From the NCBI GenBank assembly GCA_003225175.1, contig QIBA01000038.1:1-64000 (forward strand): a stretch of 64,000 nucleotides of DNA, in the 5' to 3' direction. Made by a program: the position numbers and the translations under genes. The notes under the pieces were generated by a model. The model worked only from the letters and a program-made list of their open reading frames with translations, made no database searches and was not told the origin of the DNA. Source of the stretch: Acidobacteriota bacterium (GTDB lineage Bacteria; Acidobacteriota; Terriglobia; Terriglobales; Acidobacteriaceae). Positions 1 to 64,000 of this stretch are shown here, piece by piece. Numbering within the stretch: position 1 is the stretch's first letter; each line of letters starts with the position of its first letter.

Positions 1-155
1 GCTTCGCATCGGCGCCAGCCGGCGGAGCGGCTATCACTGCAGATTTCCAGTGGCTCTGGCGAGTGCGCTTCGCGCAGGACCAGATCGAATTTGGGAATTT
101 TATGTATTTGCTGTGGGAGTGTAAGAGAGTGGAACTGATTTCGGTCCGTCTTTAA
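1..155 (+). CDS. 3' end of an upstream DUF2460 phage protein (partial)
   Basis: The window opens inside a reading frame that ends with TAA at 153-155. Its last ~50 codons nearly duplicate the end of the DUF2460 gene at 331-966: over about 125 bases there are only a handful of differences, and then the last seven or so codons diverge. A second, tandem copy of the gene therefore lies to the left. The 5' part is outside the window, so its full length and integrity cannot be judged. Confidence 0.75.
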   Translation, partial: FASAPAGGAAITADFQWLWRVRFAQDQIEFGNFMYLLWECKRVELISVRL

Positions 156-168
156 TCGTCGTTTCATT

Positions 169-319
169 GTCATTCCGAACGAAGTGAGGAATCCCTACGG
201 ACGCCGATGTACGTGAGGACTCCAAGGCGTACGTTCTGTTTCGGAGCGACAAGCTAAACCGGGAGGCTATCGCGAACATTTTCGTGTCAGTAGGGATTCC
301 TCACTTCGTTCGGAATGAC
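169..319. repeat. Palindromic repeat with 30-bp perfect arms
   Basis: Positions 169-198 and 290-319 are perfect reverse complements (30 of 30), starting GTCATTCCGAACG and ending GGAATCCCTAC. About 91 bases separate them. The element fills the gap between the two DUF2460 copies and ends 11 bases before the second start codon. A diverged relative with the same outer ends lies at 30983-31121, so this is a dispersed host-type hairpin or MITE-like repeat, not a phage signal. Confidence 0.85.
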
Positions 320-330
320 AAAGAAGAGCC

Positions 331-966
331 ATGTCCAACTCACTCTTTCCCGATCTTCGCGGTCTCTCCTGGGCCTACACGCTCACACCCACATTTTCGA
401 GTGGCGTGCAGCAGGCCACGAGCGGACGTGAAGTCCGCGCGGAGTTCTGGAGCGCGCCGCTGTGGAAGATCTCGTTGAGCTACGAGTTCCTGCATGATGA
501 TGCCCATCACGTGGATCAGAACGGGAACTCGGAGTTGCAACAGCTTGTCGGATTCTTTCTCGCGCGGCAGGGACAGTTTGATTCTTTCCTGATCGACCTG
601 GCGCAGCTTACACGCAAGCCGCTCGATTCCACACTGAGCGGACAGCCGATCGGAGTCGGCGACGGCAGCACGATAGGTTTCCAACTGGTGCGCAACATCG
701 GTGGATATCTGGAGCAGGTGCAGAATCCGGCCGGTCAGAGCGCGACTGTTTATCTGTCCGGAGCGCGAAAGACGCAGGGTACGGACTACACCATCAGCCA
801 TGGCGTCGTCAGCTTCGCGTCGGCGCCCGCCAGCGGAGCGGCTATCACTGCAGATTTCCAGTGGCTCTGGCGAGTGCGCTTCGCGCAGGACCAGATCGAA
901 TTTGGGAATTTTATGTATTTGTTGTGGGAGTGCAAGAGACTGGAACTAGTGAGCGTGAGAGTATGA
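331..966 (+). CDS. DUF2460 family phage/GTA tail protein
   Basis: This 211-residue protein resembles the TIGR02217/DUF2460 family, which corresponds to gp12 of the Rhodobacter gene transfer agent tail. The N-terminus carries the family signature: a short Phe-Pro start, then a segment around residues 15-50 with Ser-Gly-Arg-Glu-Val-Arg. The C-terminus has the conserved Phe-Gln-Trp-Leu-Trp-Arg-Val-Arg-Phe block. The ATG at 331 is preceded by a purine-rich AAGAAGAG. It is followed by DUF2163, NlpC/P60 and tail-tip genes, the canonical order for a siphovirus/GTA distal tail. The family assignment is from pattern recognition, not a search. Confidence 0.8.
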   Translation: MSNSLFPDLRGLSWAYTLTPTFSSGVQQATSGREVRAEFWSAPLWKISLSYEFLHDDAHHVDQNGNSELQQLVGFFLARQGQFDSFLIDLAQLTRKPLDSTLSGQPIGVGDGSTIGFQLVRNIGGYLEQVQNPAGQSATVYLSGARKTQGTDYTISHGVVSFASAPASGAAITADFQWLWRVRFAQDQIEFGNFMYLLWECKRLELVSVRV

Positions 967-1110
967 AGAAATCGGGTGATCGGGTGACCCCACCCCAGCA
1001 ATCGCAACACCGGCGCTTGCCGGGGACCCCGGTGATCGGGTCATCTGGTGAAGTAAGAAGTGTGACTCCAGGGTTTACATCACCCGATCACGCGATCACC
1101 CAATTGTGAG
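967..1110. repeat. ATCGGGTGATCGGG-type intergenic repeat
   Basis: Short iterations of ATCGGGTGATCGGG occur on both strands here, with a GC-rich block (CTTGCCGGGGACCCC) in the middle and the inverted form (CACCCGATCACGCGATCACCC) at 1079-1101. Related copies lie at 2071-2108 and 33746-33770. A copy of the GC-rich block lies inside the NlpC/P60 gene near 2389-2440. Confidence 0.7.
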
Positions 1111-1111
1111 A

Positions 1112-1184
1112 GCAATCGGCGTTCGGCCAGTACGCATTGTTCTTCTTCCCGAAAAGAACCGGTCGCTGGCCGAACGCCGATTGC
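1112..1184. repeat. 19-bp perfect inverted repeat
   Basis: The arms 1112-1130 and 1166-1184 are exact reverse complements (GCAATCGGCGTTCGGCCAG). The loop itself contains a smaller GTTCTT/AAGAAC pairing. It ends about 20 bases before the DUF2163 start, so the transcript there can form a strong hairpin between two tail genes. No T-run follows, so it is not a standard terminator. Confidence 0.85.
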
Positions 1185-1205
1185 CGACCGCTGACAGCCA
1201 TTAGT

Positions 1206-2069
1206 ATGAAAACCGCCGGTCCATCCTTCATCAACTTCCTCGCCGCGAACACAGAGTTCGTGATGGCCGAGCTCTACGACATAACGCTCGCCGATGGCAT
1301 GCAGCTCCATTACACGACCTTCGACCGAAATCTGGTTGTGGGCGGCACGACATACCTCTCCGGACCACCGAACTTCAGGCGCGGCACAGTCGAGGAGGTT
1401 CTCGGGCTCTCCAAGATTGGCACTCTCACCCTCCAGATTCACGCGAATCCGTCCGACACCATCGGCGGAGTGCCGATCCTGCAGAGGATCGCGCGCGGTG
1501 ACTTCGACAAGGCGCAGATCACGGTGCGTCGTTTGTTCATGGATCCGAATTTGGCGCAGCAGGGAACGGTGATCAGGTTTGTCGGCAACATCGGAGATCT
1601 CGACGAACTCTCACGCACGATGGCGAAGTTCACCTGTAAGAGCAAAGTCGAGGATCTGAACATTCAGCTTCCGCGAAATCTCCTGCAACCCACGTGCATT
1701 CATACGCTGTTCGATTCTGGCTGCACGCTGACTAAGGCGAGCTTTGCCGTGATTGGAACGGTTCAAGCTGGAAGCACAATCAACAAGCTGCTGACGACTT
1801 TAAGCCAGGCAGACGCTTACTTCGATAACGGCCAGCTTGTGTTCACCTCGGGTACAAACAACGGTCATCTGGTCGCTGTGAGGAGGTATCTGAATTCCGG
1901 CGGGACGGTGTTGTTCGTTGTTCCGTTACCGGCTATTCCCGGCACGGGAGATACATTCACGATCTACCCCGGCTGTGACAAGACTCAGGCAACGTGCGCG
2001 GCGAAGTTCTCGAACCTGGCGAACTTCGGCGGGTTCCCGTATGTGCCGGCTCCGGAGACAGCCATTTGA
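1206..2069 (+). CDS. DUF2163 family phage protein (BR0599-like)
   Basis: A 287-residue homologue of the TIGR02218/DUF2163 family, which is GTA gp13, a distal tail component. Visible hallmarks are an N-terminal Phe-Ile-Asn-Phe-Leu stretch and Cys residues near 187 and 197. The C-terminal block has a Gly-Cys-Asp-Lys-Thr, a second Cys, and Asn-Phe-Gly-Gly-Phe-Pro shortly before the end. ATG 1206 was chosen because the family N-terminus begins there. No good Shine-Dalgarno is visible, since a hairpin repeat occupies the leader. The stop overlaps the putative TTG start of the next gene, which suggests translational coupling. Confidence 0.82.
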   Translation: MKTAGPSFINFLAANTEFVMAELYDITLADGMQLHYTTFDRNLVVGGTTYLSGPPNFRRGTVEEVLGLSKIGTLTLQIHANPSDTIGGVPILQRIARGDFDKAQITVRRLFMDPNLAQQGTVIRFVGNIGDLDELSRTMAKFTCKSKVEDLNIQLPRNLLQPTCIHTLFDSGCTLTKASFAVIGTVQAGSTINKLLTTLSQADAYFDNGQLVFTSGTNNGHLVAVRRYLNSGGTVLFVVPLPAIPGTGDTFTIYPGCDKTQATCAAKFSNLANFGGFPYVPAPETAI

Positions 2070-2623
2070 AATCGGGTGATCGGGTGATCGGGCCATCGGG
2101 TGAAGTAAGAACAGAAGCGTCCCACATTTGCTCTATCGCTCGTTCCTGGCTTGGAACTCCTTACCATCACATGGGCCGCGTCAAAGGCGCCGGTGTTGAC
2201 TGTGCGATGTTTCCTCTGGAGGTTTATCGCGAGGCCGGACTGATCGGCCACATTGAAATTCCGTACTATCCCCCGGACTGGATGCTGCACCGGTCTGAAG
2301 AAATTTTTCTCCGCATTGTTCAGCAGCATGCGACGGAACGGCCTGCGGTAGCGGGCCGCGACTTGGAAACAGGGCCCGCCGCTACTCGCACCCCAGGGGC
2401 CGCAACTGCGGCGTTCGCCGGGGACCCCGTCGCAGCGGGTTCTGCTTTGCCTGGCGATTTCGTCATTTATCGCTTCGGGCGGTGCTTTGCCCATGGTGCG
2501 ATTGTTCTCGAGTGGCCCACGGTGATTCATGCGGTCAACGGCAAAGGTGTGATTCTCTCCGACGGCCAACGCGAAGGAATCCTGGTCGGAAGAGCGAAGA
2601 GGTTTTTCAGCTTATGGGAATGA
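2066..2623 (+). CDS. NlpC/P60 family tail peptidase
   Basis: A cysteine peptidase of the NlpC/P60 fold, equivalent to GTA gp14, thought to cleave peptidoglycan during DNA entry. The catalytic Cys is in Gly-Val-Asp-Cys-Ala-Met (about residue 47 from TTG 2066) and the His in Cys-Phe-Ala-His-Gly-Ala. Between them lies an atypical Ala/Pro/Gly-rich insert of about 30 residues that matches an intergenic repeat in DNA. The start is uncertain. TTG 2066 overlaps the previous stop, GTG 2084 is in frame, and an ATG at 1994 would overlap DUF2163 heavily. Both late starts sit inside a repeat unit. Confidence 0.72.
   Translation: MKSGDRVIGPSGEVRTEASHICSIARSWLGTPYHHMGRVKGAGVDCAMFPLEVYREAGLIGHIEIPYYPPDWMLHRSEEIFLRIVQQHATERPAVAGRDLETGPAATRTPGAATAAFAGDPVAAGSALPGDFVIYRFGRCFAHGAIVLEWPTVIHAVNGKGVILSDGQREGILVGRAKRFFSLWE
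2071..2108. repeat. ATCGGGTGATCGGG repeat spanning the NlpC/P60 start
   Basis: ATCGGGTGATCGGGTGATCG is followed by GGCCATCGGGTGAAGTAAGAA. This resembles 1028-1061, which carries the same GTGAAGTAAGAA tail. The repeat lies across the junction of two tail genes and probably encodes the first residues of the downstream protein. Confidence 0.7.
2389..2440. repeat. Diverged intergenic-repeat block inside a coding sequence
   Basis: This block shares ACCCCAG, GCAAC, GGCG and GCCGGGGACCCC in the same order and spacing with 992-1032. It lies in frame inside the NlpC/P60 gene, where it encodes an Ala/Pro/Gly-rich linker between the catalytic Cys and His regions. Confidence 0.5.
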
Positions 2624-2919
2624 AGGAATTCATTGCAGACCTGGAAGCCAGAGCTGTGCTGCTTCCGGCGTCTGTGTTCCCGCATGAGGAATATGACTTC
2701 TGCCTGCACTGCAGCCAACCTTTATATAAAGGGCGCTCGAACTTTCTCTCCATAGAACTCAGCTTCGAAGGCCAGTACGTTTGCGAAGTATGCTATGAGT
2801 TGCACCAGGTTATGTGGGGACGAGTGCACTTCCTAAAAGCCCAAAATCAGTATTACCTGCAGCAAGGACGCAAAAGGCTGCTTTTTCCAGATAGCAACTA
2901 CTTCGAAGGGGGATGCTAG
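2620..2919 (+). CDS. Small CxxC...CxxC zinc-ribbon-like protein
   Basis: A 99-residue protein with two Cys pairs (Cys-Leu-His-Cys near residue 28 and Cys-Glu-Val-Cys near 55), typical of a treble-clef or zinc-ribbon metal site. The ATG overlaps the TGA of the NlpC/P60 gene (ATGA), so the two are probably coupled. I do not recognise the family. Its place between the tail peptidase and the tail-tip protein is not part of the standard GTA order. An assembly or scaffolding role is possible but is only inference. Confidence 0.68.
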   Translation: MKEFIADLEARAVLLPASVFPHEEYDFCLHCSQPLYKGRSNFLSIELSFEGQYVCEVCYELHQVMWGRVHFLKAQNQYYLQQGRKRLLFPDSNYFEGGC

Positions 2920-2943
2920 AGCAGTTAACTAGCAGCTGAAGAG

Positions 2944-5517
2944 TTGTCCATCTTTTCGCGCCCCAGGCCGCTCGCAGCCCAAAATACCGTTCTGCATTCC
3001 TTGCGCGTGCAGACTGCGGCATATGGGCAGGCGATTCCGATCGTCTATGGGCAGAATCGCATTTCGGGGAAGTTGATCTGGTATGGAGATTTCACGCCGA
3101 TTGCGCAGAGTTCGAAGCAGGCGAGCGGCGGTAAGGGACTTGGCGGAGGTACGACTCGAACTACGAGTTACACCTACACGGCAGCTGTGGCAATTGCTTT
3201 GTGCGAAGGGCCGATCGCGCAGCTTTGCAACGTGTGGGATACGAAGGGCACTTTGCTGCTGGTCTCTGCTTCCGAGAATTTCACTGTGCCTGGCGGAGGT
3301 GGAAGCTATCAGCTCTCGCAGCATGCGAACTACTTTGCGCATTACGGAGTTTCGCGGCTCGATGCTTATTCGGTTAGCGCCAATGATTATGGTTCGGATG
3401 GTCCGACTACGCTCAGCGGAAGCCAGAGCAAGCCGATGTCGCTGGTGGGATCCTTGCCGGGCGCAGGCCAGTACACGCTCAATCCAGCTAGCGCAACCTT
3501 CGCATTCTCAGCAGCCGATGCCGGCAAGCAGGTCTCGATCACCTATGTTTATGGCGTCCCAAATTCGAACTCGAATGGACAGCCGTTACAGCAGCTTGCC
3601 CTCACGCTCTTCACTGGATCGCGTCCGCAGACGCCGTGGCCGTATCTGACATCGAACCATCCCGGACAGGATCTCGGTTACAACGGTCTTGCCTACCTCG
3701 CCGCGAGCGCGATGGACCTGGGCAGTTCGGGATCGCTGCCGAACTACAGCTACGAGGTGCTTGGACTGCTGCCCTTCGGTGGCGGGATCACCGATGCCGA
3801 GCCGGGAGCGATCGTGAACGATCTGCTCACGAATGCGTTTTACGGCGTGGGCTGGCCGGGGTCGCTGATCGCAGATTACTCCAATTTCTCCAGCTACTGC
3901 ATGGCGAATGGAATGTTTCTGTCGCCGGTGATCGATTCGCAGCAGACTGCGGCGGCGCTGATCGACGATCTTATCGATCTGTCCAATGGCGCAGCTGTGT
4001 GGTCGGAAGGTGTGGTGAAGCTGAAGAGTTACGGCGACACCACTGCCGTCGCGAATGGCGCGATCTTCGTTCCGAATACCACACCCGTGTACGACCTGAG
4101 CGACCGCGATTTTCTGCGCAAGGACAATGACGATCCGGTGAAGGTGCTTCGCAAGTCGCGTGCCGATATCCTCAATGCGATCAAGATCGAGTTTGTAAAC
4201 CGCGCCAACAGCTACAACGTCGAGATCGCCGAGGACAAAGACGATGCGAACATCGCGCTCTATGGTTTGAAGGCGGGAAGTCCTCGACAGGCGCATGCGG
4301 TCTGCGACGCTGCCGTCGCCAAGAAAGTCGCGAATCACAGGCGGATGCGCTCTGTTTATATCGATGGAGGCAGTGCGTACCGATTTACCCTGGGATGGCA
4401 GTACATCCTGCTTGAGCCCATGGACCTGGTCACGATTACCGATTCCAATCTGGGACTCAGCAGGCATCCGGTTCGCATTACCTCGATCAAGGAAAACGAC
4501 GGTGGCGAGCTGGACTTCGAGGCTGAGGAATTCCCGTGGGGCACAGCTACTCCGACGGCTTATCCTTACTCGGCGGGAGCGGGTTTTGCGCCCAATCAAC
4601 AGGCCGATCCAGGAGGCGTGAATCCTCCGATTATCTTTGAGCCGAACAACCGGCTCACGGGAGGCGCGCAGACTGGATATGAGATTTGGATTGGCGTTTC
4701 AGGGTTGAGTTCCAATTGGGGAGGATGCAACGTTTGGATCTCGCTCGATAATGCGACTTATCGGCGTATCGGTACGATCCATGGCGCCGCGCGAATGGGC
4801 GTGCTTACCGCGGCGCTGGCTTCCGGGTCCGATCCCGATACGGCAAACACGCTTTCGGTAGACCTTTCGCAAAGCTTCGGCACGCTGAGTTCGGGTTCGG
4901 TTGCCGATGCAGATAACTGGAGAACCGCCTGTCTGATCTATGACGGCTCAGGAAATTACGAGGTCCTCGCCTATCAGACGATGACCCTGACCGCGCCGAA
5001 CCGATACACATCCAATGCGTACCTCCGCCGCGGAGCGTTTTCAACTCCGATCGGCGCCCATGCGAACGGAGCACAGTTTCTGCGGCTGGATGAAGCGGTC
5101 TTCGATTGGTCGTACGATCCTACGCTCATCGGCCAGACGGTTTATTTCAAGTTCACGAGTTTCAACAAATTCGAGCTGATGGAGCAGAGTCTCGCGAATG
5201 TGAGCGCCTACACGTATATGGTGCTGGGGCAATCGACCAGCACGGGCCTGATTCATTCGCAGGTCGTCGGATTTTCGGGAAAGACGCTCGCGGCGGGAAG
5301 CTACATTGATGTAAACAATTTTTCTCTGGCGGGCATCCAGGCGAACGATCAGGTTGCGGTCGCGCCCATCGGGAATATCGCCGGAACCGGATGGGACACA
5401 GTCTCCGTCACGGCACAGGTGCCTGCCGCAGGGCAGTTCAACATCATTATTAATAATCCATCAGGTGTAGCGAAGACGCTGCCGTTGCAGTTGTTCACGT
5501 TGCGGTATTTCCATTGA
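2944..5517 (+). CDS. Giant tail-tip / host-specificity protein (GTA gp15-like)
   Basis: An 857-residue protein with the N-terminus of phage tail-tip proteins: a conserved Ala-Tyr-Gly-Gln-Ala-Ile-Pro-Ile-Val-Tyr-Gly motif around residues 24-34, then a Gly-rich segment and a Thr-rich block. The middle (about 280-520) resembles the Phage-tail_3 domain found in gpJ/gp15-type proteins. The C-terminal 300 residues look like beta-rich fibronectin-type modules. The start is TTG at 2944, and no in-frame ATG fits the conserved N-terminus. The family normally completes the DUF2460-DUF2163-NlpC set, which supports the call. It would form the needle and receptor-contact end of the tail. Confidence 0.8.
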   Translation: MSIFSRPRPLAAQNTVLHSLRVQTAAYGQAIPIVYGQNRISGKLIWYGDFTPIAQSSKQASGGKGLGGGTTRTTSYTYTAAVAIALCEGPIAQLCNVWDTKGTLLLVSASENFTVPGGGGSYQLSQHANYFAHYGVSRLDAYSVSANDYGSDGPTTLSGSQSKPMSLVGSLPGAGQYTLNPASATFAFSAADAGKQVSITYVYGVPNSNSNGQPLQQLALTLFTGSRPQTPWPYLTSNHPGQDLGYNGLAYLAASAMDLGSSGSLPNYSYEVLGLLPFGGGITDAEPGAIVNDLLTNAFYGVGWPGSLIADYSNFSSYCMANGMFLSPVIDSQQTAAALIDDLIDLSNGAAVWSEGVVKLKSYGDTTAVANGAIFVPNTTPVYDLSDRDFLRKDNDDPVKVLRKSRADILNAIKIEFVNRANSYNVEIAEDKDDANIALYGLKAGSPRQAHAVCDAAVAKKVANHRRMRSVYIDGGSAYRFTLGWQYILLEPMDLVTITDSNLGLSRHPVRITSIKENDGGELDFEAEEFPWGTATPTAYPYSAGAGFAPNQQADPGGVNPPIIFEPNNRLTGGAQTGYEIWIGVSGLSSNWGGCNVWISLDNATYRRIGTIHGAARMGVLTAALASGSDPDTANTLSVDLSQSFGTLSSGSVADADNWRTACLIYDGSGNYEVLAYQTMTLTAPNRYTSNAYLRRGAFSTPIGAHANGAQFLRLDEAVFDWSYDPTLIGQTVYFKFTSFNKFELMEQSLANVSAYTYMVLGQSTSTGLIHSQVVGFSGKTLAAGSYIDVNNFSLAGIQANDQVAVAPIGNIAGTGWDTVSVTAQVPAAGQFNIIINNPSGVAKTLPLQLFTLRYFH

Positions 5518-5595
5518 TAATCGAAACAGAGCGTCGGAGCGCGGTCGCCTTCGGTGATAGGCATCGCTCCTGGTAAATAGAGGATTCCTCGAACG

Positions 5596-5680
5596 GTGCC
5601 GCCCTTACAGAGCTCTTTTACCCAGGGCTTACGCCGCTGGGCTATCTTCTTTAGCGCCTCCGGCGCGGGTGCACGCCGAA
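5596..5680. repeat. Dispersed GC-rich repeat (CAGGGCTTACGCCGCTGGG)
   Basis: The core CAGGGCTTACGCCGCTGGG, followed by CTATCTTCTTT and a GCGCCTCCGGCGC palindrome, recurs at about 7130-7174 and 7345-7392. All three copies flank the aminotransferase gene. No gene is seen between 5518 and 5738. Confidence 0.8.
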
Positions 5681-5738
5681 GCTTTGCGTCGGAGTGCCAG
5701 CAATTAAGTACCACTGACGGCCGCGCGGCAAGTTTTCG

Positions 5739-6863
5739 TCATGCGGTGGCCATATTCACTGACCAGCTCTTTACGAATTCTCCCAAGCGATCGAGCGCCT
5801 TGGGGAAATTTTCTCCGGCGGCGGCAAAGCCCAGGCGGAAGTGCGACGGGGTATCGAAGCAATCGCCGGGAGCCAGCAGGATTCCACGTTCGGCGGCTGC
5901 CTGGCAGAACCTACGGTCGTTCTCTCCGCTTAGCAGCCAAGGGAATGCGGTCATGCCGCCTTGCGGAGGAATCCAGCCGAGTACGTCGCGATGGTTCGCC
6001 ATGAAGCCCTCGAGGAGCTTGAGATTTCGCGTGGCGGCTTGCTGGGCCTTGCCGAGCACGATGTCACGTTTGCGGATCGCGATTTCCGAAAGAATTTCTC
6101 CAGTGGTGGAGTTTGAGACCGAGAAGTAGGCGCGCGCAGTCCAGTATTGCTGGCGTCGCCGGGAGTCGTGCTCGATCATCCATCCCGTGCGCACACCCGG
6201 AATCGAGAATGCCTTTGACAGGTCGGAGATCACGGTGGCGTGCGGCAGGCGCGCCGCCGATTTCGTTGGTCTTCCGTGGTAGATGGGATGATAGACCTCG
6301 TCACTGACCAACTGGATTCCGCGCTCGGCGGTGAAATCGTGCAGAGCTTCCATCTCGGCGTCAGCGATGGTCGCGCCCGTGGGACTGTGCGGGCTGTTGA
6401 CCAGGATGAGTTTGGTCTTTGAGTCGGCGAGCCGCTTGATCTCGTCGGGATCGATACGAAAGCCGTTCTCGCGGCGCACACGATAGAAGCGAGTTTCGAG
6501 GCCAAGAGATTCCGGGAGCGCCGAGAACGTAGTGAATCCAGGCAGCGGGATGATTACGTTCGCGCCGGGCTCGGCGGCCAGCCACATCAGGGCAACGAGC
6601 GCCTCGGAGGCGCCGGTCACGATCTGCACGGCCTCTAGCGGGACACGCTGCATTTCAGCGATGGCTTCACGCAGGCTGTCGGCGCCGGCAGGATGACCGT
6701 AGACCAGCTTATGGTTCAGGAAGCGGTGGCGCGCTTCGTCGTCGGCAAGGCCGAGGATCTCGTTTACCGTCCACGTCGGTCCGGTGCTCGCAGCGAGGTT
6801 AAATTCTATGTCGTGTTCGTACTGGTCGAGCCAGGCATCGAGCAGAAAGGGTTTGAATCGCAT
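5739..6863 (-). CDS. PLP-dependent class I/II aminotransferase
   Basis: A 374-residue fold-type I aminotransferase. Key features in order: a substrate-side Asn-Leu-Ala-Ala-Ser-Thr-Gly-Pro N-terminus, a PLP phosphate-binding Thr-Gly-Ala-Ser-Glu-Ala region near residue 90, Asn-Ser-Pro-His-Ser-Pro-Thr-Gly near 165, Ser-Asp-Glu-Val-Tyr near 195, and the Schiff-base Lys in Ser-Asp-Leu-Ser-Lys-Ala-Phe near 225. A distal Arg in Phe-Arg-Leu-Gly-Phe fits the carboxylate-binding residue. The ATG at 6863 was chosen over an upstream frame extension that lacks homology-like sequence. Substrate is unknown; it resembles aspartate or capreomycidine-synthase-like enzymes. It runs against the flanking phage genes and has repeats on both sides, so it may be a cargo gene. 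Confidence 0.85.
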   Translation of the reverse strand: MRFKPFLLDAWLDQYEHDIEFNLAASTGPTWTVNEILGLADDEARHRFLNHKLVYGHPAGADSLREAIAEMQRVPLEAVQIVTGASEALVALMWLAAEPGANVIIPLPGFTTFSALPESLGLETRFYRVRRENGFRIDPDEIKRLADSKTKLILVNSPHSPTGATIADAEMEALHDFTAERGIQLVSDEVYHPIYHGRPTKSAARLPHATVISDLSKAFSIPGVRTGWMIEHDSRRRQQYWTARAYFSVSNSTTGEILSEIAIRKRDIVLGKAQQAATRNLKLLEGFMANHRDVLGWIPPQGGMTAFPWLLSGENDRRFCQAAAERGILLAPGDCFDTPSHFRLGFAAAGENFPKALDRLGEFVKSWSVNMATA

Positions 6864-7045
6864 GCGAGCACCTCGAAGAAGAAGTTCGTTGCTCTCATTG
6901 ATTCTACGACTCGGCGCCGGGATGATTTTTTCGTTTACGAGGGATGAAAATCCAGCGCCTAAAGAAAAACGTAGGTTGGCCGGCCTCAACCCCTTAAATG
7001 CGAGGCCGCCAAGCACGTACCGCGAGCATAGATTTGTTCTGGCAG

Positions 7046-7467
7046 GAAAATGCGGATCATGATTGTTGCATTTGCGTCATAACGGTGCCGCCCCGCTGGG
7101 ACTCGACGTGTTTTTGGCTGGCATAACGCAGGGCTTACGCCGCTGGGCTATCTTCTTTCGCGCCTCCGGCGCTGGTTAATTGCCGCGATCCGCATTTTCG
7201 ATTGTTTTCACTGATTCGTTTAGCAGCTTAGGAGCTCCGAAGCTATTTCCCTACGAGCTTGCCGAAAATGCAGATCATGATTGTTGCATTTGCGTCATAG
7301 CGGTGCCGCCCCGCTGGGGCTCAACGTGTTTTTGGCTGGATAACCCAGGGCTTACGCCGCTGGGCTATCTTCTTTCGTCCCCGGCGCTGGTTAAGCGCCA
7401 CGATCCGCCTTTTCGCTTGTCTTCACGGATTCACTTAGCAGCTTAGAAGCTCGGGAGCTATTTCCCT
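7046..7467. repeat. Tandem duplication of a ~218-bp intergenic unit
   Basis: Copy 1 (about 7046-7252) and copy 2 (7264-7467) are aligned at an offset of about 218 bases and look roughly 85 percent identical. Each begins GAAAATGC(G/A)GATCATGATTG, contains GGTGCCGCCCCGCTGGG and CAGGGCTTACGCCGCTGGG, and ends in AGCTATTTCCCT. Copy 2 abuts the start codon of the next gene. The 606-bp gap between 6864 and 7469 holds no convincing gene, only this duplication. Confidence 0.85.
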
Positions 7468-7469
7468 TG

Positions 7470-9410
7470 ATGAACAAAATATTGGGAACATTCGCAGTCG
7501 TGTGTCTTGCTGTTGCTGCCAATGCACAGAACTGGACGACGGTCAGCGCTTCCAACATCACCGATCTGAATCAGCAGAAGCTTGCGGCGGGCACTCTGTG
7601 CTTCCTGATTACGGATCTGAACGACAACCCTATTAGCGTCAACATTGGAGGCGGTGGGCAGTCGTTGCAGCGTCCTTTTTGTTCGTCTGTCACGAATGGC
7701 TCGGCGGCGAGTTTCACTGTTCCGAATCCCGCCAATACGGCTCCGGCGAATATCTCCTATCGCGTGACTGCGACTGACTCAAGCACCGGGCAAATCGTTC
7801 TGCGATATACCGAAGTTCAGTTCACGGGTGGAACATTCAATTTCGATAACTACGTTCCCGGATTCAATCTTCCTCTGGGCAGCAGTGCGCCGGTGCTGAG
7901 CGTCGGCAGTTTGACCATCACGGGATCGTGCACTGGATGCGGATCGGGCGGAGGGGGAGGGTACGGCACGATCCAGAATGCCGGCACATCGTTGGCACAG
8001 CGGGCGACAGCCAATTTCTTCAGCGGCATCAGTTGCACTGATAACTCAGGATCGACGCGAACCGATTGCCAGATTGATCAGAGTTTCAATCCCACCTGGA
8101 CTGGCACGCACACCTTCAATGGCACAGCAAACATCGCGGGAACATTCCAGATTGGCGGAGCGGCGCCGCAGGGGAAGATCCCAATCGGGAATGGCAGCAG
8201 CTATGTGCCTGGCGATCCACTGGTTCAGGGAACCCAAGCGGAGGGTTCGACTTCGACGGCCAATCCTGTTGTGATCGGCGGATACGACACTGCCGGAACG
8301 CCAGCTATTCATCGCGCTGTCACTCTGAACGGCGCGCCGGCGGGAACCGAGTACGGCATCGTCACACGTAATATTCCCGGCGGCACGCAGACCGTTACGG
8401 GAACGGTCACAGCCAACGTTGGCTCGAGCAACGGGGTCGCGCTCGACGCGACCCTCACCAGCGGAAGTCTCAAGGCGCAAGGCAATGTGGCGTCAGCCAG
8501 TGCCGATTCCGGCAATCCGGTCAAAGTTGGCGGTGTTTTCAATGCGACGCAACCGGCGGTCACGAATGCACAGCGGGTCGATGCGCAGTTCAGCAATCGT
8601 GGAGAGCTGCTCATCGCAAAAGGCGTAAGCGGCTTCTCCATCGACAATACCGGGTTCAACATAAACAACACTCCGGCCGTGAGCCAGTCTGGAAGCTGGA
8701 CGGTTCAACCCGGCAATACCGCGAATACCACTCCATGGTTGGTTCAGGGGAACTTATCGAGCAATGGCGCTGGGGCTGGATCCAATCGAGTTGGCACGCT
8801 CGATGGTATTGCTCAAACCGATTTCAATAATGGGACGGCGGCAACTCAGGGGCGCGATGTCGCGCCGAACGTTGGCACCGATGGACTGCTTTGGACGGCA
8901 CAGCTTCCGGCGATGCGTCCGGCCAGCTATGTTGGCAGCGCGAACTTCGCCGGGAGTTCGACTACAGACAACGCGTGTCTGCCAGGAAACGCTTCGAACA
9001 CGGTGTTGCTGACCAGAGTCAAAGTCTCCTGCACGCAGACTACAGCCGGAATCGTGTTGATGAAGATCATCAAGCGCTCGACCGCCGATTCCGGTGGAAC
9101 CTCTGCGGCAATCACTGCTGTAGGGGATGACTCGAACTACTCTGCTGCCGTGAGTGCCCCGTTGTCCTATACCGGAACTGGACCGACAGTAGGAACCGCA
9201 CTCGGGTTTATCGATGAATACTATCTCGGCTGTCTCGCTTTAGGAACAGCCGCGCCCAATGACATCTACATCCTGAATCGTACGCAGAAGCCGATCGTGC
9301 TTCGCGGGACGGCACAGGAAGCATGCGTCAACTTCAATAACTCTGCTCTGACCGGCGGCAACTTGAATGTGACGTTCGAGTGGATTGAAACCAAGACGAT
9401 CGCGCCGTAA
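7470..9410 (+). CDS. Secreted tail-fibre-like protein, copy 1
   Basis: A 646-residue protein with a clear Sec signal peptide (residues 1-20, cleavage after Ala-Asn-Ala). It is followed by a domain of about 125 residues that is roughly 60 percent identical to the start of the protein at 10137-13397. After a Gly-rich linker (about 155-162) come Gly/Ser/Thr/Asn-rich repeats with the look of trimeric phage fibres or adhesins. The C-terminal ~150 residues are a compact beta-rich module with several Cys. The ATG at 7470 directly follows a possible TTG at 7467. It stands within the prophage between the tail-tip gene and the lysis genes. Receptor binding is the likely role, but the signal peptide is unexpected for a virion part. 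Confidence 0.72.
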   Translation: MNKILGTFAVVCLAVAANAQNWTTVSASNITDLNQQKLAAGTLCFLITDLNDNPISVNIGGGGQSLQRPFCSSVTNGSAASFTVPNPANTAPANISYRVTATDSSTGQIVLRYTEVQFTGGTFNFDNYVPGFNLPLGSSAPVLSVGSLTITGSCTGCGSGGGGGYGTIQNAGTSLAQRATANFFSGISCTDNSGSTRTDCQIDQSFNPTWTGTHTFNGTANIAGTFQIGGAAPQGKIPIGNGSSYVPGDPLVQGTQAEGSTSTANPVVIGGYDTAGTPAIHRAVTLNGAPAGTEYGIVTRNIPGGTQTVTGTVTANVGSSNGVALDATLTSGSLKAQGNVASASADSGNPVKVGGVFNATQPAVTNAQRVDAQFSNRGELLIAKGVSGFSIDNTGFNINNTPAVSQSGSWTVQPGNTANTTPWLVQGNLSSNGAGAGSNRVGTLDGIAQTDFNNGTAATQGRDVAPNVGTDGLLWTAQLPAMRPASYVGSANFAGSSTTDNACLPGNASNTVLLTRVKVSCTQTTAGIVLMKIIKRSTADSGGTSAAITAVGDDSNYSAAVSAPLSYTGTGPTVGTALGFIDEYYLGCLALGTAAPNDIYILNRTQKPIVLRGTAQEACVNFNNSALTGGNLNVTFEWIETKTIAP

Positions 9411-9414
9411 GCAC

Positions 9415-10140
9415 ATGAAATCCCGATTCTGCCTTTTCGTGCTGTGGTCATCGTGTCTGGCTGCACAAACGTTCATCCAGGCAGCCCAGAATGGTGTGAC
9501 TGCTTCCACAGCGGTGACCGTCAATATCAACACCAATTCCGGGAATGCTGTCGTGGTGTGGTGCACCCAAGGCGCGAACAACACTTCCACGCTGACGATC
9601 ACCGACAGCGCCTCGCAAACCGGATGGGCGCAAACATCCAGCGGGTATGCGAGCCAGGGCACGAGCGATCGCTCAGCAATTTTCTACAAAAGCAACTCGG
9701 CTGCTCTAACCAGCGTTACCTGCACCTGGTCAGGATCGTTGAGTGCCACGCTGGGTGCGACGGTCTTTGAGCTTGCCGGCATTGCAAGTTCCGGAGCCGA
9801 AGATTCCAGCGTAAACAGTGGCCAAGCCACCACCACCACGGCTACAAGCGGTTCGCTGAGTACGACCAGCGCCAGGGACATTCTGTTGTTCGCAGTGCGT
9901 TGGAGCGGAGCGGTCACAAGTCCCACTGCGGGATCCGGTTACACACTTCCGGCAAACGCCACTTCCACGCGAACCACGATGGAATACAAGATCGTGAGCA
10001 CTACGCAATCCGCAGTAACTACGACATTGACGTGGACCAACAGCGTGAACGACGCAAATATCTTCGCGGCATTCAAAGCTGCGACGGTAGCCCCGACAGG
10101 ATTGAGCAAGCAACGCCGGTACGAGCAGGTGGATCGATGA
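9415..10140 (+). CDS. Secreted Ser/Thr-rich beta protein
   Basis: A 241-residue protein with an N-terminal hydrophobic signal segment (about residues 3-18), then a low-charge Ser/Thr/Ala/Gly-rich sequence of alternating beta pattern up to about 225 and a basic tail. Similar sequences occur in bacterial exported adhesin-like proteins and in phage decoration or fibre proteins. It starts 4 bases after the previous stop, and its TGA overlaps the ATG of the next gene (ATGA), so the three form one operon. No catalytic motif is seen, and I do not recognise a specific family. Confidence 0.62.
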   Translation: MKSRFCLFVLWSSCLAAQTFIQAAQNGVTASTAVTVNINTNSGNAVVVWCTQGANNTSTLTITDSASQTGWAQTSSGYASQGTSDRSAIFYKSNSAALTSVTCTWSGSLSATLGATVFELAGIASSGAEDSSVNSGQATTTTATSGSLSTTSARDILLFAVRWSGAVTSPTAGSGYTLPANATSTRTTMEYKIVSTTQSAVTTTLTWTNSVNDANIFAAFKAATVAPTGLSKQRRYEQVDR

Positions 10141-13100
10141 GAAAGCTGTTCATAACTTTGGCGATCGCGTGTCTGGCGGTCAGCGCGCGCGCACAGAACT
10201 GGACTTCGGTTTCCAGCTCAAATCTGACAGACCTCAACCAGCAGAAGCTGGCTTCGGGAACGTTGTGCTTCCTGGGTACCGATCAGAACGATATTCCCAT
10301 TAGCTTCCAGGTAGGCGGCGGCGGACAGGTGCTGGCGCGTCCTTTCTGTGTCTCTGTAACCAACGGCGCAAGCGCAGCATTGTTGGTTCCGAATCCGCAG
10401 AACACGCAACCGCAGGGAATCTACTACCGTGTGACAGTGACGGACTCCGCCACCAGCCAGCCAGTGCTGAAGTACACGGCGGTTACTTTCAGCGGCGCAT
10501 CGTTCAATCTGGATCAATATGCGCCGCAGTATCCAGGACTCGTGAGCGCTCCCGGGGCAACGAGCACTTCGGGCAATTTTACGGTCAACGGGAATCTTAG
10601 TGTGACCGGTGCTGTGAGCGGCACGTACGTGTTTGGATCAGCTCCCTTTTCGGGATTGCCCGGCTCGGCTGCTTACGGCACGCTCCAGGTGGTAAGCGAT
10701 GAACAGCGCGGCCCGTTCATTCAGAACTATCTTCAGACCCACTGGATTCCGATTTCGCCGTGGCTAAACCTTGATCAGTTCACGAAGGGCGATGCCGTCT
10801 ATCTGAACTCTGCCTGCAACTCGACCAATGCCAGCTACTCGGTCATTTGCACGGGGGCTAACTTCAGCAGTACCGATGTGGGAAAGCTGGTTGTGCTCTT
10901 CGGTGCTCGGGCAAACGGATCAGGCGCAACGGCAACAACTACGCTCTCCGGCGGCGCGATCGCTACGCCGAGTGTCACTGCCGCGGGGTCGGGGTACCTA
11001 ACGCGCCCGACTGCAACAATCAGCGGCCTGACGTGCACTTATATCCCCGAACTCAGAGTCAACTTGTCGGGATCGAACTATGCGACCGGCAACACCGTGG
11101 CATCGATCAGCGTGATCTACGCCGGATCGGGATGCACCGGAACTCCAAGCATCACGATTACTTCTGGTCCGCCTCTCGCGCTGGCAGGAACAATCGCGAG
11201 TGTGGCCAACGCGACCACGATTGTTCTGACGACGAACATCGCGCCATCTCTGACCCGGAGCGGCCTTTCCATCCTCTATGGATCGGATGATACCTCGAAT
11301 ATCAACTCGGCTTTGCAGGCACTCGCACCGAACACCGATCAGGGGCTGAATCCCATTTCGGTTTACTGCGGGCGTCTGTACATGACCTCGGCCGCGATCA
11401 ATATTCAGAACAAAGCGGTCGAGCTGACCTCTCCTGGACCGGGAAACCTGAGTTCTGCGGCGGCGCAACAGGGCTGCGGATTTTTCCTGGTCAATACCAA
11501 TTATTCCAGCCCGACGGATGCGCTCTATATCGCGGGCGCGCAGTTCAGCAGCCTGAAGGGCATACACATCTTCGGCGTTTCGGGCAACAAGCAGCGCGCG
11601 GCCGTGCGGCTGCAGCAGGCTGCTTCGGGCCAGAATCACAATACGCAGTACAACCGCTTTTTCGACAACCTGATTGGTCCCTGGTACACCGGCGGCGCTA
11701 ACGGCAGCGATCCTGAGGCGAATAGTTGTTTCACCGGCTCGTTCACGCTAAATCAGTGTGCGCAGTTCCAGTATGGCTTCTTCTTCGACCAGCCCAACGC
11801 AAATAACGACCAGATGATGTTTGCGAACGACATGGTAGTTGGAGCAGATATCGGCTTCTACCAGTTCGCCAACCAGTCCGCGGAACTGCTGCTCGATCGC
11901 TACATGTGTTTCGGCTGCGCCGTCGGAATCAAAGCGAATGCCAACATTATCGTGCGTGACTCGGACATCTCGAATGCCTCTGACTGTGACATCGTGCTTG
12001 GAGACACGACTTACAGCGGAACGAATCTGGGAATCGTTCTCGATCTGCAACATTACTCTTCCGAAGGGGGCCATCGTTTTCTTTGTGGGGACGCGCAGAC
12101 CTCGGCGGTCGATAACATCTCCATCTTCCTTCATGGGCAAATCAACTGGCAGGTAACCAGCAGCACAATTAAGAGCGGCCAGATCATCGACTTCAGCGGC
12201 ATGAACTTCGGTCCGAACATCTCCGTTGCCGGCGATCAGAACGTGATGCCTAATGTCCTCGGAGTCGTGCCGGCGACGACCGCTCCGATCAACATGAACT
12301 GGTATGTGGCGGGAGCAGCGAATGGTCCGAACCTGGTGCAGAACGGAGCGGATGTTTCGGCGAATGTTCCCGATCCACCGATGGCAAATTTCAAGAACCT
12401 GCAACTGACGTACCCCGACTTCCGGCATTCGCAGTGGGTGAAGCGCGATTGGACGTTGAACGTCGGACAAGGGCAACGCTGCCACACCGACATGGTTTAC
12501 TTCGGCGGCGATCCCGATTCGATTGAGTGCAACAACACAACCATTCTGGGAAAGAGTCGGATCTTCGGCGAGCTGCTGGTGAACTCGATTGGCGCGCCGT
12601 CTTCGCCGACGTGTGCGAAGCTTTCCGGGTCGGGCACGACCACGTACTTCTACAAGATCGCCGGCCTCGTGAGTGGAATCATCGGACCCGCATCTGCTGA
12701 GACGAGCTGTGCGGCTCAAGCGGCATCGCTCTTGAGTTCAGCTGTGAATCAAGCTTGTGCGGTCCCGGTGGCTGGAGCGCAGCAGTACGCAATCTACGAA
12801 TCAACAACTACCGGCACGGAGAAGTTGCTTGCGACAGTTCCAGCTGACCAAATGGTGCCGGGTCCAAGCAATACGGTTTGCTACAACGATCAGACAGGTA
12901 GCGCGGCGGGCGCTAATCCGTTCAATATAGATTCAACTGGCGGCGCGATTTTCCAGGGCCCAGTCACAGCGCAAGGATTGACGCTTACGGGAAGCAACGC
13001 GCTTGCGGTTCCCAGTTTGAACATTAACGGCGATGGGAACATGACGAAGAATCCGAGAATCGCATGGAATGGATACCTCGGAGCCACCAGCAATAATCCC

Positions 13101-13397
13101 AACATCGTGTTCGCACAATGGAGCAACAGCACACCGCTGAAGATCACAACGATCAATGTCATCGCCCTTTCTGCGGCCGCAGGTTGTACGACAGCGACGC
13201 AGTTCTTTGTTCATGACGTAGCGGCCAGCAGCAACAGCACAGCGGCAACTGTGCCGAACGGCTCTGGCTCGGGATCTGCTACCGGTCTTAACTTCGCGGT
13301 CAATGCTGGTGACACCATTCAGCTGATGTATACGGCTGCCGGCTGTACTACGCAGGCACAGCTGATCAATGCGACAGTCGAAGTCGAGCCGCAGTAA
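10137..13397 (+). CDS. Secreted tail-spike-like protein with beta-helix, copy 2
   Basis: A 1086-residue protein. Residues 1-20 form a Sec signal peptide (cleavage after Ala-Arg-Ala), and residues 21-145 repeat the N-terminal domain of the 7470-9410 protein. A region from about 350 to 720 has the Asn/Gly/Ile-rich rhythm of a right-handed parallel beta-helix (pectate-lyase-like), as in phage tailspikes. The last ~110 residues make a separate beta-sandwich-like tip with paired Cys. Start ATG 10137 overlaps the previous stop. A polysaccharide-binding or -cleaving spike is the best guess. Enzymatic residues could not be identified by eye. Confidence 0.72.
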   Translation: MRKLFITLAIACLAVSARAQNWTSVSSSNLTDLNQQKLASGTLCFLGTDQNDIPISFQVGGGGQVLARPFCVSVTNGASAALLVPNPQNTQPQGIYYRVTVTDSATSQPVLKYTAVTFSGASFNLDQYAPQYPGLVSAPGATSTSGNFTVNGNLSVTGAVSGTYVFGSAPFSGLPGSAAYGTLQVVSDEQRGPFIQNYLQTHWIPISPWLNLDQFTKGDAVYLNSACNSTNASYSVICTGANFSSTDVGKLVVLFGARANGSGATATTTLSGGAIATPSVTAAGSGYLTRPTATISGLTCTYIPELRVNLSGSNYATGNTVASISVIYAGSGCTGTPSITITSGPPLALAGTIASVANATTIVLTTNIAPSLTRSGLSILYGSDDTSNINSALQALAPNTDQGLNPISVYCGRLYMTSAAINIQNKAVELTSPGPGNLSSAAAQQGCGFFLVNTNYSSPTDALYIAGAQFSSLKGIHIFGVSGNKQRAAVRLQQAASGQNHNTQYNRFFDNLIGPWYTGGANGSDPEANSCFTGSFTLNQCAQFQYGFFFDQPNANNDQMMFANDMVVGADIGFYQFANQSAELLLDRYMCFGCAVGIKANANIIVRDSDISNASDCDIVLGDTTYSGTNLGIVLDLQHYSSEGGHRFLCGDAQTSAVDNISIFLHGQINWQVTSSTIKSGQIIDFSGMNFGPNISVAGDQNVMPNVLGVVPATTAPINMNWYVAGAANGPNLVQNGADVSANVPDPPMANFKNLQLTYPDFRHSQWVKRDWTLNVGQGQRCHTDMVYFGGDPDSIECNNTTILGKSRIFGELLVNSIGAPSSPTCAKLSGSGTTTYFYKIAGLVSGIIGPASAETSCAAQAASLLSSAVNQACAVPVAGAQQYAIYESTTTGTEKLLATVPADQMVPGPSNTVCYNDQTGSAAGANPFNIDSTGGAIFQGPVTAQGLTLTGSNALAVPSLNINGDGNMTKNPRIAWNGYLGATSNNPNIVFAQWSNSTPLKITTINVIALSAAAGCTTATQFFVHDVAASSNSTAATVPNGSGSGSATGLNFAVNAGDTIQLMYTAAGCTTQAQLINATVEVEPQ

Positions 13398-13633
13398 ACC
13401 AGGGGATAGTCGCAGTGGCAGCTCCTGCTTTGGCGCGACGAATCTGTTTTTCATCTCAGCAAACTTCCTTCCGTAGAAGTCAAAAGCAGATCCCTCGCGC
13501 CACAAACCGGCGCTTCGGGATGACAGTAATGTTTTCGGGAAATCAGTGCTGGAGTAATCGGCTGACGCTCTGCTCGCATTTCTTGTCACGCCTCTTGCCC
13601 GCTGTGTGAATTTCACGAGGTTAGGAGCTGAAA

Positions 13634-13954
13634 ATGTCCGTTACAACGAGGAAGGATCTATCCAGTCGTGGCGAACGCCGCTTCCAGCTGTTTGGCGGCT
13701 GGTTGAAGGTGAATGCGCATACGGTGGTTGTCGTGGGAGTGCTTCTTGGCGGATGGATTGCGAACTTCGCCACGCTATCGGCGCGCATGACCGATGTGGA
13801 ACGCGTTGAGGGCAGGTTGGAGCAGCGCTTCGATCGCGATGTTGTGCCGCGACAGGAGCAGGAGGTGCGTGATCGCATGCTCGATCAGCGGCTCGAGCAA
13901 ATGCAGCGCAGCCTTGATGCCATCCAGCAGGAGTTGCGACGACAGTCGCGTTGA
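13634..13954 (+). CDS. Small membrane protein with coiled coil
   Basis: A 106-residue protein with a basic N-terminus, one transmembrane segment (about residues 28-46) and a long charged Glu/Arg/Gln helix (50-104) predicted to be a coiled coil. The ATG is preceded by GAGGTTAGGAG. It sits directly before the phage muramidase, where holins, antiholins or DUF1515-like lysis proteins are often found. The exact family is not recognised. The 236 bases before it (13398-13633) hold nothing convincing. Confidence 0.6.
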   Translation: MSVTTRKDLSSRGERRFQLFGGWLKVNAHTVVVVGVLLGGWIANFATLSARMTDVERVEGRLEQRFDRDVVPRQEQEVRDRMLDQRLEQMQRSLDAIQQELRRQSR

Positions 13955-13964
13955 ACACAAAGCC

Positions 13965-14474
13965 ATGGCGAACTTTGAAGAAGCTCTTGTCTTCGTGCTG
14001 CGCAATGAAGATCCGCATTTGAGCGGCGTGGTCACGAACGATTCGGGGGGACGAACGCGCTTTGGCATCGCCGAACGCTTTCATCCGCAACTGGGCGACG
14101 AGTTCTATAACGGGTCCTCGGAGTCAGCTGTGGAGCGCGCTCGTGAGATCTACCGATCAGAGTACTGGCGGGCGATTCGCGGCGATGAGATTAGTGACCA
14201 GGCGATCGCGACCAAACTTCTCGATATGGCCGTGAACATGGGTGCACGCCAGGCAATCGTTCTCTGCCAGCAGGCACTTAACGCGATGGAATTCCAACTG
14301 CGTGAAGACGGAATCTACGGAGCACGCACCCTCGCGGCAATCAATCGAGCGAACGGTGCGCTTTTGGCTGTTCACCTTCGCGAATCATGCGCCAGCTTTT
14401 ATCAGCATCTTGCAGCCGTACGCCCGGATGCTGAGCAGTATCTTCACGGCTGGCTCGCTAGAGCTAAAGCCTAG
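13965..14474 (+). CDS. GH108 N-acetylmuramidase (phage endolysin)
   Basis: A 169-residue endolysin of glycoside hydrolase family 108 with the associated peptidoglycan-binding part (PG_binding_3 type). The presumed catalytic Glu is in Arg-Asn-Glu-Asp near residue 14. It is followed by the family's Asp-Ser-Gly-Gly-Arg-Thr-Arg-Phe-Gly-Ile block, equivalent to the usual GGaTnyGIt. Helical segments with Asp-Met-Ala-Val-Asn-Met-Gly near 85-92 also match. It has no signal peptide, so release would depend on a holin. It lies between a membrane protein and spanin/holin-like genes, forming a lysis cassette. Confidence 0.85.
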   Translation: MANFEEALVFVLRNEDPHLSGVVTNDSGGRTRFGIAERFHPQLGDEFYNGSSESAVERAREIYRSEYWRAIRGDEISDQAIATKLLDMAVNMGARQAIVLCQQALNAMEFQLREDGIYGARTLAAINRANGALLAVHLRESCASFYQHLAAVRPDAEQYLHGWLARAKA

Positions 14475-14497
14475 GTCTCCTGCTTCACAAACAACGA

Positions 14498-14572
14498 CGT
14501 GTTGTGGCACAGCCCCGCCGCTGTGTCCGACGCGCCGTACACAGGCGAGGGCGCCTGTGCCACAAGTTCTGA
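14498..14572. repeat. REP-type hairpin (TGTGGCACAG family)
   Basis: TTGTGGCACAGCC at about 14502 and GGCGCCTGTGCCACAA near 14552-14567 form outer arms around a GC-rich middle. The same TGTGGCACAGCC motif forms the ends of the RAYT element at 36838-37532, so this is probably a member of that REP family lodged inside the phage lysis operon. Confidence 0.65.
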
Positions 14573-14580
14573 GGATTCCG

Positions 14581-15168
14581 ATGAACCTTCACAAGCTCTA
14601 TCTCAGTTTGTTTCTCATTCTCTGTCTTGGAACTGTGATTGTGGGCGCCGCATGGCGCGATCACGTTCGTGAGGATGCTCATCGCGATGCTGTCATCGAA
14701 ACGCAGCAGTCGGATATCAGCGGATTGGAGCAACGAATTGCGGCCGCGCGCAACGATGCGCTTGCTCAGATCGCCGCGCTGGACAACCAGCGGAAGGCAC
14801 TTGCGTCCACTCCGCAGCGGGCGCGTGAGGTGATCCGTGAACTCGTGCCCATGCAGTCACCGATTCAGCAAATGGCGCCGCTTACACCGAAGTCTCCGCC
14901 GGATGCGCCTAGCGCGCTCCTTACGAAACAGCAGGAGATCGAACTGGCACAGTACGCCATCTCCTGCAAGCAATGCTCCGTGGAGCGAGATCAGATCGAG
15001 AGCGAACTCAAAGATCAGCAGGAGATCATCTCGCGCCAGAAGGTTGAGCTCAATGCGGCGAAAAAGTCGGCAAAGGGCGGCTCCATTTGGCAGAGAACAG
15101 TGCGGATTGCAAAATGGGGAGCGATTTTTGGCGGACTGGGATATGCAGTTGGGAGGACTCAACGATGA
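14581..15168 (+). CDS. Rz/spanin-like membrane coiled-coil protein
   Basis: A 195-residue protein with an N-terminal signal anchor (about residues 7-24), a long charged coiled coil with Gln/Glu/Arg, and a Pro-rich hinge near 95-108. A second helix and a short Gly-rich hydrophobic patch come at the end. Topology and position after an endolysin suit a spanin-type lysis protein, but sequence similarity to Rz cannot be claimed. The start at 14581 gives the best signal anchor. The TGA overlaps the ATG of the next gene. Confidence 0.62.
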   Translation: MNLHKLYLSLFLILCLGTVIVGAAWRDHVREDAHRDAVIETQQSDISGLEQRIAAARNDALAQIAALDNQRKALASTPQRAREVIRELVPMQSPIQQMAPLTPKSPPDAPSALLTKQQEIELAQYAISCKQCSVERDQIESELKDQQEIISRQKVELNAAKKSAKGGSIWQRTVRIAKWGAIFGGLGYAVGRTQR

Positions 15169-15380
15169 CCAAGCTCACGGAAGCAGTTCAGGAATTGCTT
15201 GGCACCTTCAACGCCGCAGTGGGAGTGTTGAACGGAGTCCACACGAACGTATGGGCAATATTGCTTGTACTCTCCGCCATGAGTCTCTATCACGAGGGAA
15301 AAGACAGCGCTGCTCTGGCCATCACAACCGGAGCATTTGCAATGTTGCAATCAGGAAGGACAGTGTCTGGCGATAAGTAA
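15165..15380 (+). CDS. Holin-like small membrane protein
   Basis: A 71-residue protein starting at ATG 15165, which overlaps the previous stop (ATGA). It has an amphipathic N-terminus and one or two hydrophobic stretches (about 16-42 and 48-62), with a Lys/Asp-containing loop between. Size, hydrophobicity and location in the endolysin-spanin operon suggest a holin or a holin-like membrane protein. No family motif is visible. Confidence 0.55.
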   Translation: MTKLTEAVQELLGTFNAAVGVLNGVHTNVWAILLVLSAMSLYHEGKDSAALAITTGAFAMLQSGRTVSGDK

Positions 15381-15568
15381 ATGTAATATCTAATAGATAT
15401 ATATTTAGGCAGCCACTACATCTTGTGGATTGACGAACAAAAGGCGAATAACTAAGCTGCTGGTCATGGCGGAGCGCTCCTGGCGAAGCGTTTCGCAGAC
15501 AAGGCACGCCCAGCAATGCGGTGCAGAACGGGCCGGCGTTCTCTCCGGCCGGAAGGGCAGACCAGACC

Positions 15569-16648
15569 ATGCATGACTCACTCCACCCAGAACTCACCTT
15601 TGCCGAAGCTGCCGACGTGTGGCTTAACTCGCGGACTATGTCGCCGGGCAGCCGGGCTCGTTACATCTCTCCTCGAACTCTGATGGACCTGCTGCAATAC
15701 ATTCGAGCGCTCAACCGCAAGTTCGGCACCGTGCCGCTGAACAACATTGATATTGGCTTATTGCGCGAGTATCAACGCGAACGCGCCGAGACATGCGGCG
15801 CAAACAAGATCAATCAAGAAGTCGGCACTCTCGTAAGGATCATGAAGCGTGCTGGCGTGTGGAGTCAGCAGCTGGAGCAATGCTATGAGCGGCTGCAGCC
15901 CGAGCAAGCTGATGTCGCTCGGGCGATGACGCCGGAAGAGCAGAAGATGTTTCTTGGTGCAGTGTCAAGCCGGGCGGAGTGGCAGTTGGTGTACTGGTAT
16001 TCGCTGCTGGCGCTTGCGACCTCGGCCTCGAATTGCGAGATGCGCGGCATTCGTCTGGGCGATATCAATCTCTACAGTAAGACCCTGCACATTCGCCGCG
16101 AGCACGCGAAGAATCGCTATCGCATCCGCACCATCCCGATGCACGACGAAGCAGTGTGGGCCGTTACCAGGCTCATTGAGCGTGCGCGAAGCCTGGGCGC
16201 TGTGAGTCCTCATCATCATTTAATGCCATTCCGTGTATCGCCGATCCGGTGGGATCTCGAGCGGCCGATGTCGAACAGCGGCATCCGCAAGGCTTGGGAA
16301 GCGGTGCGGCAGGCTGCGGGGGTGCCCTGGCTGCGAATTCACGATCTGCGACACACTGCGATCACGCGCATGGCCGAAGCCGGCGTTCCCATTCCGGTAA
16401 TCCTCAGCATGGCGGGACACATCAGCACGCGGATGCAGCAGCACTACACCTCAGTCAGCGACTTCGCCAAACGACGGGCGGTGGAAGCGGCGTTCGGCGC
16501 GGGGAATTACATGGTCTCAGGCGGGCGACTGCTTGGCGATGATCCACGGCCGCGATGCACGGCGCCGCGAAGAAGAAAAGTAGAAGCGCAGCATGCTGCT
16601 TCTTGCGAGGAGGCGTCCAGGCCCAAGCCTGCGGGGTGCTGCGATTGA
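15569..16648 (+). CDS. Tyrosine recombinase (phage integrase)
   Basis: A 359-residue site-specific recombinase, presumably for integration and excision of the element. An N-terminal SAM-like DNA-binding domain (about 5-95) precedes the catalytic domain (115-310). Visible catalytic residues are Lys in Glu-His-Ala-Lys, the His-Asp-Leu-Arg-His box, Gly-His in Met-Ala-Gly-His, and the nucleophile Tyr in Gln-Gln-His-Tyr. The first catalytic Arg, expected four residues before the Glu of Asn-Cys-Glu-Met-Arg-Gly, appears to be Ser. ATG 15569 has GGAAGGG upstream; GTG 15521 is the alternative. The last ~25 residues are encoded by a palindromic repeat unit, so the native C-terminus was probably shorter. 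Confidence 0.85.
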   Translation: MHDSLHPELTFAEAADVWLNSRTMSPGSRARYISPRTLMDLLQYIRALNRKFGTVPLNNIDIGLLREYQRERAETCGANKINQEVGTLVRIMKRAGVWSQQLEQCYERLQPEQADVARAMTPEEQKMFLGAVSSRAEWQLVYWYSLLALATSASNCEMRGIRLGDINLYSKTLHIRREHAKNRYRIRTIPMHDEAVWAVTRLIERARSLGAVSPHHHLMPFRVSPIRWDLERPMSNSGIRKAWEAVRQAAGVPWLRIHDLRHTAITRMAEAGVPIPVILSMAGHISTRMQQHYTSVSDFAKRRAVEAAFGAGNYMVSGGRLLGDDPRPRCTAPRRRKVEAQHAASCEEASRPKPAGCCD

Positions 16649-16682
16649 GGATGGTAGAGACGCAGCATGCTGCTCTTCTACC
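16580..16682. repeat. Palindromic repeat pair (GCAGCATGCTGC core)
   Basis: Two copies of GTAGA(G/A)(A)CGCAGCATGCTGC with outward TTCTAC pairing occur at about 16580-16603 and 16653-16682. A third lies at 31523-31550 beside the obg gene. The first copy is read through as the C-terminus of the integrase. The second lies just before the terminator that closes the element. Confidence 0.8.
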
Positions 16683-16693
16683 AAATGTTTTTC

Positions 16694-16724
16694 GGCCGTC
16701 CGCATCGTGCGGGCGGCCTTTTTT
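16694..16724 (+). terminator. Intrinsic terminator after the integrase
   Basis: Arms GGCCGTCCGCA (16694-16704) and TGCGGGCGGCC (16708-16718) pair with one G-U, with loop TCG, followed by TTTTTT. It separates the prophage region from the M1 aminopeptidase gene. Confidence 0.85.
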
Positions 16725-16753
16725 GTTTGCGCAACGATTTACACTGCTGGCGT

Positions 16754-19321
16754 ATGCGCTGCCGTCTTCTGAGCTGCCTTCTGGCTATCCTGCCGGTTTT
16801 TTCTTTTTGTACGACCCCGAGCGGCATTCCTCGTGAGTTGGCGCAGGAGCGGGCGCGCCTCATCTCCGATCTGCATTACCGGCTGCAGTTCACACTCGTC
16901 CCGCACGCCTCCACGACTGCCGGACATGAGGACCTGACATTCCGATTACAGTCGGCTGCACCCCTGCTGATTGATTATCGCGAAGGTACGGTGCATAAGC
17001 TGCTGATCAATGACAGGGATACGCCGATACAGGCGGAGAACGGACACATTCTGCTGCCGCAAGAGAAGCTGCGAGGAGGCGAGAATCACATTGCATTCGA
17101 TTTCGAGTCACCGGTTGCCCCTGCAGGCAAGGCGATCACTCGATACGAAGACAAGGATGATGGCAGCGAGTACCTCTACACGCTCTTTGTGCCGATGGAT
17201 GCAAGCATGGCATTTCCTTGTTTCGACCAGCCGGATCTGAAGGGGCGGTTCACTCTAACCCTAGACATTGCAAACAACTGGATCGCTGTTTCGAATACTT
17301 CATCCAAAAGCTGGGATCGCATTCCCGGCAATCGGACAGAGATTTTTTCCGAAACCGAGCCGATCAGCACCTACCTCTTTGCCTTCGCCGCTGGTCCGTT
17401 CCGCAAAGTGCATGAGACAGCCGGATTGCCTGGCGTCTATGTGCGCAACTCGCAATATGAACGAGCGGTCGCTGAGGCTCCCGAGCTGCAACAGATCACC
17501 GCCGAGGGCATGAAATTCCTCGGCGACTACTTTGCTCAGCCCTTTCCTTTTCCCAAATACGATCTGGTGCTGATTCCGGGATTTGCGTATGGCGGCATGG
17601 AGCACGCGGGAGCGACGTTTCTCCGGGAAGAGTCTGTCTTGTTTCGCACGGCACCCACGCACAGTGATTTGATTGGCCGCGACCTGCTCAGCCTCCACGA
17701 GCTGACGCATCAATGGTTCGGCGACTTCACTACCATGCGTTGGTTCGACGATCTATGGTTGAAGGAGGGTTTCGCGCAGTATATGGCGTATCGCGCGCTC
17801 GATCGGCTCAAACCAGAGGAACACGTCTGGCAGCGCTTCTACCTGGCCATGAAGCCCGCGGCTTATGCTATCGATTCCACTCTCGGAACCACTCCGATCT
17901 ACCAGGACATCGATAATTTGCAGAATGCAAAGTCCGCGTATGGAGCCATCGTGTATTCCAAAGCGCCGGGATTGCTGCGGCAACTCGCCTTCATCGTGGG
18001 CGATGAGCATTTCCGTGGCGGATTGCGGATCTATCTGAAAGAGCACCAGTATGGGAACGCCGCGTGGAGCGATCTGGTGAAGGCTCTGGAGAGGGCCTCG
18101 GGAAGATCGCTGGAGGAATGGGCGCGCGCCTGGATTCGCCGACGCGGCATGCCGCAGGTGGATGTTTTCTGGAGCTGTAAATCGGGACGAATTGAACATT
18201 TTTCTCTCAGCCAGCACGATGTGCTGAACGAGGGCGGTGTATGGCCGATCGCGACCCAGATTCTGCTGAGCGATCACCATGCTCCACCGTTACGCATTCG
18301 CGCAGAGCTCGCCGGGGCAAAGGCAGAGATTTCGGAGGCTATCGGCAAGCCTTGTCCTGCGCTCGTTTTCGCCAACGAGGAAGACTACGCATATGGGCGG
18401 TTTCTCCTTGATCGTGAGAGCCGACGAATCGTTGAAAACCGAATTGGGAATATCGCAAATCTGTTCGAGCGGACGGTCTTATGGGGATCGTTGTGGGATT
18501 CAGTGCGCGAAGTTCAAATGGCCCCCTGGGACTACCTGTCCCTGACTCGTCATTTTCTTCCCGGCGAGCAAGACGAATCTTTAGCCCAGTCGCTCACTGC
18601 CCGCACTGTTACTGCACTGCATCGCTATGTAAGTTCACAAACGCGTGCCGAATTCGTTGCAAGCTTCGAAACCATGGCCGCGGATCGAATGCAACACGCG
18701 CCGGACCAAGGAATGCGCATTATTTGGTTCCGATTCTTTCGAGCTGTGGCCGAAACTCCATCGGGCCGAAGCGGACTGAAGCAATTGCTCTCCGGGTCCA
18801 GCCAGGTTCCTGGTGTGCAACTTCGTCCTCTTGATCGCTGGAATATGGTGACTTCGTTGATCGCGCTCTCGGATGGTGACGGAGAAAAAGTCCTTTTGTC
18901 AGAAAAAGAGCGCGACCATTCAGGCGATGGCCTGAAGTACGCCTATGTTGCCGACGCCGCGCGTCCCGACGGGGCAGCTAAAAAGAAATATTTCGACGAT
19001 TATCTGCACAATGCCAACCGCCCAGAGGATTGGGTTGAGCAAAGTTTGCCGGCATTCAACTACTGGAATCAATCCGAGCTGACGTCGTCGTACTTAAATC
19101 CCGCGCTCGAGGCTTTGCCGCAGGTGAAGCGGGAGCGCAAGATCTTCTTCCTGCTCGCCTGGCTCGGAGCATTCATCGGAGGACAGCAATCCGCCGCGGC
19201 CGATGCTGAAGTTCACGATTGGTTGAAGACGGGAAGCCTCGATCGTGATCTGCGGTTGAAGGTGCTTGAGGTAGTGGATGAGCTCGATCGCACCGTAAGG
19301 ATTCGCCAGCGGTATCCGTAG
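16754..19321 (+). CDS. Secreted M1 family metallo-aminopeptidase
   Basis: An 855-residue zinc aminopeptidase. The N-terminal hydrophobic segment (residues 4-21, ending before a Cys) is a signal peptide, perhaps of a lipoprotein, though the lipobox is poor. The exopeptidase motif is Gly-Gly-Met-Glu-His (GxMEN-like) near residue 280. The zinc site is His-Glu-Leu-Thr-His near 316 with the third ligand Glu in Leu-Lys-Glu-Gly 18 residues later. The C-terminal half is the usual helical ERAP1-like region. ATG 16754 was chosen because earlier starts would run through the terminator hairpin. It would trim N-terminal residues from peptides in the periplasm or outside. It is the first host gene right of the prophage. 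Confidence 0.9.
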   Translation: MRCRLLSCLLAILPVFSFCTTPSGIPRELAQERARLISDLHYRLQFTLVPHASTTAGHEDLTFRLQSAAPLLIDYREGTVHKLLINDRDTPIQAENGHILLPQEKLRGGENHIAFDFESPVAPAGKAITRYEDKDDGSEYLYTLFVPMDASMAFPCFDQPDLKGRFTLTLDIANNWIAVSNTSSKSWDRIPGNRTEIFSETEPISTYLFAFAAGPFRKVHETAGLPGVYVRNSQYERAVAEAPELQQITAEGMKFLGDYFAQPFPFPKYDLVLIPGFAYGGMEHAGATFLREESVLFRTAPTHSDLIGRDLLSLHELTHQWFGDFTTMRWFDDLWLKEGFAQYMAYRALDRLKPEEHVWQRFYLAMKPAAYAIDSTLGTTPIYQDIDNLQNAKSAYGAIVYSKAPGLLRQLAFIVGDEHFRGGLRIYLKEHQYGNAAWSDLVKALERASGRSLEEWARAWIRRRGMPQVDVFWSCKSGRIEHFSLSQHDVLNEGGVWPIATQILLSDHHAPPLRIRAELAGAKAEISEAIGKPCPALVFANEEDYAYGRFLLDRESRRIVENRIGNIANLFERTVLWGSLWDSVREVQMAPWDYLSLTRHFLPGEQDESLAQSLTARTVTALHRYVSSQTRAEFVASFETMAADRMQHAPDQGMRIIWFRFFRAVAETPSGRSGLKQLLSGSSQVPGVQLRPLDRWNMVTSLIALSDGDGEKVLLSEKERDHSGDGLKYAYVADAARPDGAAKKKYFDDYLHNANRPEDWVEQSLPAFNYWNQSELTSSYLNPALEALPQVKRERKIFFLLAWLGAFIGGQQSAAADAEVHDWLKTGSLDRDLRLKVLEVVDELDRTVRIRQRYP

Positions 19322-19735
19322 CCTGGATCTTCAGTTGGGCTGTGGAAATGCGGGTGAAGTTTGATTTCTAGAACAACGGATTATGAGACCGTCGCTCTAT
19401 GTTGGCCAATCCGTTGCTCTAGATTCGCTTCTGCTTAGCCACGCGATCGAGGTAATTGGTCGCAGGCATCATCACGCCAGGAAAAGGGCCGCGTCAAGCA
19501 TGCATCCGTCGTTCGCTGTGGAAAATGTCCAAGACCGCAACCTCCTGCAATCGGATTAAAGTCGCAAATACCCCCATGATGGCCAGTAAACCCCAAATAT
19601 GTTGGAAATCCAAGGGTTTGCGCCCTAATTGGTCGCGCCTCTAGTGCCCCTCTGCACGCGGAAAAGGTTGAGTTCACGTAAACTCACCCCCTAGGAATTC
19701 GTCCATATCAAGTGACAGGGAGTTCATCCGAAACG
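19322..19735. other. 414-bp intergenic region with an operator-like palindrome
   Basis: No convincing gene is seen. Near its right end GAGTTCACGTAAACTC (19670-19685) is a near-palindrome with two mismatches, about 50 bases before the sigma-factor start. It is placed where an operator or an autoregulated promoter element could lie. No clear -35/-10 pair could be assigned. Confidence 0.4.
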
Positions 19736-20314
19736 ATGAATATGCTGCAAGCGGCGGCGCCGGCGGGGGCGAAGACGGAAGCGGAGTCGCCATTCGCCGA
19801 TTTTGACGAGGTCATACGCTTGTACCAGCAGAGGGTGTACCGCCTTGTGCTGGCGCAGACGGGGGAGCCTGACTTGGCGGAAGAGCTTACGCAGGAATGC
19901 TTTATCCGCGCTTTCCAGAAGCAGAAGGGCTTTCGCGGCGAGTGTCAGGTATTCACCTGGCTGGCGCGGATTGCGATCAACCTCGTCCGCGATCATTTTC
20001 GCAATCGCCGCTTTGCGCTATGGCGCAAGCTGATTCGCTTTGATGCTTCTGAGACGGAGCAGAACCAGGCCGAACAGGTGCCGGATCCGGCTTCGACGCC
20101 AGAGGAGCATCTGCTTCGGCGCGAACGCCTGGAGCGCGTATCGCAGCGCGTTCAGCGACTCACTACGCCGCAACGCGAGGCACTGTTGCTAAGTGCCGTA
20201 GAAGGAATGTCCATCGAAGAAATCTCCCAGGCCACGAACCGCCGACCTGGGACAGTGAAGTCCCACTTGCACCGCGCGATGATGAATATGCGCACTTGGC
20301 GGGAAGGAGAATAG
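19736..20314 (+). CDS. ECF-type RNA polymerase sigma factor
   Basis: A 192-residue sigma-70 family protein of the extracytoplasmic-function group. Region 2 (about residues 22-92) includes Asp-Leu-Ala-Glu-Glu-Leu-Thr-Gln-Glu and a Phe-Thr-Trp-Leu-Ala-Arg-Ile-Ala motif. Region 4 (about 128-185) carries Leu-Thr-Thr-Pro-Gln-Arg-Glu and a helix-turn-helix Ser-Ile-Glu-Glu-Ile-Ser. ATG 19736 was selected; GTG 19712 is an alternative. It is followed 2 bases later by a zinc-binding anti-sigma-like gene with a strong RBS (GGAAGGAG) and then a Spy-like gene, which suggests a cell-envelope or metal stress response. Confidence 0.88.
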   Translation: MNMLQAAAPAGAKTEAESPFADFDEVIRLYQQRVYRLVLAQTGEPDLAEELTQECFIRAFQKQKGFRGECQVFTWLARIAINLVRDHFRNRRFALWRKLIRFDASETEQNQAEQVPDPASTPEEHLLRRERLERVSQRVQRLTTPQREALLLSAVEGMSIEEISQATNRRPGTVKSHLHRAMMNMRTWREGE

Positions 20315-20316
20315 CA

Positions 20317-20838
20317 GTGATTTCCATTCACCTCAGCGACGAAGAGCTTACCGCGGCAGCAACCGGCGAACGGAATCCGCGGACTGCGGGTCACCTGGAG
20401 ATATGTTCGGAGTGTTGGGAGCAGATGTCTATCTATCGCGAGAAGCTCGCGAGCCTCAAACAGGACGTTTGCTACAGCGGAGGCCGCTCTGCCCTTGATT
20501 GGGGACGGCAGTCGCGCAGCATTCAGCAGCGAATTCTAGAAGCCCAGATCAAAAAGACCGCCGGGCGGAATATCGGTTTTGCGCTGGCGACTTCAGCGCT
20601 TGCGCTGATTCTCGTAATCTTCCTGGTTTTGAATTTCAGGAGCGCCCCAGCAACAGACTCAGCATCTGCGAAGCCCACGATTTCGGACGCAGCATTGATT
20701 AGCGACATTGAAGCCCGGCTCGATCAGGATTTGCCAGAGGCGCTGCAACCCGCCAGCCTGCTGGTGGGCGAGATGGGCGGCCTCGACGAAGGTACGACTC
20801 ACAGCACTTCTCACGCACGCACAAGGACCCAACAATGA
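20317..20838 (+). CDS. Zinc-binding membrane anti-sigma factor-like protein
   Basis: A 173-residue protein starting at GTG 20317 (RBS GGAAGGAG). The N-terminal cytoplasmic part carries His-Leu-Glu-Ile-Cys-Ser-Glu-Cys (HxxxCxxC near residues 28-35), the zinc anti-sigma signature. One transmembrane helix spans about 88-106, and a short periplasmic tail follows. Directly downstream of an ECF sigma gene, it most likely sequesters that sigma factor until an envelope signal arrives. Its stop overlaps the ATG of the next gene. The signal it senses cannot be read from sequence. Confidence 0.8.
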   Translation: MISIHLSDEELTAAATGERNPRTAGHLEICSECWEQMSIYREKLASLKQDVCYSGGRSALDWGRQSRSIQQRILEAQIKKTAGRNIGFALATSALALILVIFLVLNFRSAPATDSASAKPTISDAALISDIEARLDQDLPEALQPASLLVGEMGGLDEGTTHSTSHARTRTQQ

Positions 20839-21374
20839 AAAAACTGTCTTACTTTTTAAGCCTGGTTTTGCTAACGGCTGCAATTGCTGTCGCTCAGACG
20901 GAAAATCCAGGACCACCCGATAAGGGCGTCCGCGAACACAAAATGGGGATGATGGGCATGGGCGGTATGCCTGGCATGCCGGCCTTGGGACATGATTGGT
21001 GGCGCAATTCCGAGATTGCGCAGGCTATTAATCTCACCGACCCGCAAAAGCAGCAGCTCAATCAGATCTTCGCCAACCATCGCACGAAGTTGATTCAGGC
21101 TCGGGGTGACGTCGAGATCGAAGAAGGAAAGCTGAGCGACCTTTTAGAGCAAGATCAGCCAGATCAGGGAGCCGTGCTTCAGCAGCTTTCAATCCTTCAG
21201 CAAAAACGCAATGCAATGGAAAACGAATTTACCGTGATGTCGCTCGCGTTCCGCGGTGTTCTCCAGCCTGACCAGTGGAAAAAATTGCAAGCCGTGACAA
21301 AGGAAAGAATGCAGAAGATGTTCTTCAAGCACCATGAAGGCGAGCCGGGACCAATGCCGCCGCCACCGCAATAG
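20835..21374 (+). CDS. Spy/CpxP-like periplasmic LTxxQ protein
   Basis: A 179-residue exported protein: signal peptide (1-20), then a Met/Gly/His-rich stretch at about residues 36-55, then an all-helical domain. The helical domain has Leu-Thr-Asp-Pro-Gln-Lys-Gln, matching the LTxxQ/Spy motif of periplasmic chaperones and metal sensors. A second degenerate motif (Val-Leu-Gln-Pro-Asp-Gln) appears near 145. The Met/His-rich region could bind Cu or similar metals, which is inference. It is co-transcribed with the sigma/anti-sigma pair (ATGA overlap) and followed by a terminator, so it may be an output or a sensor accessory of that system. Confidence 0.78.
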   Translation: MKKLSYFLSLVLLTAAIAVAQTENPGPPDKGVREHKMGMMGMGGMPGMPALGHDWWRNSEIAQAINLTDPQKQQLNQIFANHRTKLIQARGDVEIEEGKLSDLLEQDQPDQGAVLQQLSILQQKRNAMENEFTVMSLAFRGVLQPDQWKKLQAVTKERMQKMFFKHHEGEPGPMPPPPQ

Positions 21375-21395
21375 ACCAAGTTTGCACTGCCCCTT

Positions 21396-21425
21396 GGCCC
21401 TGCCTCGCAAGCAGGGCCGTTTTTA
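21396..21425 (+). terminator. Intrinsic terminator of the sigma-factor operon
   Basis: GGCCCTGC (21396-21403) pairs with GCAGGGCC (21411-21418), loop CTCGCAA, then G and a T-run. It lies 20 bases after the Spy-like stop and may serve both strands, since glpK ends convergently at 21468. Confidence 0.85.
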
Positions 21426-21467
21426 TTGTCGAATACAAACAGCGCGGCGCTACGTTTGTCGAAACTG

Positions 21468-22961
21468 TCATTCAATCCAATCCATAGACCTCGTCACGGC
21501 TTTTTTCCAATTGCTGTAGAGGTTTTCGCGAGTGCTGGAGTCCATCTGCGGATTCCAGCGGCGGTCGATGGACCAGGTGGCGCGAAGTTCGTCAAGATCT
21601 TTAAAGAATCCGACCGCGAGTCCTGCGGCGAAGGCCGCACCCAGGGCGGTTGTCTCCCTTACGCGGGGCAATACGATCTCGCGATTCAGGATATCGGCCT
21701 GGAATTGCATGAGCAGGTCGTTCGCCACCATGCCTCCATCCACCCGCACAGTGTCGACCAGCTTTCCGCTGTCCTGTTCCATGGCTTCTACGACTTCGCG
21801 AGTCTGAAAGGCAGTAGCCTCGAGTACTGCGCGCGCAAGGTGACTCTTGTTGGCGTAGCGCGTGAGCCCGGCGATTACGCCGCGGGCGTTTGCTTTCCAG
21901 TAGGGAGCAAACAGACCGGAGAAGGCGGGTACAAAGTAGACTCCGCCGTTGTCGTTTACGGTGCGCGCAAGGGTTTCGATATCGGCGCTGGACTGGATCA
22001 GCCCCAGGTTGTCACGCATCCACTGCACCAGAGCGCCTGTAATCGCCACGCTGCCTTCGAGGGCGTATCGTGGCGGTTCCTTCCCCAATTGGTACGCAAT
22101 GGTAGTGAGCAGCCCGTGCTTGGACAATACGGGTTCTGTGCCGGTGTTCAGGAGCAAGAAGCATCCGGTGCCGTAGGTATTTTTTGCCTCGCCGCGACGA
22201 AAGCAGGTTTGGCCGACGAGCGCCGCCTGCTGATCGCCGAGAACTCCGGCCAGCGGGACTCCGTCGAGGACCTTGAAGCACACTGTGCCGTACTGTTTCG
22301 AACTGGGACAAATCTGCGGCAGGATTTGCCGAGGGATATCGAACGTCTGAAGGAGTTCGTCATCCCACGCACACGTACGCAGATTCAGCAGTTGCGTGCG
22401 GCTGCCGTTCGTGACATCCGTGATGTGTGTGCCCCCGTGAGCTCCGCCGGTCAGGCGCCATGCCAGAAATGTGTCCACGGTGCCGAACAGAATGTCCCCT
22501 GATGCAGCCCTGCTACGCAGGCCTGCGACATTGTCGAGCAGCCACCGTATTTTCAGGCTGCTGAAGTAGGTTGAGAGCGGCAATCCCGTTTTACGCCGGA
22601 CCGAATCCTCGCTGGCGGCGAACTGAGCGAGATATTGCTCCGTGCGCGTGTCCTGCCAAACAATCGCGTTCGCTACGGGAGCGCCCGTCTTGCGGTCCCA
22701 CAGCACGGTGGTCTCACGCTGATTGGTAATTCCGATTCCAGCGAAGTCCTTGGCGCGCAGTGCGCGTTCGGCCATGGCTTCTTCGATCACCTGCAAAGTG
22801 CGGCGCCAGATTTCTTCAGCGTCGTGTTCGACCCACCCTGGCCGGGGGTAGATCTGTTCGTGCTCTTTCTGCGCCGAGGCAACGATGCGTCCGGAGCGGT
22901 CGAAGACAATGAAACGGGTGCTCGTCGTGCCCTGGTCGATGGCACCGATGTAGTTGGACAT
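21468..22961 (-). CDS. glpK: Glycerol kinase
   Basis: A 497-residue FGGY-family kinase that phosphorylates glycerol to sn-glycerol 3-phosphate with ATP in the cytoplasm. The N-terminus has [10 protein letters not shown] (phosphate loop), an Arg-Glu-Thr substrate contact near 83, Trp-Gln-Asp-Thr-Arg near 102, and the C-terminal Asp-Gly-Gly-Met of the ATP site. Length equals the family norm (about 500). No glpF or glpD lies beside it in this window, so it appears monocistronic. Confidence 0.95.
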
Positions 22962-23020
22962 AGTGGGACAGAATACAACCAGGATTAAGGACCGACTCAG
23001 GCTGAGTTGGCGGGAGGAGC

Positions 23021-23617
23021 CTAATTTCCTTCTTGGCCGAATCGCTGCAGCAGTCCCAGTGGGGCGGGCACAACGGCTCCACGCGGCCTTTTGTAAAAGG
23101 CCCAGAGAAGCGAAGGCTGGACATACTTCACCGGCTTAGCAGAATCGAGAGGGCGCGATCCAACCATTACCAGAGCTTCGAATCTGGTGCCATTCGTAAA
23201 TTCAATATTGGCCTGTGCGCAAAGCGGAATGGAGTCGCTGTACCTGCGACGAGTGCGGCAGTCATTCACTTCCCACCGCAATCGGGAGTAAGCACCCGCC
23301 GCTCGTGGGATCCAATATCCAGCCGATTGATGAGGGAGCGAGGAATCGAGCATCGAAACCGGCGCACTCTTTGCGTAATTGATGATCTCCCTTTCGTCGG
23401 CAGAACGGTCCCTCGGGGTTATCTCAAAGGCGATTCCAGAGGCGTTGTTTTCAGGGAGGGGAGATGCCGCAGGAGTTGGCGGAGGAGCGCTGGCGTAAGT
23501 TGGAGCTGCGGCGCTTGCCTCTGCGGCACTCGACTGACCACTGGCCTGACGCAGCATGAATATACCGACGGCAATCCCCACTACGGTAAGCGCCAGAAGT
23601 GTTTGATCGCGACTCAC
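23021..23617 (-). CDS. Hypothetical membrane-anchored protein
   Basis: A 198-residue protein with a GTG start, an N-terminal signal anchor (about 6-24), an Ala/Pro/Ser-rich linker (28-60) and a soluble C-terminal domain with two Cys (about 118 and 132). I do not recognise the domain. The sequence after the linker is Arg/Tyr-rich and may be a small beta-fold. It follows glpK's start by 59 bases and shares its strand, so it could head a transcript with glpK. The function is unknown. Confidence 0.6.
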
Positions 23618-23864
23618 AGGGATGATTATTGTGCTGTTGCTCGGAGTGACGGAAGTTACTAACGGGAATCGTCGAGTATGGCCGGTACCTCTATGGGAAC
23701 CTGAACCTTGGGGTATTCATTTTAGTGAAATACCGGCCAATTTTCGGATGTTCGCGGACCTGTCCGCCCGCGGGTGCTCCATATTTTTTAGGGGTGTAAC
23801 TTTCTTGTTACAGGCAAAATCGCGCCGGAGCAGCGCTGAACAAAGTGGCTCGCACGGCGCTCGC

Positions 23865-25232
23865 TTAATCAGCTTGAGCCGTTGCGACTGCGCCTCCGGA
23901 ACGTTCTTTCTGCTCGTCGATCGACGCCAGCATCGCCTCATCCTCAGAAAACTTGAACCATGCAACGCCTCTGGCACGAGCTTGTTCTTCTTCCGCTTTC
24001 GCCAGGTGCTCGAGGTCTGACTTGCCGACAACGCGAACGCCCTTCGATTCAATCGCCCGCTTGATCTCAGCGGGAGTGGCCGATACCTTTTCGGGAACGC
24101 CTTCCAGGTATTTGAGGACGTGTACTGCGCCGACCTCCGCGTCATGTCGTGCGATGCCGACTAATCCTTCGCTGGCTTTGCGTGCCCAACCTACGACGTA
24201 AATGCCTTCCATCGCGCAGCTCCGCTCCTGGTCATAAACCTCGTAAGCAGCGCGGTGTGGATCAGTAGTATCGGGATTGATGAGATATCCTTCAGGTCCA
24301 CAGGGCAGGCCAACACCAGGATCTGCGGCATCTCCGATAGCGAAAATCATCGTGTCCACATCGAGATCTGCAGTTTGTTCGGTAGCCTTGCAGGCCATGT
24401 TGCCATCGCGCTGAACTAAGATGTTCTCGGTTATCCGGAGTCGGTCGATTCGACCATTCGCGTTGGTATGGATCGAGGATGGTGAGCTCAGGAAGCGAAA
24501 CAGCAGTCGACTTGATCCTGGAGGGTCGGCATATTGTTTTGCCAAAATGGGAAACGTCTCTTCAGCAACTTTGTTGATGTCCTGACCTACGGCTTCCAGT
24601 TGAGGCTGAATTCGAAGCAACTCCTGCCGGAAGGCTTCGCGGTCGAGATATTTATCTACAAATGCGAACTCTTTCTGGTCGAACTTCGCTTCGAAGGGCC
24701 CTCGCCGCGCTACGATGATCGCCTCATCCGGTTTCTCGGGTGCGTCGACAAGAAACCAATGGGCAAGATCGATGGCTACATTTCCCATGCCGATCACCGC
24801 GACGCGTTTTCCGGTCGAGAAGTCCTGTGACGCAAATGGGGGTAGCTGGTTGTAGTAGTAGACGAAGTCTTTGGCAGAATACACGCCGCGCGCAGAACTG
24901 CCCTCAAGCCCCAGCTTTTTCGTTCCCTGCGCACCTACCGCAAAAACTATCGCCGAGGGATTGAACTGGCGGAGCTCATCGATGCAGAGGCACCCGTGCT
25001 CGGCAACACAAACATGCCCGAGGTAGTGCACATTGGGCAGAGCCAGCACTTTGGCAAACTGCTTGCGCAGCCCAACTTTCATCTTGTCTTTGGTGGGATA
25101 AATTCCGTATTCGGCCAAGCCGCCGGGTTTGATGTCGCGGTTGAGGATTACAACCTGATGCCCAGCTTGCGCAATTTTTTGTGCCGCGAAGAGTCCTGCC
25201 GGTCCCGCGCCTACGACGAATACCGTCTTCAT
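23865..25232 (-). CDS. FAD/NADP-dependent oxidoreductase (ferredoxin-NADP reductase-like)
   Basis: A 455-residue flavoprotein of the adrenodoxin-reductase/FprA or glutamate-synthase-beta type. The N-terminal FAD-binding Rossmann motif is Gly-Ala-Gly-Pro-Ala-Gly (residues 8-13). Pro-Gly-Gly-Leu-Ala-Glu-Tyr-Gly-Ile follows near 37-45, and the NADP-binding motif Gly-Met-Gly-Asn-Val-Ala lies near 148. Arg-Arg-Gly near 178 fits NADPH 2'-phosphate recognition. A C-terminal extension of about 80 residues after the reductase core is unusual and helical. It probably moves electrons between NADPH and a ferredoxin. No ferredoxin gene lies nearby. Confidence 0.85.
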   Translation of the reverse strand: MKTVFVVGAGPAGLFAAQKIAQAGHQVVILNRDIKPGGLAEYGIYPTKDKMKVGLRKQFAKVLALPNVHYLGHVCVAEHGCLCIDELRQFNPSAIVFAVGAQGTKKLGLEGSSARGVYSAKDFVYYYNQLPPFASQDFSTGKRVAVIGMGNVAIDLAHWFLVDAPEKPDEAIIVARRGPFEAKFDQKEFAFVDKYLDREAFRQELLRIQPQLEAVGQDINKVAEETFPILAKQYADPPGSSRLLFRFLSSPSSIHTNANGRIDRLRITENILVQRDGNMACKATEQTADLDVDTMIFAIGDAADPGVGLPCGPEGYLINPDTTDPHRAAYEVYDQERSCAMEGIYVVGWARKASEGLVGIARHDAEVGAVHVLKYLEGVPEKVSATPAEIKRAIESKGVRVVGKSDLEHLAKAEEEQARARGVAWFKFSEDEAMLASIDEQKERSGGAVATAQAD

Positions 25233-25336
25233 TCGTGGGTTTTCCTTGGTCAGCCTACCCGTTGGTTCGTAAGAACGTGCTTTGACGGTATTGTCACCGA
25301 TCTCGACTGCGTTTTTCCAGCGAGACGCTTCGCAAA

Positions 25337-25969
25337 TTATCTACGTTCCATCGCCAGCCGCAGCCCAAAAACCACCAAAACCGCGCCGGTAAATGCCTCA
25401 AGTTTGCGTCTCACCGAAGGTCGGGTGAGCACCGCGCTCATTCGGTCCAGCAACATCGCGTAACTGCAGAGCCAGGTCAATCCCATAAGAACGTGAATGC
25501 TCGCGAGGAACAGCGACTTGTGGAGCACGTTCTCTCCCGGTGCGATGAACTGCGGCAGGAAAGTCAGATAGAAAACGGCAACTTTTGGGTTCAGGAGGTT
25601 GGTAAACAATCCCTCGACGAAGCTAACCCAGACTCCACGGCGTTCCTTAACTGCGAAGGCGATTCCATGCTCGACACCATAAGGCGTCCGCGCTGCCCAC
25701 AGAGCTCGAGCTCCGATGTAGACCAGATATCCGGCGCCAATGAGCTTTACCCACTCATAGACGCGAGGGGATTCACGAAGTACAACTGACAACCCCAACG
25801 CAGATGCGGTTGCGTGGCATAGGCAGCCTAAACAGATACCGAAGGTCGTAAAGAATGCAGCAGTACGCCCGCGCGCGATTGCGTTTTTGGTGACTAGCCC
25901 GGTGTCGGCTCCCGGAATGATGGTCAGCAGGGCGGCGATGCCAAGGAAGGCTAAGAAGCGAGAATCCAT
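25337..25969 (-). CDS. LysE/RhtB family amino-acid exporter
   Basis: A 210-residue inner-membrane protein with about six hydrophobic segments and the LysE/RhtB N-terminal signature Ile-Pro-Gly-Ala-Asp (usual PGP variant) near residue 18. Gly-Ala-Gly-Tyr-Leu-Val-Tyr-Ile-Gly follows near 77. The family exports threonine, homoserine, lysine or related amino acids by proton exchange. The substrate cannot be inferred. It is separated from the downstream flavoprotein by 104 bases. Confidence 0.88.
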   Translation of the reverse strand: MDSRFLAFLGIAALLTIIPGADTGLVTKNAIARGRTAAFFTTFGICLGCLCHATASALGLSVVLRESPRVYEWVKLIGAGYLVYIGARALWAARTPYGVEHGIAFAVKERRGVWVSFVEGLFTNLLNPKVAVFYLTFLPQFIAPGENVLHKSLFLASIHVLMGLTWLCSYAMLLDRMSAVLTRPSVRRKLEAFTGAVLVVFGLRLAMERR

Positions 25970-26055
25970 TCAGGTTTTTCTCGACTACCCGACAGTGGAT
26001 GGTCAGAAAAGCGCTGGAGCTTCTTTAATTGTTTGTGGAACGCATTGCCGCGATA

Positions 26056-26553
26056 TCAGCTCTGTTTAGGTTTCCACGTGTCGAGGAACCTTACGATCAC
26101 TTGAGGATCGGTACTCCGCGCCGACTCGAATTCGCCGGTGGTGTACAGTGTGTGGCCCTTGGTGTCGAGGACAGCCAGCGAGGGTATGCCTTTCTCGATC
26201 GGTATGTTGTACTTCTTCACAAGATCTTCGTTCTTGTCGTTGCGGCCGATGTCCACGTGCACGACGTGGTAGTTCTTGTCCAGGATCGGCTGAATCCCCG
26301 TCTGGTGGAAGCGGTAATCCAGGGCAAAGCAGTCAAAGCACCAATTGGCGCCGAAGACCAGCAGCACGTGCTTGTGGTCCTTAGCAGCCGCCGCAAGCGC
26401 TTCGGCGATCTCCTTCTTTGCATCGGCATTCTCGGGATAGAGCTCCCGCAACTTTGACGACACTTGGTCGTTGCTAAAGGGCTGGGACTGCTGTGCCGCG
26501 GCCAAACTGGAAACGAGAAGCAGAAGAACGCCGGCAATTCGAGTTATGGGCAT
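26056..26553 (-). CDS. Exported thioredoxin-fold protein (CxxC)
   Basis: A 165-residue protein with a signal peptide (about 1-20) and a thioredoxin-like domain of the DUF953/thiol-disulfide type. The active site is Trp-Cys-Phe-Asp-Cys near residue 69. The cis-Pro is in Gly-Ile-Pro-Ser-Leu near 123, consistent with a disulfide reductase or isomerase fold. ATG 26553 gives a proper signal peptide; a longer frame upstream is less likely. It would act in the periplasm. Confidence 0.82.
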   Translation of the reverse strand: MPITRIAGVLLLLVSSLAAAQQSQPFSNDQVSSKLRELYPENADAKKEIAEALAAAAKDHKHVLLVFGANWCFDCFALDYRFHQTGIQPILDKNYHVVHVDIGRNDKNEDLVKKYNIPIEKGIPSLAVLDTKGHTLYTTGEFESARSTDPQVIVRFLDTWKPKQS

Positions 26554-26713
26554 GCGAACAATATAGATGCAGAGAGGCGGCAATAAGCAACAGGTGAGAC
26601 GCAATAGGCAAAACCGATTGTGCTCTTACCCTAGCGCCTGCTGCATGTCGCCTGTTGCCCTATACTAACTTGTTCCCCATCAACAGCGATTTTCATCTGT
26701 TGTGGCGACTGAA

Positions 26714-28045
26714 ATGAGCAGCAGCACGTCTACACCAGCGAATAAGGTTTGGAGTCTTAGGTTCAAGGCTTTGCCTGCCTTTCGTAGCGGGGAGCTTTGG
26801 TACTACTTCGGACCAGCATTCGTTGCTAGCGTCGCGTACATCGATCCAGGAAACTTCGCCACCAACATCGAAGGCGGGACGCGATTTGGGTATTCGCTGC
26901 TTTGGGTATTGCTGTGGTCGAACGCCATGGCGATTCTGATTCAGTACCTATCGGCAAAACTTGGCATCGCCACCGGACGAACGCTTCCCCAGAACTGTCG
27001 GGACAATTTCTCTTGGGGAATGAATCTGTTTCTGTGGGTTGCGGCTGAGCTGGCGGCGCTAGCCACTGACCTGGCTGAATTCCTAGGAGCTGCGCTGGGA
27101 TTTTACCTCCTCGTCGGACCTTGGCTGCTGGCGCATGGCCTGGAAAAATCTACTGTTCTGATGGTTGCGGCACTTGCAACCGCGGTTCTCGTCTTCCTGA
27201 TACTGGCTTTAGAGCTCTATGGATTTAGGAAGCTCGAGATGGGGATCATGACATTCGTCTTTGGCATAGCCGCCTGTTACGCCATCGAGATCTTCCTGGC
27301 AAAACCAAATTGGGCACAGGTGGGCTATCACATCCTTGTGCCGCAGATCGGGTCAGAGAGCATTTACATTGCAGTGGGCATGCTGGGGGCGACGGTGATG
27401 CCGCACGTGGTGTATTTGCATTCCGCATTAGTGCAGGACCGCGCGCGCAAGGCGCTCGAAGGATGTCCGACCAGCCAGAGACTGCAGCGACTGAAGCACC
27501 TGCAGTTCGAAATCATCGATGTGTTTGCCGCGATGAACGGTGCATGGCTGATCAACACAGCGATGATCGTGATGGCTGCTGCAGTGTTCTTTACGCATGG
27601 CCAGCATGTAACCTCCATCGAAGACGCGCACCAGACACTCGCCCCGCTCTTGGGTGGAGTCTCGGCCATGGCGTTTGCTTTGGCTTTGTTGCTCTCCGGG
27701 CTCTCGTCATCAACCGTAGGAACGATGGCAGGTCAGGTAATCATCGAAGGCTTTCTGAACATTCGCTTCAGCGTCTTCCTGCGCCGGCTGATCACGATGA
27801 TCCCCGCGCTGATTGTGATTGCCATGAAGCTCGATCCGCTGAAGATCCTGGTGCTCTCGCAAGTGGGGCTAAGTTTCGCGTTGCCGTTTGCGCTGGTGCC
27901 GCTGATCCTACTCACGCGGCGCACGAAGGTTATGGGAGAGCTGGCAAACGGCCGCAGCACAAATGTGCTGGCCTATGCGACCGTCACGGTGATCATTGGG
28001 TTGAACCTGCTGCTGATTTATCAGTCGTTCGGTGGAAAGTTTTGA
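26714..28045 (+). CDS. mntH: Nramp-type divalent metal transporter
   Basis: A protein of 443 residues (447 from GTG 26702) with about eleven transmembrane segments. TM1 has the metal-binding Asp-Pro-Gly-Asn, and TM6 has Gly-Ala-Thr-Val-Met-Pro-His, both diagnostic for proton-coupled Mn2+/Fe2+ importers of the Nramp family. The start is uncertain between GTG 26702 and ATG 26714, since neither has a strong RBS. A hairpin follows the stop immediately. No MntR or Fur site was recognised upstream. Confidence 0.88.
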   Translation: MSSSTSTPANKVWSLRFKALPAFRSGELWYYFGPAFVASVAYIDPGNFATNIEGGTRFGYSLLWVLLWSNAMAILIQYLSAKLGIATGRTLPQNCRDNFSWGMNLFLWVAAELAALATDLAEFLGAALGFYLLVGPWLLAHGLEKSTVLMVAALATAVLVFLILALELYGFRKLEMGIMTFVFGIAACYAIEIFLAKPNWAQVGYHILVPQIGSESIYIAVGMLGATVMPHVVYLHSALVQDRARKALEGCPTSQRLQRLKHLQFEIIDVFAAMNGAWLINTAMIVMAAAVFFTHGQHVTSIEDAHQTLAPLLGGVSAMAFALALLLSGLSSSTVGTMAGQVIIEGFLNIRFSVFLRRLITMIPALIVIAMKLDPLKILVLSQVGLSFALPFALVPLILLTRRTKVMGELANGRSTNVLAYATVTVIIGLNLLLIYQSFGGKF

Positions 28046-28048
28046 AGA

Positions 28049-28078
28049 AAGCTTCGAAGCTGCGCAGCTTTGAAGCTT
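28049..28078. repeat. 15-bp inverted repeat (AAGCTTCGAAGCTGC)
   Basis: AAGCTTCGAAGCTGC is followed immediately by GCAGCTTTGAAGCTT, which is complementary except for one G-U. It lies 3 bases after the Nramp stop. No T-run follows, so it is either a factor-dependent or processing hairpin or another dispersed repeat; related CGAAGCTTCGCAGCT words occur at 33070-33095. Confidence 0.65.
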
Positions 28079-28118
28079 CGTAGCTTCTCTTGGAACATCT
28101 AATTGCTAGGTGGTAATC

Positions 28119-30968
28119 ATGAATTCATTTGGCGCGCGCGCAACTCTGCGCGTTGGCGATCGGCAGTACGAGATTTACCGGATCAACGTTCTCGATAAAC
28201 AGTGCGGATCGACGCAGCACCTTCCATATTCTCTGCGCGTATTGCTGGAGAACCTGCTGCGTACAGAAAACGGCAAGTCAGTCACGCAAGATGACATTCG
28301 CTTTCTCGCGCAGTGGCAAGCGACGGCTGCGCCTTCGCGAGAAATCGCCTTCACTCCTGCCCGCGTGTTGATGCAGGATTTTACCGGCGTGCCTGCAGTT
28401 GTTGATCTGGCTGCGATGCGCGATGCAATGAAGAGGCTTGGGGGCAATCCAAACGCGATCAATCCCTTGCAGCCTGCTGAATTGGTGATTGACCACTCTG
28501 TGCAGGTGGACGAATTCGGAACTCCCAACGCTTTCCATACGAATGCGCTTCTTGAGTTCGAACGCAACCGTGAGCGCTATGCCTTTCTCCGCTGGGGACA
28601 GACAGCGTTCAACAATTTCTCCGTAGTTCCGCCCGATATGGGAATTGTCCACCAGATCAACCTGGAATACCTGGCGCGCGTCATCTTTTCGCAAGTCGTT
28701 GATGGAGTCCAGCAGGCTTATCCTGACACTCTGGTTGGCACCGATTCGCATACCACGATGGTGAACGGTCTGGGAGTGCTCGGCTGGGGAGTAGGCGGAA
28801 TTGAGGCAGAGGCGGCGATGTTGGGTCAGCCAGTATCGATGCTCTTACCGCAGGTCGTCGGGTTCAAACTCATCGGCAAACTCAAGGAAGGCTCGACCGC
28901 TACGGATCTAGTCCTCACGGTCACCCAGATGCTGCGCAAGACCGGCGTTGTCGGAAAGTTCGTGGAGTTCTTCGGCGAGGGCCTATCAGAGCTGCCTCTC
29001 GCCGATCGCGCGACGATCGCAAACATGGCGCCTGAGTACGGCGCAACTTGCGGTATTTTCCCGGTTGACGGAGAAACACTCCGTTACCTGCGCATGACCG
29101 GGCGCAGCGATGAGCAAATCGCGCTGGTCGAGGCTTACTGCAAAGAACAGGGCTTGTTCCATACCAAAGGGTCACCGCAGGCCACCTATTCCGAAGTCGT
29201 GGAGCTTGATCTCTCGACCGTTGAGCCCAGCGTCGCCGGACCCCGCCGTCCCCAAGATCGCGTTCGCCTCTCGCAAGCGGCGGAGAATTTCAAGCATGAG
29301 TTGCCGTCATTGCTGGGACCGGCAGTTGCAAGAGCTGCGGCAAGGCAAGTAATGCGGTGGGAAGGTGAAGGCGGCAATCCGACAGCAACCGGCTCTGAAG
29401 GCACTAAGCCAGATGTGGCGGAGCCGGTTGCGGCAAAGCACCACGTCGATGTCAGCAAATATCTTGACCATGGCTCCGTCGTCATCGCTGCCATCACGAG
29501 CTGCACGAATACTTCAAACCCCTACGTGATGATGGCGGCCGGAATCCTGGCGAAGAATGCGGTCGAGCGTGGTCTCTCGACGCCGCCCTGGGTGAAGACG
29601 TCGGTTGCTCCCGGATCGCGCGTCGTGACCGAGTATTACAAGAAGGCTGGGCTGATGGAGTTCCTCGACCGTCTCCGCTTCAGCATCGCCGGATATGGAT
29701 GCACAACCTGCATCGGCAATTCCGGCCCGCTGCCTGCAGATGTGTCCAAAGCCATCGACGATCATCAGCTCGTGGTTGTCTCGGTGCTTTCCGGCAATCG
29801 CAACTTCGAAGGGCGCATCAACTCTGAGGTTCGCGCTAACTACCTGATGTCGCCGCCACTGGTCGTGGCATACGCGCTGGCCGGACGCATCGACCACGAT
29901 CTGCTCACCGAGCCTCTTGGTAAAGACCATCAGGGGAAGGAAGTTTATCTTCGTGATATCTGGCCGAGCCAGAAAGAAGTCGATGAAGTTGTGCGCAAAT
30001 GCATAGACTCCTCTATGTTTCGCGACAACTACGCAAGTATCGCCGAGGGCGACGAGCACTGGAAGAGGCTGAAAGTCCCGAAAGGGGACACGTACGCGTG
30101 GGAGAAAGACTCAACCTATATCAAGAAAGCTCCATACTTCGACGACATGCCGGTAAATCCGCCTCCGGTGAAAGACATTGTCGGAGCGCGCGTGCTGGCA
30201 TGGCTGGGCGACAGCGTGACCACTGACCACATCTCGCCAGCCGGCTCGATTAAGCAGAACAGCCCTGCCGGCAGGTATCTGATTGAGCATGGCGTGAAGC
30301 CGCACGACTTCAACTCCTATGGTTCCCGGCGCGGGAATCATGAAGTGATGGTTCGCGGAACCTTCGCCAACGTTCGGCTTCGCAACAAGCTCGCCCCCGG
30401 CACCGAGGGCGGAGTCACGCGCTATCTGCCGACGAATGAGGTGATGTCAATCTTCGATGCCTCGATGAAGTACCAGGACGACGGAGTGCCACTCATCATT
30501 CTCGCCGGAAAAGAGTACGGATCGGGATCGTCGCGCGACTGGGCCGCCAAAGGACCAAAATTGCTCGGTGTTCATGCGGTCATTGCGCAGAGCTACGAGC
30601 GCATTCACCGCTCGAACCTGGTAGGAATGGGAATTCTCCCGCTGCAGCTCCTGTCCGAAGAGGATCCCGAGGCGCTTGGTCTTACTGGGGAAGAGATGTA
30701 CGCGATAACAGGGTTGCGCGAGCTACTCGATTCGAAGTTCGCTTCGGGACGTCATGTGAGCGTGCATGCCCAACGAGGCGACGGCACGATCAAAGAATTC
30801 GAAGCTAGCGTGCGCATCGATACGCCGCAAGAGATTCTTTACTATCAACATGGTGGGATTTTGCAGTTTGTTCTGCGGCAATTGCTGGCAGGATGGGAGA
30901 GGCCTCACGTGGTCAGTCGTGGGATGAGTACTGTGGCTGATCCGAGTACTGGGAGCAGTATTACGTAG
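28119..30968 (+). CDS. acnA: Aconitate hydratase A
   Basis: A 949-residue aconitase of the AcnA/IRP1 type, which isomerises citrate and isocitrate in the TCA cycle. The 4Fe-4S ligands are Cys in Ser-Cys-Thr-Asn-Thr near residue 467 and the Cys pair in Gly-Cys-Thr-Thr-Cys-Ile-Gly near 530. The swivelling C-terminal domain carries Gly-Ser-Gly-Ser-Ser-Arg-Asp-Trp-Ala. Its length is close to the family norm (about 900), with a polar insert around 415-455. ATG 28119 is preceded by AGGTGG. It is probably transcribed alone. Confidence 0.95.
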
Positions 30969-30982
30969 CAGTTCTTTGTTCT

Positions 30983-31121
30983 GTCATTCTGAAGGGCCGT
31001 TTTTGGGGCCGAGGAATCCCTATAGTGCCGACGAGTTTTCGTGGATCGATTGTCTCATTACGTAAAGAACAATGGAGTCGGTAGGGATTCCTCGCCGCAA
31101 AACCGCGGCCTCGGAATGACA
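30983..31121. repeat. Diverged member of the GTCATTC...GAGGAATCCCTA hairpin family
   Basis: The left arm GTCATTCTGAAGGGCCG...GAGGAATCCCTA and the right arm TAGGGATTCCTC...CGGAATGAC are imperfect inverted copies. They share outer ends with the perfect hairpin at 169-319 but have a different inner arm. The element lies between convergent acnA and the small membrane-protein gene. Confidence 0.8.
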
Positions 31122-31135
31122 CAAAGAACGAAGAA

Positions 31136-31330
31136 CTAGATCCCCACGCCGTATTCCGTACCGTTGAGCATCCGATCTTCGCCGGCGTGGCTGTAGCTCT
31201 CATAGGGCATGCGCTTCGCTAGACGCTGCTTGCGAAGTTCGTTTCCAAGATAGAGCGCCCCGGCGATGACGCCGAGTCCGATGCCTGTCCACATGAGTAT
31301 CAAGAGTGGGCGACGGATAGTGAAACTCAT
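31136..31330 (-). CDS. Small single-TM membrane protein
   Basis: A 64-residue protein with one transmembrane helix (about residues 8-28), a basic Arg/Lys stretch after it, and a polar tail. The ATG at 31330 is preceded by GGAGGGAAGGA, an excellent Shine-Dalgarno, which is the main reason to accept it. The family is not recognised. Confidence 0.5.
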   Translation of the reverse strand: MSFTIRRPLLILMWTGIGLGVIAGALYLGNELRKQRLAKRMPYESYSHAGEDRMLNGTEYGVGI

Positions 31331-31522
31331 ATCAGCGGTCCTTCCCTCCATCTTTACAGGAACTACCCTCTTCAAGAATTCCAGCCGTCTCACAAGCGCT
31401 AGAGCCATCAATAGTAGGATGCTCCGACATGCCCGACGTTTGCCGAATTTGTTCAGAGACGAGGTTACCAAAGTGAGACGTTGGGGACTAGCTCGAAAAG
31501 ATGTGAAGCTATTGCACCAGCA

Positions 31523-31553
31523 GAGGCGCAGCATGCTGCGTTTCTACGGTCGC
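31523..31553. repeat. Palindromic repeat (GCAGCATGCTGC core), single copy
   Basis: GAGGCGCAGCATGCTGCGTTTC matches the pair at 16580-16682. It lies 5 bases from the 3' end of obg. Confidence 0.75.
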
Positions 31554-31557
31554 GGGA

Positions 31558-32610
31558 TTAAGCGGGAAGAGAATGGCTCTCGCTGCTCGCATCTGGCGTC
31601 GCGCGAATCTCCTTCACGCGCTCACCCACGGCATATTTCAGCTTTTGGATCCCTTCACCGCTTACCGCCGAAATGGCCATCAATGGCAGCTTACGGCGCG
31701 AGCAGAAGCGTTTCAGCCTGGCCAGCTTTTCGGAATTGGCACTGTCGATCTTCGAGGCAACAACAATCATCGGCTTCTGCTCAAGCCCCGTGCCCCAGGT
31801 TTCAAGCTCATTCATGATTACCTTGAAGTCCTGCGTGGGATCGGGGCGGCCGCTCGCGTCGGAGACATCGATGAGGTGCAGAAGGAGCCGCGTACGTTCG
31901 ATGTGGCGGAGAAACTGCGTTCCTAGCCCATGGCCCGAACTGGCGCCCTCTATCAAGCCAGGGATGTCGGCAACTACGTAACTGTCGTCGTCCGGAAGCT
32001 CACCGACGCTTACCACGCCTAGATTCGGCTCGAGCGTGGTGAAAGGATAGTCGGCGATCTTGGGTCGCGCAGCTGAGATGCGCGAGATCAGAGTGGACTT
32101 ACCTGCATTCGGATATCCCACCAGGCCAACATCGGCCAACAGCTTCAGCTCCAGCCTGTAGTTTCGCTCTTCCCCCGGACGTCCAAGTTCGTGTTCGCGC
32201 GGAGCCTGGTGAGTGGGAGTAGCGAAATGCTGATTGCCACGTCCGCCACGTCCACCGCGCGCGATTACGAGACGCTCATCGGCACGTGAGAAATCGTGGA
32301 TGCGTTCACCAGTATCCGCGTCGTACAGAATTGTTCCGACAGGAACCTTCAAGATGACATCACTTCCTTCCTGTCCCGTTCGGTTAGAGCCTTCGCCGTG
32401 CCGCCCGCGTTCAGCTTTGTATTCCGGATTGAAGCGAAAATGCACGAGCGTGTTGTGACGCTCGCTGGATTCCATGACGACGTCGCCGCCCCGTCCGCCG
32501 TCGCCGCCCGAAGGTCCCCCGCGCGGGACAAACTTCTCCCTCCGAAAGGCCATGCAGCCATTACCGCCGTCTCCGGCTTTTACGCGAATTTTGGCTTCAT
32601 CGATGAACAT
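31558..32610 (-). CDS. obg: Obg family GTPase (ribosome assembly)
   Basis: A 350-residue GTPase with the Obg glycine-rich N-terminal domain (residues 1-158, many Gly-Gly-x-Gly-Gly turns) and a G domain. The P-loop is Gly-Tyr-Pro-Asn-Ala-Gly-Lys-Ser-Thr near 165. Switch II has Asp-Ile-Pro-Gly-Leu-Ile-Glu-Gly-Ala. G4 reads Ala-Ser-Lys-Ile-Asp, a variant of the usual Asn-Lys-x-Asp. No C-terminal OCT domain is present. It acts in 50S maturation and sits downstream of rpmA and rplU, the common arrangement. A terminator-like hairpin lies between rpmA and obg. Confidence 0.95.
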
Positions 32611-32689
32611 CAGCTTCTAAGCTGTTAGCTACTAAGCTTGGATCCCCCACACGACTCGAGATTGCAGCAACATTCTTGGATCTTGGTGC

Positions 32690-32724
32690 GCCGAAAACAA
32701 GAAGGCCCCGAAGCTCGGGGCCTT
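32690..32724 (-). terminator. Probable terminator after rpmA
   Basis: On the minus strand AAGGCCCCG-AGCTT-CGGGGCCTT is followed by CTTGTTTTC. It lies between the rpmA stop and the obg start. The T-tract is imperfect, so it may act as a partial attenuator before obg. Confidence 0.6.
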
Positions 32725-32757
32725 GCCTCTAAGCAATCTTCAGGGAACCCAAAAAGC

Positions 32758-33018
32758 CTAGGCTTCTGCGGGTTCCACGTGCACGAAACGGCCCAAGTTG
32801 CCGCGATCGACAAATCGAATCACACCATTGACCTTCGCGAAGAGCGTGTCGTCTTTGCCGCGACCAACGTTCTTGCCGGGTTTCAGACGCGTGCCCCGCT
32901 GGCGGACGATGATCGAGCCACCGCTCACAAGCTGTCCGCCGAAGGCTTTTACTCCAAGCCGCTGGGCATTCGAGTCACGTCCATTTTTGGAACTACCTAA
33001 CCCTTTTTTGTGTGCCAT
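32758..33018 (-). CDS. rpmA: 50S ribosomal protein L27
   Basis: An 86-residue ribosomal protein of typical length. The N-terminus begins [10 protein letters not shown], followed by Asn-Gly-Arg-Asp-Ser and Arg-Gln-Arg-Gly, all standard L27 landmarks reaching toward the peptidyl transferase centre. There is no N-terminal propeptide of the Firmicutes type. It is downstream of rplU by 79 bases. Confidence 0.96.
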
Positions 33019-33097
33019 ATCTTTGAGTATCCTTAACTGCTTGTTCGGGCTCTGATTTAAGCTGCGCGACCTCGAAGCTTCGCAGCTCCGAAAGCTA

Positions 33098-33589
33098 CTA
33101 CTTCTTTTTCTGCGCGGCGCGAGCGGTGCCCTTATCCGTGCGCTTCTTGCTGCTCTTGGACGCCTTGCCTTCGGCTCCAGTGCGGGCCTTCTTACCTGCC
33201 TTCTGCTCCGTCTGCTTGCTAGCCATCTCTTTCTTCTCCTTTTTCGGCTTGGATGCCGGCAGGTCAGGAGCGGTAAACTTCTGTCCGTCGAAAGAAATTT
33301 CGGTAATGCGGACGGCGGTGTAGGGCTGGCGATGTCCCTGGAGCTTCTTATACTGCTTCTTGCGCTTGAAATGGAAGACCAGGATCTTGTCGCCGCGGCC
33401 TTCCTCTACTACGCTACCAACGACGCGGGCACCGCTCTGCGGCTTCACGATGGTTCCAGGCTCGCCGGAAACCGCGAGCACATCGGTAAACTCGATATTG
33501 CCGTTCTCAGCCGGCTTCTGGTCAACTTTGATTACGTCTCCGGGTGCGACGCGAAACTGCCTTCCCCCGGCGCGGATCACCGCGTACAT
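33098..33589 (-). CDS. rplU: 50S ribosomal protein L21 with a basic C-terminal tail
   Basis: A 163-residue protein. The first ~103 residues are a complete L21 (Met-Tyr-Ala-Val-Ile start; Phe-Lys-Arg-Lys-Lys-Gln-Tyr block; His-Arg-Gln signature). The remaining ~60 residues are a Lys/Ala/Ser/Thr-rich disordered tail absent from the usual 100-110-residue family. It heads the rplU-rpmA-(obg) transcript. Extra basic tails on ribosomal proteins are known in several phyla. Whether this one binds RNA is inference. Confidence 0.94.
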
Positions 33590-33793
33590 AGGCTTTTCCT
33601 TCTTTGTAGAAGTTGCTTGCTGATTCCTACCAGCCGCTCAGAAGGCGACCGCAATCCTCAGACGAGGACGACGAGGACAGACAAACTCAATAATTTTAAC
33701 GTGTTGCATCCAATGCGGTCAATTCCGCACGGGATCGCTGAGGAGCTCCAGCAATCGGGTGATCGGGCGACGTAAAACCGATCTGCCAACACT

Positions 33794-35758
33794 CTATATC
33801 TGAGCAGCCCGGGTTTCGATCAGACCTCGAACGCGCGCGGTGAAATCGTCAACCTTCATCTTGCCTTCATCACCCTTGCCCCGAACCCGAACGCTCACTT
33901 CTCCCGCTTCAGCTTCCTTATCTCCCACCACGAGCAGGAACGGCACCTTCTGCAACGTGTGTTCGCGGATCTTGGCATTCATCTTTTCGTTCCTGGCATC
34001 TACGTGGACGCGTACTCCGGCGGCTTTTAACTTCTCGGCCACCTGTTCCGCATACGCAGCGTGGCGCTCGGAGATTGGGACCATTACTGTCTGCGTTGGT
34101 GAGAGCCATACCGGGAAGTTGCCGGCATAGTGTTCGATCAGCACGCCGAAAAAGCGCTCGATCGATCCGTAGAGTGCGCGGTGCACCATTAGCGGCTGCT
34201 TGCGCGAGCCGTCTTCAGCCACGTATTCGAGCTTGAAGCGCTCGGGAAGCGTGAAGTCAAATTGAACGGTCGAGAGTTGCCACAGCCGGCCAATCGCGTC
34301 CACTAGCTTCACATCGATTTTTGGACCGTAAAACGCCGCCTCGCCAGCAATCGTTTTGTAAGGAATGTTGCGGCGCTGCATTGCTTTTTCCAGCGAGGCA
34401 ATGGCTTGCTCCCAGTTCTCTTTGGATCCGATGTATTTGCTGGTGTCATTGGGGTCCCAGATTGAGAGTTCGACTTCGTACTTCTCGAAGCCATAGGTAT
34501 TGAGCACGGTAAGGGCAAAATCGATGCAGCTGACGATCTCGTCTTCGATTTGCTCAGGCGTGCAAAAAATATGGGCATCGTCCTGAGTAAAACCACGCAC
34601 GCGCAGCAGGCCGTGCATAACTCCCGAACGCTCGTAGCGATAAACCGTGCCAAGTTCGCCGAGACGCACTGGCAGGTCGCGATAGGAACGGAGCGTGTTC
34701 TGGTAGATGAGGATGTGCCCGGGACAGTTCATTGGCTTGAGCTGGTACTCGGCATCGTCGAGTTCCATGGGTGTGAACATGTTCTGCGCGTAATAGCCCG
34801 TGTGGCCGCTGGTCTTCCACAGATCCGTGCGCATTACGTGCGGCGTGAAGACCAGCGAGTATCCGCGCTTCAGATACTCTGAGCGCAGCCAGTCTTCCAT
34901 CTCCTTGCGAATGATTCCGCCTTTGGGATGCCAGAAGATCAGGCCTGGTCCTGCCAATTCCTGGATGGAGAAGAGATCGAGCTGCTGTCCCAGCACGCGA
35001 TGATCGCGTTTCTTCGCCTCCTCGATCGCCTTGAGATACTGCTCGAGGTCCTTCTTCGAGTAAAACGAAGTCCCATAAATCCGTTGGAGCTGCGGGTTCT
35101 TCTCGTCATTCAGCCAGTAGGCGCCGGCGAGGTTCAGGAGTTTGAAGGCCTTGATTCGTCCCGTACTAGGAATGTGAGGTCCCCGGCAGAAGTCGACGAA
35201 CTTGCCGTTGCGATAGAAAGAAACCTGGTTTTCACCTTCAGTGTGCTTCTGAATGAAGTGCACCTTCATCCAATCGTTTTCAGACTCGTACTGACGGATC
35301 GCCTTGTCTCGCGGCACGTATTCACGGACAAACTTCTCGTCCCGATCAACAACCTCCTGCATGCGCTGCTCAATGCGCTGCAGGTCCTCGGGAGTGAACT
35401 GCGTTCGACGATAGAAGTCGTAGAAGAAGCCGGATTCAGTCGGTGGACCATGCCCAAGCTTCGTCTCGGGGAACAACTCGGTGACGGCGGTTGCCAATAC
35501 GTGAGCCGAGGAATGCCGGAACACCTCAAGCGACTCGGGATCCTTCTCCGTGAGAATCCGCACTTCGGCGTTTTCTTCGATAGGCCGATTCAGATCGACG
35601 ACTTTGCCGTTCACCTTGGCGGCAAGAGCGGCATCGGAGAGGCGAGGCGAGATCGACTTGGCTACATCGTATGGCGTCGTCCCACGGGGCAGTTCACGCG
35701 AGGATCCATCGGGCAGAGTGATCTTTAGAATGCTGGGTGCTTCTGCTACGTCAGGCAT
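33794..35758 (-). CDS. thrS: Threonyl-tRNA synthetase
   Basis: A 654-residue class II synthetase with, in order: a TGS domain (about 8-68), the editing domain with His-Ser-Ser-Ala-His (about 80-84), the catalytic core with Met-Asn-Cys-Pro-Gly-His (the Cys is a zinc ligand) and the motif 2 and 3 arginines, and the C-terminal anticodon-binding domain. ATG 35758 was chosen for a normal N-terminus; an upstream in-frame start would add 15 residues. No T-box leader was recognised in the 535 bases upstream. Confidence 0.96.
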   Translation of the reverse strand: MPDVAEAPSILKITLPDGSSRELPRGTTPYDVAKSISPRLSDAALAAKVNGKVVDLNRPIEENAEVRILTEKDPESLEVFRHSSAHVLATAVTELFPETKLGHGPPTESGFFYDFYRRTQFTPEDLQRIEQRMQEVVDRDEKFVREYVPRDKAIRQYESENDWMKVHFIQKHTEGENQVSFYRNGKFVDFCRGPHIPSTGRIKAFKLLNLAGAYWLNDEKNPQLQRIYGTSFYSKKDLEQYLKAIEEAKKRDHRVLGQQLDLFSIQELAGPGLIFWHPKGGIIRKEMEDWLRSEYLKRGYSLVFTPHVMRTDLWKTSGHTGYYAQNMFTPMELDDAEYQLKPMNCPGHILIYQNTLRSYRDLPVRLGELGTVYRYERSGVMHGLLRVRGFTQDDAHIFCTPEQIEDEIVSCIDFALTVLNTYGFEKYEVELSIWDPNDTSKYIGSKENWEQAIASLEKAMQRRNIPYKTIAGEAAFYGPKIDVKLVDAIGRLWQLSTVQFDFTLPERFKLEYVAEDGSRKQPLMVHRALYGSIERFFGVLIEHYAGNFPVWLSPTQTVMVPISERHAAYAEQVAEKLKAAGVRVHVDARNEKMNAKIREHTLQKVPFLLVVGDKEAEAGEVSVRVRGKGDEGKMKVDDFTARVRGLIETRAAQI

Positions 35759-36293
35759 TGATTGAACCTGCTTGAGACGTTGTAAACATTCAGAATAACG
35801 CAAGCATTCAGGTTCTCGCCTGATGTGCGCGGCTGAACAGTTCCTAAGTCACTCCGCTTGGGCTGCGAACAATTCTAGAGGCTGACTAGGCACATCCGCC
35901 TAGTTACAGCTAAGCGAGGCTGCGGAGGACGCGGAGAGACGGGCGGCGTAGCGATGCAATCCAACGCAGCAGATGTGGCGTTTTCCCTGTTAATGCGATA
36001 ACAGCGAATTTAACAGCGAATTTAACAGCGAATTTTTTTACCCGGGACAGGCGAGCAACGGATATTCCGAGTAACTCCCGGTCTGGCAATCGCTTGCAAC
36101 AGTCGATCATTTTCCAGCACAGTCCGGAACAGTGAATAACAGTGAATAAGCAGTGAATTGTGCCGCATTCAATCCGTTGCTCGCCTTCAGCACTTTTTCT
36201 GAAGGGACCGTCGCACCCGGCACTCTCGTCTAAGAATTGTTTGGCTCTTGCTCACGATCCGTGGTAGCAGCGAACTATGTTCGCTGCGAGCTG
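35759..36293. other. 535-bp gene-free region upstream of thrS
   Basis: No convincing gene is seen. It contains an imperfect hairpin near 35880-35908 (CTAGGC/GCCTAG) and the iteron-like repeats annotated at 36000-36158. An open frame of 66 codons on the minus strand simply translates those repeats. Confidence 0.5.
36000..36158. repeat. Iteron-like direct repeats (core CAGYGAAT)
   Basis: Three consecutive 12-bp units AACAGCGAATTT (about 35999-36034) run into a T-tract. About 95 bases further on come three units of the AACAGTGAATA type (36129-36158). All six share CAG(C/T)GAAT in the same orientation. Confidence 0.75.
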
Positions 36294-36701
36294 CTACTTA
36301 TTGTGCTGCGATACCGACAACACGTTCCCATCCGGATCCTTGAACCAGGCAACGCGGGCCTCGCCGGGGAAGGTGCAGATTCCGCTTTTATCCTGCGGCA
36401 TTCCCGGATAGCGCTCGAAGACTACACCTCTGCGCACCAGTTCGGCGACGGCCGCCTCGATGTCTTCCACTTCCCATCCCAGCACGGTGAACTGTGCTGG
36501 CGTGAACTGCTTCAGCTTGCTCACCCGCAGCATGGTCCCATGCGCGTCGAAGACCAGAGCAAAGCCGTCGTCTTTCACGAAAGGAAAGCCGAGTGTCTTG
36601 GTATAGAAGGCCTTCGCTTTTTCCGGTTGAGTGGTGATGGTGAATCCGACGATTTTCGACAATCGGAAGGTCGATGCTTTCTGTGGCTTGGGAGCAGGCA
36701 T
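36294..36701 (-). CDS. VOC (glyoxalase/bleomycin-resistance) family protein
   Basis: A 135-residue vicinal-oxygen-chelate fold protein with two beta-alpha-beta-beta-beta halves. It contains Phe-Tyr-Thr-Lys-Thr-Leu-Gly-Phe near residue 31 and Phe-Lys-Asp-Pro-Asp-Gly-Asn near 121, both typical. Members include glyoxalases, dioxygenases and drug-binding proteins. The substrate is not predictable here. It is monocistronic. Confidence 0.88.
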   Translation of the reverse strand: MPAPKPQKASTFRLSKIVGFTITTQPEKAKAFYTKTLGFPFVKDDGFALVFDAHGTMLRVSKLKQFTPAQFTVLGWEVEDIEAAVAELVRRGVVFERYPGMPQDKSGICTFPGEARVAWFKDPDGNVLSVSQHNK

Positions 36702-36837
36702 CGGAAACCTCCTTGGTAGGTTGGGGAGTGTAGCACTGTCGGTACTGATTTCAATGCCGCGCGATGACTCGCGCCATTTCGCGTGGATTTTTCAAGCGGC
36801 GCTGTTGACCAGGCCCGAAGGGCCGAAAGAAGCCGAG

Positions 36838-37532
36838 CCCAGTGGCGTAAGTCCTGGGTGGAATCCCATTTCGATGAATTGTGGCACAGCCGCCCTCGGC
36901 TGTGGCTCTTGACTCTTGTTGCTTGGCCCTTACTCTCTCCACAGCCATCGATAATCTTCAGGGTATTTGCACAAGCCAGCATCGATCGGGTTCGTAAGGA
37001 TATAGAAGCGTCTGTTGTTCATCTCCTCGTCAGATTCGATTACGTGATCAAAGGACTCATCCTGCCAAAGATGGCCGCTCCGCGCGAGCAATTTGTTGAT
37101 GCTGTGAGCTGAAGGTCCTTTGATTCCGTTCATGATTTTTGCAAGACGAAAAGATTGACCGTCTTTATCTCGTAAAGGCGTGAATAACAAGTGCACATGC
37201 GTGGGCATGATCACAAAAGAGTGCATGTGAACCAGCACCATGTGATCGTGCAAGCAGTGCTGGTACGCGAGATCTCGCGCTTCAGGAGGAAGGACGAAAT
37301 CTTCGTAGGTGCGGAACGTGACGAAAACCGGAGTGTCGTCTACCTGGAAGTGTGGCAGGTTTCGGCGGTACATGAAATGTACAAGACTGCCACAGGGCAG
37401 CGCACTGTGCACTGGAATCCACAGCGTGACTCGCCGGCGGCTTGAGAAACAAAAGTCAAAAGCCACAGCCGAGGGCGGCTGTGCCACAATTCATCAAAAT
37501 GGGATTCCACTCAGGGCTCACGGCACTGGGAC
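36838..37532. mobile_element. RAYT element with ~80-bp terminal inverted repeats
   Basis: The left end (about 36838-36918) and right end (about 37450-37532) are inverted copies over roughly 80 bases with fewer than ten differences. The central TGGAATCCCATTT, GATGAATTGTGGCACAGCC and GCCCTCGGCTGTGGCT words are shared almost exactly. Each end contains a REP palindrome (GCCACAGCC...GGCTGTG). A transposase gene lies between them. The shared ends indicate that the unit itself may have moved or that the ends are paired REPs serving the RAYT. Confidence 0.75.
36930..37373 (-). CDS. REP-associated tyrosine transposase (RAYT), family 1
   Basis: A 147-residue Y1/HUH-superfamily transposase (IS200-like, Transposase_17). 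The metal-binding HUH motif is Pro-Thr-His-Val-His-Leu-Leu near residue 76. The C-terminal part has Arg-Phe-Tyr-Ile-Leu-Thr-Asn-Pro, where the Tyr fits the nucleophile. Start ATG 37373 was chosen because codons before it translate the terminal repeat. RAYTs nick and join single-stranded DNA at REP sequences. This one has REP palindromes on both sides. Confidence 0.85.
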   Translation of the reverse strand: MYRRNLPHFQVDDTPVFVTFRTYEDFVLPPEARDLAYQHCLHDHMVLVHMHSFVIMPTHVHLLFTPLRDKDGQSFRLAKIMNGIKGPSAHSINKLLARSGHLWQDESFDHVIESDEEMNNRRFYILTNPIDAGLCKYPEDYRWLWRE

Positions 37533-37594
37533 TACCCGAGTTCCGCGCTTCGCGCTCACTTATCGGCTCCGCTGGTCTTCGGTCTGTCCTAAAT

Positions 37595-40500
37595 TTATCG
37601 TCCTCCACTTACTTGCGTCTGAGGCCGCTCTCCATGCAACGCGATCGCCGGTCCGGCGTACAGCGTGTTGGCTCCGGTATCTGCCGCCATCTTGTTGAAT
37701 TTGCCAACGTCATCTGACAACAGGGCATTGAAGCTGCGCACTTGCTCGTCTACCTGACTCCGCACCGCAGCCATTTCGCTTGTCTGCTCTTCCGAAGGAG
37801 CGCGGTCGTAGTCTTCGTTGATGCGAGAGAGCAGGCGCTGCATGCGGTCGTTGAGTCTTGCCAGATAATGCAGGTAGTACTTGGGATCATTCTGGACTGC
37901 GGGGTTGTAGACCGCTTCCTGCCACTTGCTCAGCTTTCCATCGAGCTGTTGGGCGCTGTCGAGGAGCTTGGCGTAGCGATCGCCATCCTGGCGCTCGGGG
38001 CCGCCGAGGACCGTTCTCATTGATTTGATTTGCGCTCGCAGTTCTCCGTTCCGATTCAGGGCCTGGTTCAGCGCTGAGAGTTGGTCGCGCACTTCGAGCG
38101 CGGCACGGAGTTGCGCCTGGGCTGCCTGCTGATCGAATGGGAAGCGTGGATCAGGACCGACTTCTACATTGCGTGACTCGGTGTGCCCATTCGCGGTGAG
38201 CGTGACTTTGTACGTGCCCGGCAGCGCCGTTGGTCCGCCGGCGCGGCGGAAGCCTTCTTCGCCGCCGCTCTCGGTGGCGCCTTCATTCTCGCTTTCACCG
38301 CGCCCGGTGCGCAGCGAGGTCGGCGGATCCAAGCGCAGATCCCAGGCGATGCGATTCACGCCCGCGCGGGCTGGGCCGTGCAGAGTGCGGACTGTTTGGC
38401 CATCTGGCCCTGTAATCACGATTTTGACCGGCGGCATCGTGGGCTGGCTGTCGGCACTCTTCCGGCTCTCGATCGATTGCTTCAGGTAGTAGTTGATCAG
38501 AGCTCCCGCAGGACGATTTGGTGCTGAAAATCCGCCACTGCGGCCGTAACGGCTGAACATGCTCGACAGGTGCGCGGGCGTTACTTCGAAGAGGTGCAGG
38601 TCGGCGTTTTGCACTTCTGCCGTCAATTGCTCGAGAGGACTGATGTCGTCGAGAACGAACAATCCTCTGCCATGCGTGCCGATCACAAGGTCGTGCTTCC
38701 GCTTTTCAAACTTCAGGTCATAGACCGGAGTCGCCGGGAAACCGCTCTTCAGGGCAGTCCAATGCTCGCCTTCGTCTACGGAGTAGTAAAGTCCCGTTTC
38801 GGTACCAAGGACCAGGAGGCCGCGCCGGTTCGGGTCCTCGCGCACGACATGGGCTGCCTGACTCGGCAGGCCGCGATTGATCGCGGTCCAGGTCTTGCCG
38901 AAATCGTGCGTTTTGAAAACATAAGGCCGGTGATCGTCCACCTCGTGGAAATCGACAGCGACGTAGGCTGTTCCGGCGGTAGCAGGTGACGCCTCGATCT
39001 GCCGGATTCGTCCCCACTGCGGCAGCTGCGCGATATTGCTCGCGACGTTCGACCAGTGCTGTCCTCCATCCTGCGTGACTTGAATGTTGCCGTCGTCAGT
39101 GCCGACCCAGATCACTTTTGCATCCAGCGGCGAAAGCGAGATCGCCAGGATCGTGTCGTAGTTCTCGGCGCTGCTGAGGTCTTTGAGAATGTCGCCGCCA
39201 GTGACAACCTGCTTTGACTTGTCGTTGCGCGTGAGGTCGGGACTGATCGGCGTCCAGTGCTCGCCGGCATCAGTGGAGTGGAACAGTACGTTAGCCCCGA
39301 GGTACACATCTTTGTCGTTCGCAGGTGAGACCGCGATGGGCGCAGTCCAGTTGAAGCGGTACTTTAGTTCGGAAATGGGCATATCGCCCTGATTGTGCAG
39401 ATAGGGACGAATATGCCGCTGCTGTCCGGCTTCGCGGTCGAGTACTTCGATTTCGCCATCCTGCGAGTCGGAGTAGATCAACTTCGACGCAGTCAGGCCA
39501 GGAACGACGTATTGACCATCCCCGCCGACCGTAGTCCACCATTCGTTATTGGCAATCGGACCGCGCGCGAGCGTGTGTGATGGTCCACACCATCCACTGT
39601 TGTCCTGCAGGCCGCCGCAGATGGTGTAGGGCACGCGATCGTCGAGGGCTATGCTGTAAAACTGTTCGATCGGGAGCGAATCGCGAAATTGCCAGGTTTG
39701 GCCGCCGTTCCAGGAGGTGTAGACGCCGCCATCGTTGCCTTCGATCAGGCGATTGGGATCACGCGGATCGATCCACAATGCGTGATGATCCGGATGTACG
39801 CCGCGGCTGATGATGCGCGCGGTCTTGCCCCCGTCGTTGGAAAGCACGACGTCGAACGAGAGGAAATAGATCTTGTTCTCGTCATTGGGCGCAACCAAGA
39901 GATGCCCGAAATAGAACGGACGCGCGTTCAGCAGGTAGTTGTCGCTGACCTTTGTCCAATGCTCGCCGTAGTCGGCGGAATCCCACAGCACTCCTTCTTT
40001 CGATTCGACCAACGCATACACATGCTTGGGATTGCTGGGTGCAACCGCCAACCCAATTCGTCCGAGCGGCGGCTTGGGTAAGCCACCACTCAGCTTCTGC
40101 CATGTCTCGCCGCCGTCGCTCGAGCGGTAGAGTCCGCTGCTGTTTCCGCCGCTGATCATCATCCAGGGATAGCGCTGCGCCTGCCACATGCCCGCGTACA
40201 GGATCATCGGATTGGCAGGATCCATGACCAAATCGCTGGCGCCGGTCTTGTCGTCGATGTACAGGACTTTTTTCCACGTGCGACCGCCGTCGGTGCTGCG
40301 GAAGACTCCGCGCTCGGCGTTGGGAGCCCATGCATGTCCGAAGGCAGCGACGAAGACCACTTCGGGATTCGCGGGGCTCACGATAATGGTCGCAATCTGC
40401 CCGACATCCTGAAGCCCCATCGAACGCCAGCTGGCGCCCGCATCGGGAGAGAAGAACACACCACCTCCGGGTGAGATGTCATTGCGCAGATTCGCCTCGC

Positions 40501-40873
40501 CTGTTCCCACCCAAACCAGATTGGGATTGCTTGGAGCGATCGCCATAGCGCCCACCGAGGGCACCGGGACCTGGCTTGAGACATACCTCCATGTCGTCGC
40601 ACCGTCTTCTGACTTGAACACTCCACCCGCCGCAGAGCCGGCATAGTAGATCTCAGGATGGTTCGGCACGCCGACCACGGCAGTAATGCGTCCGCCAGCG
40701 ACGGCGGGGCCGAGGTTGCGGAATTGAAGGTTGTTCAGATACTCGTTCTGGGTTGCAGATGGCGCCGTGCTTTGAGAGAACGCGCTCTTGCCGGTTGCGA
40801 CCTGTGCGGCTGCGCCAAAACTGAAGATGATCAACGCTGTGAGTGCGAGGCGAAGAAGGATTTGGGTGCGCAT
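37595..40873 (-). CDS. Large secreted BNR/VPS10-like beta-propeller protein
   Basis: A 1092-residue exported protein with an N-terminal signal peptide (about 1-27). Residues 45-740 contain at least ten Asp-Gly-Gly-x-Thr-Trp or Asp-x-Gly-x-x-Trp Asp-box motifs of BNR/sortilin-type propellers. A C-terminal region follows with a Pro-rich spacer, a beta domain and helical segments (about 930-1060). Similar proteins are annotated as glycosyl hydrolase BNR-repeat or photosystem-II-stability-like but rarely have proven activity. A surface-binding or glycan-related role is possible. It is expressed alone. Confidence 0.85.
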   Translation of the reverse strand: MRTQILLRLALTALIIFSFGAAAQVATGKSAFSQSTAPSATQNEYLNNLQFRNLGPAVAGGRITAVVGVPNHPEIYYAGSAAGGVFKSEDGATTWRYVSSQVPVPSVGAMAIAPSNPNLVWVGTGEANLRNDISPGGGVFFSPDAGASWRSMGLQDVGQIATIIVSPANPEVVFVAAFGHAWAPNAERGVFRSTDGGRTWKKVLYIDDKTGASDLVMDPANPMILYAGMWQAQRYPWMMISGGNSSGLYRSSDGGETWQKLSGGLPKPPLGRIGLAVAPSNPKHVYALVESKEGVLWDSADYGEHWTKVSDNYLLNARPFYFGHLLVAPNDENKIYFLSFDVVLSNDGGKTARIISRGVHPDHHALWIDPRDPNRLIEGNDGGVYTSWNGGQTWQFRDSLPIEQFYSIALDDRVPYTICGGLQDNSGWCGPSHTLARGPIANNEWWTTVGGDGQYVVPGLTASKLIYSDSQDGEIEVLDREAGQQRHIRPYLHNQGDMPISELKYRFNWTAPIAVSPANDKDVYLGANVLFHSTDAGEHWTPISPDLTRNDKSKQVVTGGDILKDLSSAENYDTILAISLSPLDAKVIWVGTDDGNIQVTQDGGQHWSNVASNIAQLPQWGRIRQIEASPATAGTAYVAVDFHEVDDHRPYVFKTHDFGKTWTAINRGLPSQAAHVVREDPNRRGLLVLGTETGLYYSVDEGEHWTALKSGFPATPVYDLKFEKRKHDLVIGTHGRGLFVLDDISPLEQLTAEVQNADLHLFEVTPAHLSSMFSRYGRSGGFSAPNRPAGALINYYLKQSIESRKSADSQPTMPPVKIVITGPDGQTVRTLHGPARAGVNRIAWDLRLDPPTSLRTGRGESENEGATESGGEEGFRRAGGPTALPGTYKVTLTANGHTESRNVEVGPDPRFPFDQQAAQAQLRAALEVRDQLSALNQALNRNGELRAQIKSMRTVLGGPERQDGDRYAKLLDSAQQLDGKLSKWQEAVYNPAVQNDPKYYLHYLARLNDRMQRLLSRINEDYDRAPSEEQTSEMAAVRSQVDEQVRSFNALLSDDVGKFNKMAADTGANTLYAGPAIALHGERPQTQVSGGR

Positions 40874-40995
40874 AATGCTCCTGCCGAATGCGCGATGCTG
40901 GGTTCATCGTGCGGCAAGAGTATAGTCCGAGGCTTCATTTCGTCGCGAGTCAGGGGGCTGGCCTGCGAAGAGAGTGGAATTCAGCTTTTTGTCAT

Positions 40996-41084
40996 TGGTG
41001 CCGGGAGGGGGGGTCGAACCCCCACGAGGGGTAAACCTCGGCGGATTTTGAGTCCGCTGCGTCTGCCAGTTCCGCCATCCCGGC
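40996..41084 (-). tRNA. tRNA-Leu (anticodon CAA)
   Basis: Read on the minus strand, acceptor GCCGGGA (41084-41078) pairs with TCCCGGC, followed by discriminator A and an encoded CCA (40998-40996). The anticodon stem GCGGA/TCCGC encloses CTCAAAA, giving anticodon CAA for UUG codons. A long variable arm and GGTTCGACC T-loop are present, as expected for a class II tRNA. Confidence 0.95.
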
Positions 41085-41346
41085 TTTAGGTGGGCACAAT
41101 CAGGTTAGCATGCGGCGAGGAGTTCGCTGAAATGCGACACTGCTCTGACCCGGGAAAAACGCTCAAGAGAGCGACAATTTTCAGACTGCCATGCCTCGCG
41201 CTCTTGCGCGGGGGATTTGCTGTTCGGTGACTCAGAAACAGCAGGTTCCCCACTCCGCACTGGAATTATTCACACTTGAGACAGCTTCGCTGCGGAGTGA
41301 GGATGACAGCGTTTTGGCAAAGCAGAGTCCAAGGTCGAAGCGAACG

Positions 41347-41910
41347 TTAACGCGAATCAGCAGCCACGATCACGAATTCGATCTTCAGTTCGTCTTTTGC
41401 CTTAACCGTGCCTCCGGCGGCGCTCACCGGCTTAATGCCGAATTGGGACTGCCTGATGACGGCTTGTCCGGCGTAAGCGTTATTTCCAACGTGAACGTCC
41501 GCGGTCACCGGATTGGTTTTCCCATGCAGGCTCAGATTGCCTGCCACCGACCACGTACCCTCAGCGATTTTTCTGATCGCGGTGGACTCGAAGCGGATCT
41601 GTGGAAAGGTTGCGATCTCAAGAACCTTCTCCTGCATGTCTTTCTGAACAGCAGCCTGATCCTTTTCGGGAAGCACTTGCATCTTCGCCGTCTCCACGCG
41701 AAACCAAACGCGGCCGACGCCGGAGTCGTCGAATGCTCCCTCCGCAATCGGAGCGCTGACTTCATGTTCGTGGCCTGCAGCCGAAAACAGGCCACTCTTG
41801 CCGACGTGAATCGTGATCTTGCTGCGCGCCGTGTCGATAGCATGATCTTTGCCGAGAAGAGCAGGAGAAAAGAGCAGCATTAACACAATGGCAATAAAGG
41901 TCTTGTGCAT
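41347..41910 (-). CDS. YceI family lipid-binding-like protein
   Basis: A 187-residue exported protein with a signal peptide (about 1-20) and a YceI-type lipocalin-like beta barrel. The domain has Phe-Ser-Ala-Ala-Gly-His near 42, the Phe-Pro-Gln-Ile-Arg-Phe-Glu-Ser block near 103-110 and Leu-Ser-Leu-His-Gly near 127. YceI proteins bind polyisoprenoid-like lipids in the periplasm. ATG 41910 gives the best signal peptide. Confidence 0.88.
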   Translation of the reverse strand: MHKTFIAIVLMLLFSPALLGKDHAIDTARSKITIHVGKSGLFSAAGHEHEVSAPIAEGAFDDSGVGRVWFRVETAKMQVLPEKDQAAVQKDMQEKVLEIATFPQIRFESTAIRKIAEGTWSVAGNLSLHGKTNPVTADVHVGNNAYAGQAVIRQSQFGIKPVSAAGGTVKAKDELKIEFVIVAADSR

Positions 41911-42040
41911 GGGACTTCGACTCCTGTCATTTAACTCACCGTACATCGTACATTCGTGTTACGCGGACGCAACTTTCACACCGGCGTAGCGTTTCACTCA
42001 CAAGTAGAGTTCAGCAGAGTTGAGCTCTTCGAGGAGAGAC

Positions 42041-42694
42041 ATGGGTAACTTTAGATTAGAAGCGGCGGCCACCAGCATCCTGGCCAGCCTGCTCGTATTC
42101 GGCAGTGCTGCAAGCGCACAATCTACAGGCACTTCAGCAACGACTCCCACCCCAGCTAATCAATCCGATATCAAGAGCGATCGTCGCGATCTGCGCCATG
42201 ACAAGCGCGATGTTCGCCAGGACCGCCGGGATATCGCAAACGACAAACAAGACATCCGCGGCGACCGCAAGGACGTGCGGCAAGACCAGAAGGACATCAA
42301 CCAGGACCGGCATGACCGCAATCAGGACGTTCGCGAACTGAATGCAGATCGCCGCGACCGCAACAAGGACGAAGGCCAGCTGGACAAGGCGCAAGCCAAG
42401 TACCGCAGGGACCTCAAGAGTGGCGACACGGACGATCTGGCGAAGGACAAGGCCAGAATCGCGAAGGATCGCGGCGAGCTCAAAGAAGACAACAAGGAGA
42501 TTGCCGGCGAGAAGCGCGACATTCGTCACGATCAGGCCGACATCAATCATGACAAGGCCGACATCCACAACGATCGCAAGGACTTGCGGAGCGACTACCG
42601 CGGCGTCCATCACGATCGCAAGGACGTCAAGGCGGACAAGAAGGACATCCGCCACGATCGCCGGGATCTGAGACGGGACAAGCGCGGCAAGTAG
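42041..42694 (+). CDS. Exported Asp/Arg-rich heptad-repeat protein
   Basis: A 217-residue protein with a signal peptide (about 1-27), a short Thr/Pro linker, and then almost nothing but charged heptads of the form Asp-(Ile/Leu/Val)-x-x-Asp-(Arg/Lys/Gln)-(Arg/Lys/Gln). Ten heptads run from residue 43 to 112. A looser helical stretch of charged residues follows, then eight more heptads at 160-215. One hydrophobic residue per seven with i to i+4 opposite charges suggests a stable single helix or a very long coiled coil. The RBS GAGGAGAG precedes ATG 42041, and a terminator follows. I do not recognise a family. Confidence 0.8.
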   Translation: MGNFRLEAAATSILASLLVFGSAASAQSTGTSATTPTPANQSDIKSDRRDLRHDKRDVRQDRRDIANDKQDIRGDRKDVRQDQKDINQDRHDRNQDVRELNADRRDRNKDEGQLDKAQAKYRRDLKSGDTDDLAKDKARIAKDRGELKEDNKEIAGEKRDIRHDQADINHDKADIHNDRKDLRSDYRGVHHDRKDVKADKKDIRHDRRDLRRDKRGK

Positions 42695-42710
42695 ATGAGA
42701 TTTTGCTCAA

Positions 42711-42739
42711 TCGCGAGCCTTCGGGTTCGCGATTTTTTT
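42711..42739 (+). terminator. Intrinsic terminator with UUCG loop
   Basis: TCGCGAGCC-TTCG-GGTTCGCGA followed by TTTTTTT lies 17 bases after the heptad-protein stop. It may also serve alr, which ends convergently at 42813. Confidence 0.85.
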
Positions 42740-42812
42740 GTCCGATCAGGTAAACGAGTCCAGGGCCGATGGGAATCAATTTGCGATGGAGGGCCGCCGC
42801 CGGTCCCGCAAG

Positions 42813-43973
42813 TCATGACAAATAGCTTCGCGGTACTCGCTTGCTGATATTGCAGAGAACTTCGTACGCGATGGTTTGCGTAGTTGCAGCCAAGTCGGCC
42901 GCGGAGAGCTTGCTCCCATTCTGCTCACCGATCAGCAGGACTTCATCGCCAATCTGAGCGGTAGGAATTTTCGTTACGTCGATGGTCGTCACATCCATGG
43001 AAACCTTGCCAACGATCGCAGCGAACTCGCCCCGTATAAGAACGCGGCCTTGGTTTGAAAGCGCGCGATTCAGGCCGTCACCATAGCCAACCGCCAAGGT
43101 AGCAATGCGCGACGCCGCGCCGGCTACGAAGGTGAGGTTATATCCAACTCCCTGGCCAGCTTCGATGTCGCGGATGTCGATGATGCGAGTCTTCCAGGAG
43201 AGCACTGGCTTCACCGAAGGTCGTTCCGTTTCGGAAACGGCGCCAGCAGCGGTGACGAAAGGCAAATAGTAGCCATATAGAGAGATTCCCGGCCGAACCA
43301 GCGCTGTCGACTGGTTCAGGTGCTGCCATGACTCCCTGCGAACAACGATGGCGGCGCTATTGGCGAGATGTAAACACGCAGGTCGGATGTGCGCCGCAGC
43401 GAGTTGCTCGAGAGCCCGCTTGTATGCCGCCAATTGAGCCTCGACCTCAGGTGCATCGACCACCTCCGCCGACGCAAGGTGCGAATGCAGTCCTTCGATA
43501 CAGATTGATTTCGCCTTGCGTGCAGCTTCCAGCACATAACCAAGATTCGCAGCGGAAACACCCTGCCTCGCCATTCCGGTGTCGACCTCGATATGCACGG
43601 GGAATCGCTCTCTACGCAGTTTTTCTGCCGCGTTATTCGCTTCGGAGATCTGCTCGGCACTCCACACTGCCGGCGTGAGGCTGTGCTCAACCACCGCTTC
43701 TCCTTCTCCGCGCCAGATTCCACTCATGAGAAGGATGCGTCCGGCGATGCCTGCACGCCGCAGCTCAATACCCTCGTCCGCCGATGTGACTCCGAACCAT
43801 GAGGCGCCCGCGACCTCTAACGCGCGAGCGCACTCGATGGCGCCATGTCCATAAGCGTCACACTTCACAACCGCACAAACCGTCGCGTGCGGAGCAACGA
43901 AATCACGAATCAGTTTGTAATTGTTAACCAGAGTGGGGAGCGAGACCTCGGCCCAAGTGGGTCGCGTCGGCAT
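42813..43973 (-). CDS. alr: Alanine racemase
   Basis: A 386-residue fold-type III PLP enzyme that makes D-alanine for peptidoglycan. The PLP Lys is in Val-Val-Lys-Cys-Asp-Ala-Tyr-Gly-His-Gly near residue 38 (the usual form is Lys-Ala-Asn-Ala-Tyr-Gly). The C-terminal catalytic Tyr region is Gly-Val-Gly-Tyr-Asn near 278. Length matches the family. Together with ddl 5 kb away it supplies the D-Ala-D-Ala branch, though the two are not in one operon. Confidence 0.95.
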   Translation of the reverse strand: MPTRPTWAEVSLPTLVNNYKLIRDFVAPHATVCAVVKCDAYGHGAIECARALEVAGASWFGVTSADEGIELRRAGIAGRILLMSGIWRGEGEAVVEHSLTPAVWSAEQISEANNAAEKLRRERFPVHIEVDTGMARQGVSAANLGYVLEAARKAKSICIEGLHSHLASAEVVDAPEVEAQLAAYKRALEQLAAAHIRPACLHLANSAAIVVRRESWQHLNQSTALVRPGISLYGYYLPFVTAAGAVSETERPSVKPVLSWKTRIIDIRDIEAGQGVGYNLTFVAGAASRIATLAVGYGDGLNRALSNQGRVLIRGEFAAIVGKVSMDVTTIDVTKIPTAQIGDEVLLIGEQNGSKLSAADLAATTQTIAYEVLCNISKRVPRSYLS

Positions 43974-44002
43974 GAGTTCAGTCTAGCGGGAAAGCGACTC
44001 TG

Positions 44003-44085
44003 GGCGCGAGAAACCGGCTGTCGGCGCGAGAAACCGGCTGTCGGCACTCGGCACTCGGCTTTCGGCTCACAGCCAAAGCAACAGC
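44003..44085. repeat. Short tandem repeat (GCGCGAGAAACCGGCTGTCGG)
   Basis: Two consecutive 21-bp units are followed by a run of CTCGGCACTCGGCTTTCGGCT derivatives in the gap between alr and the S2P-like gene. The CGGCTGTCGGC and TTCGGC words also occur at 44200-44220 and 58980-59010. Confidence 0.7.
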
Positions 44086-44225
44086 AGATTCCCAGCGCCA
44101 AAATGAGACAAGAAGAACGACAGCATTTGAAGAGGAGGAATGACGGTTTTTAAAGAGAATGAGAATGACTTCGAGAATGGAGGGTTCTTAGAAACTGTTG
44201 GCTGGCCGAAAGCCGACAGCCTCTT

Positions 44226-45383
44226 TCAATCCTCATCCAGCTTCTTCAACCGGCGGCTCTCCGCCAGTAGTCCCATGTTGTGACTTAGGTTCTGAAGTGT
44301 CACGATGCCGACCAGTTTCTGCTGATCGACTACCGGGATCATGGTCAATCCTCGAATTGTGATTTTGCGGAAGGCGGTCGCGAGCGATTCGCCTTTCTGG
44401 CACACCTCGAGTACGCGGTTCATTACCGACTGCACGTAGCCATTGCCTTCTGTCCGAATGGCGTCCAGGATCTTTTGTCGCGTAATGGTGCCGACCAGGT
44501 CACCGCTACGCACGACGGGGAAGTCGTCTTGCAGAGTATGCAGTGCTTTCTCGAGGGCATCCTGCAGGGTGTCTGCCGGAGAGAGCACGGCAAAGTCGGT
44601 GAGCATGATTTCTTCCATGCGCACGCTGGAGACAACCGACTGGAACAGCATGCTGCGGTCTTCCAGATGAGCCGCGATGAAGACGCAGAAGCCCACGACG
44701 ATGGCCCAGATGTTGCCCGCGAAGAAACCCATCACGGTGAGCAGCATTGAGAAGCCTTGTCCGTAGCTGACGGACTTGCGCGTCGCTTCCTCCCAGGCGT
44801 TGGGCACGTCCTTTGCTGAGCTTTGCGCCAGCCATACTCGCAGCACGCGGCCGGCAGCCAACGGATACGCAGGAACAAGGTTCAGCAATCCCAGCAAGAC
44901 ATTGATCCAGACCAGACTGCGTGCCAAGTGTCCGGAATGAATGTAAGGCGAGACAATCAGTTTCTGCTGTGCCACCGTAACCAGAATTGCAGCGGCCATG
45001 CCGGCAACCAGCAGGTTGGCAACCGGTCCGGCCAAAGCGCTTCGTGTTTCTTGTGCGACCGTGGTGTGCGAGGTGGCGCCGTGTTCGGAGGTTTCGCCCA
45101 GCACAACGCCGCCGATGGGCAGCAAGACCAGACGCTGCAATCGATCACGCTTGCCATGCCTGAAGAGCGCGCGTGCCGTCTCCTGCACTACGACCGCCGC
45201 CAGCATCATGAAAAACAACGCCACGCCCCGAACCGGGTCCATTCCTGCCTGCTTCGTCTGTGTGACCAGCAGAGCCAGCAGCAGGAAAAACGTGAGATGC
45301 AGACGCACCTCTGTGCCAAAGAACCTGCCGACCGGAATGGACCAAGCGCGAATCAATGATTTGAAAAGTATCCTCTGAGGCAA
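44226..45383 (-). CDS. Site-2-protease-like membrane protein with CBS pair, zinc ligands missing
   Basis: A 385-residue protein with about five or six transmembrane segments in the first ~235 residues and two CBS domains after (about 255-310 and 320-375). It aligns with class III S2P (M50) proteases in layout. However, the zinc motif HExxH is replaced by Gln-Glu-Thr-Ala-Arg near residue 68, and the second motif NxxPxxPLDGGR reads Asn-Leu-Val-Pro-Ala-Tyr-Pro-Leu-Ala-Ala-Gly-Arg near 170, losing the Asp. It should therefore be proteolytically inactive. The start is TTG 45383, as no in-frame ATG fits. It is divergent from rsmD. It could be an adenosine-ligand-sensing membrane regulator (inference). 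Confidence 0.85.
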   Translation of the reverse strand: MPQRILFKSLIRAWSIPVGRFFGTEVRLHLTFFLLLALLVTQTKQAGMDPVRGVALFFMMLAAVVVQETARALFRHGKRDRLQRLVLLPIGGVVLGETSEHGATSHTTVAQETRSALAGPVANLLVAGMAAAILVTVAQQKLIVSPYIHSGHLARSLVWINVLLGLLNLVPAYPLAAGRVLRVWLAQSSAKDVPNAWEEATRKSVSYGQGFSMLLTVMGFFAGNIWAIVVGFCVFIAAHLEDRSMLFQSVVSSVRMEEIMLTDFAVLSPADTLQDALEKALHTLQDDFPVVRSGDLVGTITRQKILDAIRTEGNGYVQSVMNRVLEVCQKGESLATAFRKITIRGLTMIPVVDQQKLVGIVTLQNLSHNMGLLAESRRLKKLDED

Positions 45384-45430
45384 TTCTTCATTGTAAGAAA
45401 TGGATTCGGGTTCTGTACATTGAGGTTTCT

Positions 45431-45985
45431 ATGCGTGTCATAGCCGGGCAGTATCGCAGCCGCAGATTAATGGCACCTCCAGGCACAGATACCCGTCCGA
45501 CCTCGGACCGGCTGCGCGAAACGCTGTTCAATGTCCTCTCAGCTGGAATCCCCGAGAGCGTCTGGTTCGACCTCTTTGCCGGCTCTGGCGCTGTCGGAAT
45601 CGAAGCCTTAAGCCGCGGCGCACGCATGGTGTACTTCGTCGAGAGCGCTGCAAGGGCCGCCCAAACAATCCGTGCGAACCTTCGCAATCTGTCGATCACC
45701 GAAGGATTTGAAGTGCAGGAGCGAGAGGCGTTTCAAGCGTTGCGTGCGCTCGACGCTGCCGCGGTCGTCTGCGATTTCTGCTTTATCGATCCTCCTTATG
45801 CCGAAGAAGCAGCTTACGAGCAGAGCCTGGGCTTCCTGTCTCAATCGAGGCTGCTGACGCAGAAGAGCATCGTGATCGCAGAGCATGACAAGCACTCCGA
45901 TCTCGCGGAGCGCTATGGAGCATTGCAAAGATTTAGGCGATTGCAGCAGGGAGATGCGGTGCTGAGCTTTTACAGGCTGGGATAG
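45431..45985 (+). CDS. rsmD: 16S rRNA (guanine966-N2)-methyltransferase
   Basis: A 184-residue SAM-dependent methyltransferase. The N-terminal Arg-Val-Ile-Ala-Gly start, Arg-Pro-Thr-Ser-Asp-Arg-Leu-Arg-Glu near residue 24, SAM loop Asp-Leu-Phe-Ala-Gly-Ser-Gly-Ala-Val-Gly near 47-56 and catalytic Asp-Pro-Pro-Tyr near 120 are the RsmD signature. The ATG at 45431 fits the family start exactly. It runs divergently from the S2P-like gene, with only 47 bases between the two starts. Confidence 0.94.
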   Translation: MRVIAGQYRSRRLMAPPGTDTRPTSDRLRETLFNVLSAGIPESVWFDLFAGSGAVGIEALSRGARMVYFVESAARAAQTIRANLRNLSITEGFEVQEREAFQALRALDAAAVVCDFCFIDPPYAEEAAYEQSLGFLSQSRLLTQKSIVIAEHDKHSDLAERYGALQRFRRLQQGDAVLSFYRLG

Positions 45986-46134
45986 AGATGCTGGAGCTGG
46001 AACCTTGGAACAAGTTGCGTTTCTTCCCTGAAGCCATGCCCCTTCAAAACGCTTTTCTGTAAGCGAATTTGTACAACAGACGCAGTCCACGGCAGCGGAT
46101 GTCTCTACCCTGCACATTCGGGGAGCGAAGTCTC

Positions 46135-46716
46135 CTACATGAACAATTCGCGCGTCGTGTTTGCGATCGGATGCTGCATTACGTCGAGCTCGTTTTTCAC
46201 CATATTGAGCCCGCAGACGCAATCTTCGAAGCGCTCGGCGAGTTTGCCGAATAGCGGCGCAGCCCCGGCGTATTCGTAAAGATCAAACTTGGAGACAATG
46301 TAGTAGCTCTCTTTGCCTGCCTTAATGAAGTCAATCAGGCTGTCGAGGCGCTGACGGCGCAGTCGCGTCGAGTTCAGGCTGTCGGGAAACATGCCGGCAA
46401 AGAATAGGGTGTAGTCGCCGATGTGTTTGCGAATTTCGCGCTCACGGTCAAAGGAAGGAGCAGAGCCAAAAATGGGATCTGACTCGAGGAGCATCTCGCC
46501 AACGTCCGCCAGCGGACGTCCGGCAGCATTGCGGATTTTGTACAGCTCCTCAGACTGGCAGAAATTTGCCAGCATCTCTGAGATGTAGTGGGTTAAGCCG
46601 GCATCTCGAAGTCCGATCGTCGAGGCAAACGTCTCGGTGATCAGACCGCCAAAGAAGTCCTGCAACAGCTTCGATCCTGAGTTCACCTGCACTCCTCCCC
46701 ACGATCCGCTGCTCAC
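46135..46716 (-). CDS. Conserved-looking hypothetical protein
   Basis: A 193-residue soluble protein, largely helical and without a signal peptide or membrane segment. It contains an Asp-Arg-Glu-Arg-Glu cluster near residue 90, a Gly-Asp-Tyr-Thr-Leu-Phe-Phe segment near 100, and a C-terminal half rich in Leu/Ile/Tyr/Phe. The 214-base gap to ridA includes nothing notable. I do not recognise the domain. Coding is supported by length, codon pattern and a clean end. The function is unknown. Confidence 0.7.
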   Translation of the reverse strand: MSSGSWGGVQVNSGSKLLQDFFGGLITETFASTIGLRDAGLTHYISEMLANFCQSEELYKIRNAAGRPLADVGEMLLESDPIFGSAPSFDREREIRKHIGDYTLFFAGMFPDSLNSTRLRRQRLDSLIDFIKAGKESYYIVSKFDLYEYAGAAPLFGKLAERFEDCVCGLNMVKNELDVMQHPIANTTRELFM

Positions 46717-46930
46717 TTTCAGTACGCGTTCGCGGCTACAGTTGGACGGCTGTAAAGGAAGTACTGTTTATAAGAACACTACTTACAACGACAGGTTTCC
46801 TTGTGCAACTGCAAATCGTGCAGGTACCAAAGTTTGTTAGCAGTCCCACATCGAGAGTGCGAATCAGCGAACTGCTAGAGCGAATGTGAGTTGCGGGCGC
46901 GCGAGCGTTTAGAATGGCGTGCCACCGACA

Positions 46931-47338
46931 ATGTCACGCACTAATTACTCAAGTGGTACACCTTGGGAGCCGGTCATCGGCTATTCGCGCGCAGTGAAAG
47001 TTGGCCGGCAGATCTGGCTTTCCGGAACTACTGCAACAAACGAAGCCGGAGAGATCGTTGGACTGGGCGATGCGCCTGCTCAAGCTCGCCAGACGATTCG
47101 CAATATCGAGCGCGCGCTGCAAAAGGCAGGAGCCTCGCTCAAACACGTCGTGCGCACGCGCATGTTCGTCGTTCGTCATGAAGATGCCGAAGCAGTAACG
47201 CTCGTACACGGCGAATTCTTCGCAGACATTCGACCGGCTACATCTCTGCTCGTTATTAAAGCGCTGCTCGATCCCCGCATGCTGGTTGAGATCGAAGCGG
47301 AAGCCATACTTCCCGAATATTCGGAGGCAAAAGGATGA
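46931..47338 (+). CDS. RidA family imine/enamine deaminase
   Basis: A 135-residue YjgF/YER057c/UK114 protein. It has the usual beta-rich start, Leu-Ser-Gly-Thr-Thr near residue 32, the helix with Gln-Thr-Ile-Arg-Asn-Ile near 58-63, and the substrate-site Arg-Thr-Arg-Met-Phe-Val near 80. The end motif is Val-Glu-Ile-Glu-Ala-Glu-Ala. It hydrolyses reactive 2-aminoacrylate-type imines in the cytoplasm. Its TGA overlaps the amidohydrolase ATG (ATGA), so the two are co-translated and perhaps act in one degradative route. Confidence 0.9.
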
Positions 47339-48678
47339 AATGTCTGCAAGCGCTGTTCTTGCTAATAGCAGTTGCAGGTATCGCTCAAACCGCTCCCACA
47401 ACAACCGGCACGATGGGAACGCACGCCACGTCGGAAGCTAAGACCATCGTCATACGCGCCGGCACACTGATCGATGGGACCAGCGCACAACCGAAACGGA
47501 ACCAGGTAATCATCGTTCGCGGCAATCGCATCGTCAGCGTCGGCGATGGCACTTCAGCGCAAGCTCCGGCGGACGCGCAGACGATCGATCTGAGTCGGGC
47601 AACCGTCCTTCCCGGATTGATCGACACCCACACGCATATCTTCCTGCAAGGCGAGGATCCGGCCGAAGGCGGATATGACATCCAGTTGCTGAAGTATCCA
47701 GCGTCTTTTCGTGCAGCTCGCGCGACGATGTCTTGTAGACGCGCGCTCGAGCAAGGCTTCACCACTCTGCGCGACCTTGAAACCGAAGGCGCAGGCTACG
47801 GCGATGTTGGGATCAAGGAAGCTATCGAGGGCGGATACATTCCCGGTCCGCGCCTGTTCGTGGTCACCCGCGCGATCTCAACGACTGGAGGATATCCGCT
47901 GGAGGGCTATGCGCCGGAGATCAACGTTCCCAAAGGCGCACAGTTGATCGACGGTCCAGTGGAAGCCCGCAAAGCCGCGCGCGAGCAACTCGACAACGGA
48001 GCGGACTGGATCAAGGTCTACATGACGCATCGCTCCTGGCTCGACGACAAAGGCAACCTCGTCTCGCAACCCACTCTGACACTGGATGAGATAAAGGCGA
48101 TCGTCGATGAAACTCACGGCTGGCATAAAAAGGTCGCATGCCACGCCTACAACGGCATTGGACTGCAGCGCGCTCTTGATGGCGGATGCGATTCCATCGA
48201 GCATGGTCTCGAAATCAGCGACGCGCAGATCGCGCAAATGGTGAAGCAGGGAACATGGTATGTGCCGACGATGTCGGTCTACTACTCCCATTGGGCTCCG
48301 GAAAACACCGATGATGGACGCCGCGATCGCAAGCGCGCCGCCGTCCACGGCACCTCCTTCAACAAAGCCTTGAAAGCCGGAGTGAAGATGGCTTTCGGCA
48401 CCGACGCCGGCGGATTCTCCTGGAACCAGCCCATCGCAGAGGAGTTCGCCCGCGAAGTGGAGTTCGGCATGACTCCAATGCAGGCCATTCAAAGCGCCAC
48501 CTCGCGCGCCGCCGAGTTGCTCGACAAACAAGGCAAGCTTGGAGTGATTGCACCCGGCGCGTACGCAGATGTAATCGCCGTGAATGAAGATCCTCTACGC
48601 GACGTGAATGCACTGAAGAATGTCACCTTCGTCATGAAGGATGGAGAAGTGTACAAGCCGACGCCGACGAGTCGGTGA
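47335..48678 (+). CDS. Exported metal-dependent amidohydrolase
   Basis: A 447-residue amidohydrolase-superfamily enzyme of the imidazolonepropionase/prolidase-like group. A signal peptide (about 1-20) precedes the TIM barrel. Metal ligands visible are the His-x-His in Asp-Thr-His-Thr-His (about 98-100), Lys in Trp-Ile-Lys-Val-Tyr (carboxylated Lys), His in Ala-Cys-His-Ala-Tyr, His in Ile-Glu-His-Gly and Asp in Gly-Thr-Asp-Ala-Gly. Relatives cleave Xaa-Pro dipeptides or other amides in the periplasm. Coupled to ridA by a 4-base overlap. Confidence 0.88.
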
Positions 48679-48731
48679 TAGATTTCCAGACAAGGTGATG
48701 CAAACGGTTCTTAGATAACGTAGTGAGCTTT

Positions 48732-48893
48732 AGGGAAGGCACCGGCTTCAGCCGTGCCGTAAATGGTCGAGTCGCACTGGGCTGTAGCCCTGCGGTCGGT
48801 GGAGTGTACGAGCAACTCTGACCCCAGCGGCTAAAACCAACAGACGTTCCGAGTTTGTTCGGCCCGGCTGAAGCCGCTGCCCCTCCCTACGCC
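48732..48893. repeat. Inverted repeat (GGCTTCAGCCG family)
   Basis: The left arm AAGGCACCGGCTTCAGCCGTGCCG and the right arm CGGCCCGGCTGAAGCCGCTGCCCCTCCCT are imperfect inverted copies about 105 bases apart. It fills most of the gap between the amidohydrolase and ddl. Confidence 0.7.
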
Positions 48894-48933
48894 ATTGCTA
48901 CTTACAAAGCTTCGAAACCGTATTCCCCATTAC

Positions 48934-50136
48934 ATGTCCGCCTCCAAAAAACTTCGCGTAGGCGTGCTCTTCGGTGGTCGTAGCGGAGAGCACGAGGTCT
49001 CGCTGCTCTCAGCAGCGTCGGTGCTGAAGGCAATTGATCGCAATAAGTATGACGTGGTTCCCATCGGCATTAATAAAGAAGGTCGCTGGCTAACCTCCGG
49101 CGAATCGCAGAAGTTGCTGGGCGGCGACGGATCGCAAGGCAATCCACGGCATCTTCGCGCTGGCGATCCTGAAGACACGGTGGGAGCGGCTGTGCTTGCG
49201 CGCGGCGATGCCGTCATCGTACCTCCGGAGCCGAGGGGACAGCATCACTCGCTGATTCCATTCGAAAGCGGATCCGCGCCGGAAGTTCGCCAAGCACACC
49301 AGGCAATTGATGTCGATGTGATCTTCCCCGTGCTTCATGGAACCTTCGGAGAAGACGGGACTATTCAAGGCCTTCTCGAACTCGCCGGAATTCCTTACGT
49401 CGGCGCAGGAGTGCTCGGCTCCGCTGCCGGCATGGATAAAGATGTGATGAAGCGTCTCTTCGCCGTCGCGGGCCTGCCGATGGTGAAGCATGTAACCGTA
49501 CTCCGCAGCCAATGGCAGACAGAGCCCAAGAAGGTTACAAAAGAGGTTGAGTCCAAGCTGAAATATCCCGTCTTCGTGAAGCCCGCGAACCTCGGCTCGT
49601 CAGTCGGCATTTCCAAGGCGCATGACCGCAAGGAACTCGGCCCAGCCATGAATCTGGCCGCCAGCTATGATCGCAAGATCATCATCGAGCAAGGCGTTGG
49701 AGGGAAGAAGAAGAAAGCCCGCGAGATCGAGTGTTCCGTATTGGGAAACGATGATCCGCAGGCCAGCGTTGCCGGGGAGATCGTCCCAGTGAAGGAGTTT
49801 TACGATTACGCAGCCAAATATCTCGACGAGGGCTCGGAGCTGCTGATACCGGCCCAGCTGTCGAAGAAGCTTAGTAAGGAAGTGCGGGAGATGGCGATTG
49901 CTGCGTTTAAAGCCATCGATTGCGCGGGACTGGCCCGCGTCGATTTCCTGCTCGATCCGACCAGCGAAAAGCTCTACCTGAACGAGATCAACACTATGCC
50001 TGGCTTTACCGCGATCAGCATGTATCCAAAACTGTGGGCAGCGACGGGATTGGAGTATCCCAGGCTGATCGATCGCTTGATCGCGTTGGCACTAGAGCGC
50101 CACGCGGAAAAGAGCAAGAACACGTATAGCCGGTAA
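48934..50136 (+). CDS. ddl: D-alanine--D-alanine ligase
   Basis: A 400-residue ATP-grasp ligase that joins two D-alanines for peptidoglycan. Visible are the [11 protein letters not shown] N-terminal motif, the His-Gly-Thr-Phe-Gly-Glu-Asp-Gly region near 140, the [10 protein letters not shown] ATP loop, and Asn-Glu-Ile-Asn-Thr-Met-Pro-Gly-Phe near 350. It is longer than E. coli Ddl (306), with an insert between residues 55 and 120. ATG 48934 was chosen; a TTG at 48895 would extend it. Confidence 0.94.
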
Positions 50137-50159
50137 TTCGATCTTAGAGATGATTTGAT

Positions 50160-50305
50160 TACGTGGTTCCAGCCCTCGGCCGGTACAGAGCGTGCGATTC
50201 CCATTGCGATTGCGTTCACTATTCAGACTGAAATTTTAACTTCGAATCCACAAAATCAACTGCAAAGAGCCTGGCCGAGGGCGGCCGGAACCACGCACAC
50301 AAAAT
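50160..50305. repeat. REP pair of the GGCCGAGGGCGGCCGG family
   Basis: GTGGTTCCAGCCCTCGGCCGG (from about 50162) and GGCCGAGGGCGGCCGGAACCAC (50275-50296) form inverted arms around ~85 bases. The arms match the REP units surrounding the RAYT at 61393-61881. Confidence 0.75.
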
Positions 50306-50336
50306 CGGCAGAACGTGAATCCCAGGTTGGGACAAA

Positions 50337-50984
50337 TCAAACATTCTTCTTCCCCGAGACGAACGCATTCCCGGCAATCAGATATCTCAACGGCATCTCG
50401 TGTGATTTGGTGATGCCGATGCGCAACGTCTCGCGAATCTGGCCCACGCGCCAACCATCATCCAAAATCTTTAGAGGCGAATCGCCCGTATAGAGCCTTT
50501 GACCGTTCAATTTTGGGCGCGTGATCTCTAATGCCTGGCATACCCGCCCGGGACCGCTCGTCAACATTTTCAATCCCGAAATAGAACTCAATCGCTCTGG
50601 CGACAGTCCACGCGCTGCGGCCATTTCCTTCAGGCCTTCCACTGGTTCAAGAGCCCGCAGCAGCACACACCCTGCCTGTCCTTCAGGCATACAGGAAAAA
50701 TTCAGGCAATAGTGCACACCGTATATGAAATAGACATAAGCATGACCGGGAGCACCAAAGAGCACCTGGTTCCGCTCGGTTTGGCCCGCAGCCGAGTGTG
50801 CAGCGAGATCGCCTTCCCCGAGATAGACCTCAACTTCAACAATCCGCCCCGAGAGTCTCTTCCGTGCACGACCGGACAATGTACGGACGAGAATTTTGCC
50901 CAGCAACTCTCGTGCTACGATTCGTGGGTCACGCGCATAGAACTTCTGCGGTAGAACAACGCCGCGTTCGCTGCTGGCTGCCAT
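50337..50984 (-). CDS. 3-methyladenine DNA glycosylase (AAG/Mpg family)
   Basis: A 215-residue alkyladenine-DNA glycosylase. It has Leu-Leu-Gly-Lys at the start of the fold, Arg-Ile-Val-Glu-Val-Glu-Val-Tyr near 46 (catalytic Glu region), His-Ala-Tyr-Val-Tyr-Phe-Ile-Tyr-Gly near 80 and Leu-Leu-Arg-Ala-Leu-Glu-Pro near 110, all typical of the Mpg family that removes alkylated purines. Flanked by a REP pair. Monocistronic. Confidence 0.92.
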   Translation of the reverse strand: MAASSERGVVLPQKFYARDPRIVARELLGKILVRTLSGRARKRLSGRIVEVEVYLGEGDLAAHSAAGQTERNQVLFGAPGHAYVYFIYGVHYCLNFSCMPEGQAGCVLLRALEPVEGLKEMAAARGLSPERLSSISGLKMLTSGPGRVCQALEITRPKLNGQRLYTGDSPLKILDDGWRVGQIRETLRIGITKSHEMPLRYLIAGNAFVSGKKNV

Positions 50985-51079
50985 TTACGCTTTAGATTAC
51001 CTGCAACCATTCACGGCAGTATTCGGCTCACAATTAGGGTGACCAGCCACTCGCGTCGATGACGATCTCAGGAGGGGAG

Positions 51080-51637
51080 ATGAAAGGCAAAATCGCTTTG
51101 AATCTTGCAACTGTATTTGCGTTCGCGATGTCGCTGAGCGCCACCACACTTCCGGCCGGCACAAACGTAACTGTGCGCACCGGAGCTACTCTGTCCTCTA
51201 AAAGCGCGAGGGCAGGCAAGACGATTCCCTGTTCCGTCGCGCGGGATGTTGTCTTGCACGGAAAAAAGTTAGCCAAAGTTGGCGATCCCGCGAAGTGCCG
51301 GGTCACCGGCGTTAAGCATAGCGGACGGCTGCATGCTCCCGGCTTGCTCTCGATACGCCTTGCCGAAGTGAACGGACAGGCCGTAGCCACTGGGTCACAC
51401 ACTTTTAAAGGCAAGGGCCACACCAAGAGCAACGTCACCAAGATCGGCGGCGGAGCCGCGGCTGGTGCGTTGATCGGAGGTCTCGCTGGTGGGGGCAAGG
51501 GAGCGCTGATTGGAACCGCTGCGGGCGGTGCCGCTGGCACCGGAGTCGCAGCAACTACCGGCAAGGAAGAAGTTGTAGTCCCGGCCGAGACCGCAATGAC
51601 GTTCACAATTCACGGCGCTACGAAGCAAAATCGGTAG
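51080..51637 (+). CDS. Exported glycine-zipper protein
   Basis: A 185-residue protein with a signal peptide (about 1-21), a small beta-rich domain (25-115) and a strong glycine-zipper hydrophobic hairpin (about 122-158, repeated Gly-Gly-Ala-Ala-x-Gly). It ends in a short beta tail. ATG 51080 has AGGAGGGGAG immediately upstream. Glycine zippers of this kind occur in outer-membrane or periplasmic proteins of the OmpA/SlyB sort. The exact family is not recognised. A terminator follows. Confidence 0.75.
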   Translation: MKGKIALNLATVFAFAMSLSATTLPAGTNVTVRTGATLSSKSARAGKTIPCSVARDVVLHGKKLAKVGDPAKCRVTGVKHSGRLHAPGLLSIRLAEVNGQAVATGSHTFKGKGHTKSNVTKIGGGAAAGALIGGLAGGGKGALIGTAAGGAAGTGVAATTGKEEVVVPAETAMTFTIHGATKQNR

Positions 51638-51656
51638 ATTGGAAGTGCGTTCAGAG

Positions 51657-51685
51657 TGCCCGGCTTTGGCCGGGCATTCTATTTT
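51657..51685 (+). terminator. Intrinsic terminator after the glycine-zipper gene
   Basis: GCCCGGC-TTTG-GCCGGGC followed by ATTCTATTTT. It lies 21 bases beyond the stop and isolates the pyr operon downstream. Confidence 0.75.
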
Positions 51686-51773
51686 CTGGCTCGAGGTTGA
51701 TCCTCGGACTGCGACTTTACGTTGAATTTTTCGCGAGTTGCTGAATTAGTTTTTCGCATCCTACGCTGCCATC

Positions 51774-51803
51774 TTGCCACGATTCGTACTTAGCTCGTAT
51801 TAT
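51774..51803 (+). promoter_or_regulatory. Likely sigma-70 promoter of the pyr operon
   Basis: TTGCCA (51774-51779), 18 bases, then TATTAT (51798-51803). Transcription would begin near 51810, leaving a leader of only about 20 nt before the pyrR ATG at 51830. Confidence 0.45.
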
Positions 51804-51829
51804 CGTCAGTCCGCCCTTCCATCTCAGTC

Positions 51830-52408
51830 ATGAACACCCAAAGCACAAAGCCACAGATCGTTCTGCGCGAAAAAACGCGCCTGATGTCGGCCTCGGAGAT
51901 CGAGCGTACGCTGGTTCGTCTGGCGCATGAGATCGTCGAGAAGAACAATGGTGTGGAGCGACTCGGTTTTGTCGGCATCAAACGCCGGGGAGTTCCGCTG
52001 GCCAAGCGGTTAGCCGGGCTGGTCAGCAAGATTGAGAAGTCGCCGATCGACGTGGGCACACTCGATATCAATCTGTATCGTGACGATCTCTCGACCACTG
52101 GGCCAAAGCCGATCGTGAACAAAATGGACATCGGCTTCGACGTCACTGATAAAAACATCATCCTGGTGGATGATGTCCTGTACACCGGCAGAACCATCCG
52201 CGCAGCGCTCGACGCTTTATTCGACCATGGACGTCCCAGCCGCGTGCAATTGCTGGTGCTGATCGATCGCGGACATCGCGAACTTCCTATCGAAGCCGCC
52301 TTCATCGGGCGCACCGTGCAGACCACGCAAAACGAGATCATCGAAGTAAAACTGCAAGAGACCGATCCCAGCGAACAAGTGCTCCTGGTGGAGAAGGTAT
52401 TGGCATGA
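51830..52408 (+). CDS. pyrR: PyrR bifunctional regulator / uracil phosphoribosyltransferase
   Basis: A 192-residue PRTase-fold protein. The PRPP-binding loop Val-Asp-Asp-Val-Leu-Tyr-Thr-Gly-Arg-Thr-Ile-Arg (about residues 112-123) and the Gly-Ile-Lys-Arg-Arg-Gly near 46 are PyrR features. In Bacillus PyrR binds pyr mRNA in response to UMP. It is also a UPRTase. It is followed by pyrB and pyrC with 4-base overlaps, so it is the first gene of a pyrimidine operon. The short leader leaves no room for an attenuator ahead of pyrR itself. Confidence 0.92.
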   Translation: MNTQSTKPQIVLREKTRLMSASEIERTLVRLAHEIVEKNNGVERLGFVGIKRRGVPLAKRLAGLVSKIEKSPIDVGTLDINLYRDDLSTTGPKPIVNKMDIGFDVTDKNIILVDDVLYTGRTIRAALDALFDHGRPSRVQLLVLIDRGHRELPIEAAFIGRTVQTTQNEIIEVKLQETDPSEQVLLVEKVLA

Positions 52409-53397
52409 TCTCAGGGGAGAACCCCCGCAGCCGATCCCAAACATTCCGCCGCAGTATTCGTTCTGCTTCGCTCCGTAAGGAGCGCTTCTCCCATTCCGCG
52501 CGCTCGTTGCTCGACATCGAGTCACTCAGCGACAGCGATATTGACTCTCTTCTGAAGGAAGCCGGACGTTTCAAAGTGAGCCCGAAAAAGTCTCCTCTGG
52601 TGCGCCGCCATGTCGCGCTCCTCTTCTACGAGGCCAGCACCAGGACGCGCTGCTCATTCGAGCTTGCGGCGAAGTCATTGGGCGCATCCACTACGCTGGT
52701 GAGCACGACGGCATCCAGCATCGAAAAAGGTGAATCCCTCGTCGATACGGGTGCAACGTTAGCGGCGATGGGAGCCGAATGCATTGTGATCCGCCATCCT
52801 TCTTCGGGAGCGCCCCATGTGCTGGCTCGTCATCTTACGATCCCGATTGTGAACGCTGGGGACGGAATGCACGAACATCCGTCGCAAGCTCTGCTCGACT
52901 GCTTCACAATCTTGCAGCATCGTCGCTCGTTACAGGGCCTGGGGCTGCTGCTGGTGGGGGACATCTTTCATAGCCGTGTTGCCCGCTCCAATGCGTTGCT
53001 GCTGACCAGACTCGGAGCGCAAGTCACATTTTGCGGGCCTCCGGCTCTCTTGCCCGATGTCGCGGAAACTATCGCTCCAAACGTGCGCATCACGCGAGAT
53101 TTTGACGCCGCTCTGCCAACTGCTGATGTGATCATGATGTTGCGAGTTCAGAAGGAGCGATTGGCGGGCCTGCAACTCTCGGTTGACGATTACATTCGCG
53201 ACTATCAGTTAACCTCGGAACGCCTGACACTGGCGCCAGCTGACGCGCTGGTAATGCATCCTGGACCAATGGTTCGCGGTATGGAGCTCACCAGTGAAGT
53301 CGCCGACAGTGCCCGCTCCCTCGTACTCGAGCAGGTACGCAACGGAGTTGCCGTGCGCCGCGCCATTCTGTTGCGAGCGCTTGGAGGACACGCTTGA
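52405..53397 (+). CDS. pyrB: Aspartate carbamoyltransferase catalytic subunit
   Basis: A 330-residue carbamoyltransferase carrying out the committed step of pyrimidine synthesis. It has Ser-Thr-Arg-Thr-Arg (carbamoyl-phosphate loop, near 78), His-Pro-Ser-Gln-Ala-Leu-Leu-Asp near 158 and Met-His-Pro-Gly-Pro near 284. The ATG overlaps the pyrR stop. An N-terminal Arg/Ser-rich extension of about 25 residues precedes the core and may include the wrong start. No pyrI is seen. Confidence 0.93.
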   Translation: MISGENPRSRSQTFRRSIRSASLRKERFSHSARSLLDIESLSDSDIDSLLKEAGRFKVSPKKSPLVRRHVALLFYEASTRTRCSFELAAKSLGASTTLVSTTASSIEKGESLVDTGATLAAMGAECIVIRHPSSGAPHVLARHLTIPIVNAGDGMHEHPSQALLDCFTILQHRRSLQGLGLLLVGDIFHSRVARSNALLLTRLGAQVTFCGPPALLPDVAETIAPNVRITRDFDAALPTADVIMMLRVQKERLAGLQLSVDDYIRDYQLTSERLTLAPADALVMHPGPMVRGMELTSEVADSARSLVLEQVRNGVAVRRAILLRALGGHA

Positions 53398-54689
53398 GCC
53401 GCAAGCTAAGCTACATAAGTACGCGCGCCTTACTGATCAGCGGCGGCTCTCTCATTACGGAGAGTGGGGAGGTGCAAAAAGGTGACCTACTGATTGAAAA
53501 CGGGCGCATCGCCGCAATCGATCAGATCGGCAAGATTCCTGAGCGCGGTCAAACCGTGCTCGAAGCGCGTGGATTGATCGTGTCACCGGGATTCATCGAT
53601 CTGCACGTACATTTACGCGAGCCTGGGCAGAGCCATAAAGAGACAATCGCGACCGGGACAGCCGCCGCAGCGGTTGGTGGTTTCACTACAGTCTGCCCCA
53701 TGCCGAACACTACGCCCGTGAATGACTCGCCCGAGATTACGCGTTGGATGCAGCAGCCCCAGCGCAGAGCAGCGGCCAAAGTTCATCCCATCGCTGCCGC
53801 CACCATCAGCAGCAATGGTGAACGACTGACGGACTTCAAAGCATTGGTGGAAGCTGGCGCAGTGGCCGTGACCGATGATGGCCGTCCCATTTTGGGAGAT
53901 AGTATCATGCGAGAGGCATTGCAGGCCGCCCGCGAGCTCGGGATTCCAGTGATTCAGCATGCTGAAGACACGCGCATGAGCCAGGGCTGTACTATGCACG
54001 AAGGTCCAACTTCCTTCCGACTTGGTCTGCGAGGCGTGAAGGCGGAGGCTGAGGCCTCGATCGTCGCGCGCGATATTGAACTCGCAGCCGAGACCAAGGC
54101 GCGTCTTCATGTGGCCCACTTATCCACTGATGCAGCGCTTAAACAGGTTCGCCAAGCTCGAGAGCAGGGAGTGCAGGTGACCTGTGAAGTTACGCCACAT
54201 CATCTCCTGCTCACTGACGAAGAGGTCGGTGACTACGACACCAACTGCAAGATGAACCCACCGCTCCGCGCCGAATCCGATCGACAGGCAATGTGGGATG
54301 GCCTTCGCGACGGCAGCATCGATTGCATTGCCACTGATCACGCTCCCCATGCCGCTCACGAAAAAGATCAGGAGTTCGAACGCGCGCCATTTGGCGTCAC
54401 CGGACTTGAAACTGCGCTGCCGATCGCGCTAATGGTTGCAGCGGGCGATCCGCAACTCGTGGTACGTTGGCTCTCCTGCAATCCTGCCAGCGTGATGGGC
54501 TGGAAAGATGCCGGAGTGCTTCGCGTCGGCGCTTCCGCCGACATAACCATATTCGATCCCGCAGAAGAATGGACATTCACCGCGAGCGAGTCCAAATCAA
54601 AATCGAAGAACTCCCCATTCATCGGCAAACGTTTGCGGGGACGTGTGCAATACACGATTGTGGATGGATGCGTTATGTGGTCGTTGTGA
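53394..54689 (+). CDS. pyrC: Dihydroorotase
   Basis: A 431-residue type I dihydroorotase of the amidohydrolase superfamily, cyclising carbamoyl-aspartate. Zinc ligands sit in Asp-Leu-His-Val-His-Leu-Arg-Glu-Pro-Gly (His pair near 68-70). Thr-Asp-Asp-Gly-Arg-Pro lies near 162, and the C-terminal Thr-Asp-His-Ala-Pro-His motif follows. The TTG start at 53394 overlaps the pyrB stop (TTGA). No carbamoyl-phosphate synthase lies downstream in this window; the operon ends here. Confidence 0.93.
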   Translation: MSRKLSYISTRALLISGGSLITESGEVQKGDLLIENGRIAAIDQIGKIPERGQTVLEARGLIVSPGFIDLHVHLREPGQSHKETIATGTAAAAVGGFTTVCPMPNTTPVNDSPEITRWMQQPQRRAAAKVHPIAAATISSNGERLTDFKALVEAGAVAVTDDGRPILGDSIMREALQAARELGIPVIQHAEDTRMSQGCTMHEGPTSFRLGLRGVKAEAEASIVARDIELAAETKARLHVAHLSTDAALKQVRQAREQGVQVTCEVTPHHLLLTDEEVGDYDTNCKMNPPLRAESDRQAMWDGLRDGSIDCIATDHAPHAAHEKDQEFERAPFGVTGLETALPIALMVAAGDPQLVVRWLSCNPASVMGWKDAGVLRVGASADITIFDPAEEWTFTASESKSKSKNSPFIGKRLRGRVQYTIVDGCVMWSL

Positions 54690-55046
54690 GTGTGCTCTTA
54701 GTCCGAAGGAACCGCGATTGGATAGCGTTGATGACTTCGAGCCGCTTCAACGCAGAAAAAGTTAACACGATAGTGCACAACATCGTAGCAAGGAAGAAGG
54801 GTGCGAATGGAACGAGCAGCCAGTAAGCGGTTGTGCGGGCAGCAGAGTCAGGCGGTTCGTTTCCGTCATGGTTCGGTGCAGAAATCCCCTGTAATTTCCG
54901 TCAGAATTCTCTGGTGCTTCCAAAATCCCCAGTGTTCACGCGGGTTTCAGAATGAGAATTTTTTTGTACGGGAAGATTTCCCTCCGGTCTTCCCGGAGGC
55001 AGGGAAAAATTCTACTCGGGCATTCTGGCGCGGATTGGCCTAAAGA
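54690..55046. other. 357-bp intergenic region without a clear gene
   Basis: A short frame of about 50 codons from an ATG near 54668 overlaps the pyrC end and is unconvincing. A hairpin (TTTCCCTCCGG...CCGGAGGCAGGGAAA) lies at about 54978-55008, close to the Maf start. It may be a terminator-like or regulatory structure, but no T-run follows it. Confidence 0.4.
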
Positions 55047-55667
55047 ATGCTCATCCTTGCCTCAGCCTCGCCGCGCCGCGCGGAACTCCTGAGAAACGCC
55101 GGCATCTCCTTTTCAATACAACCGGCAAATGTTCACGAAGAGCGTCGGGCGGGAGAAACTCCCGAGGGGTGCGTGCGCAGGCTTGCGCGCGAGAAGGCCG
55201 AGGCCATTGCACGTGGAGTTGAGGATGATGCTGTAATTCTTGCTGCAGATACTGAAGTAGTCCTGGATTTGAAGACCGGAACTCCGCTGGGCAAACCAAG
55301 GGATTCACGCGACGCGGTCCAAATGTTGAAGACTCTGAGCGGCCGCAGCCATTACGTCATCACGGGCGTGTGCCTGGCGTGGAAAGAAAAGAACCACTGG
55401 CAATTCAAGGATTCTGCAGAAACAACTCTCGTCCAGATGCAGAAAATCAGTGATCAGGAGATCGAAGAATATGTCGCGAGTGGTGAACCCATGGATAAGG
55501 CGGGCGCATATGCGATCCAAGGCAAAGCTTCACGCTGGATTCCGCGTATCGAAGGCTGCTATTTCAATGTCGTGGGTTTGCCGGTACCGCTGATCTATTG
55601 CATGCTGCGGGAGAATGTTCCACAAGCGCTGGAGTTTAACCAGGTCTCCGGAGCCCGGTCACGATGA
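55047..55667 (+). CDS. maf: Maf family nucleoside triphosphate pyrophosphatase
   Basis: A 206-residue Maf/Ham1-type pyrophosphatase. The N-terminal Leu-Ala-Ser-Ala-Ser-Pro-Arg-Arg-Ala-Glu-Leu-Leu motif (residues 4-15), Ala-Asp-Thr-Glu-Val-Val near 68 and Lys-Ala-Gly-Ala-Tyr-Ala-Ile-Gln-Gly near 152 are diagnostic. It hydrolyses dTTP/UTP or modified NTPs, preventing misincorporation. It ends just before the convergent tatA. Confidence 0.92.
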   Translation: MLILASASPRRAELLRNAGISFSIQPANVHEERRAGETPEGCVRRLAREKAEAIARGVEDDAVILAADTEVVLDLKTGTPLGKPRDSRDAVQMLKTLSGRSHYVITGVCLAWKEKNHWQFKDSAETTLVQMQKISDQEIEEYVASGEPMDKAGAYAIQGKASRWIPRIEGCYFNVVGLPVPLIYCMLRENVPQALEFNQVSGARSR

Positions 55668-55702
55668 GCGCGGGAGTGGAGAACGAAGGCTACGGAAGGC
55701 GA

Positions 55703-55876
55703 TTACTGCTTCTTCTCTTCCGTCCCTTGCTCGCCTTCTTTTACTGCGCTCTTGAAATTCTTAATACCTTCTCCGAGACCTTTGCCGAAATCAGCCAGCT
55801 TGCCCGGTCCAAAGATCAGAAGCGCAATGCCGAGCAACAACAACAGCTCGGGTATCCCTAACTTGCCACCAAACAT
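55703..55876 (-). CDS. tatA: Twin-arginine translocase subunit TatA
   Basis: A 57-residue protein, so short it is easily missed. It has a single N-terminal transmembrane helix (about residues 8-24) with Ile-Pro-Glu-Leu at its start, the hinge Phe-Gly-Pro-Gly-Lys-Leu, then an amphipathic helix with Gly-Lys-Gly-Leu-Gly-Glu and Phe-Lys-Ser-Ala, and a charged Glu/Lys tail. This matches TatA/E exactly. It is convergent with maf; TatB and TatC are not in this window. Confidence 0.93.
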   Translation of the reverse strand: MFGGKLGIPELLLLLGIALLIFGPGKLADFGKGLGEGIKNFKSAVKEGEQGTEEKKQ

Positions 55877-55947
55877 AAAACCCCCATTAAGATGCCGATC
55901 GATTGATGATAGGCCGTTAATCAGCCCACGTCAAAATGATGGGCAAG

Positions 55948-57078
55948 CTAGAGCGAGGCGATTAGGCCAGCCAGAAGCGCCACCCTCGGCGCGATGTGTT
56001 CAATGAGAATGGATTCGTGCACAGCGTGAGCACCTTCACCTACCGCTCCGAGACCATCTAGAGTAGGAACTCCGAGCGCGGCGGTGAAATTCCCGTCGGA
56101 GCCACCCCCAGTGGATTGCTCGTCGATTTTCAATCCCAACGATTCGCCGACCTTCGCTGCCCGCCGATACAGCATTGCCACTCTCTCCGTGCGCTCCATC
56201 GGAGGACGATTGATCCCTCCTGTAACTTCCACTTTGCACCGCGAATCCTGGGCTTGGAGTGAATGCATCTTTTCATCGATTAACTTGGCGTCTTCCATCG
56301 TCTTTACCCGCACATCCACTTCAGCCCATGCCTCAGCGGCCACGACGTTGCTGCGCGTTCCGCCTTTAATAATGCCGGCATTCACGCTAAGGCCGCGCTT
56401 GAAATCAATAAACGAAGTCAGCGTTTCGATCTGATGCGCCAATTCATGAATCGCGCTGGCGCCTTGTCCTGGCTCCACGCCTGCATGTGCGGCCACTCCC
56501 GTGACCTTAATCTCGTAAACACCTACACCCTTTCGCGACGTCTTGACCGCTCCTTCGAGGCCTTGTCCCGGTTCCAAAACGAGAACCGCTTGCGATTCCA
56601 GTGCGAGACGTTGCGTAATCGATCGCGAAGAATGGCTTCCAACCTCTTCGTCAGAAACAAACAGCATGCGTACGGGAGCATGCGGGACGTTGTTTTCCCG
56701 CAGCAGTCCAAGAGCGTGCATCGCGATGGCGATACCTGCCTTCATGTCGAGCACACCAGGGCCCCACACCTTGCCGTCGCCAATGCGAAACGGCATCTGC
56801 TTAAGTGTTCCAAGTTCCCAAACCGTATCGGTATGTCCAAGGAGAAGGACTGGCTTGGCTTCCGATATCCCAGTGAAATCCGCCTGCACGTGATTGCCGA
56901 AGTCAGTTACGCGGTGAATTTGCGCCTGCGCGCCCAAATGTTCGAGTCTGGCAGCAAGGAAATCGGCAAGATGATCCACGGCTGCCTTGCTGCTGCTGGG
57001 AGACTCAATCTCGACCAGCGCCTTTAGATCAGATAGCAGTTGTGGCTCCCGTCCGCGAGCTTCCGCCACCGTTATCAT
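55948..57078 (-). CDS. M20 family zinc peptidase (glutamate carboxypeptidase-like)
   Basis: A 376-residue di-zinc peptidase. Ligands: Gly-His-Thr-Asp-Thr-Val near residue 82, Gly-Pro-Gly-Val-Leu-Asp-Met-Lys-Ala-Gly near 106, Asp-Glu-Glu-Val-Gly near 141. A dimerisation domain with Ala-His-Ala-Gly-Val follows, with the C-terminal His in His-Ala-Val-His-Glu. It resembles carboxypeptidase G2-like enzymes that release C-terminal Glu. ATG 57078 was chosen; 57096 and 57114 are possible. It is divergent from fabZ. Confidence 0.9.
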   Translation of the reverse strand: MITVAEARGREPQLLSDLKALVEIESPSSSKAAVDHLADFLAARLEHLGAQAQIHRVTDFGNHVQADFTGISEAKPVLLLGHTDTVWELGTLKQMPFRIGDGKVWGPGVLDMKAGIAIAMHALGLLRENNVPHAPVRMLFVSDEEVGSHSSRSITQRLALESQAVLVLEPGQGLEGAVKTSRKGVGVYEIKVTGVAAHAGVEPGQGASAIHELAHQIETLTSFIDFKRGLSVNAGIIKGGTRSNVVAAEAWAEVDVRVKTMEDAKLIDEKMHSLQAQDSRCKVEVTGGINRPPMERTERVAMLYRRAAKVGESLGLKIDEQSTGGGSDGNFTAALGVPTLDGLGAVGEGAHAVHESILIEHIAPRVALLAGLIASL

Positions 57079-57152
57079 CGCCCTGAAGCTTACCATCGGC
57101 AGTGAATTCGCCAACGGCGCGGGCGAGAAACTATAATTTTCAGCTTCAAGAC

Positions 57153-57656
57153 ATGAGCGCAGAAGAACAAACGAGCGTCACCACAATGGAACCCGAGCAA
57201 ACGGCGACGGAAAAAAGAACCTTGGATATCACCGAGATCCAGGCGATCCTGCCGCATCGTTATCCGTTTCTGCTCATCGATCGCGTGATTGAGATTGAGC
57301 GCAAGAAGCGCATTGTTGCGATCAAAAACGTAACTGCAAACGAACCCCATTTTGCTGGGCATTTTCCCGGTTATCCGATCATGCCGGGCGTGCTCATTGT
57401 GGAGGCTATCGCGCAGGCGGGTGGGGCGTTGCTGCTCACTGAAATCCCGGATCGCGATCAGAAGTTGATGGTCTTCACCGGCATTGAACGCGCGAAGTTC
57501 CGTAAACCGGTAACACCCGGCGATCAGCTACGCGTCGAAGTCGATGTGCTTGCATGGCGTACAACCGCGGTGCGGATGCAGGGCAATGTCTGGGTAGACG
57601 GCAAACTTGCCTGTGAAGCGGTGGTCACGTGTCAGTTGGTGAGCCGGCCGGCGTGA
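57153..57656 (+). CDS. fabZ: 3-hydroxyacyl-[ACP] dehydratase FabZ
   Basis: A 167-residue hotdog-fold dehydratase of fatty-acid synthesis. It has Leu-Pro-His-Arg-Tyr-Pro-Phe-Leu-Leu-Ile-Asp-Arg near residues 36-47, with catalytic His, and the Gly-His-Phe-Pro-Gly-Tyr-Pro-Ile-Met-Pro-Gly-Val block with catalytic Glu in Val-Glu-Ala-Ile near 87. A ~25-residue polar N-terminal extension is present (start 57153; 57186 possible). The stop overlaps lpxA's GTG, the classic fabZ-lpxA pair linking lipid A and fatty-acid synthesis. Confidence 0.95.
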   Translation: MSAEEQTSVTTMEPEQTATEKRTLDITEIQAILPHRYPFLLIDRVIEIERKKRIVAIKNVTANEPHFAGHFPGYPIMPGVLIVEAIAQAGGALLLTEIPDRDQKLMVFTGIERAKFRKPVTPGDQLRVEVDVLAWRTTAVRMQGNVWVDGKLACEAVVTCQLVSRPA

Positions 57657-58435
57657 GCTCGCGCGTTCATCCAACTGCGATCGTCGATGCACGCGCAAAA
57701 GTTCCCGAAAGCTGCATGATTGGGCCTTATTGCGTGGTCGGTGCAGACGTCGTTCTGGGCGAAAATTGCGAGCTTCTGTCCCATGTAGTGCTCGGCGGAC
57801 CAACAAAAATCGGCGATAACAACCGCGTTTTCCCCTTTACAACGCTCGGATTAGAGCCTCAAGACCTCAAATTCAAAGGTGAAAAGACCCGTCTTGAGAT
57901 CGGCGACAACAACATAATCCGCGAAAGCGTGACCATTCATCGCGGCACCCCCGCCGGAGGCGGCATTACACGCGTCGGAAGTAATTGTTTAATCATGGCT
58001 TATACGCACATTGCGCACGACTGCATGGTCGCCGATAACGTGATTATGGCGAACGCTGCAACGCTTGCCGGACACGTTACAGTCGAGGAATATGCCGTCG
58101 TTGGCGCGCTATGCCCGGTACATCAGTTCGTAAAAATAGGCGCCTATTCGTACATTGGAGGCGGTACAACCATCACTCAGGACGTCTTACCGTACTCATT
58201 AACCAGCGCAAAACGTGAAGTTCACGCCTTTGGGATGAACTCCGTAGGCCTTCAGCGCAAGGGATTCAGCAAGGAAAGGCTGCGAAAAATCCATCGTGCG
58301 TACCGTGTATTGCTGAATTCCAAGATGAATATCGGCGATTCCGTCGCCAAGTTAAAGGCTGACGGCGACTTAGGAGACGACGTAGAGCGCCTGATTAAGT
58401 TCGTTGAGGGCTCGCAACGAGGCATTTTGAAGTAG
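57653..58435 (+). CDS. lpxA: UDP-N-acetylglucosamine acyltransferase LpxA
   Basis: A 260-residue left-handed beta-helix acyltransferase doing the first step of lipid A synthesis. Hexapeptide repeats span residues 1-190 (Val-His-Pro-Thr-Ala-Ile-Val start). The catalytic His lies in Met-Ala-Tyr-Thr-His-Ile-Ala-His-Asp-Cys near 120-125. The C-terminal helical domain has Arg-Lys-Ile-His-Arg-Ala-Tyr-Arg. The GTG at 57653 overlaps the fabZ stop (GTGA) and gives the usual length (about 262). Confidence 0.95.
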   Translation: MSSRVHPTAIVDARAKVPESCMIGPYCVVGADVVLGENCELLSHVVLGGPTKIGDNNRVFPFTTLGLEPQDLKFKGEKTRLEIGDNNIIRESVTIHRGTPAGGGITRVGSNCLIMAYTHIAHDCMVADNVIMANAATLAGHVTVEEYAVVGALCPVHQFVKIGAYSYIGGGTTITQDVLPYSLTSAKREVHAFGMNSVGLQRKGFSKERLRKIHRAYRVLLNSKMNIGDSVAKLKADGDLGDDVERLIKFVEGSQRGILK

Positions 58436-58551
58436 ATTTGCGGCCTGTAAGCGGACGTTTAGCGCACTATAAACGCCAATTCGCGGCACTACCGACGCCA
58501 TCACAGTCACTTCCGCGCGACCTAATCGCCCCTTGATGTCATACTTTTTGT

Positions 58552-58980
58552 ATGTCCCACGACCCTATTAAGACCGGATCAGCCGAGCAAATGCGCCGCG
58601 TTCAGGCCGAAGAGGCGCGTGTTCTGCCCCTTGCGGCCACCGATCCAAGCTCTGTCAGAGTGGAAAAAAGCACTGGTAAGGGCATGGATATTGACTGGAA
58701 AGACGGTCACCGGAGCCACTATTCGTTCCCCTGGCTGCGCGATGCGTGCCCTTGCGCGACCTGTAATGAGGAACGCGGGGCCTCGGGACGCAAAATCGGG
58801 GAGCCTCCAAAGCCCAAACCGGGCGCCCTGCCTATGTATAAGGAGCCTGCGCGCCCACTCGAAATCGCTCCTGTAGGCAAGTACGCCATCAACTTTCACT
58901 GGAACGATGGCCACAGCAGCGGCATTTATTCCTGGGAATTTCTGCGGCGGGAGTGCCCGTGTCCGGAGTGCAAAAAGTAG
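58552..58980 (+). CDS. DUF971 (GBBH-like N-terminal domain) protein
   Basis: A 142-residue protein whose C-terminal part is a stand-alone DUF971 domain. It has Trp-Lys-Asp-Gly-His-Arg-Ser near 50, Trp-Leu-Arg-Asp-Ala-Cys-Pro-Cys-Ala-Thr-Cys near 61-71 and a final Arg-Glu-Cys-Pro-Cys-Pro-Glu-Cys. The Cys residues probably bind zinc. Such domains occur in gamma-butyrobetaine hydroxylase and in an unknown family near Fe-S genes. The function is unknown here. Confidence 0.85.
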   Translation: MSHDPIKTGSAEQMRRVQAEEARVLPLAATDPSSVRVEKSTGKGMDIDWKDGHRSHYSFPWLRDACPCATCNEERGASGRKIGEPPKPKPGALPMYKEPARPLEIAPVGKYAINFHWNDGHSSGIYSWEFLRRECPCPECKK

Positions 58981-59253
58981 CTGTCGGCTCGCGGCGTTCG
59001 GCCTCTGAATCTAATAGTGCAAACACGAACTCAGCGCCGTTTTGCTGGTAGGAATCCTACAATTCCTAGCTCGCAAAGATGTTAACTGGCCGAGCGCCAA
59101 TTGCCGCATGCCGAGTGCTCGGCGCGCAGCGCCGCTGCCCAGAGCTGCCACAACCCTTGTGCGGCAAACTCTAATGGTCCCACGGCATCTTTAATTGTGC
59201 GGCCGGTAGGATTAGAACGAAACTTCCCCCGTACAATTTAGCTGGAGGACTGC

Positions 59254-59493
59254 ATGAAAGGTTTTCTCATTGGACTCGGAATTGGTGTTGGACTGGGCGT
59301 ATTGTTCGCGCCCATGAGCGGCGAAGAGACCCGCAACAACCTGGCGGAGCGCGCAAGCGATCTGCAGGACAGCGCTCGTGAGCTGGTCGATCAGGGCAAA
59401 GAGCGCGTACGCTCGGGCATCAGCGCCGTTCGTGGCCAGGCACAGAACGTGATGGGACGCACACCGGCGACGGGCACCGAAGGCAACATCTAG
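59254..59493 (+). CDS. YtxH domain-containing small protein
   Basis: A 79-residue protein with a Gly-rich N-terminal hydrophobic segment (Gly-x-Gly-x-Gly, residues 5-21) typical of YtxH, followed by an amphipathic helix. GCTGGAGGACTGC precedes the ATG. The protein is probably membrane-associated; its role is unknown (stress-related in Bacillus). Confidence 0.82.
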   Translation: MKGFLIGLGIGVGLGVLFAPMSGEETRNNLAERASDLQDSARELVDQGKERVRSGISAVRGQAQNVMGRTPATGTEGNI

Positions 59494-59511
59494 CGTCCAT
59501 CGATTTGAATC

Positions 59512-59537
59512 AAAAAGGCGGCTTCGGCCGCCTTTTT
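59512..59537 (+). terminator. Intrinsic terminator after the YtxH gene
   Basis: AAAAAGGCGGC-TTCG-GCCGCCTTTTT, a symmetrical stem with a UUCG tetraloop and T-run. Likely acts on both strands. Confidence 0.88.
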
Positions 59538-59688
59538 GCTACTTCACAACCGATCTTTCAACAAGCGTTCTGTGTGTCGGTGACCAGCTCAATGGTAACG
59601 TCAGCTTATGAAGTCAAGAACTCACCCCAGCGGCAGCCCGCCTCAGTGATCTCCGTGTTCCGTTTTAGGCTTTTGCGTCGGACGCAGC

Positions 59689-59889
59689 TCAGTCCTGGCT
59701 GAGGGCCTGATCGCCCAGATCCATCCAGCGCCGGATTCGCGCATTTTCTGGACGCCTGCGATCGCGAGTGACCCAATCCGTGCCCGAGGAAATAGTGCTA
59801 TTGCGCGAGCTCCGCAAGCGGGAAGTATTCGCATCGGGATCTTCTGCCCGTCGCGTCTGATCTGCCGAATTGTTGTCCTCGATGGCCAT
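59689..59889 (-). CDS. Doubtful small hypothetical protein
   Basis: A 66-residue Arg/Asp/Ser-rich frame without hydrophobic core or Shine-Dalgarno. It follows the next frame upstream by about 40 bases on the same strand, so the two might be a minor operon. Coding is weakly supported. Confidence 0.22.
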   Translation of the reverse strand: MAIEDNNSADQTRRAEDPDANTSRLRSSRNSTISSGTDWVTRDRRRPENARIRRWMDLGDQALSQD

Positions 59890-59928
59890 AACAAACAAAT
59901 AAAGCGTGCTTGGGGCCCGAAGGGGTGG

Positions 59929-60168
59929 CTAGCTGTTCTCTTCCTGGTGATCTTCAGCCTTCAGGAGCGTGTCTGCCAGCTCCAGGTAGCGATTCATGTT
60001 GCTCTGATCACTCTTTAGCGAGCTTTCCACAAACTTGGGTAATGGGCTCATATGCCGGCGAAGAAGCTGGTGATCAATCCACAAGCCGCGACCTTCCTGT
60101 GGAATTTTCCTGGTTTCGGATTTTGGGTCGCGTTTTCCGAGCTTTGCGCGTTTCGTACCAGCACCCAT
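59929..60168 (-). CDS. Possible small charged hypothetical protein
   Basis: A frame of 79 residues from ATG 60168 (92 from a TTG at 60210). It has a basic N-terminal third and an acidic C-terminal helix (Asn-Arg-Tyr-Leu-Glu-Leu-Ala-Asp region). No family is recognised. It lies between YtxH and the PilZ gene on the other strand. It is kept as possible because the C-terminus looks like a genuine helix. Confidence 0.38.
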   Translation of the reverse strand: MGAGTKRAKLGKRDPKSETRKIPQEGRGLWIDHQLLRRHMSPLPKFVESSLKSDQSNMNRYLELADTLLKAEDHQEENS

Positions 60169-60421
60169 CGTTTGGATACACTCCGACTTTAGGCGTAGTG
60201 AGATGCACAACCAGCAGCTCTGGGTTGGCGCTCTCTGTGACTTTTTTTAGGCTCCTTATTACCTCAGTGCCTTGATCCCAAAGGCCCAACTGGTCAAGAC
60301 TTTGGGGACCAGCCGAGATCGCTATGCCTCCCCAACTGCTGATCGCCGAGAAGAGCGCCTCCGAGCTGCGCGGCGCTTGTTCGGTGGTTACGAATCTGCA
60401 ATCGTGCCAGGGAGCGCAACC

Positions 60422-60769
60422 ATGATTTCCGCCGATAAACGCGCCAGAGTGGGAAAAAGCGCGGAGCGCCGCCATCCTCGGTTCCTGGTCAACTGCGACG
60501 TGCAGGTGCGCTCCGGCGCAACCGCCATACCGGGCCGCGTTCTCGATGTAAGCGAGAGCGGAGTAGCCATTCAAATCTCCAATCCCCTGAATCCGGGAGA
60601 ACGGGTCATCCTGCAATTCATGCTTCCCAATTCCGAACACCACTTCGGAGTACAAGCCACGGTCAAATACTCCAAGGACGCCCGCCACGGACTCGAATTC
60701 CACAAACTACGTCGTCGCGAATCCGACGAATTGTGGCGCATCTGCCGCGCATTATCAGCGACGGCGTAA
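60422..60769 (+). CDS. PilZ domain protein (possible c-di-GMP receptor)
   Basis: A 115-residue protein that is nearly all PilZ domain. The Arg-Arg-His-Pro-Arg-Phe near residue 16 matches the RxxxR c-di-GMP loop, and Asp-Val-Ser-Glu-Ser-Gly-Val-Ala near 45 matches D/NxSxxG. ATG 60422 is preceded by GGGAG. It could bind cyclic di-GMP and modulate surface behaviour. An upstream in-frame extension to 60272 is unlikely. Confidence 0.85.
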   Translation: MISADKRARVGKSAERRHPRFLVNCDVQVRSGATAIPGRVLDVSESGVAIQISNPLNPGERVILQFMLPNSEHHFGVQATVKYSKDARHGLEFHKLRRRESDELWRICRALSATA

Positions 60770-60893
60770 GGCGCGGCATTCATCTCCTTAATTTTGTCTC
60801 GTCTTCAGCAGCCTCGCGTGCGCCCGCGCGTGTGTTGCCGTTGACGTTGGTCTTTCCCTGTTCCCTCTGCCCTGTAACCTGTACCCTACTCTT

Positions 60894-61193
60894 ATGAGCT
60901 GGCTCAGATGGCCGTGGCGAAGGGCTGAGGCCGTAGATGGCGCCCCGAAGGTCTCGATGTACACACTCTCAACATGTCCATCGTGTGAGAAGGCGAAGAA
61001 ATTCTTCACCGAGCGCCACATTCCCTTCCAGTTCACCAACTACGATCTGGCCGACAAGGACACCCAAGACAAGATCATGCGCGAACTGGAAGCTGAGGAA
61101 CTCCAGGCCTTTCCCTTCGTTCGCATCGGCGATCACACCGTTCAAGGATACGATCCAAAACGGTACGCCAAGCTGCTGGACACTAACTCCTGA
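60894..61193 (+). CDS. Glutaredoxin-like protein
   Basis: A 99-residue glutaredoxin/NrdH-type protein with the active site Cys-Pro-Ser-Cys near residue 29 and a Phe-Pro-Phe-Val near 73 as the cis-Pro region. A Trp/Arg-rich N-terminal extension precedes the fold. It would reduce disulfides in the cytoplasm. Confidence 0.85.
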   Translation: MSWLRWPWRRAEAVDGAPKVSMYTLSTCPSCEKAKKFFTERHIPFQFTNYDLADKDTQDKIMRELEAEELQAFPFVRIGDHTVQGYDPKRYAKLLDTNS

Positions 61194-61228
61194 CTGACCG
61201 ACGCTGCTGAAGACGAGACAAAATTAAG

Positions 61229-62158
61229 GACAACCGGCCGCCCTCGGCCGTGTGTTTGCTTCGATCTGCTACGAGGCTTGAAGCTGCAGCGCGATTCCTG
61301 CCTTTGCGCAGTTGCAGGCAAAAACACGGCCGAGGGCGGCCGGTTCTCCTCGAGTCATGGCGTGTGTTTGCTTGCACTATTGTGCACTGTTTTTATTCTT
61401 GAACGTCCTGCTCATACCATAGCCAGCGATATCTCTCGGGAGTATCTACAAGCCCTCTACGTACGGGATTCATTTTGATGTAGTCAACGCAAGGTTCAAA
61501 CTCACCGCTGCGCAGCATGCGATCAAACGCTTCGTTTACCCAGACCTTGCCCTGCCGATTCAGTGCTTTGTTGATTCTGTGCGCAGACGCGCTCTTGATT
61601 GTGCCGAGAACTTTATAGAACGGAATGGGATTCCCGGTGTTGTCGTTCAGCACTGTCACCAGGAAGTGCACGTGTTCAGGCATCACTACTAAGGCGTGCA
61701 TGCGGACGCTGCGCTGATGCTCATACATGCAGCTCTCAAAGACAATCGTTCGCGCTTCTTCGGGCAAGATCCATCTTTGATGAGTCGAGAAGCTGACGAA
61801 GAGCGGCGGGCCGAGTTGAATATGCGGGAGCTTGCGCCGGTATCGGTAAGGGTTGCGCTGCAGCTTCAAGCGTCGAAGCATAACAGACGCAAGCAAACAC
61901 AAGCCATGACTCAAGGAGAACCGGCCGCCCTCGGCCGTGTTTTTGTCTGCAACTGCGTAACGGCAGGGATCGGGCTGGAGCATCAAGCGTCGGAAGCATA
62001 GCGGATGCATGCAAATACGAGATAACAGGAGAACCGGCCGCCCCCGGCCGTGTGTTTGCCTGGAACTGCGTAACGGCAGGAATCGCGCTCCAGCGTTAAG
62101 CCCCCGGAAGCATAGCAGCTGCAGACAAACACACGGCCGGGGGCGGCCGGTTCTCCTT
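61229..62158. mobile_element. REP array with RAYT, family 2
   Basis: REP units of the form ACCGGCCGCCC(T/C)CGGCCGTG and their inversions flank a RAYT gene. Units lie at about 61233-61256 and 61323-61346 on one side, and at 61919, 62034 and 62134-62154 on the other. A half unit is near 62325-62352. Between paired arms are ~65-70 bases that are themselves similar among copies (TTTGCCTGGAACTGCGTAAC and relatives), so they look like BIME-type modules. Confidence 0.8.
61393..61881 (-). CDS. REP-associated tyrosine transposase (RAYT), family 2
   Basis: A 162-residue HUH/Y1 transposase with Met-Pro-Glu-His-Val-His-Phe-Leu near residue 67-74. Asp-Tyr-Ile-Lys-Met-Asn-Pro near 135-141 holds the presumed nucleophilic Tyr. 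It is related to, but clearly different from, the 36930-37373 protein. ATG 61881 was chosen, since codons before it translate the adjacent REP. It is embedded in its own REP array, as expected of a RAYT that propagates them. Confidence 0.85.
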   Translation of the reverse strand: MLRRLKLQRNPYRYRRKLPHIQLGPPLFVSFSTHQRWILPEEARTIVFESCMYEHQRSVRMHALVVMPEHVHFLVTVLNDNTGNPIPFYKVLGTIKSASAHRINKALNRQGKVWVNEAFDRMLRSGEFEPCVDYIKMNPVRRGLVDTPERYRWLWYEQDVQE

Positions 62159-62723
62159 AACTTTATGTCCTTGTTTATCTCCTCTTATCTCGTGTTCGTT
62201 ATCTCCTCTTCCGGAGTGCTGCGGCACGAGTAGTTCAACGACTTCCGTTTTGGGACGAAGTTACACGCGCGTTTATGAGCAGGATCTTCAGGAATTAGAG
62301 ACTGCATAGCAGTTCGCAGCCAACACACTGCCGGGGACGGCCGGTTGTCCTTACTTGAGCGCGGCATCATTGAATTGTTTTTGGAATTGAAACAAAGAAA
62401 ACCCACCCGCTTGTCCCGGTTTTCCTGCGTCCCGTCTCCTCCAGCTTATTTCCCGGCGATTTTGGTGTGATACGACGGCCAATTGTTCTCAAGAGATGAT
62501 CGACCCTTCAGACATACTACTTACGTTTTCCCGCTTCGGGAATTAGCTTGCCCAAAAACCGGCAACCACACGCATCCATTACCCCGGTAACCTTGTGCAC
62601 TTAAATAAGGATGGTCAATAGTATCGGCACGAGATTCCAACCTTTTTCCAATCTGGGATTGGGTCTTCAGTAGGCTCGGCGCGCACGCCGAATATCTCCG
62701 CACCGGTTGAGGGAAAGCACACT
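62159..62723. other. 565-bp gene-free leader before the SBBP gene
   Basis: No convincing gene is seen. It carries a half REP (about 62325-62352), a CCCGCTTCGGG hairpin near 62530, and a stretch with several short pairings (GCATCC...GGATGG; GGCGCGCACGCC) up to the start codon. This may be a structured 5' leader, but no known riboswitch class was matched. Confidence 0.4.
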
Positions 62724-64000
62724 ATGAAGCTCAGAACCAGTATTTCGTTGCTGGCTATCCTCTTTTTACTTCCGCAGTTCATGATGGCTGCAGAAACTCA
62801 CAAAGCTAAGCATGGACCCATGGCCACAACGGCATTGGCTAAACTGCCAATGAGCTTCGAGCCTGCGCAAACCTCAGGTCGTTTTATCGCAAACGGCGGC
62901 AGCTACAGGGTCTCCATCGGCGCTGGCGATTCTTATATCGCCATTAACGATGGCGTCGCCGGGCCGAAATCCACGCTGCACTTTGCATTCGAGAACGCGA
63001 ACCCCGCGGCTTCATTACAAGCTATGGACCCGCTGCCCGGAGTCATCAACTATTATCGCGGTCAGGATTCCCGAAATTGGCGGCTGGGAGTTAAGCCCTA
63101 CGCAAAAGTTCAGGCGAAGGCGGTCTATCCCGGCATCGATGTTATTTATTACGGAGATGGTCGTCGCCTCGAATTCGACTTTGTCGTGGCAGCCGGCGCT
63201 GATCCGAAGGCAATCGCATTCAAGGTGGATGGGGCGGATGAGCTCTCACTGTCGGACCAAGGCGACCTTGTTAGCGGCCTCAGTGGACAAGAATTTCGAT
63301 TCCACAAACCGTATGCCTATCAGTTAATCCGAGGTAAACGGGTTCCTGTCGCCGTGGAGTATGCACTTAACGCGGCCAACAAGGCCAATCTACGGTTGGG
63401 TAGCTACGACAAGAGCAGGAAGTTAATTATCGATCCAACGCTCACTTACTCCACATTCCTCGGCGGCAGCCAGGCCGATACGGGAAATGGAATCTCCGCC
63501 GATAGTACCGGCAATGCTTATATCGCCGGGAAGTCCTGCTCGAGCGACTTTATTGGCGGCGCCAGCTTCAAGGGCACGCAAAATGCTTGTGATGCCTATG
63601 TGACGAAACTCGACCCAACCGGACAAACCGTGCTGTGGACTACTTTCATCGCGGGCGCGGCACCGGTGCCGAATCCAGCGACAGCTGCGGCAAATGGCGT
63701 GGCGATCGACGCCGCCGGAAACGTGTATGTCATCGGCACTACCAACTTCTTCGATCTGCCGTTGCTTACGACACCGGGTGCAACCGATCACAGCTCCGCA
63801 TACAACGGAGGTGACAGCGATGCGTTTCTCTCGATTCTCAGCTCCACCGGCACCTTGCTTCGCGAGACTTATCTTGGCGGCAGCAACATCGACCAGGGCT
63901 TCGGAATAACCGTCGATCAGCAACAGAACGTCAGCGGTGTGGGACAGACATGTTCTCCAGACTTTCCCGCCTATAACTCGATTCAGCCAATGGTCGAAGA
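62724..64000 (+). CDS. Secreted SBBP-repeat protein (5' part, runs off window)
   Basis: An open frame of at least 425 residues from ATG 62724 (GAGGGA upstream), continuing past the window end. Signal peptide about 1-23. A large beta domain (about 40-235, DUF7948-like) has Gly-Val-Ile-Asn-Tyr-Tyr-Arg-Gly near 110 and Tyr-Pro-Gly-Ile-Asp-Val near 137. SBBP propeller repeats then begin (Thr-Phe-Leu-Gly-Gly-Ser near 245; Asp-Ala-Ala-Gly-Asn-Val-Tyr-Val near 330). Acidobacteria have many such long surface proteins. The function is unknown. Confidence 0.88.
   Translation, partial: MKLRTSISLLAILFLLPQFMMAAETHKAKHGPMATTALAKLPMSFEPAQTSGRFIANGGSYRVSIGAGDSYIAINDGVAGPKSTLHFAFENANPAASLQAMDPLPGVINYYRGQDSRNWRLGVKPYAKVQAKAVYPGIDVIYYGDGRRLEFDFVVAAGADPKAIAFKVDGADELSLSDQGDLVSGLSGQEFRFHKPYAYQLIRGKRVPVAVEYALNAANKANLRLGSYDKSRKLIIDPTLTYSTFLGGSQADTGNGISADSTGNAYIAGKSCSSDFIGGASFKGTQNACDAYVTKLDPTGQTVLWTTFIAGAAPVPNPATAAANGVAIDAAGNVYVIGTTNFFDLPLLTTPGATDHSSAYNGGDSDAFLSILSSTGTLLRETYLGGSNIDQGFGITVDQQQNVSGVGQTCSPDFPAYNSIQPMVE

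Follow-up and report, generated by a model that had tools for sequence, protein, structure and literature searches.

Results

An S2P-CBS gene whose zinc-site motifs are altered

ORF analysis of the window (the whole 64,000-nt stretch of DNA analysed) places an S2P/M50-CBS gene on the minus strand, running from 45383 to 44226, with 385 codons and a TTG start. Translation may well begin instead at a further in-frame TTG, at 45356, which is closer to where the alignable sequence of the orthologues begins, and the choice between 45383 and 45356 is uncertain. The features of the locus are as follows.

44226..45383, minus strand: S2P/M50-CBS gene of up to 385 codons, very probably encoding a pseudoprotease (ORF, Pfam; alternative TTG at 45356)
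44625..45344, minus strand: S2P membrane core, residues 14-253 (phmmer to 3b4r; AF2 block pLDDT; Z 23.6)
45171..45185, minus strand: former zinc/catalytic HExxH motif, now Q67-E68-T-A-R71 (alignment, congeners, codon table)
45099..45134, minus strand: putative membrane re-entrant β-hairpin, residues 84-95, LVLLPIGGVVLG (two model strands; Pro89; SpoIVFB analogy)
44847..44864, minus strand: former third-ligand motif P-[LM]-D-G-G-R, now PLAAGR, with Asp176 changed to Ala at codon 44856-44858 (alignment, congeners, codons)
44271..44615, minus strand: CBS pair, residues 257-371, the most conserved portion (Pfam, alignment, dN/dS)
45431..45985, plus strand: rsmD-like methyltransferase (PF03602), a divergent neighbor that marks the locus through the family (neighbor survey, Pfam)

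In a Pfam scan the window protein matched Peptidase_M50 with 49.6 bits, above the cut-off of 27.2, and CBS in two stretches. In phmmer searches, residues 14-255 align with mjS2P (MJ0392 of Methanocaldococcus jannaschii, 3b4r) at E 1.3e-15, in agreement with the S2P core layout and motif spacing that the initial annotation had described, and residues 258-368 match the CBS pair of 5g5r, a chain of another, archaeal S2P. An AF2 model built from 18 sequences has a mean pLDDT of 64.0. Its block means are 51-92 for residues 11-250; values fall below 50 in residues 249-325 and 331-385, which make up most of the CBS half. Its top structural match is again 3b4r (Foldseek E 7e-12; Z 23.6, rmsd 2.9, 212 aligned residues), followed by SpoIVFB at Z 11.5. 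Both the sequence profile and the predicted membrane fold thus assign the protein to the M50/S2P family. Residues 84-95 are modelled as two strands and, by analogy, may form a substrate clamp like that of SpoIVFB.

The phmmer alignment confirms the reported loss of both His and the Asp: HELGH of mjS2P faces QETAR (67-71) and PMDGGR faces PLAAGR (174-179), so that His67 is replaced by Gln, His71 by Arg and Asp176 by Ala, while the catalytic Glu68 is kept. The window protein therefore has neither the HExxH nor the third zinc ligand Asp of an active S2P. The initial annotation had allowed for a true HExxH shifted elsewhere, but a scan of the whole protein found none, and no replacement set of His, Asp or Glu occurs among 38 tabulated core positions. 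An M50 profile search of the same genome picked up three further genes of the family, and each of them has HExxH (HEFGH together with PDZ domains, HEMGH and HESAH); a search with the window protein found no second S2P-CBS there.

Zinc ligands are missing throughout the genus

The gene is present in all six sampled genomes of the window genus (g1), its own included. Arg71 and Ala176 occur in 6/6, and position 67 is Gln in three and His in three; two of the three ligands are thus lost in all six rows and all three in half of them. Such genus-wide replacement argues against both chance and sequencing error, and the His67 kept by three congeners indicates that the zinc site of the genus is partly preserved. 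Among the six genomes Arg71 is encoded by CGC, CGA, AGA and CGG and Ala176 by GCG, GCT and GCC; because these codons vary silently, the replacements appear to be maintained as amino acids. The loss is thus that of a conserved clade, as had been anticipated, and a congener with an intact triad, which would have pointed the other way, is absent from the six genomes.

One genome (G004), whose assembly is fragmented, carries a second, partial QETAR copy that is 88% identical to the window protein.

Intact and disabled forms occupy chiefly one locus

Matches at E 1e-30 or better were found in 283 of 300 genomes drawn from the taxonomic family. We aligned 207 homologue rows, 108 of which (the window protein among them) lack HExxH, and set aside three outgroup, six partial and 11 distant rows, the last including second copies in family genomes. 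In the remaining 187 full-length rows, His is present at both positions in 82, all of which also have Asp176, and at least one zinc ligand is missing in 105, a proportion that does not measure prevalence because similarity to three queries guided part of the choice of rows, and rows were not taken from every genome. One row, L127, is counted in this tally and left out of the selection, residue, synteny and codon/length tables.

The 105 disabled rows comprise six from g1, 90 RExxR-type rows with Asp176, seven from genus g80, one HELVQ and one HQLML. Three RExxH rows, one RExxK row and a separate row, L238, are included in the 90. Most disabled rows form a RExxR clade that spans 22 genera, with a 23rd (g95) added by a partial row. 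Sorted by coded genus, many of which are represented by a single row, 25 of 68 are disabled-only (22 RExxR genera, g1, g5 and g6), 42 are intact-only and one (g67) is mixed. Asp176 is present in 89/89 RExxR-type rows outside g80 (90 with L127), in 0/6 g1 rows and in 0/7 g80 rows. Glu68 is kept in 104/105 disabled rows, HQLML being the exception. Over all 187 full-length rows, Pro89 of the hairpin is invariant (187/187), and Gly119 and Trp159 are found in 184 and 186, respectively.

An rsmD gene lies divergent to the S2P gene in 76/82 intact, 89/89 RExxR-type, 5/6 g1 and 7/7 g80 rows; at the sixth g1 locus there is no room for it, and the six intact rows without it are three with room and three without. 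Since rsmD is divergent in nearly all rows, the intact and disabled forms are, in the main, one orthologous locus.

Several rows depart from these patterns. In g80 (L222-L228) RExxR is accompanied by complete replacement of the PLDGGR motif (e.g. by ALPTTQ), and the hairpin and CBS blocks remain. L023 (genome G009, HELVQ) and L060 (genome G010, HQLML) are singletons with separate zinc-site losses, and L060 also lacks the catalytic Glu. In L057 and L059 the orthologue's open frame spans only part of the match, by error or as a pseudogene; the L059 motif is of the HELGH type, and the piece of L057 that was aligned does not include its motif.

Zinc was lost repeatedly

On a gene tree of 87 rows, computed with the zinc columns removed, at least four changes between intact and disabled states are needed, for g1 together with the RExxR clade, L238, L023 and L060. 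L238 (genome G195, genus g67; RELGR/PLDMGR) has L187 (HELGH) as its sister; the two are 79% identical, and the grouping has an SH-aLRT of 100. The position of a RELGR protein beside an intact one argues that RExxR arose at least twice and makes L238/L187 a good pair for asking when and why zinc is dropped. A single-base change (CAC/CAT to CGC/CGT) can turn a His codon into an Arg codon, so mutation offers an easy route to convergence, although this does not explain retention.

The trees differ as to whether a single loss or two underlie g1 and the RExxR clade. The S2P tree groups them with support of 97/87; a tree of rpoB and rpoC groups g1 with a HEIGH-keeping genus at 92/91, and by AU tests either placement is acceptable in both data sets (p = 0.138 for S2P, 0.221 for rpoBC). 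Long stems lead to both groups (0.59-0.62 for g1, 0.76-0.81 for the RExxR clade), and these could attract each other in the S2P tree.

The gene is under purifying selection

NG86 dN/dS values for the window gene against five congeners are 0.057, 0.058, 0.051, 0.100 and 0.089, ratios that are rough at a dS of 0.93 to 3.3 yet far from neutral. Control genes gave 0.059-0.097 (rsmD, four pairs) and 0.093-0.107 (alr, three pairs). In the two pairs with dS under 1.2, dN/dS over the TM core, a measure that the initial annotation had proposed, is low, at 0.075 in both, and that of the CBS pair is 0.019 and 0.007. Conservation within the protein is strongest in the CBS pair, which has the lowest dN/dS and long invariant runs in the alignment. 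Thus, the S2P-CBS gene is under purifying selection.

The same comparison was made for the wider family. Among the 12 lowest-dS RExxR pairs, ten have dN/dS of 0.03-0.14 and two, with high dN, 0.3-0.7; among the 12 lowest-dS intact pairs the corresponding numbers are eight at 0.02-0.16 (0.160 being counted as close) and four at 0.3-0.7. The close pairs of the two kinds overlap. Aligned length is 360-378 residues in 101/101 g1, RExxR and g80 rows, with none below 330. We discarded a comparison of NG86 medians that would have implied weaker constraint on RExxR members (0.422 over 1681 pairs vs 0.312 over 504 intact pairs), as dS is saturated and the medians are unreliable.

The CBS pair lacks the ribose-binding Asp

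The Asp of the S/T-x-x-D motif of CBS domains holds the ribose of an adenine nucleotide. In the window protein its position is taken by Lys304 in CBS1 and Asn365 in CBS2, and Asp is absent from both positions in 187/187 full-length rows, intact and disabled alike (Asn365 in 170). In 5g5r an Asp faces Asn365 and another, preceded by T-L-H, faces Lys304. Five RExxR rows do carry an Asp at 303, the residue before Lys304. The proposed response to adenine nucleotides through the CBS pair is therefore not supported, and ATP/AMP sensing is not the default reading of these sequences. ATP binding in vitro is reported for the CBS domain of SpoIVFB in passages of PMC6242693, so the nucleotide might still bind in the absence of the ribose Asp; another ligand, or a pure protein surface, would be as likely.

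Discussion

A probable conserved S2P pseudoprotease

With its zinc ligands gone, the window protein should be unable to cut by the S2P mechanism. The loss is clade-wide, the frame intact, dN/dS low and an S2P fold predicted. These findings support the initial view that the gene has not decayed but encodes a conserved pseudoprotease, and we regard it as very probable. The protein may work in an iRhom-like way, as suggested; by ancestry and fold it is an S2P and not a member of the iRhom family.

Among characterized proteins, mjS2P is like ours in fold, core layout and motif spacing and, in the sections of PMC11486902 that describe the full-length protein, in its tandem CBS domains; it keeps HELGH and the Asp of MDGGR, whereas ours has QETAR and PLAAGR. 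SpoIVFB of Bacillus subtilis (8vjl, 8vjm) shares with ours a membrane S2P core, a re-entrant hairpin and a C-terminal CBS domain (PMC11486902), but is an active protease with zinc ligands, whereas ours has a CBS pair and no ligands. EGY3 of plant chloroplasts is an S2P homologue without HExxH, conserved in its lineage and, according to passages of PMC10978774 and PMC9355673, non-proteolytic in role, stabilizing other proteins. By description rather than by sequence, it resembles ours in lacking HExxH, in being conserved within a lineage and probably in having a non-proteolytic role; EGY3 is a plant thylakoid protein, whereas ours is bacterial. iRhom, Derlin and YqgP, the last as described in parts of PMC7231995, embody the same idea, a membrane protease fold that binds clients without cutting them, but belong to the rhomboid family, whereas ours is an S2P by fold and ancestry.

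Protease databases list inactive homologues. A statement in a 2022 paper has plant EGY3 as the only S2P pseudoenzyme, and among the literature matches listed, which mostly do not cover subscription papers, no bacterial S2P pseudoprotease is named in titles or abstract openings.

A possible client-binding role

The protein retains the CBS pair and the catalytic Glu, together with the predicted S2P membrane fold and the putative clamp hairpin. Two precedents suggest how these might be used. In the structural account of SpoIVFB (PMC11486902), the substrate adds a β-strand to the re-entrant hairpin, and the protease engages pro-σK although the purified substrate complex is zinc-free, so that substrate engagement needs no metal. 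For the bacterial rhomboid YqgP, parts of PMC7231995 describe a presentation of MgtE to FtsH that does not depend on YqgP's protease activity.

From SpoIVFB and YqgP we infer, tentatively and with somewhat less than even confidence, that the window protein is a client-binding adaptor or holder. The binding of membrane clients is suggested by the conserved substrate-clamp residues; against the adaptor role, it is modelled on rhomboids, which have an unrelated fold. Single-pass or unfolded TM segments would be bound in the old active-site groove via β-strand addition to the hairpin, and the bound clients would be either shielded from a real protease or handed on to one (FtsH, RseP). The CBS pair and linker could serve as a cytoplasmic docking or control surface. 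At the former zinc position of RExxR members, buried salt bridges probably tie the two Arg to the Glu and the Asp in one cluster; g1, with HExxR or QExxR and no Asp, would represent a different solution to the same missing-zinc problem. Taken whole, an S2P pseudoenzyme that works by client binding is the explanation we moderately favor. Points that weigh against it are the His67 kept by three congeners, the rough dN/dS ratios, the low pLDDT of most of the CBS half and the lack of a neighbor that tracks the loss.

A broader proposal is that this old S2P-CBS locus has, across a whole bacterial family, an essential task other than, or in addition to, proteolysis. Its products would bind clients even in their intact state, so that zinc could be dropped repeatedly (at least four times, RExxR arising twice) with Glu, clamp and CBS fixed, and a buried Arg-Glu-Arg-Asp cluster would replace zinc in RExxR members. 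If this is true, no S2P pseudoprotease would have been described in bacteria before these, which would be the bacterial counterpart of the iRhom/Derlin logic on another fold. We offer this as a possibility that is more doubtful than the pseudoenzyme reading itself.

Alternative explanations

The TM half might instead be a mere anchor or spacer, and the conserved job would fall to the CBS pair, acting in the cytoplasm as a sensor or scaffold whose ligand is not a canonical adenine nucleotide. The stronger conservation of the CBS pair (dN/dS 0.019 and 0.007, long invariant runs) fits this, as do the g80 proteins, in which the CBS blocks persist without the PLDGGR motif. Yet the TM core itself is constrained at 0.075, and retention of Glu68, Pro89, Gly119, Pro120 and Trp159, with Asp176 in RExxR members, goes beyond the needs of an anchor. 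We therefore consider an anchor-only TM half unlikely, though it is the best of the alternatives.

Decay, in which a protein that no longer cuts is on its way to disappearing, would account for the four or more losses of zinc ligands on the gene tree, for the long stems (0.59-0.62 in g1, 0.76-0.81 in RExxR) and for the incomplete frames of L057 and L059, even if L059 belongs to the HELGH type and the L057 motif lies outside the aligned piece. It is strongly disfavored by dN/dS of 0.05-0.10, similar to that of rsmD and alr, by intact frames with aligned lengths of 360-378 residues in 101/101 g1, RExxR and g80 rows, by the many genera affected, which make the loss old, and by Arg and Ala replacements that were held through silent codon change. 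Continued proteolysis, at an unusual metal site or by a mechanism that needs no metal, is highly improbable: Glu68 in 104/105 rows without the full triad and the one His kept by 3/6 congeners are in its favor, but every g1 row has lost two ligands (three rows all three), Arg at both His positions of most RExxR rows would repel a cation, and the 38 tabulated core positions offer no replacement ligand set.

The pseudoprotease reading thus leaves one mostly syntenic bacterial locus at which 105/187 rows, in a sample that carries no prevalence, lack the zinc triad beside close intact relatives. This natural experiment bears on the roles of S2Ps besides cutting, on the contribution of the CBS pair and on the origin of intramembrane pseudoproteases. 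It also carries a warning for annotation, as an M50 match in the Acidobacteriaceae often need not signify a protease.

Other features of the neighborhood

Neighbor clustering over 175 loci found no partner gene that tracks zinc loss. Apart from the S2P gene and ORFs overlapping it, each cluster is present in only some loci; rsmD, counted separately, is the only near-constant neighbor and is common to intact forms too. A promoter/terminator scan gave results at chance level. alr adjoins the window gene and was seen in 3/5 congener loci, the other two of which may be too short to include it. Two neighbors at RExxR loci and the window ORF 46135-46716 have no Pfam match at E 0.001. This ORF (minus strand, 193 aa) belongs to a cluster present in 46/175 loci, 41 of them intact and five from the genus set, and in no RExxR locus among the 175, whose flank lengths differ. 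The window ORF 42020-42694 (plus strand) consists of repeated charged units and has an 85%-identical relative near the S2P gene in L040.
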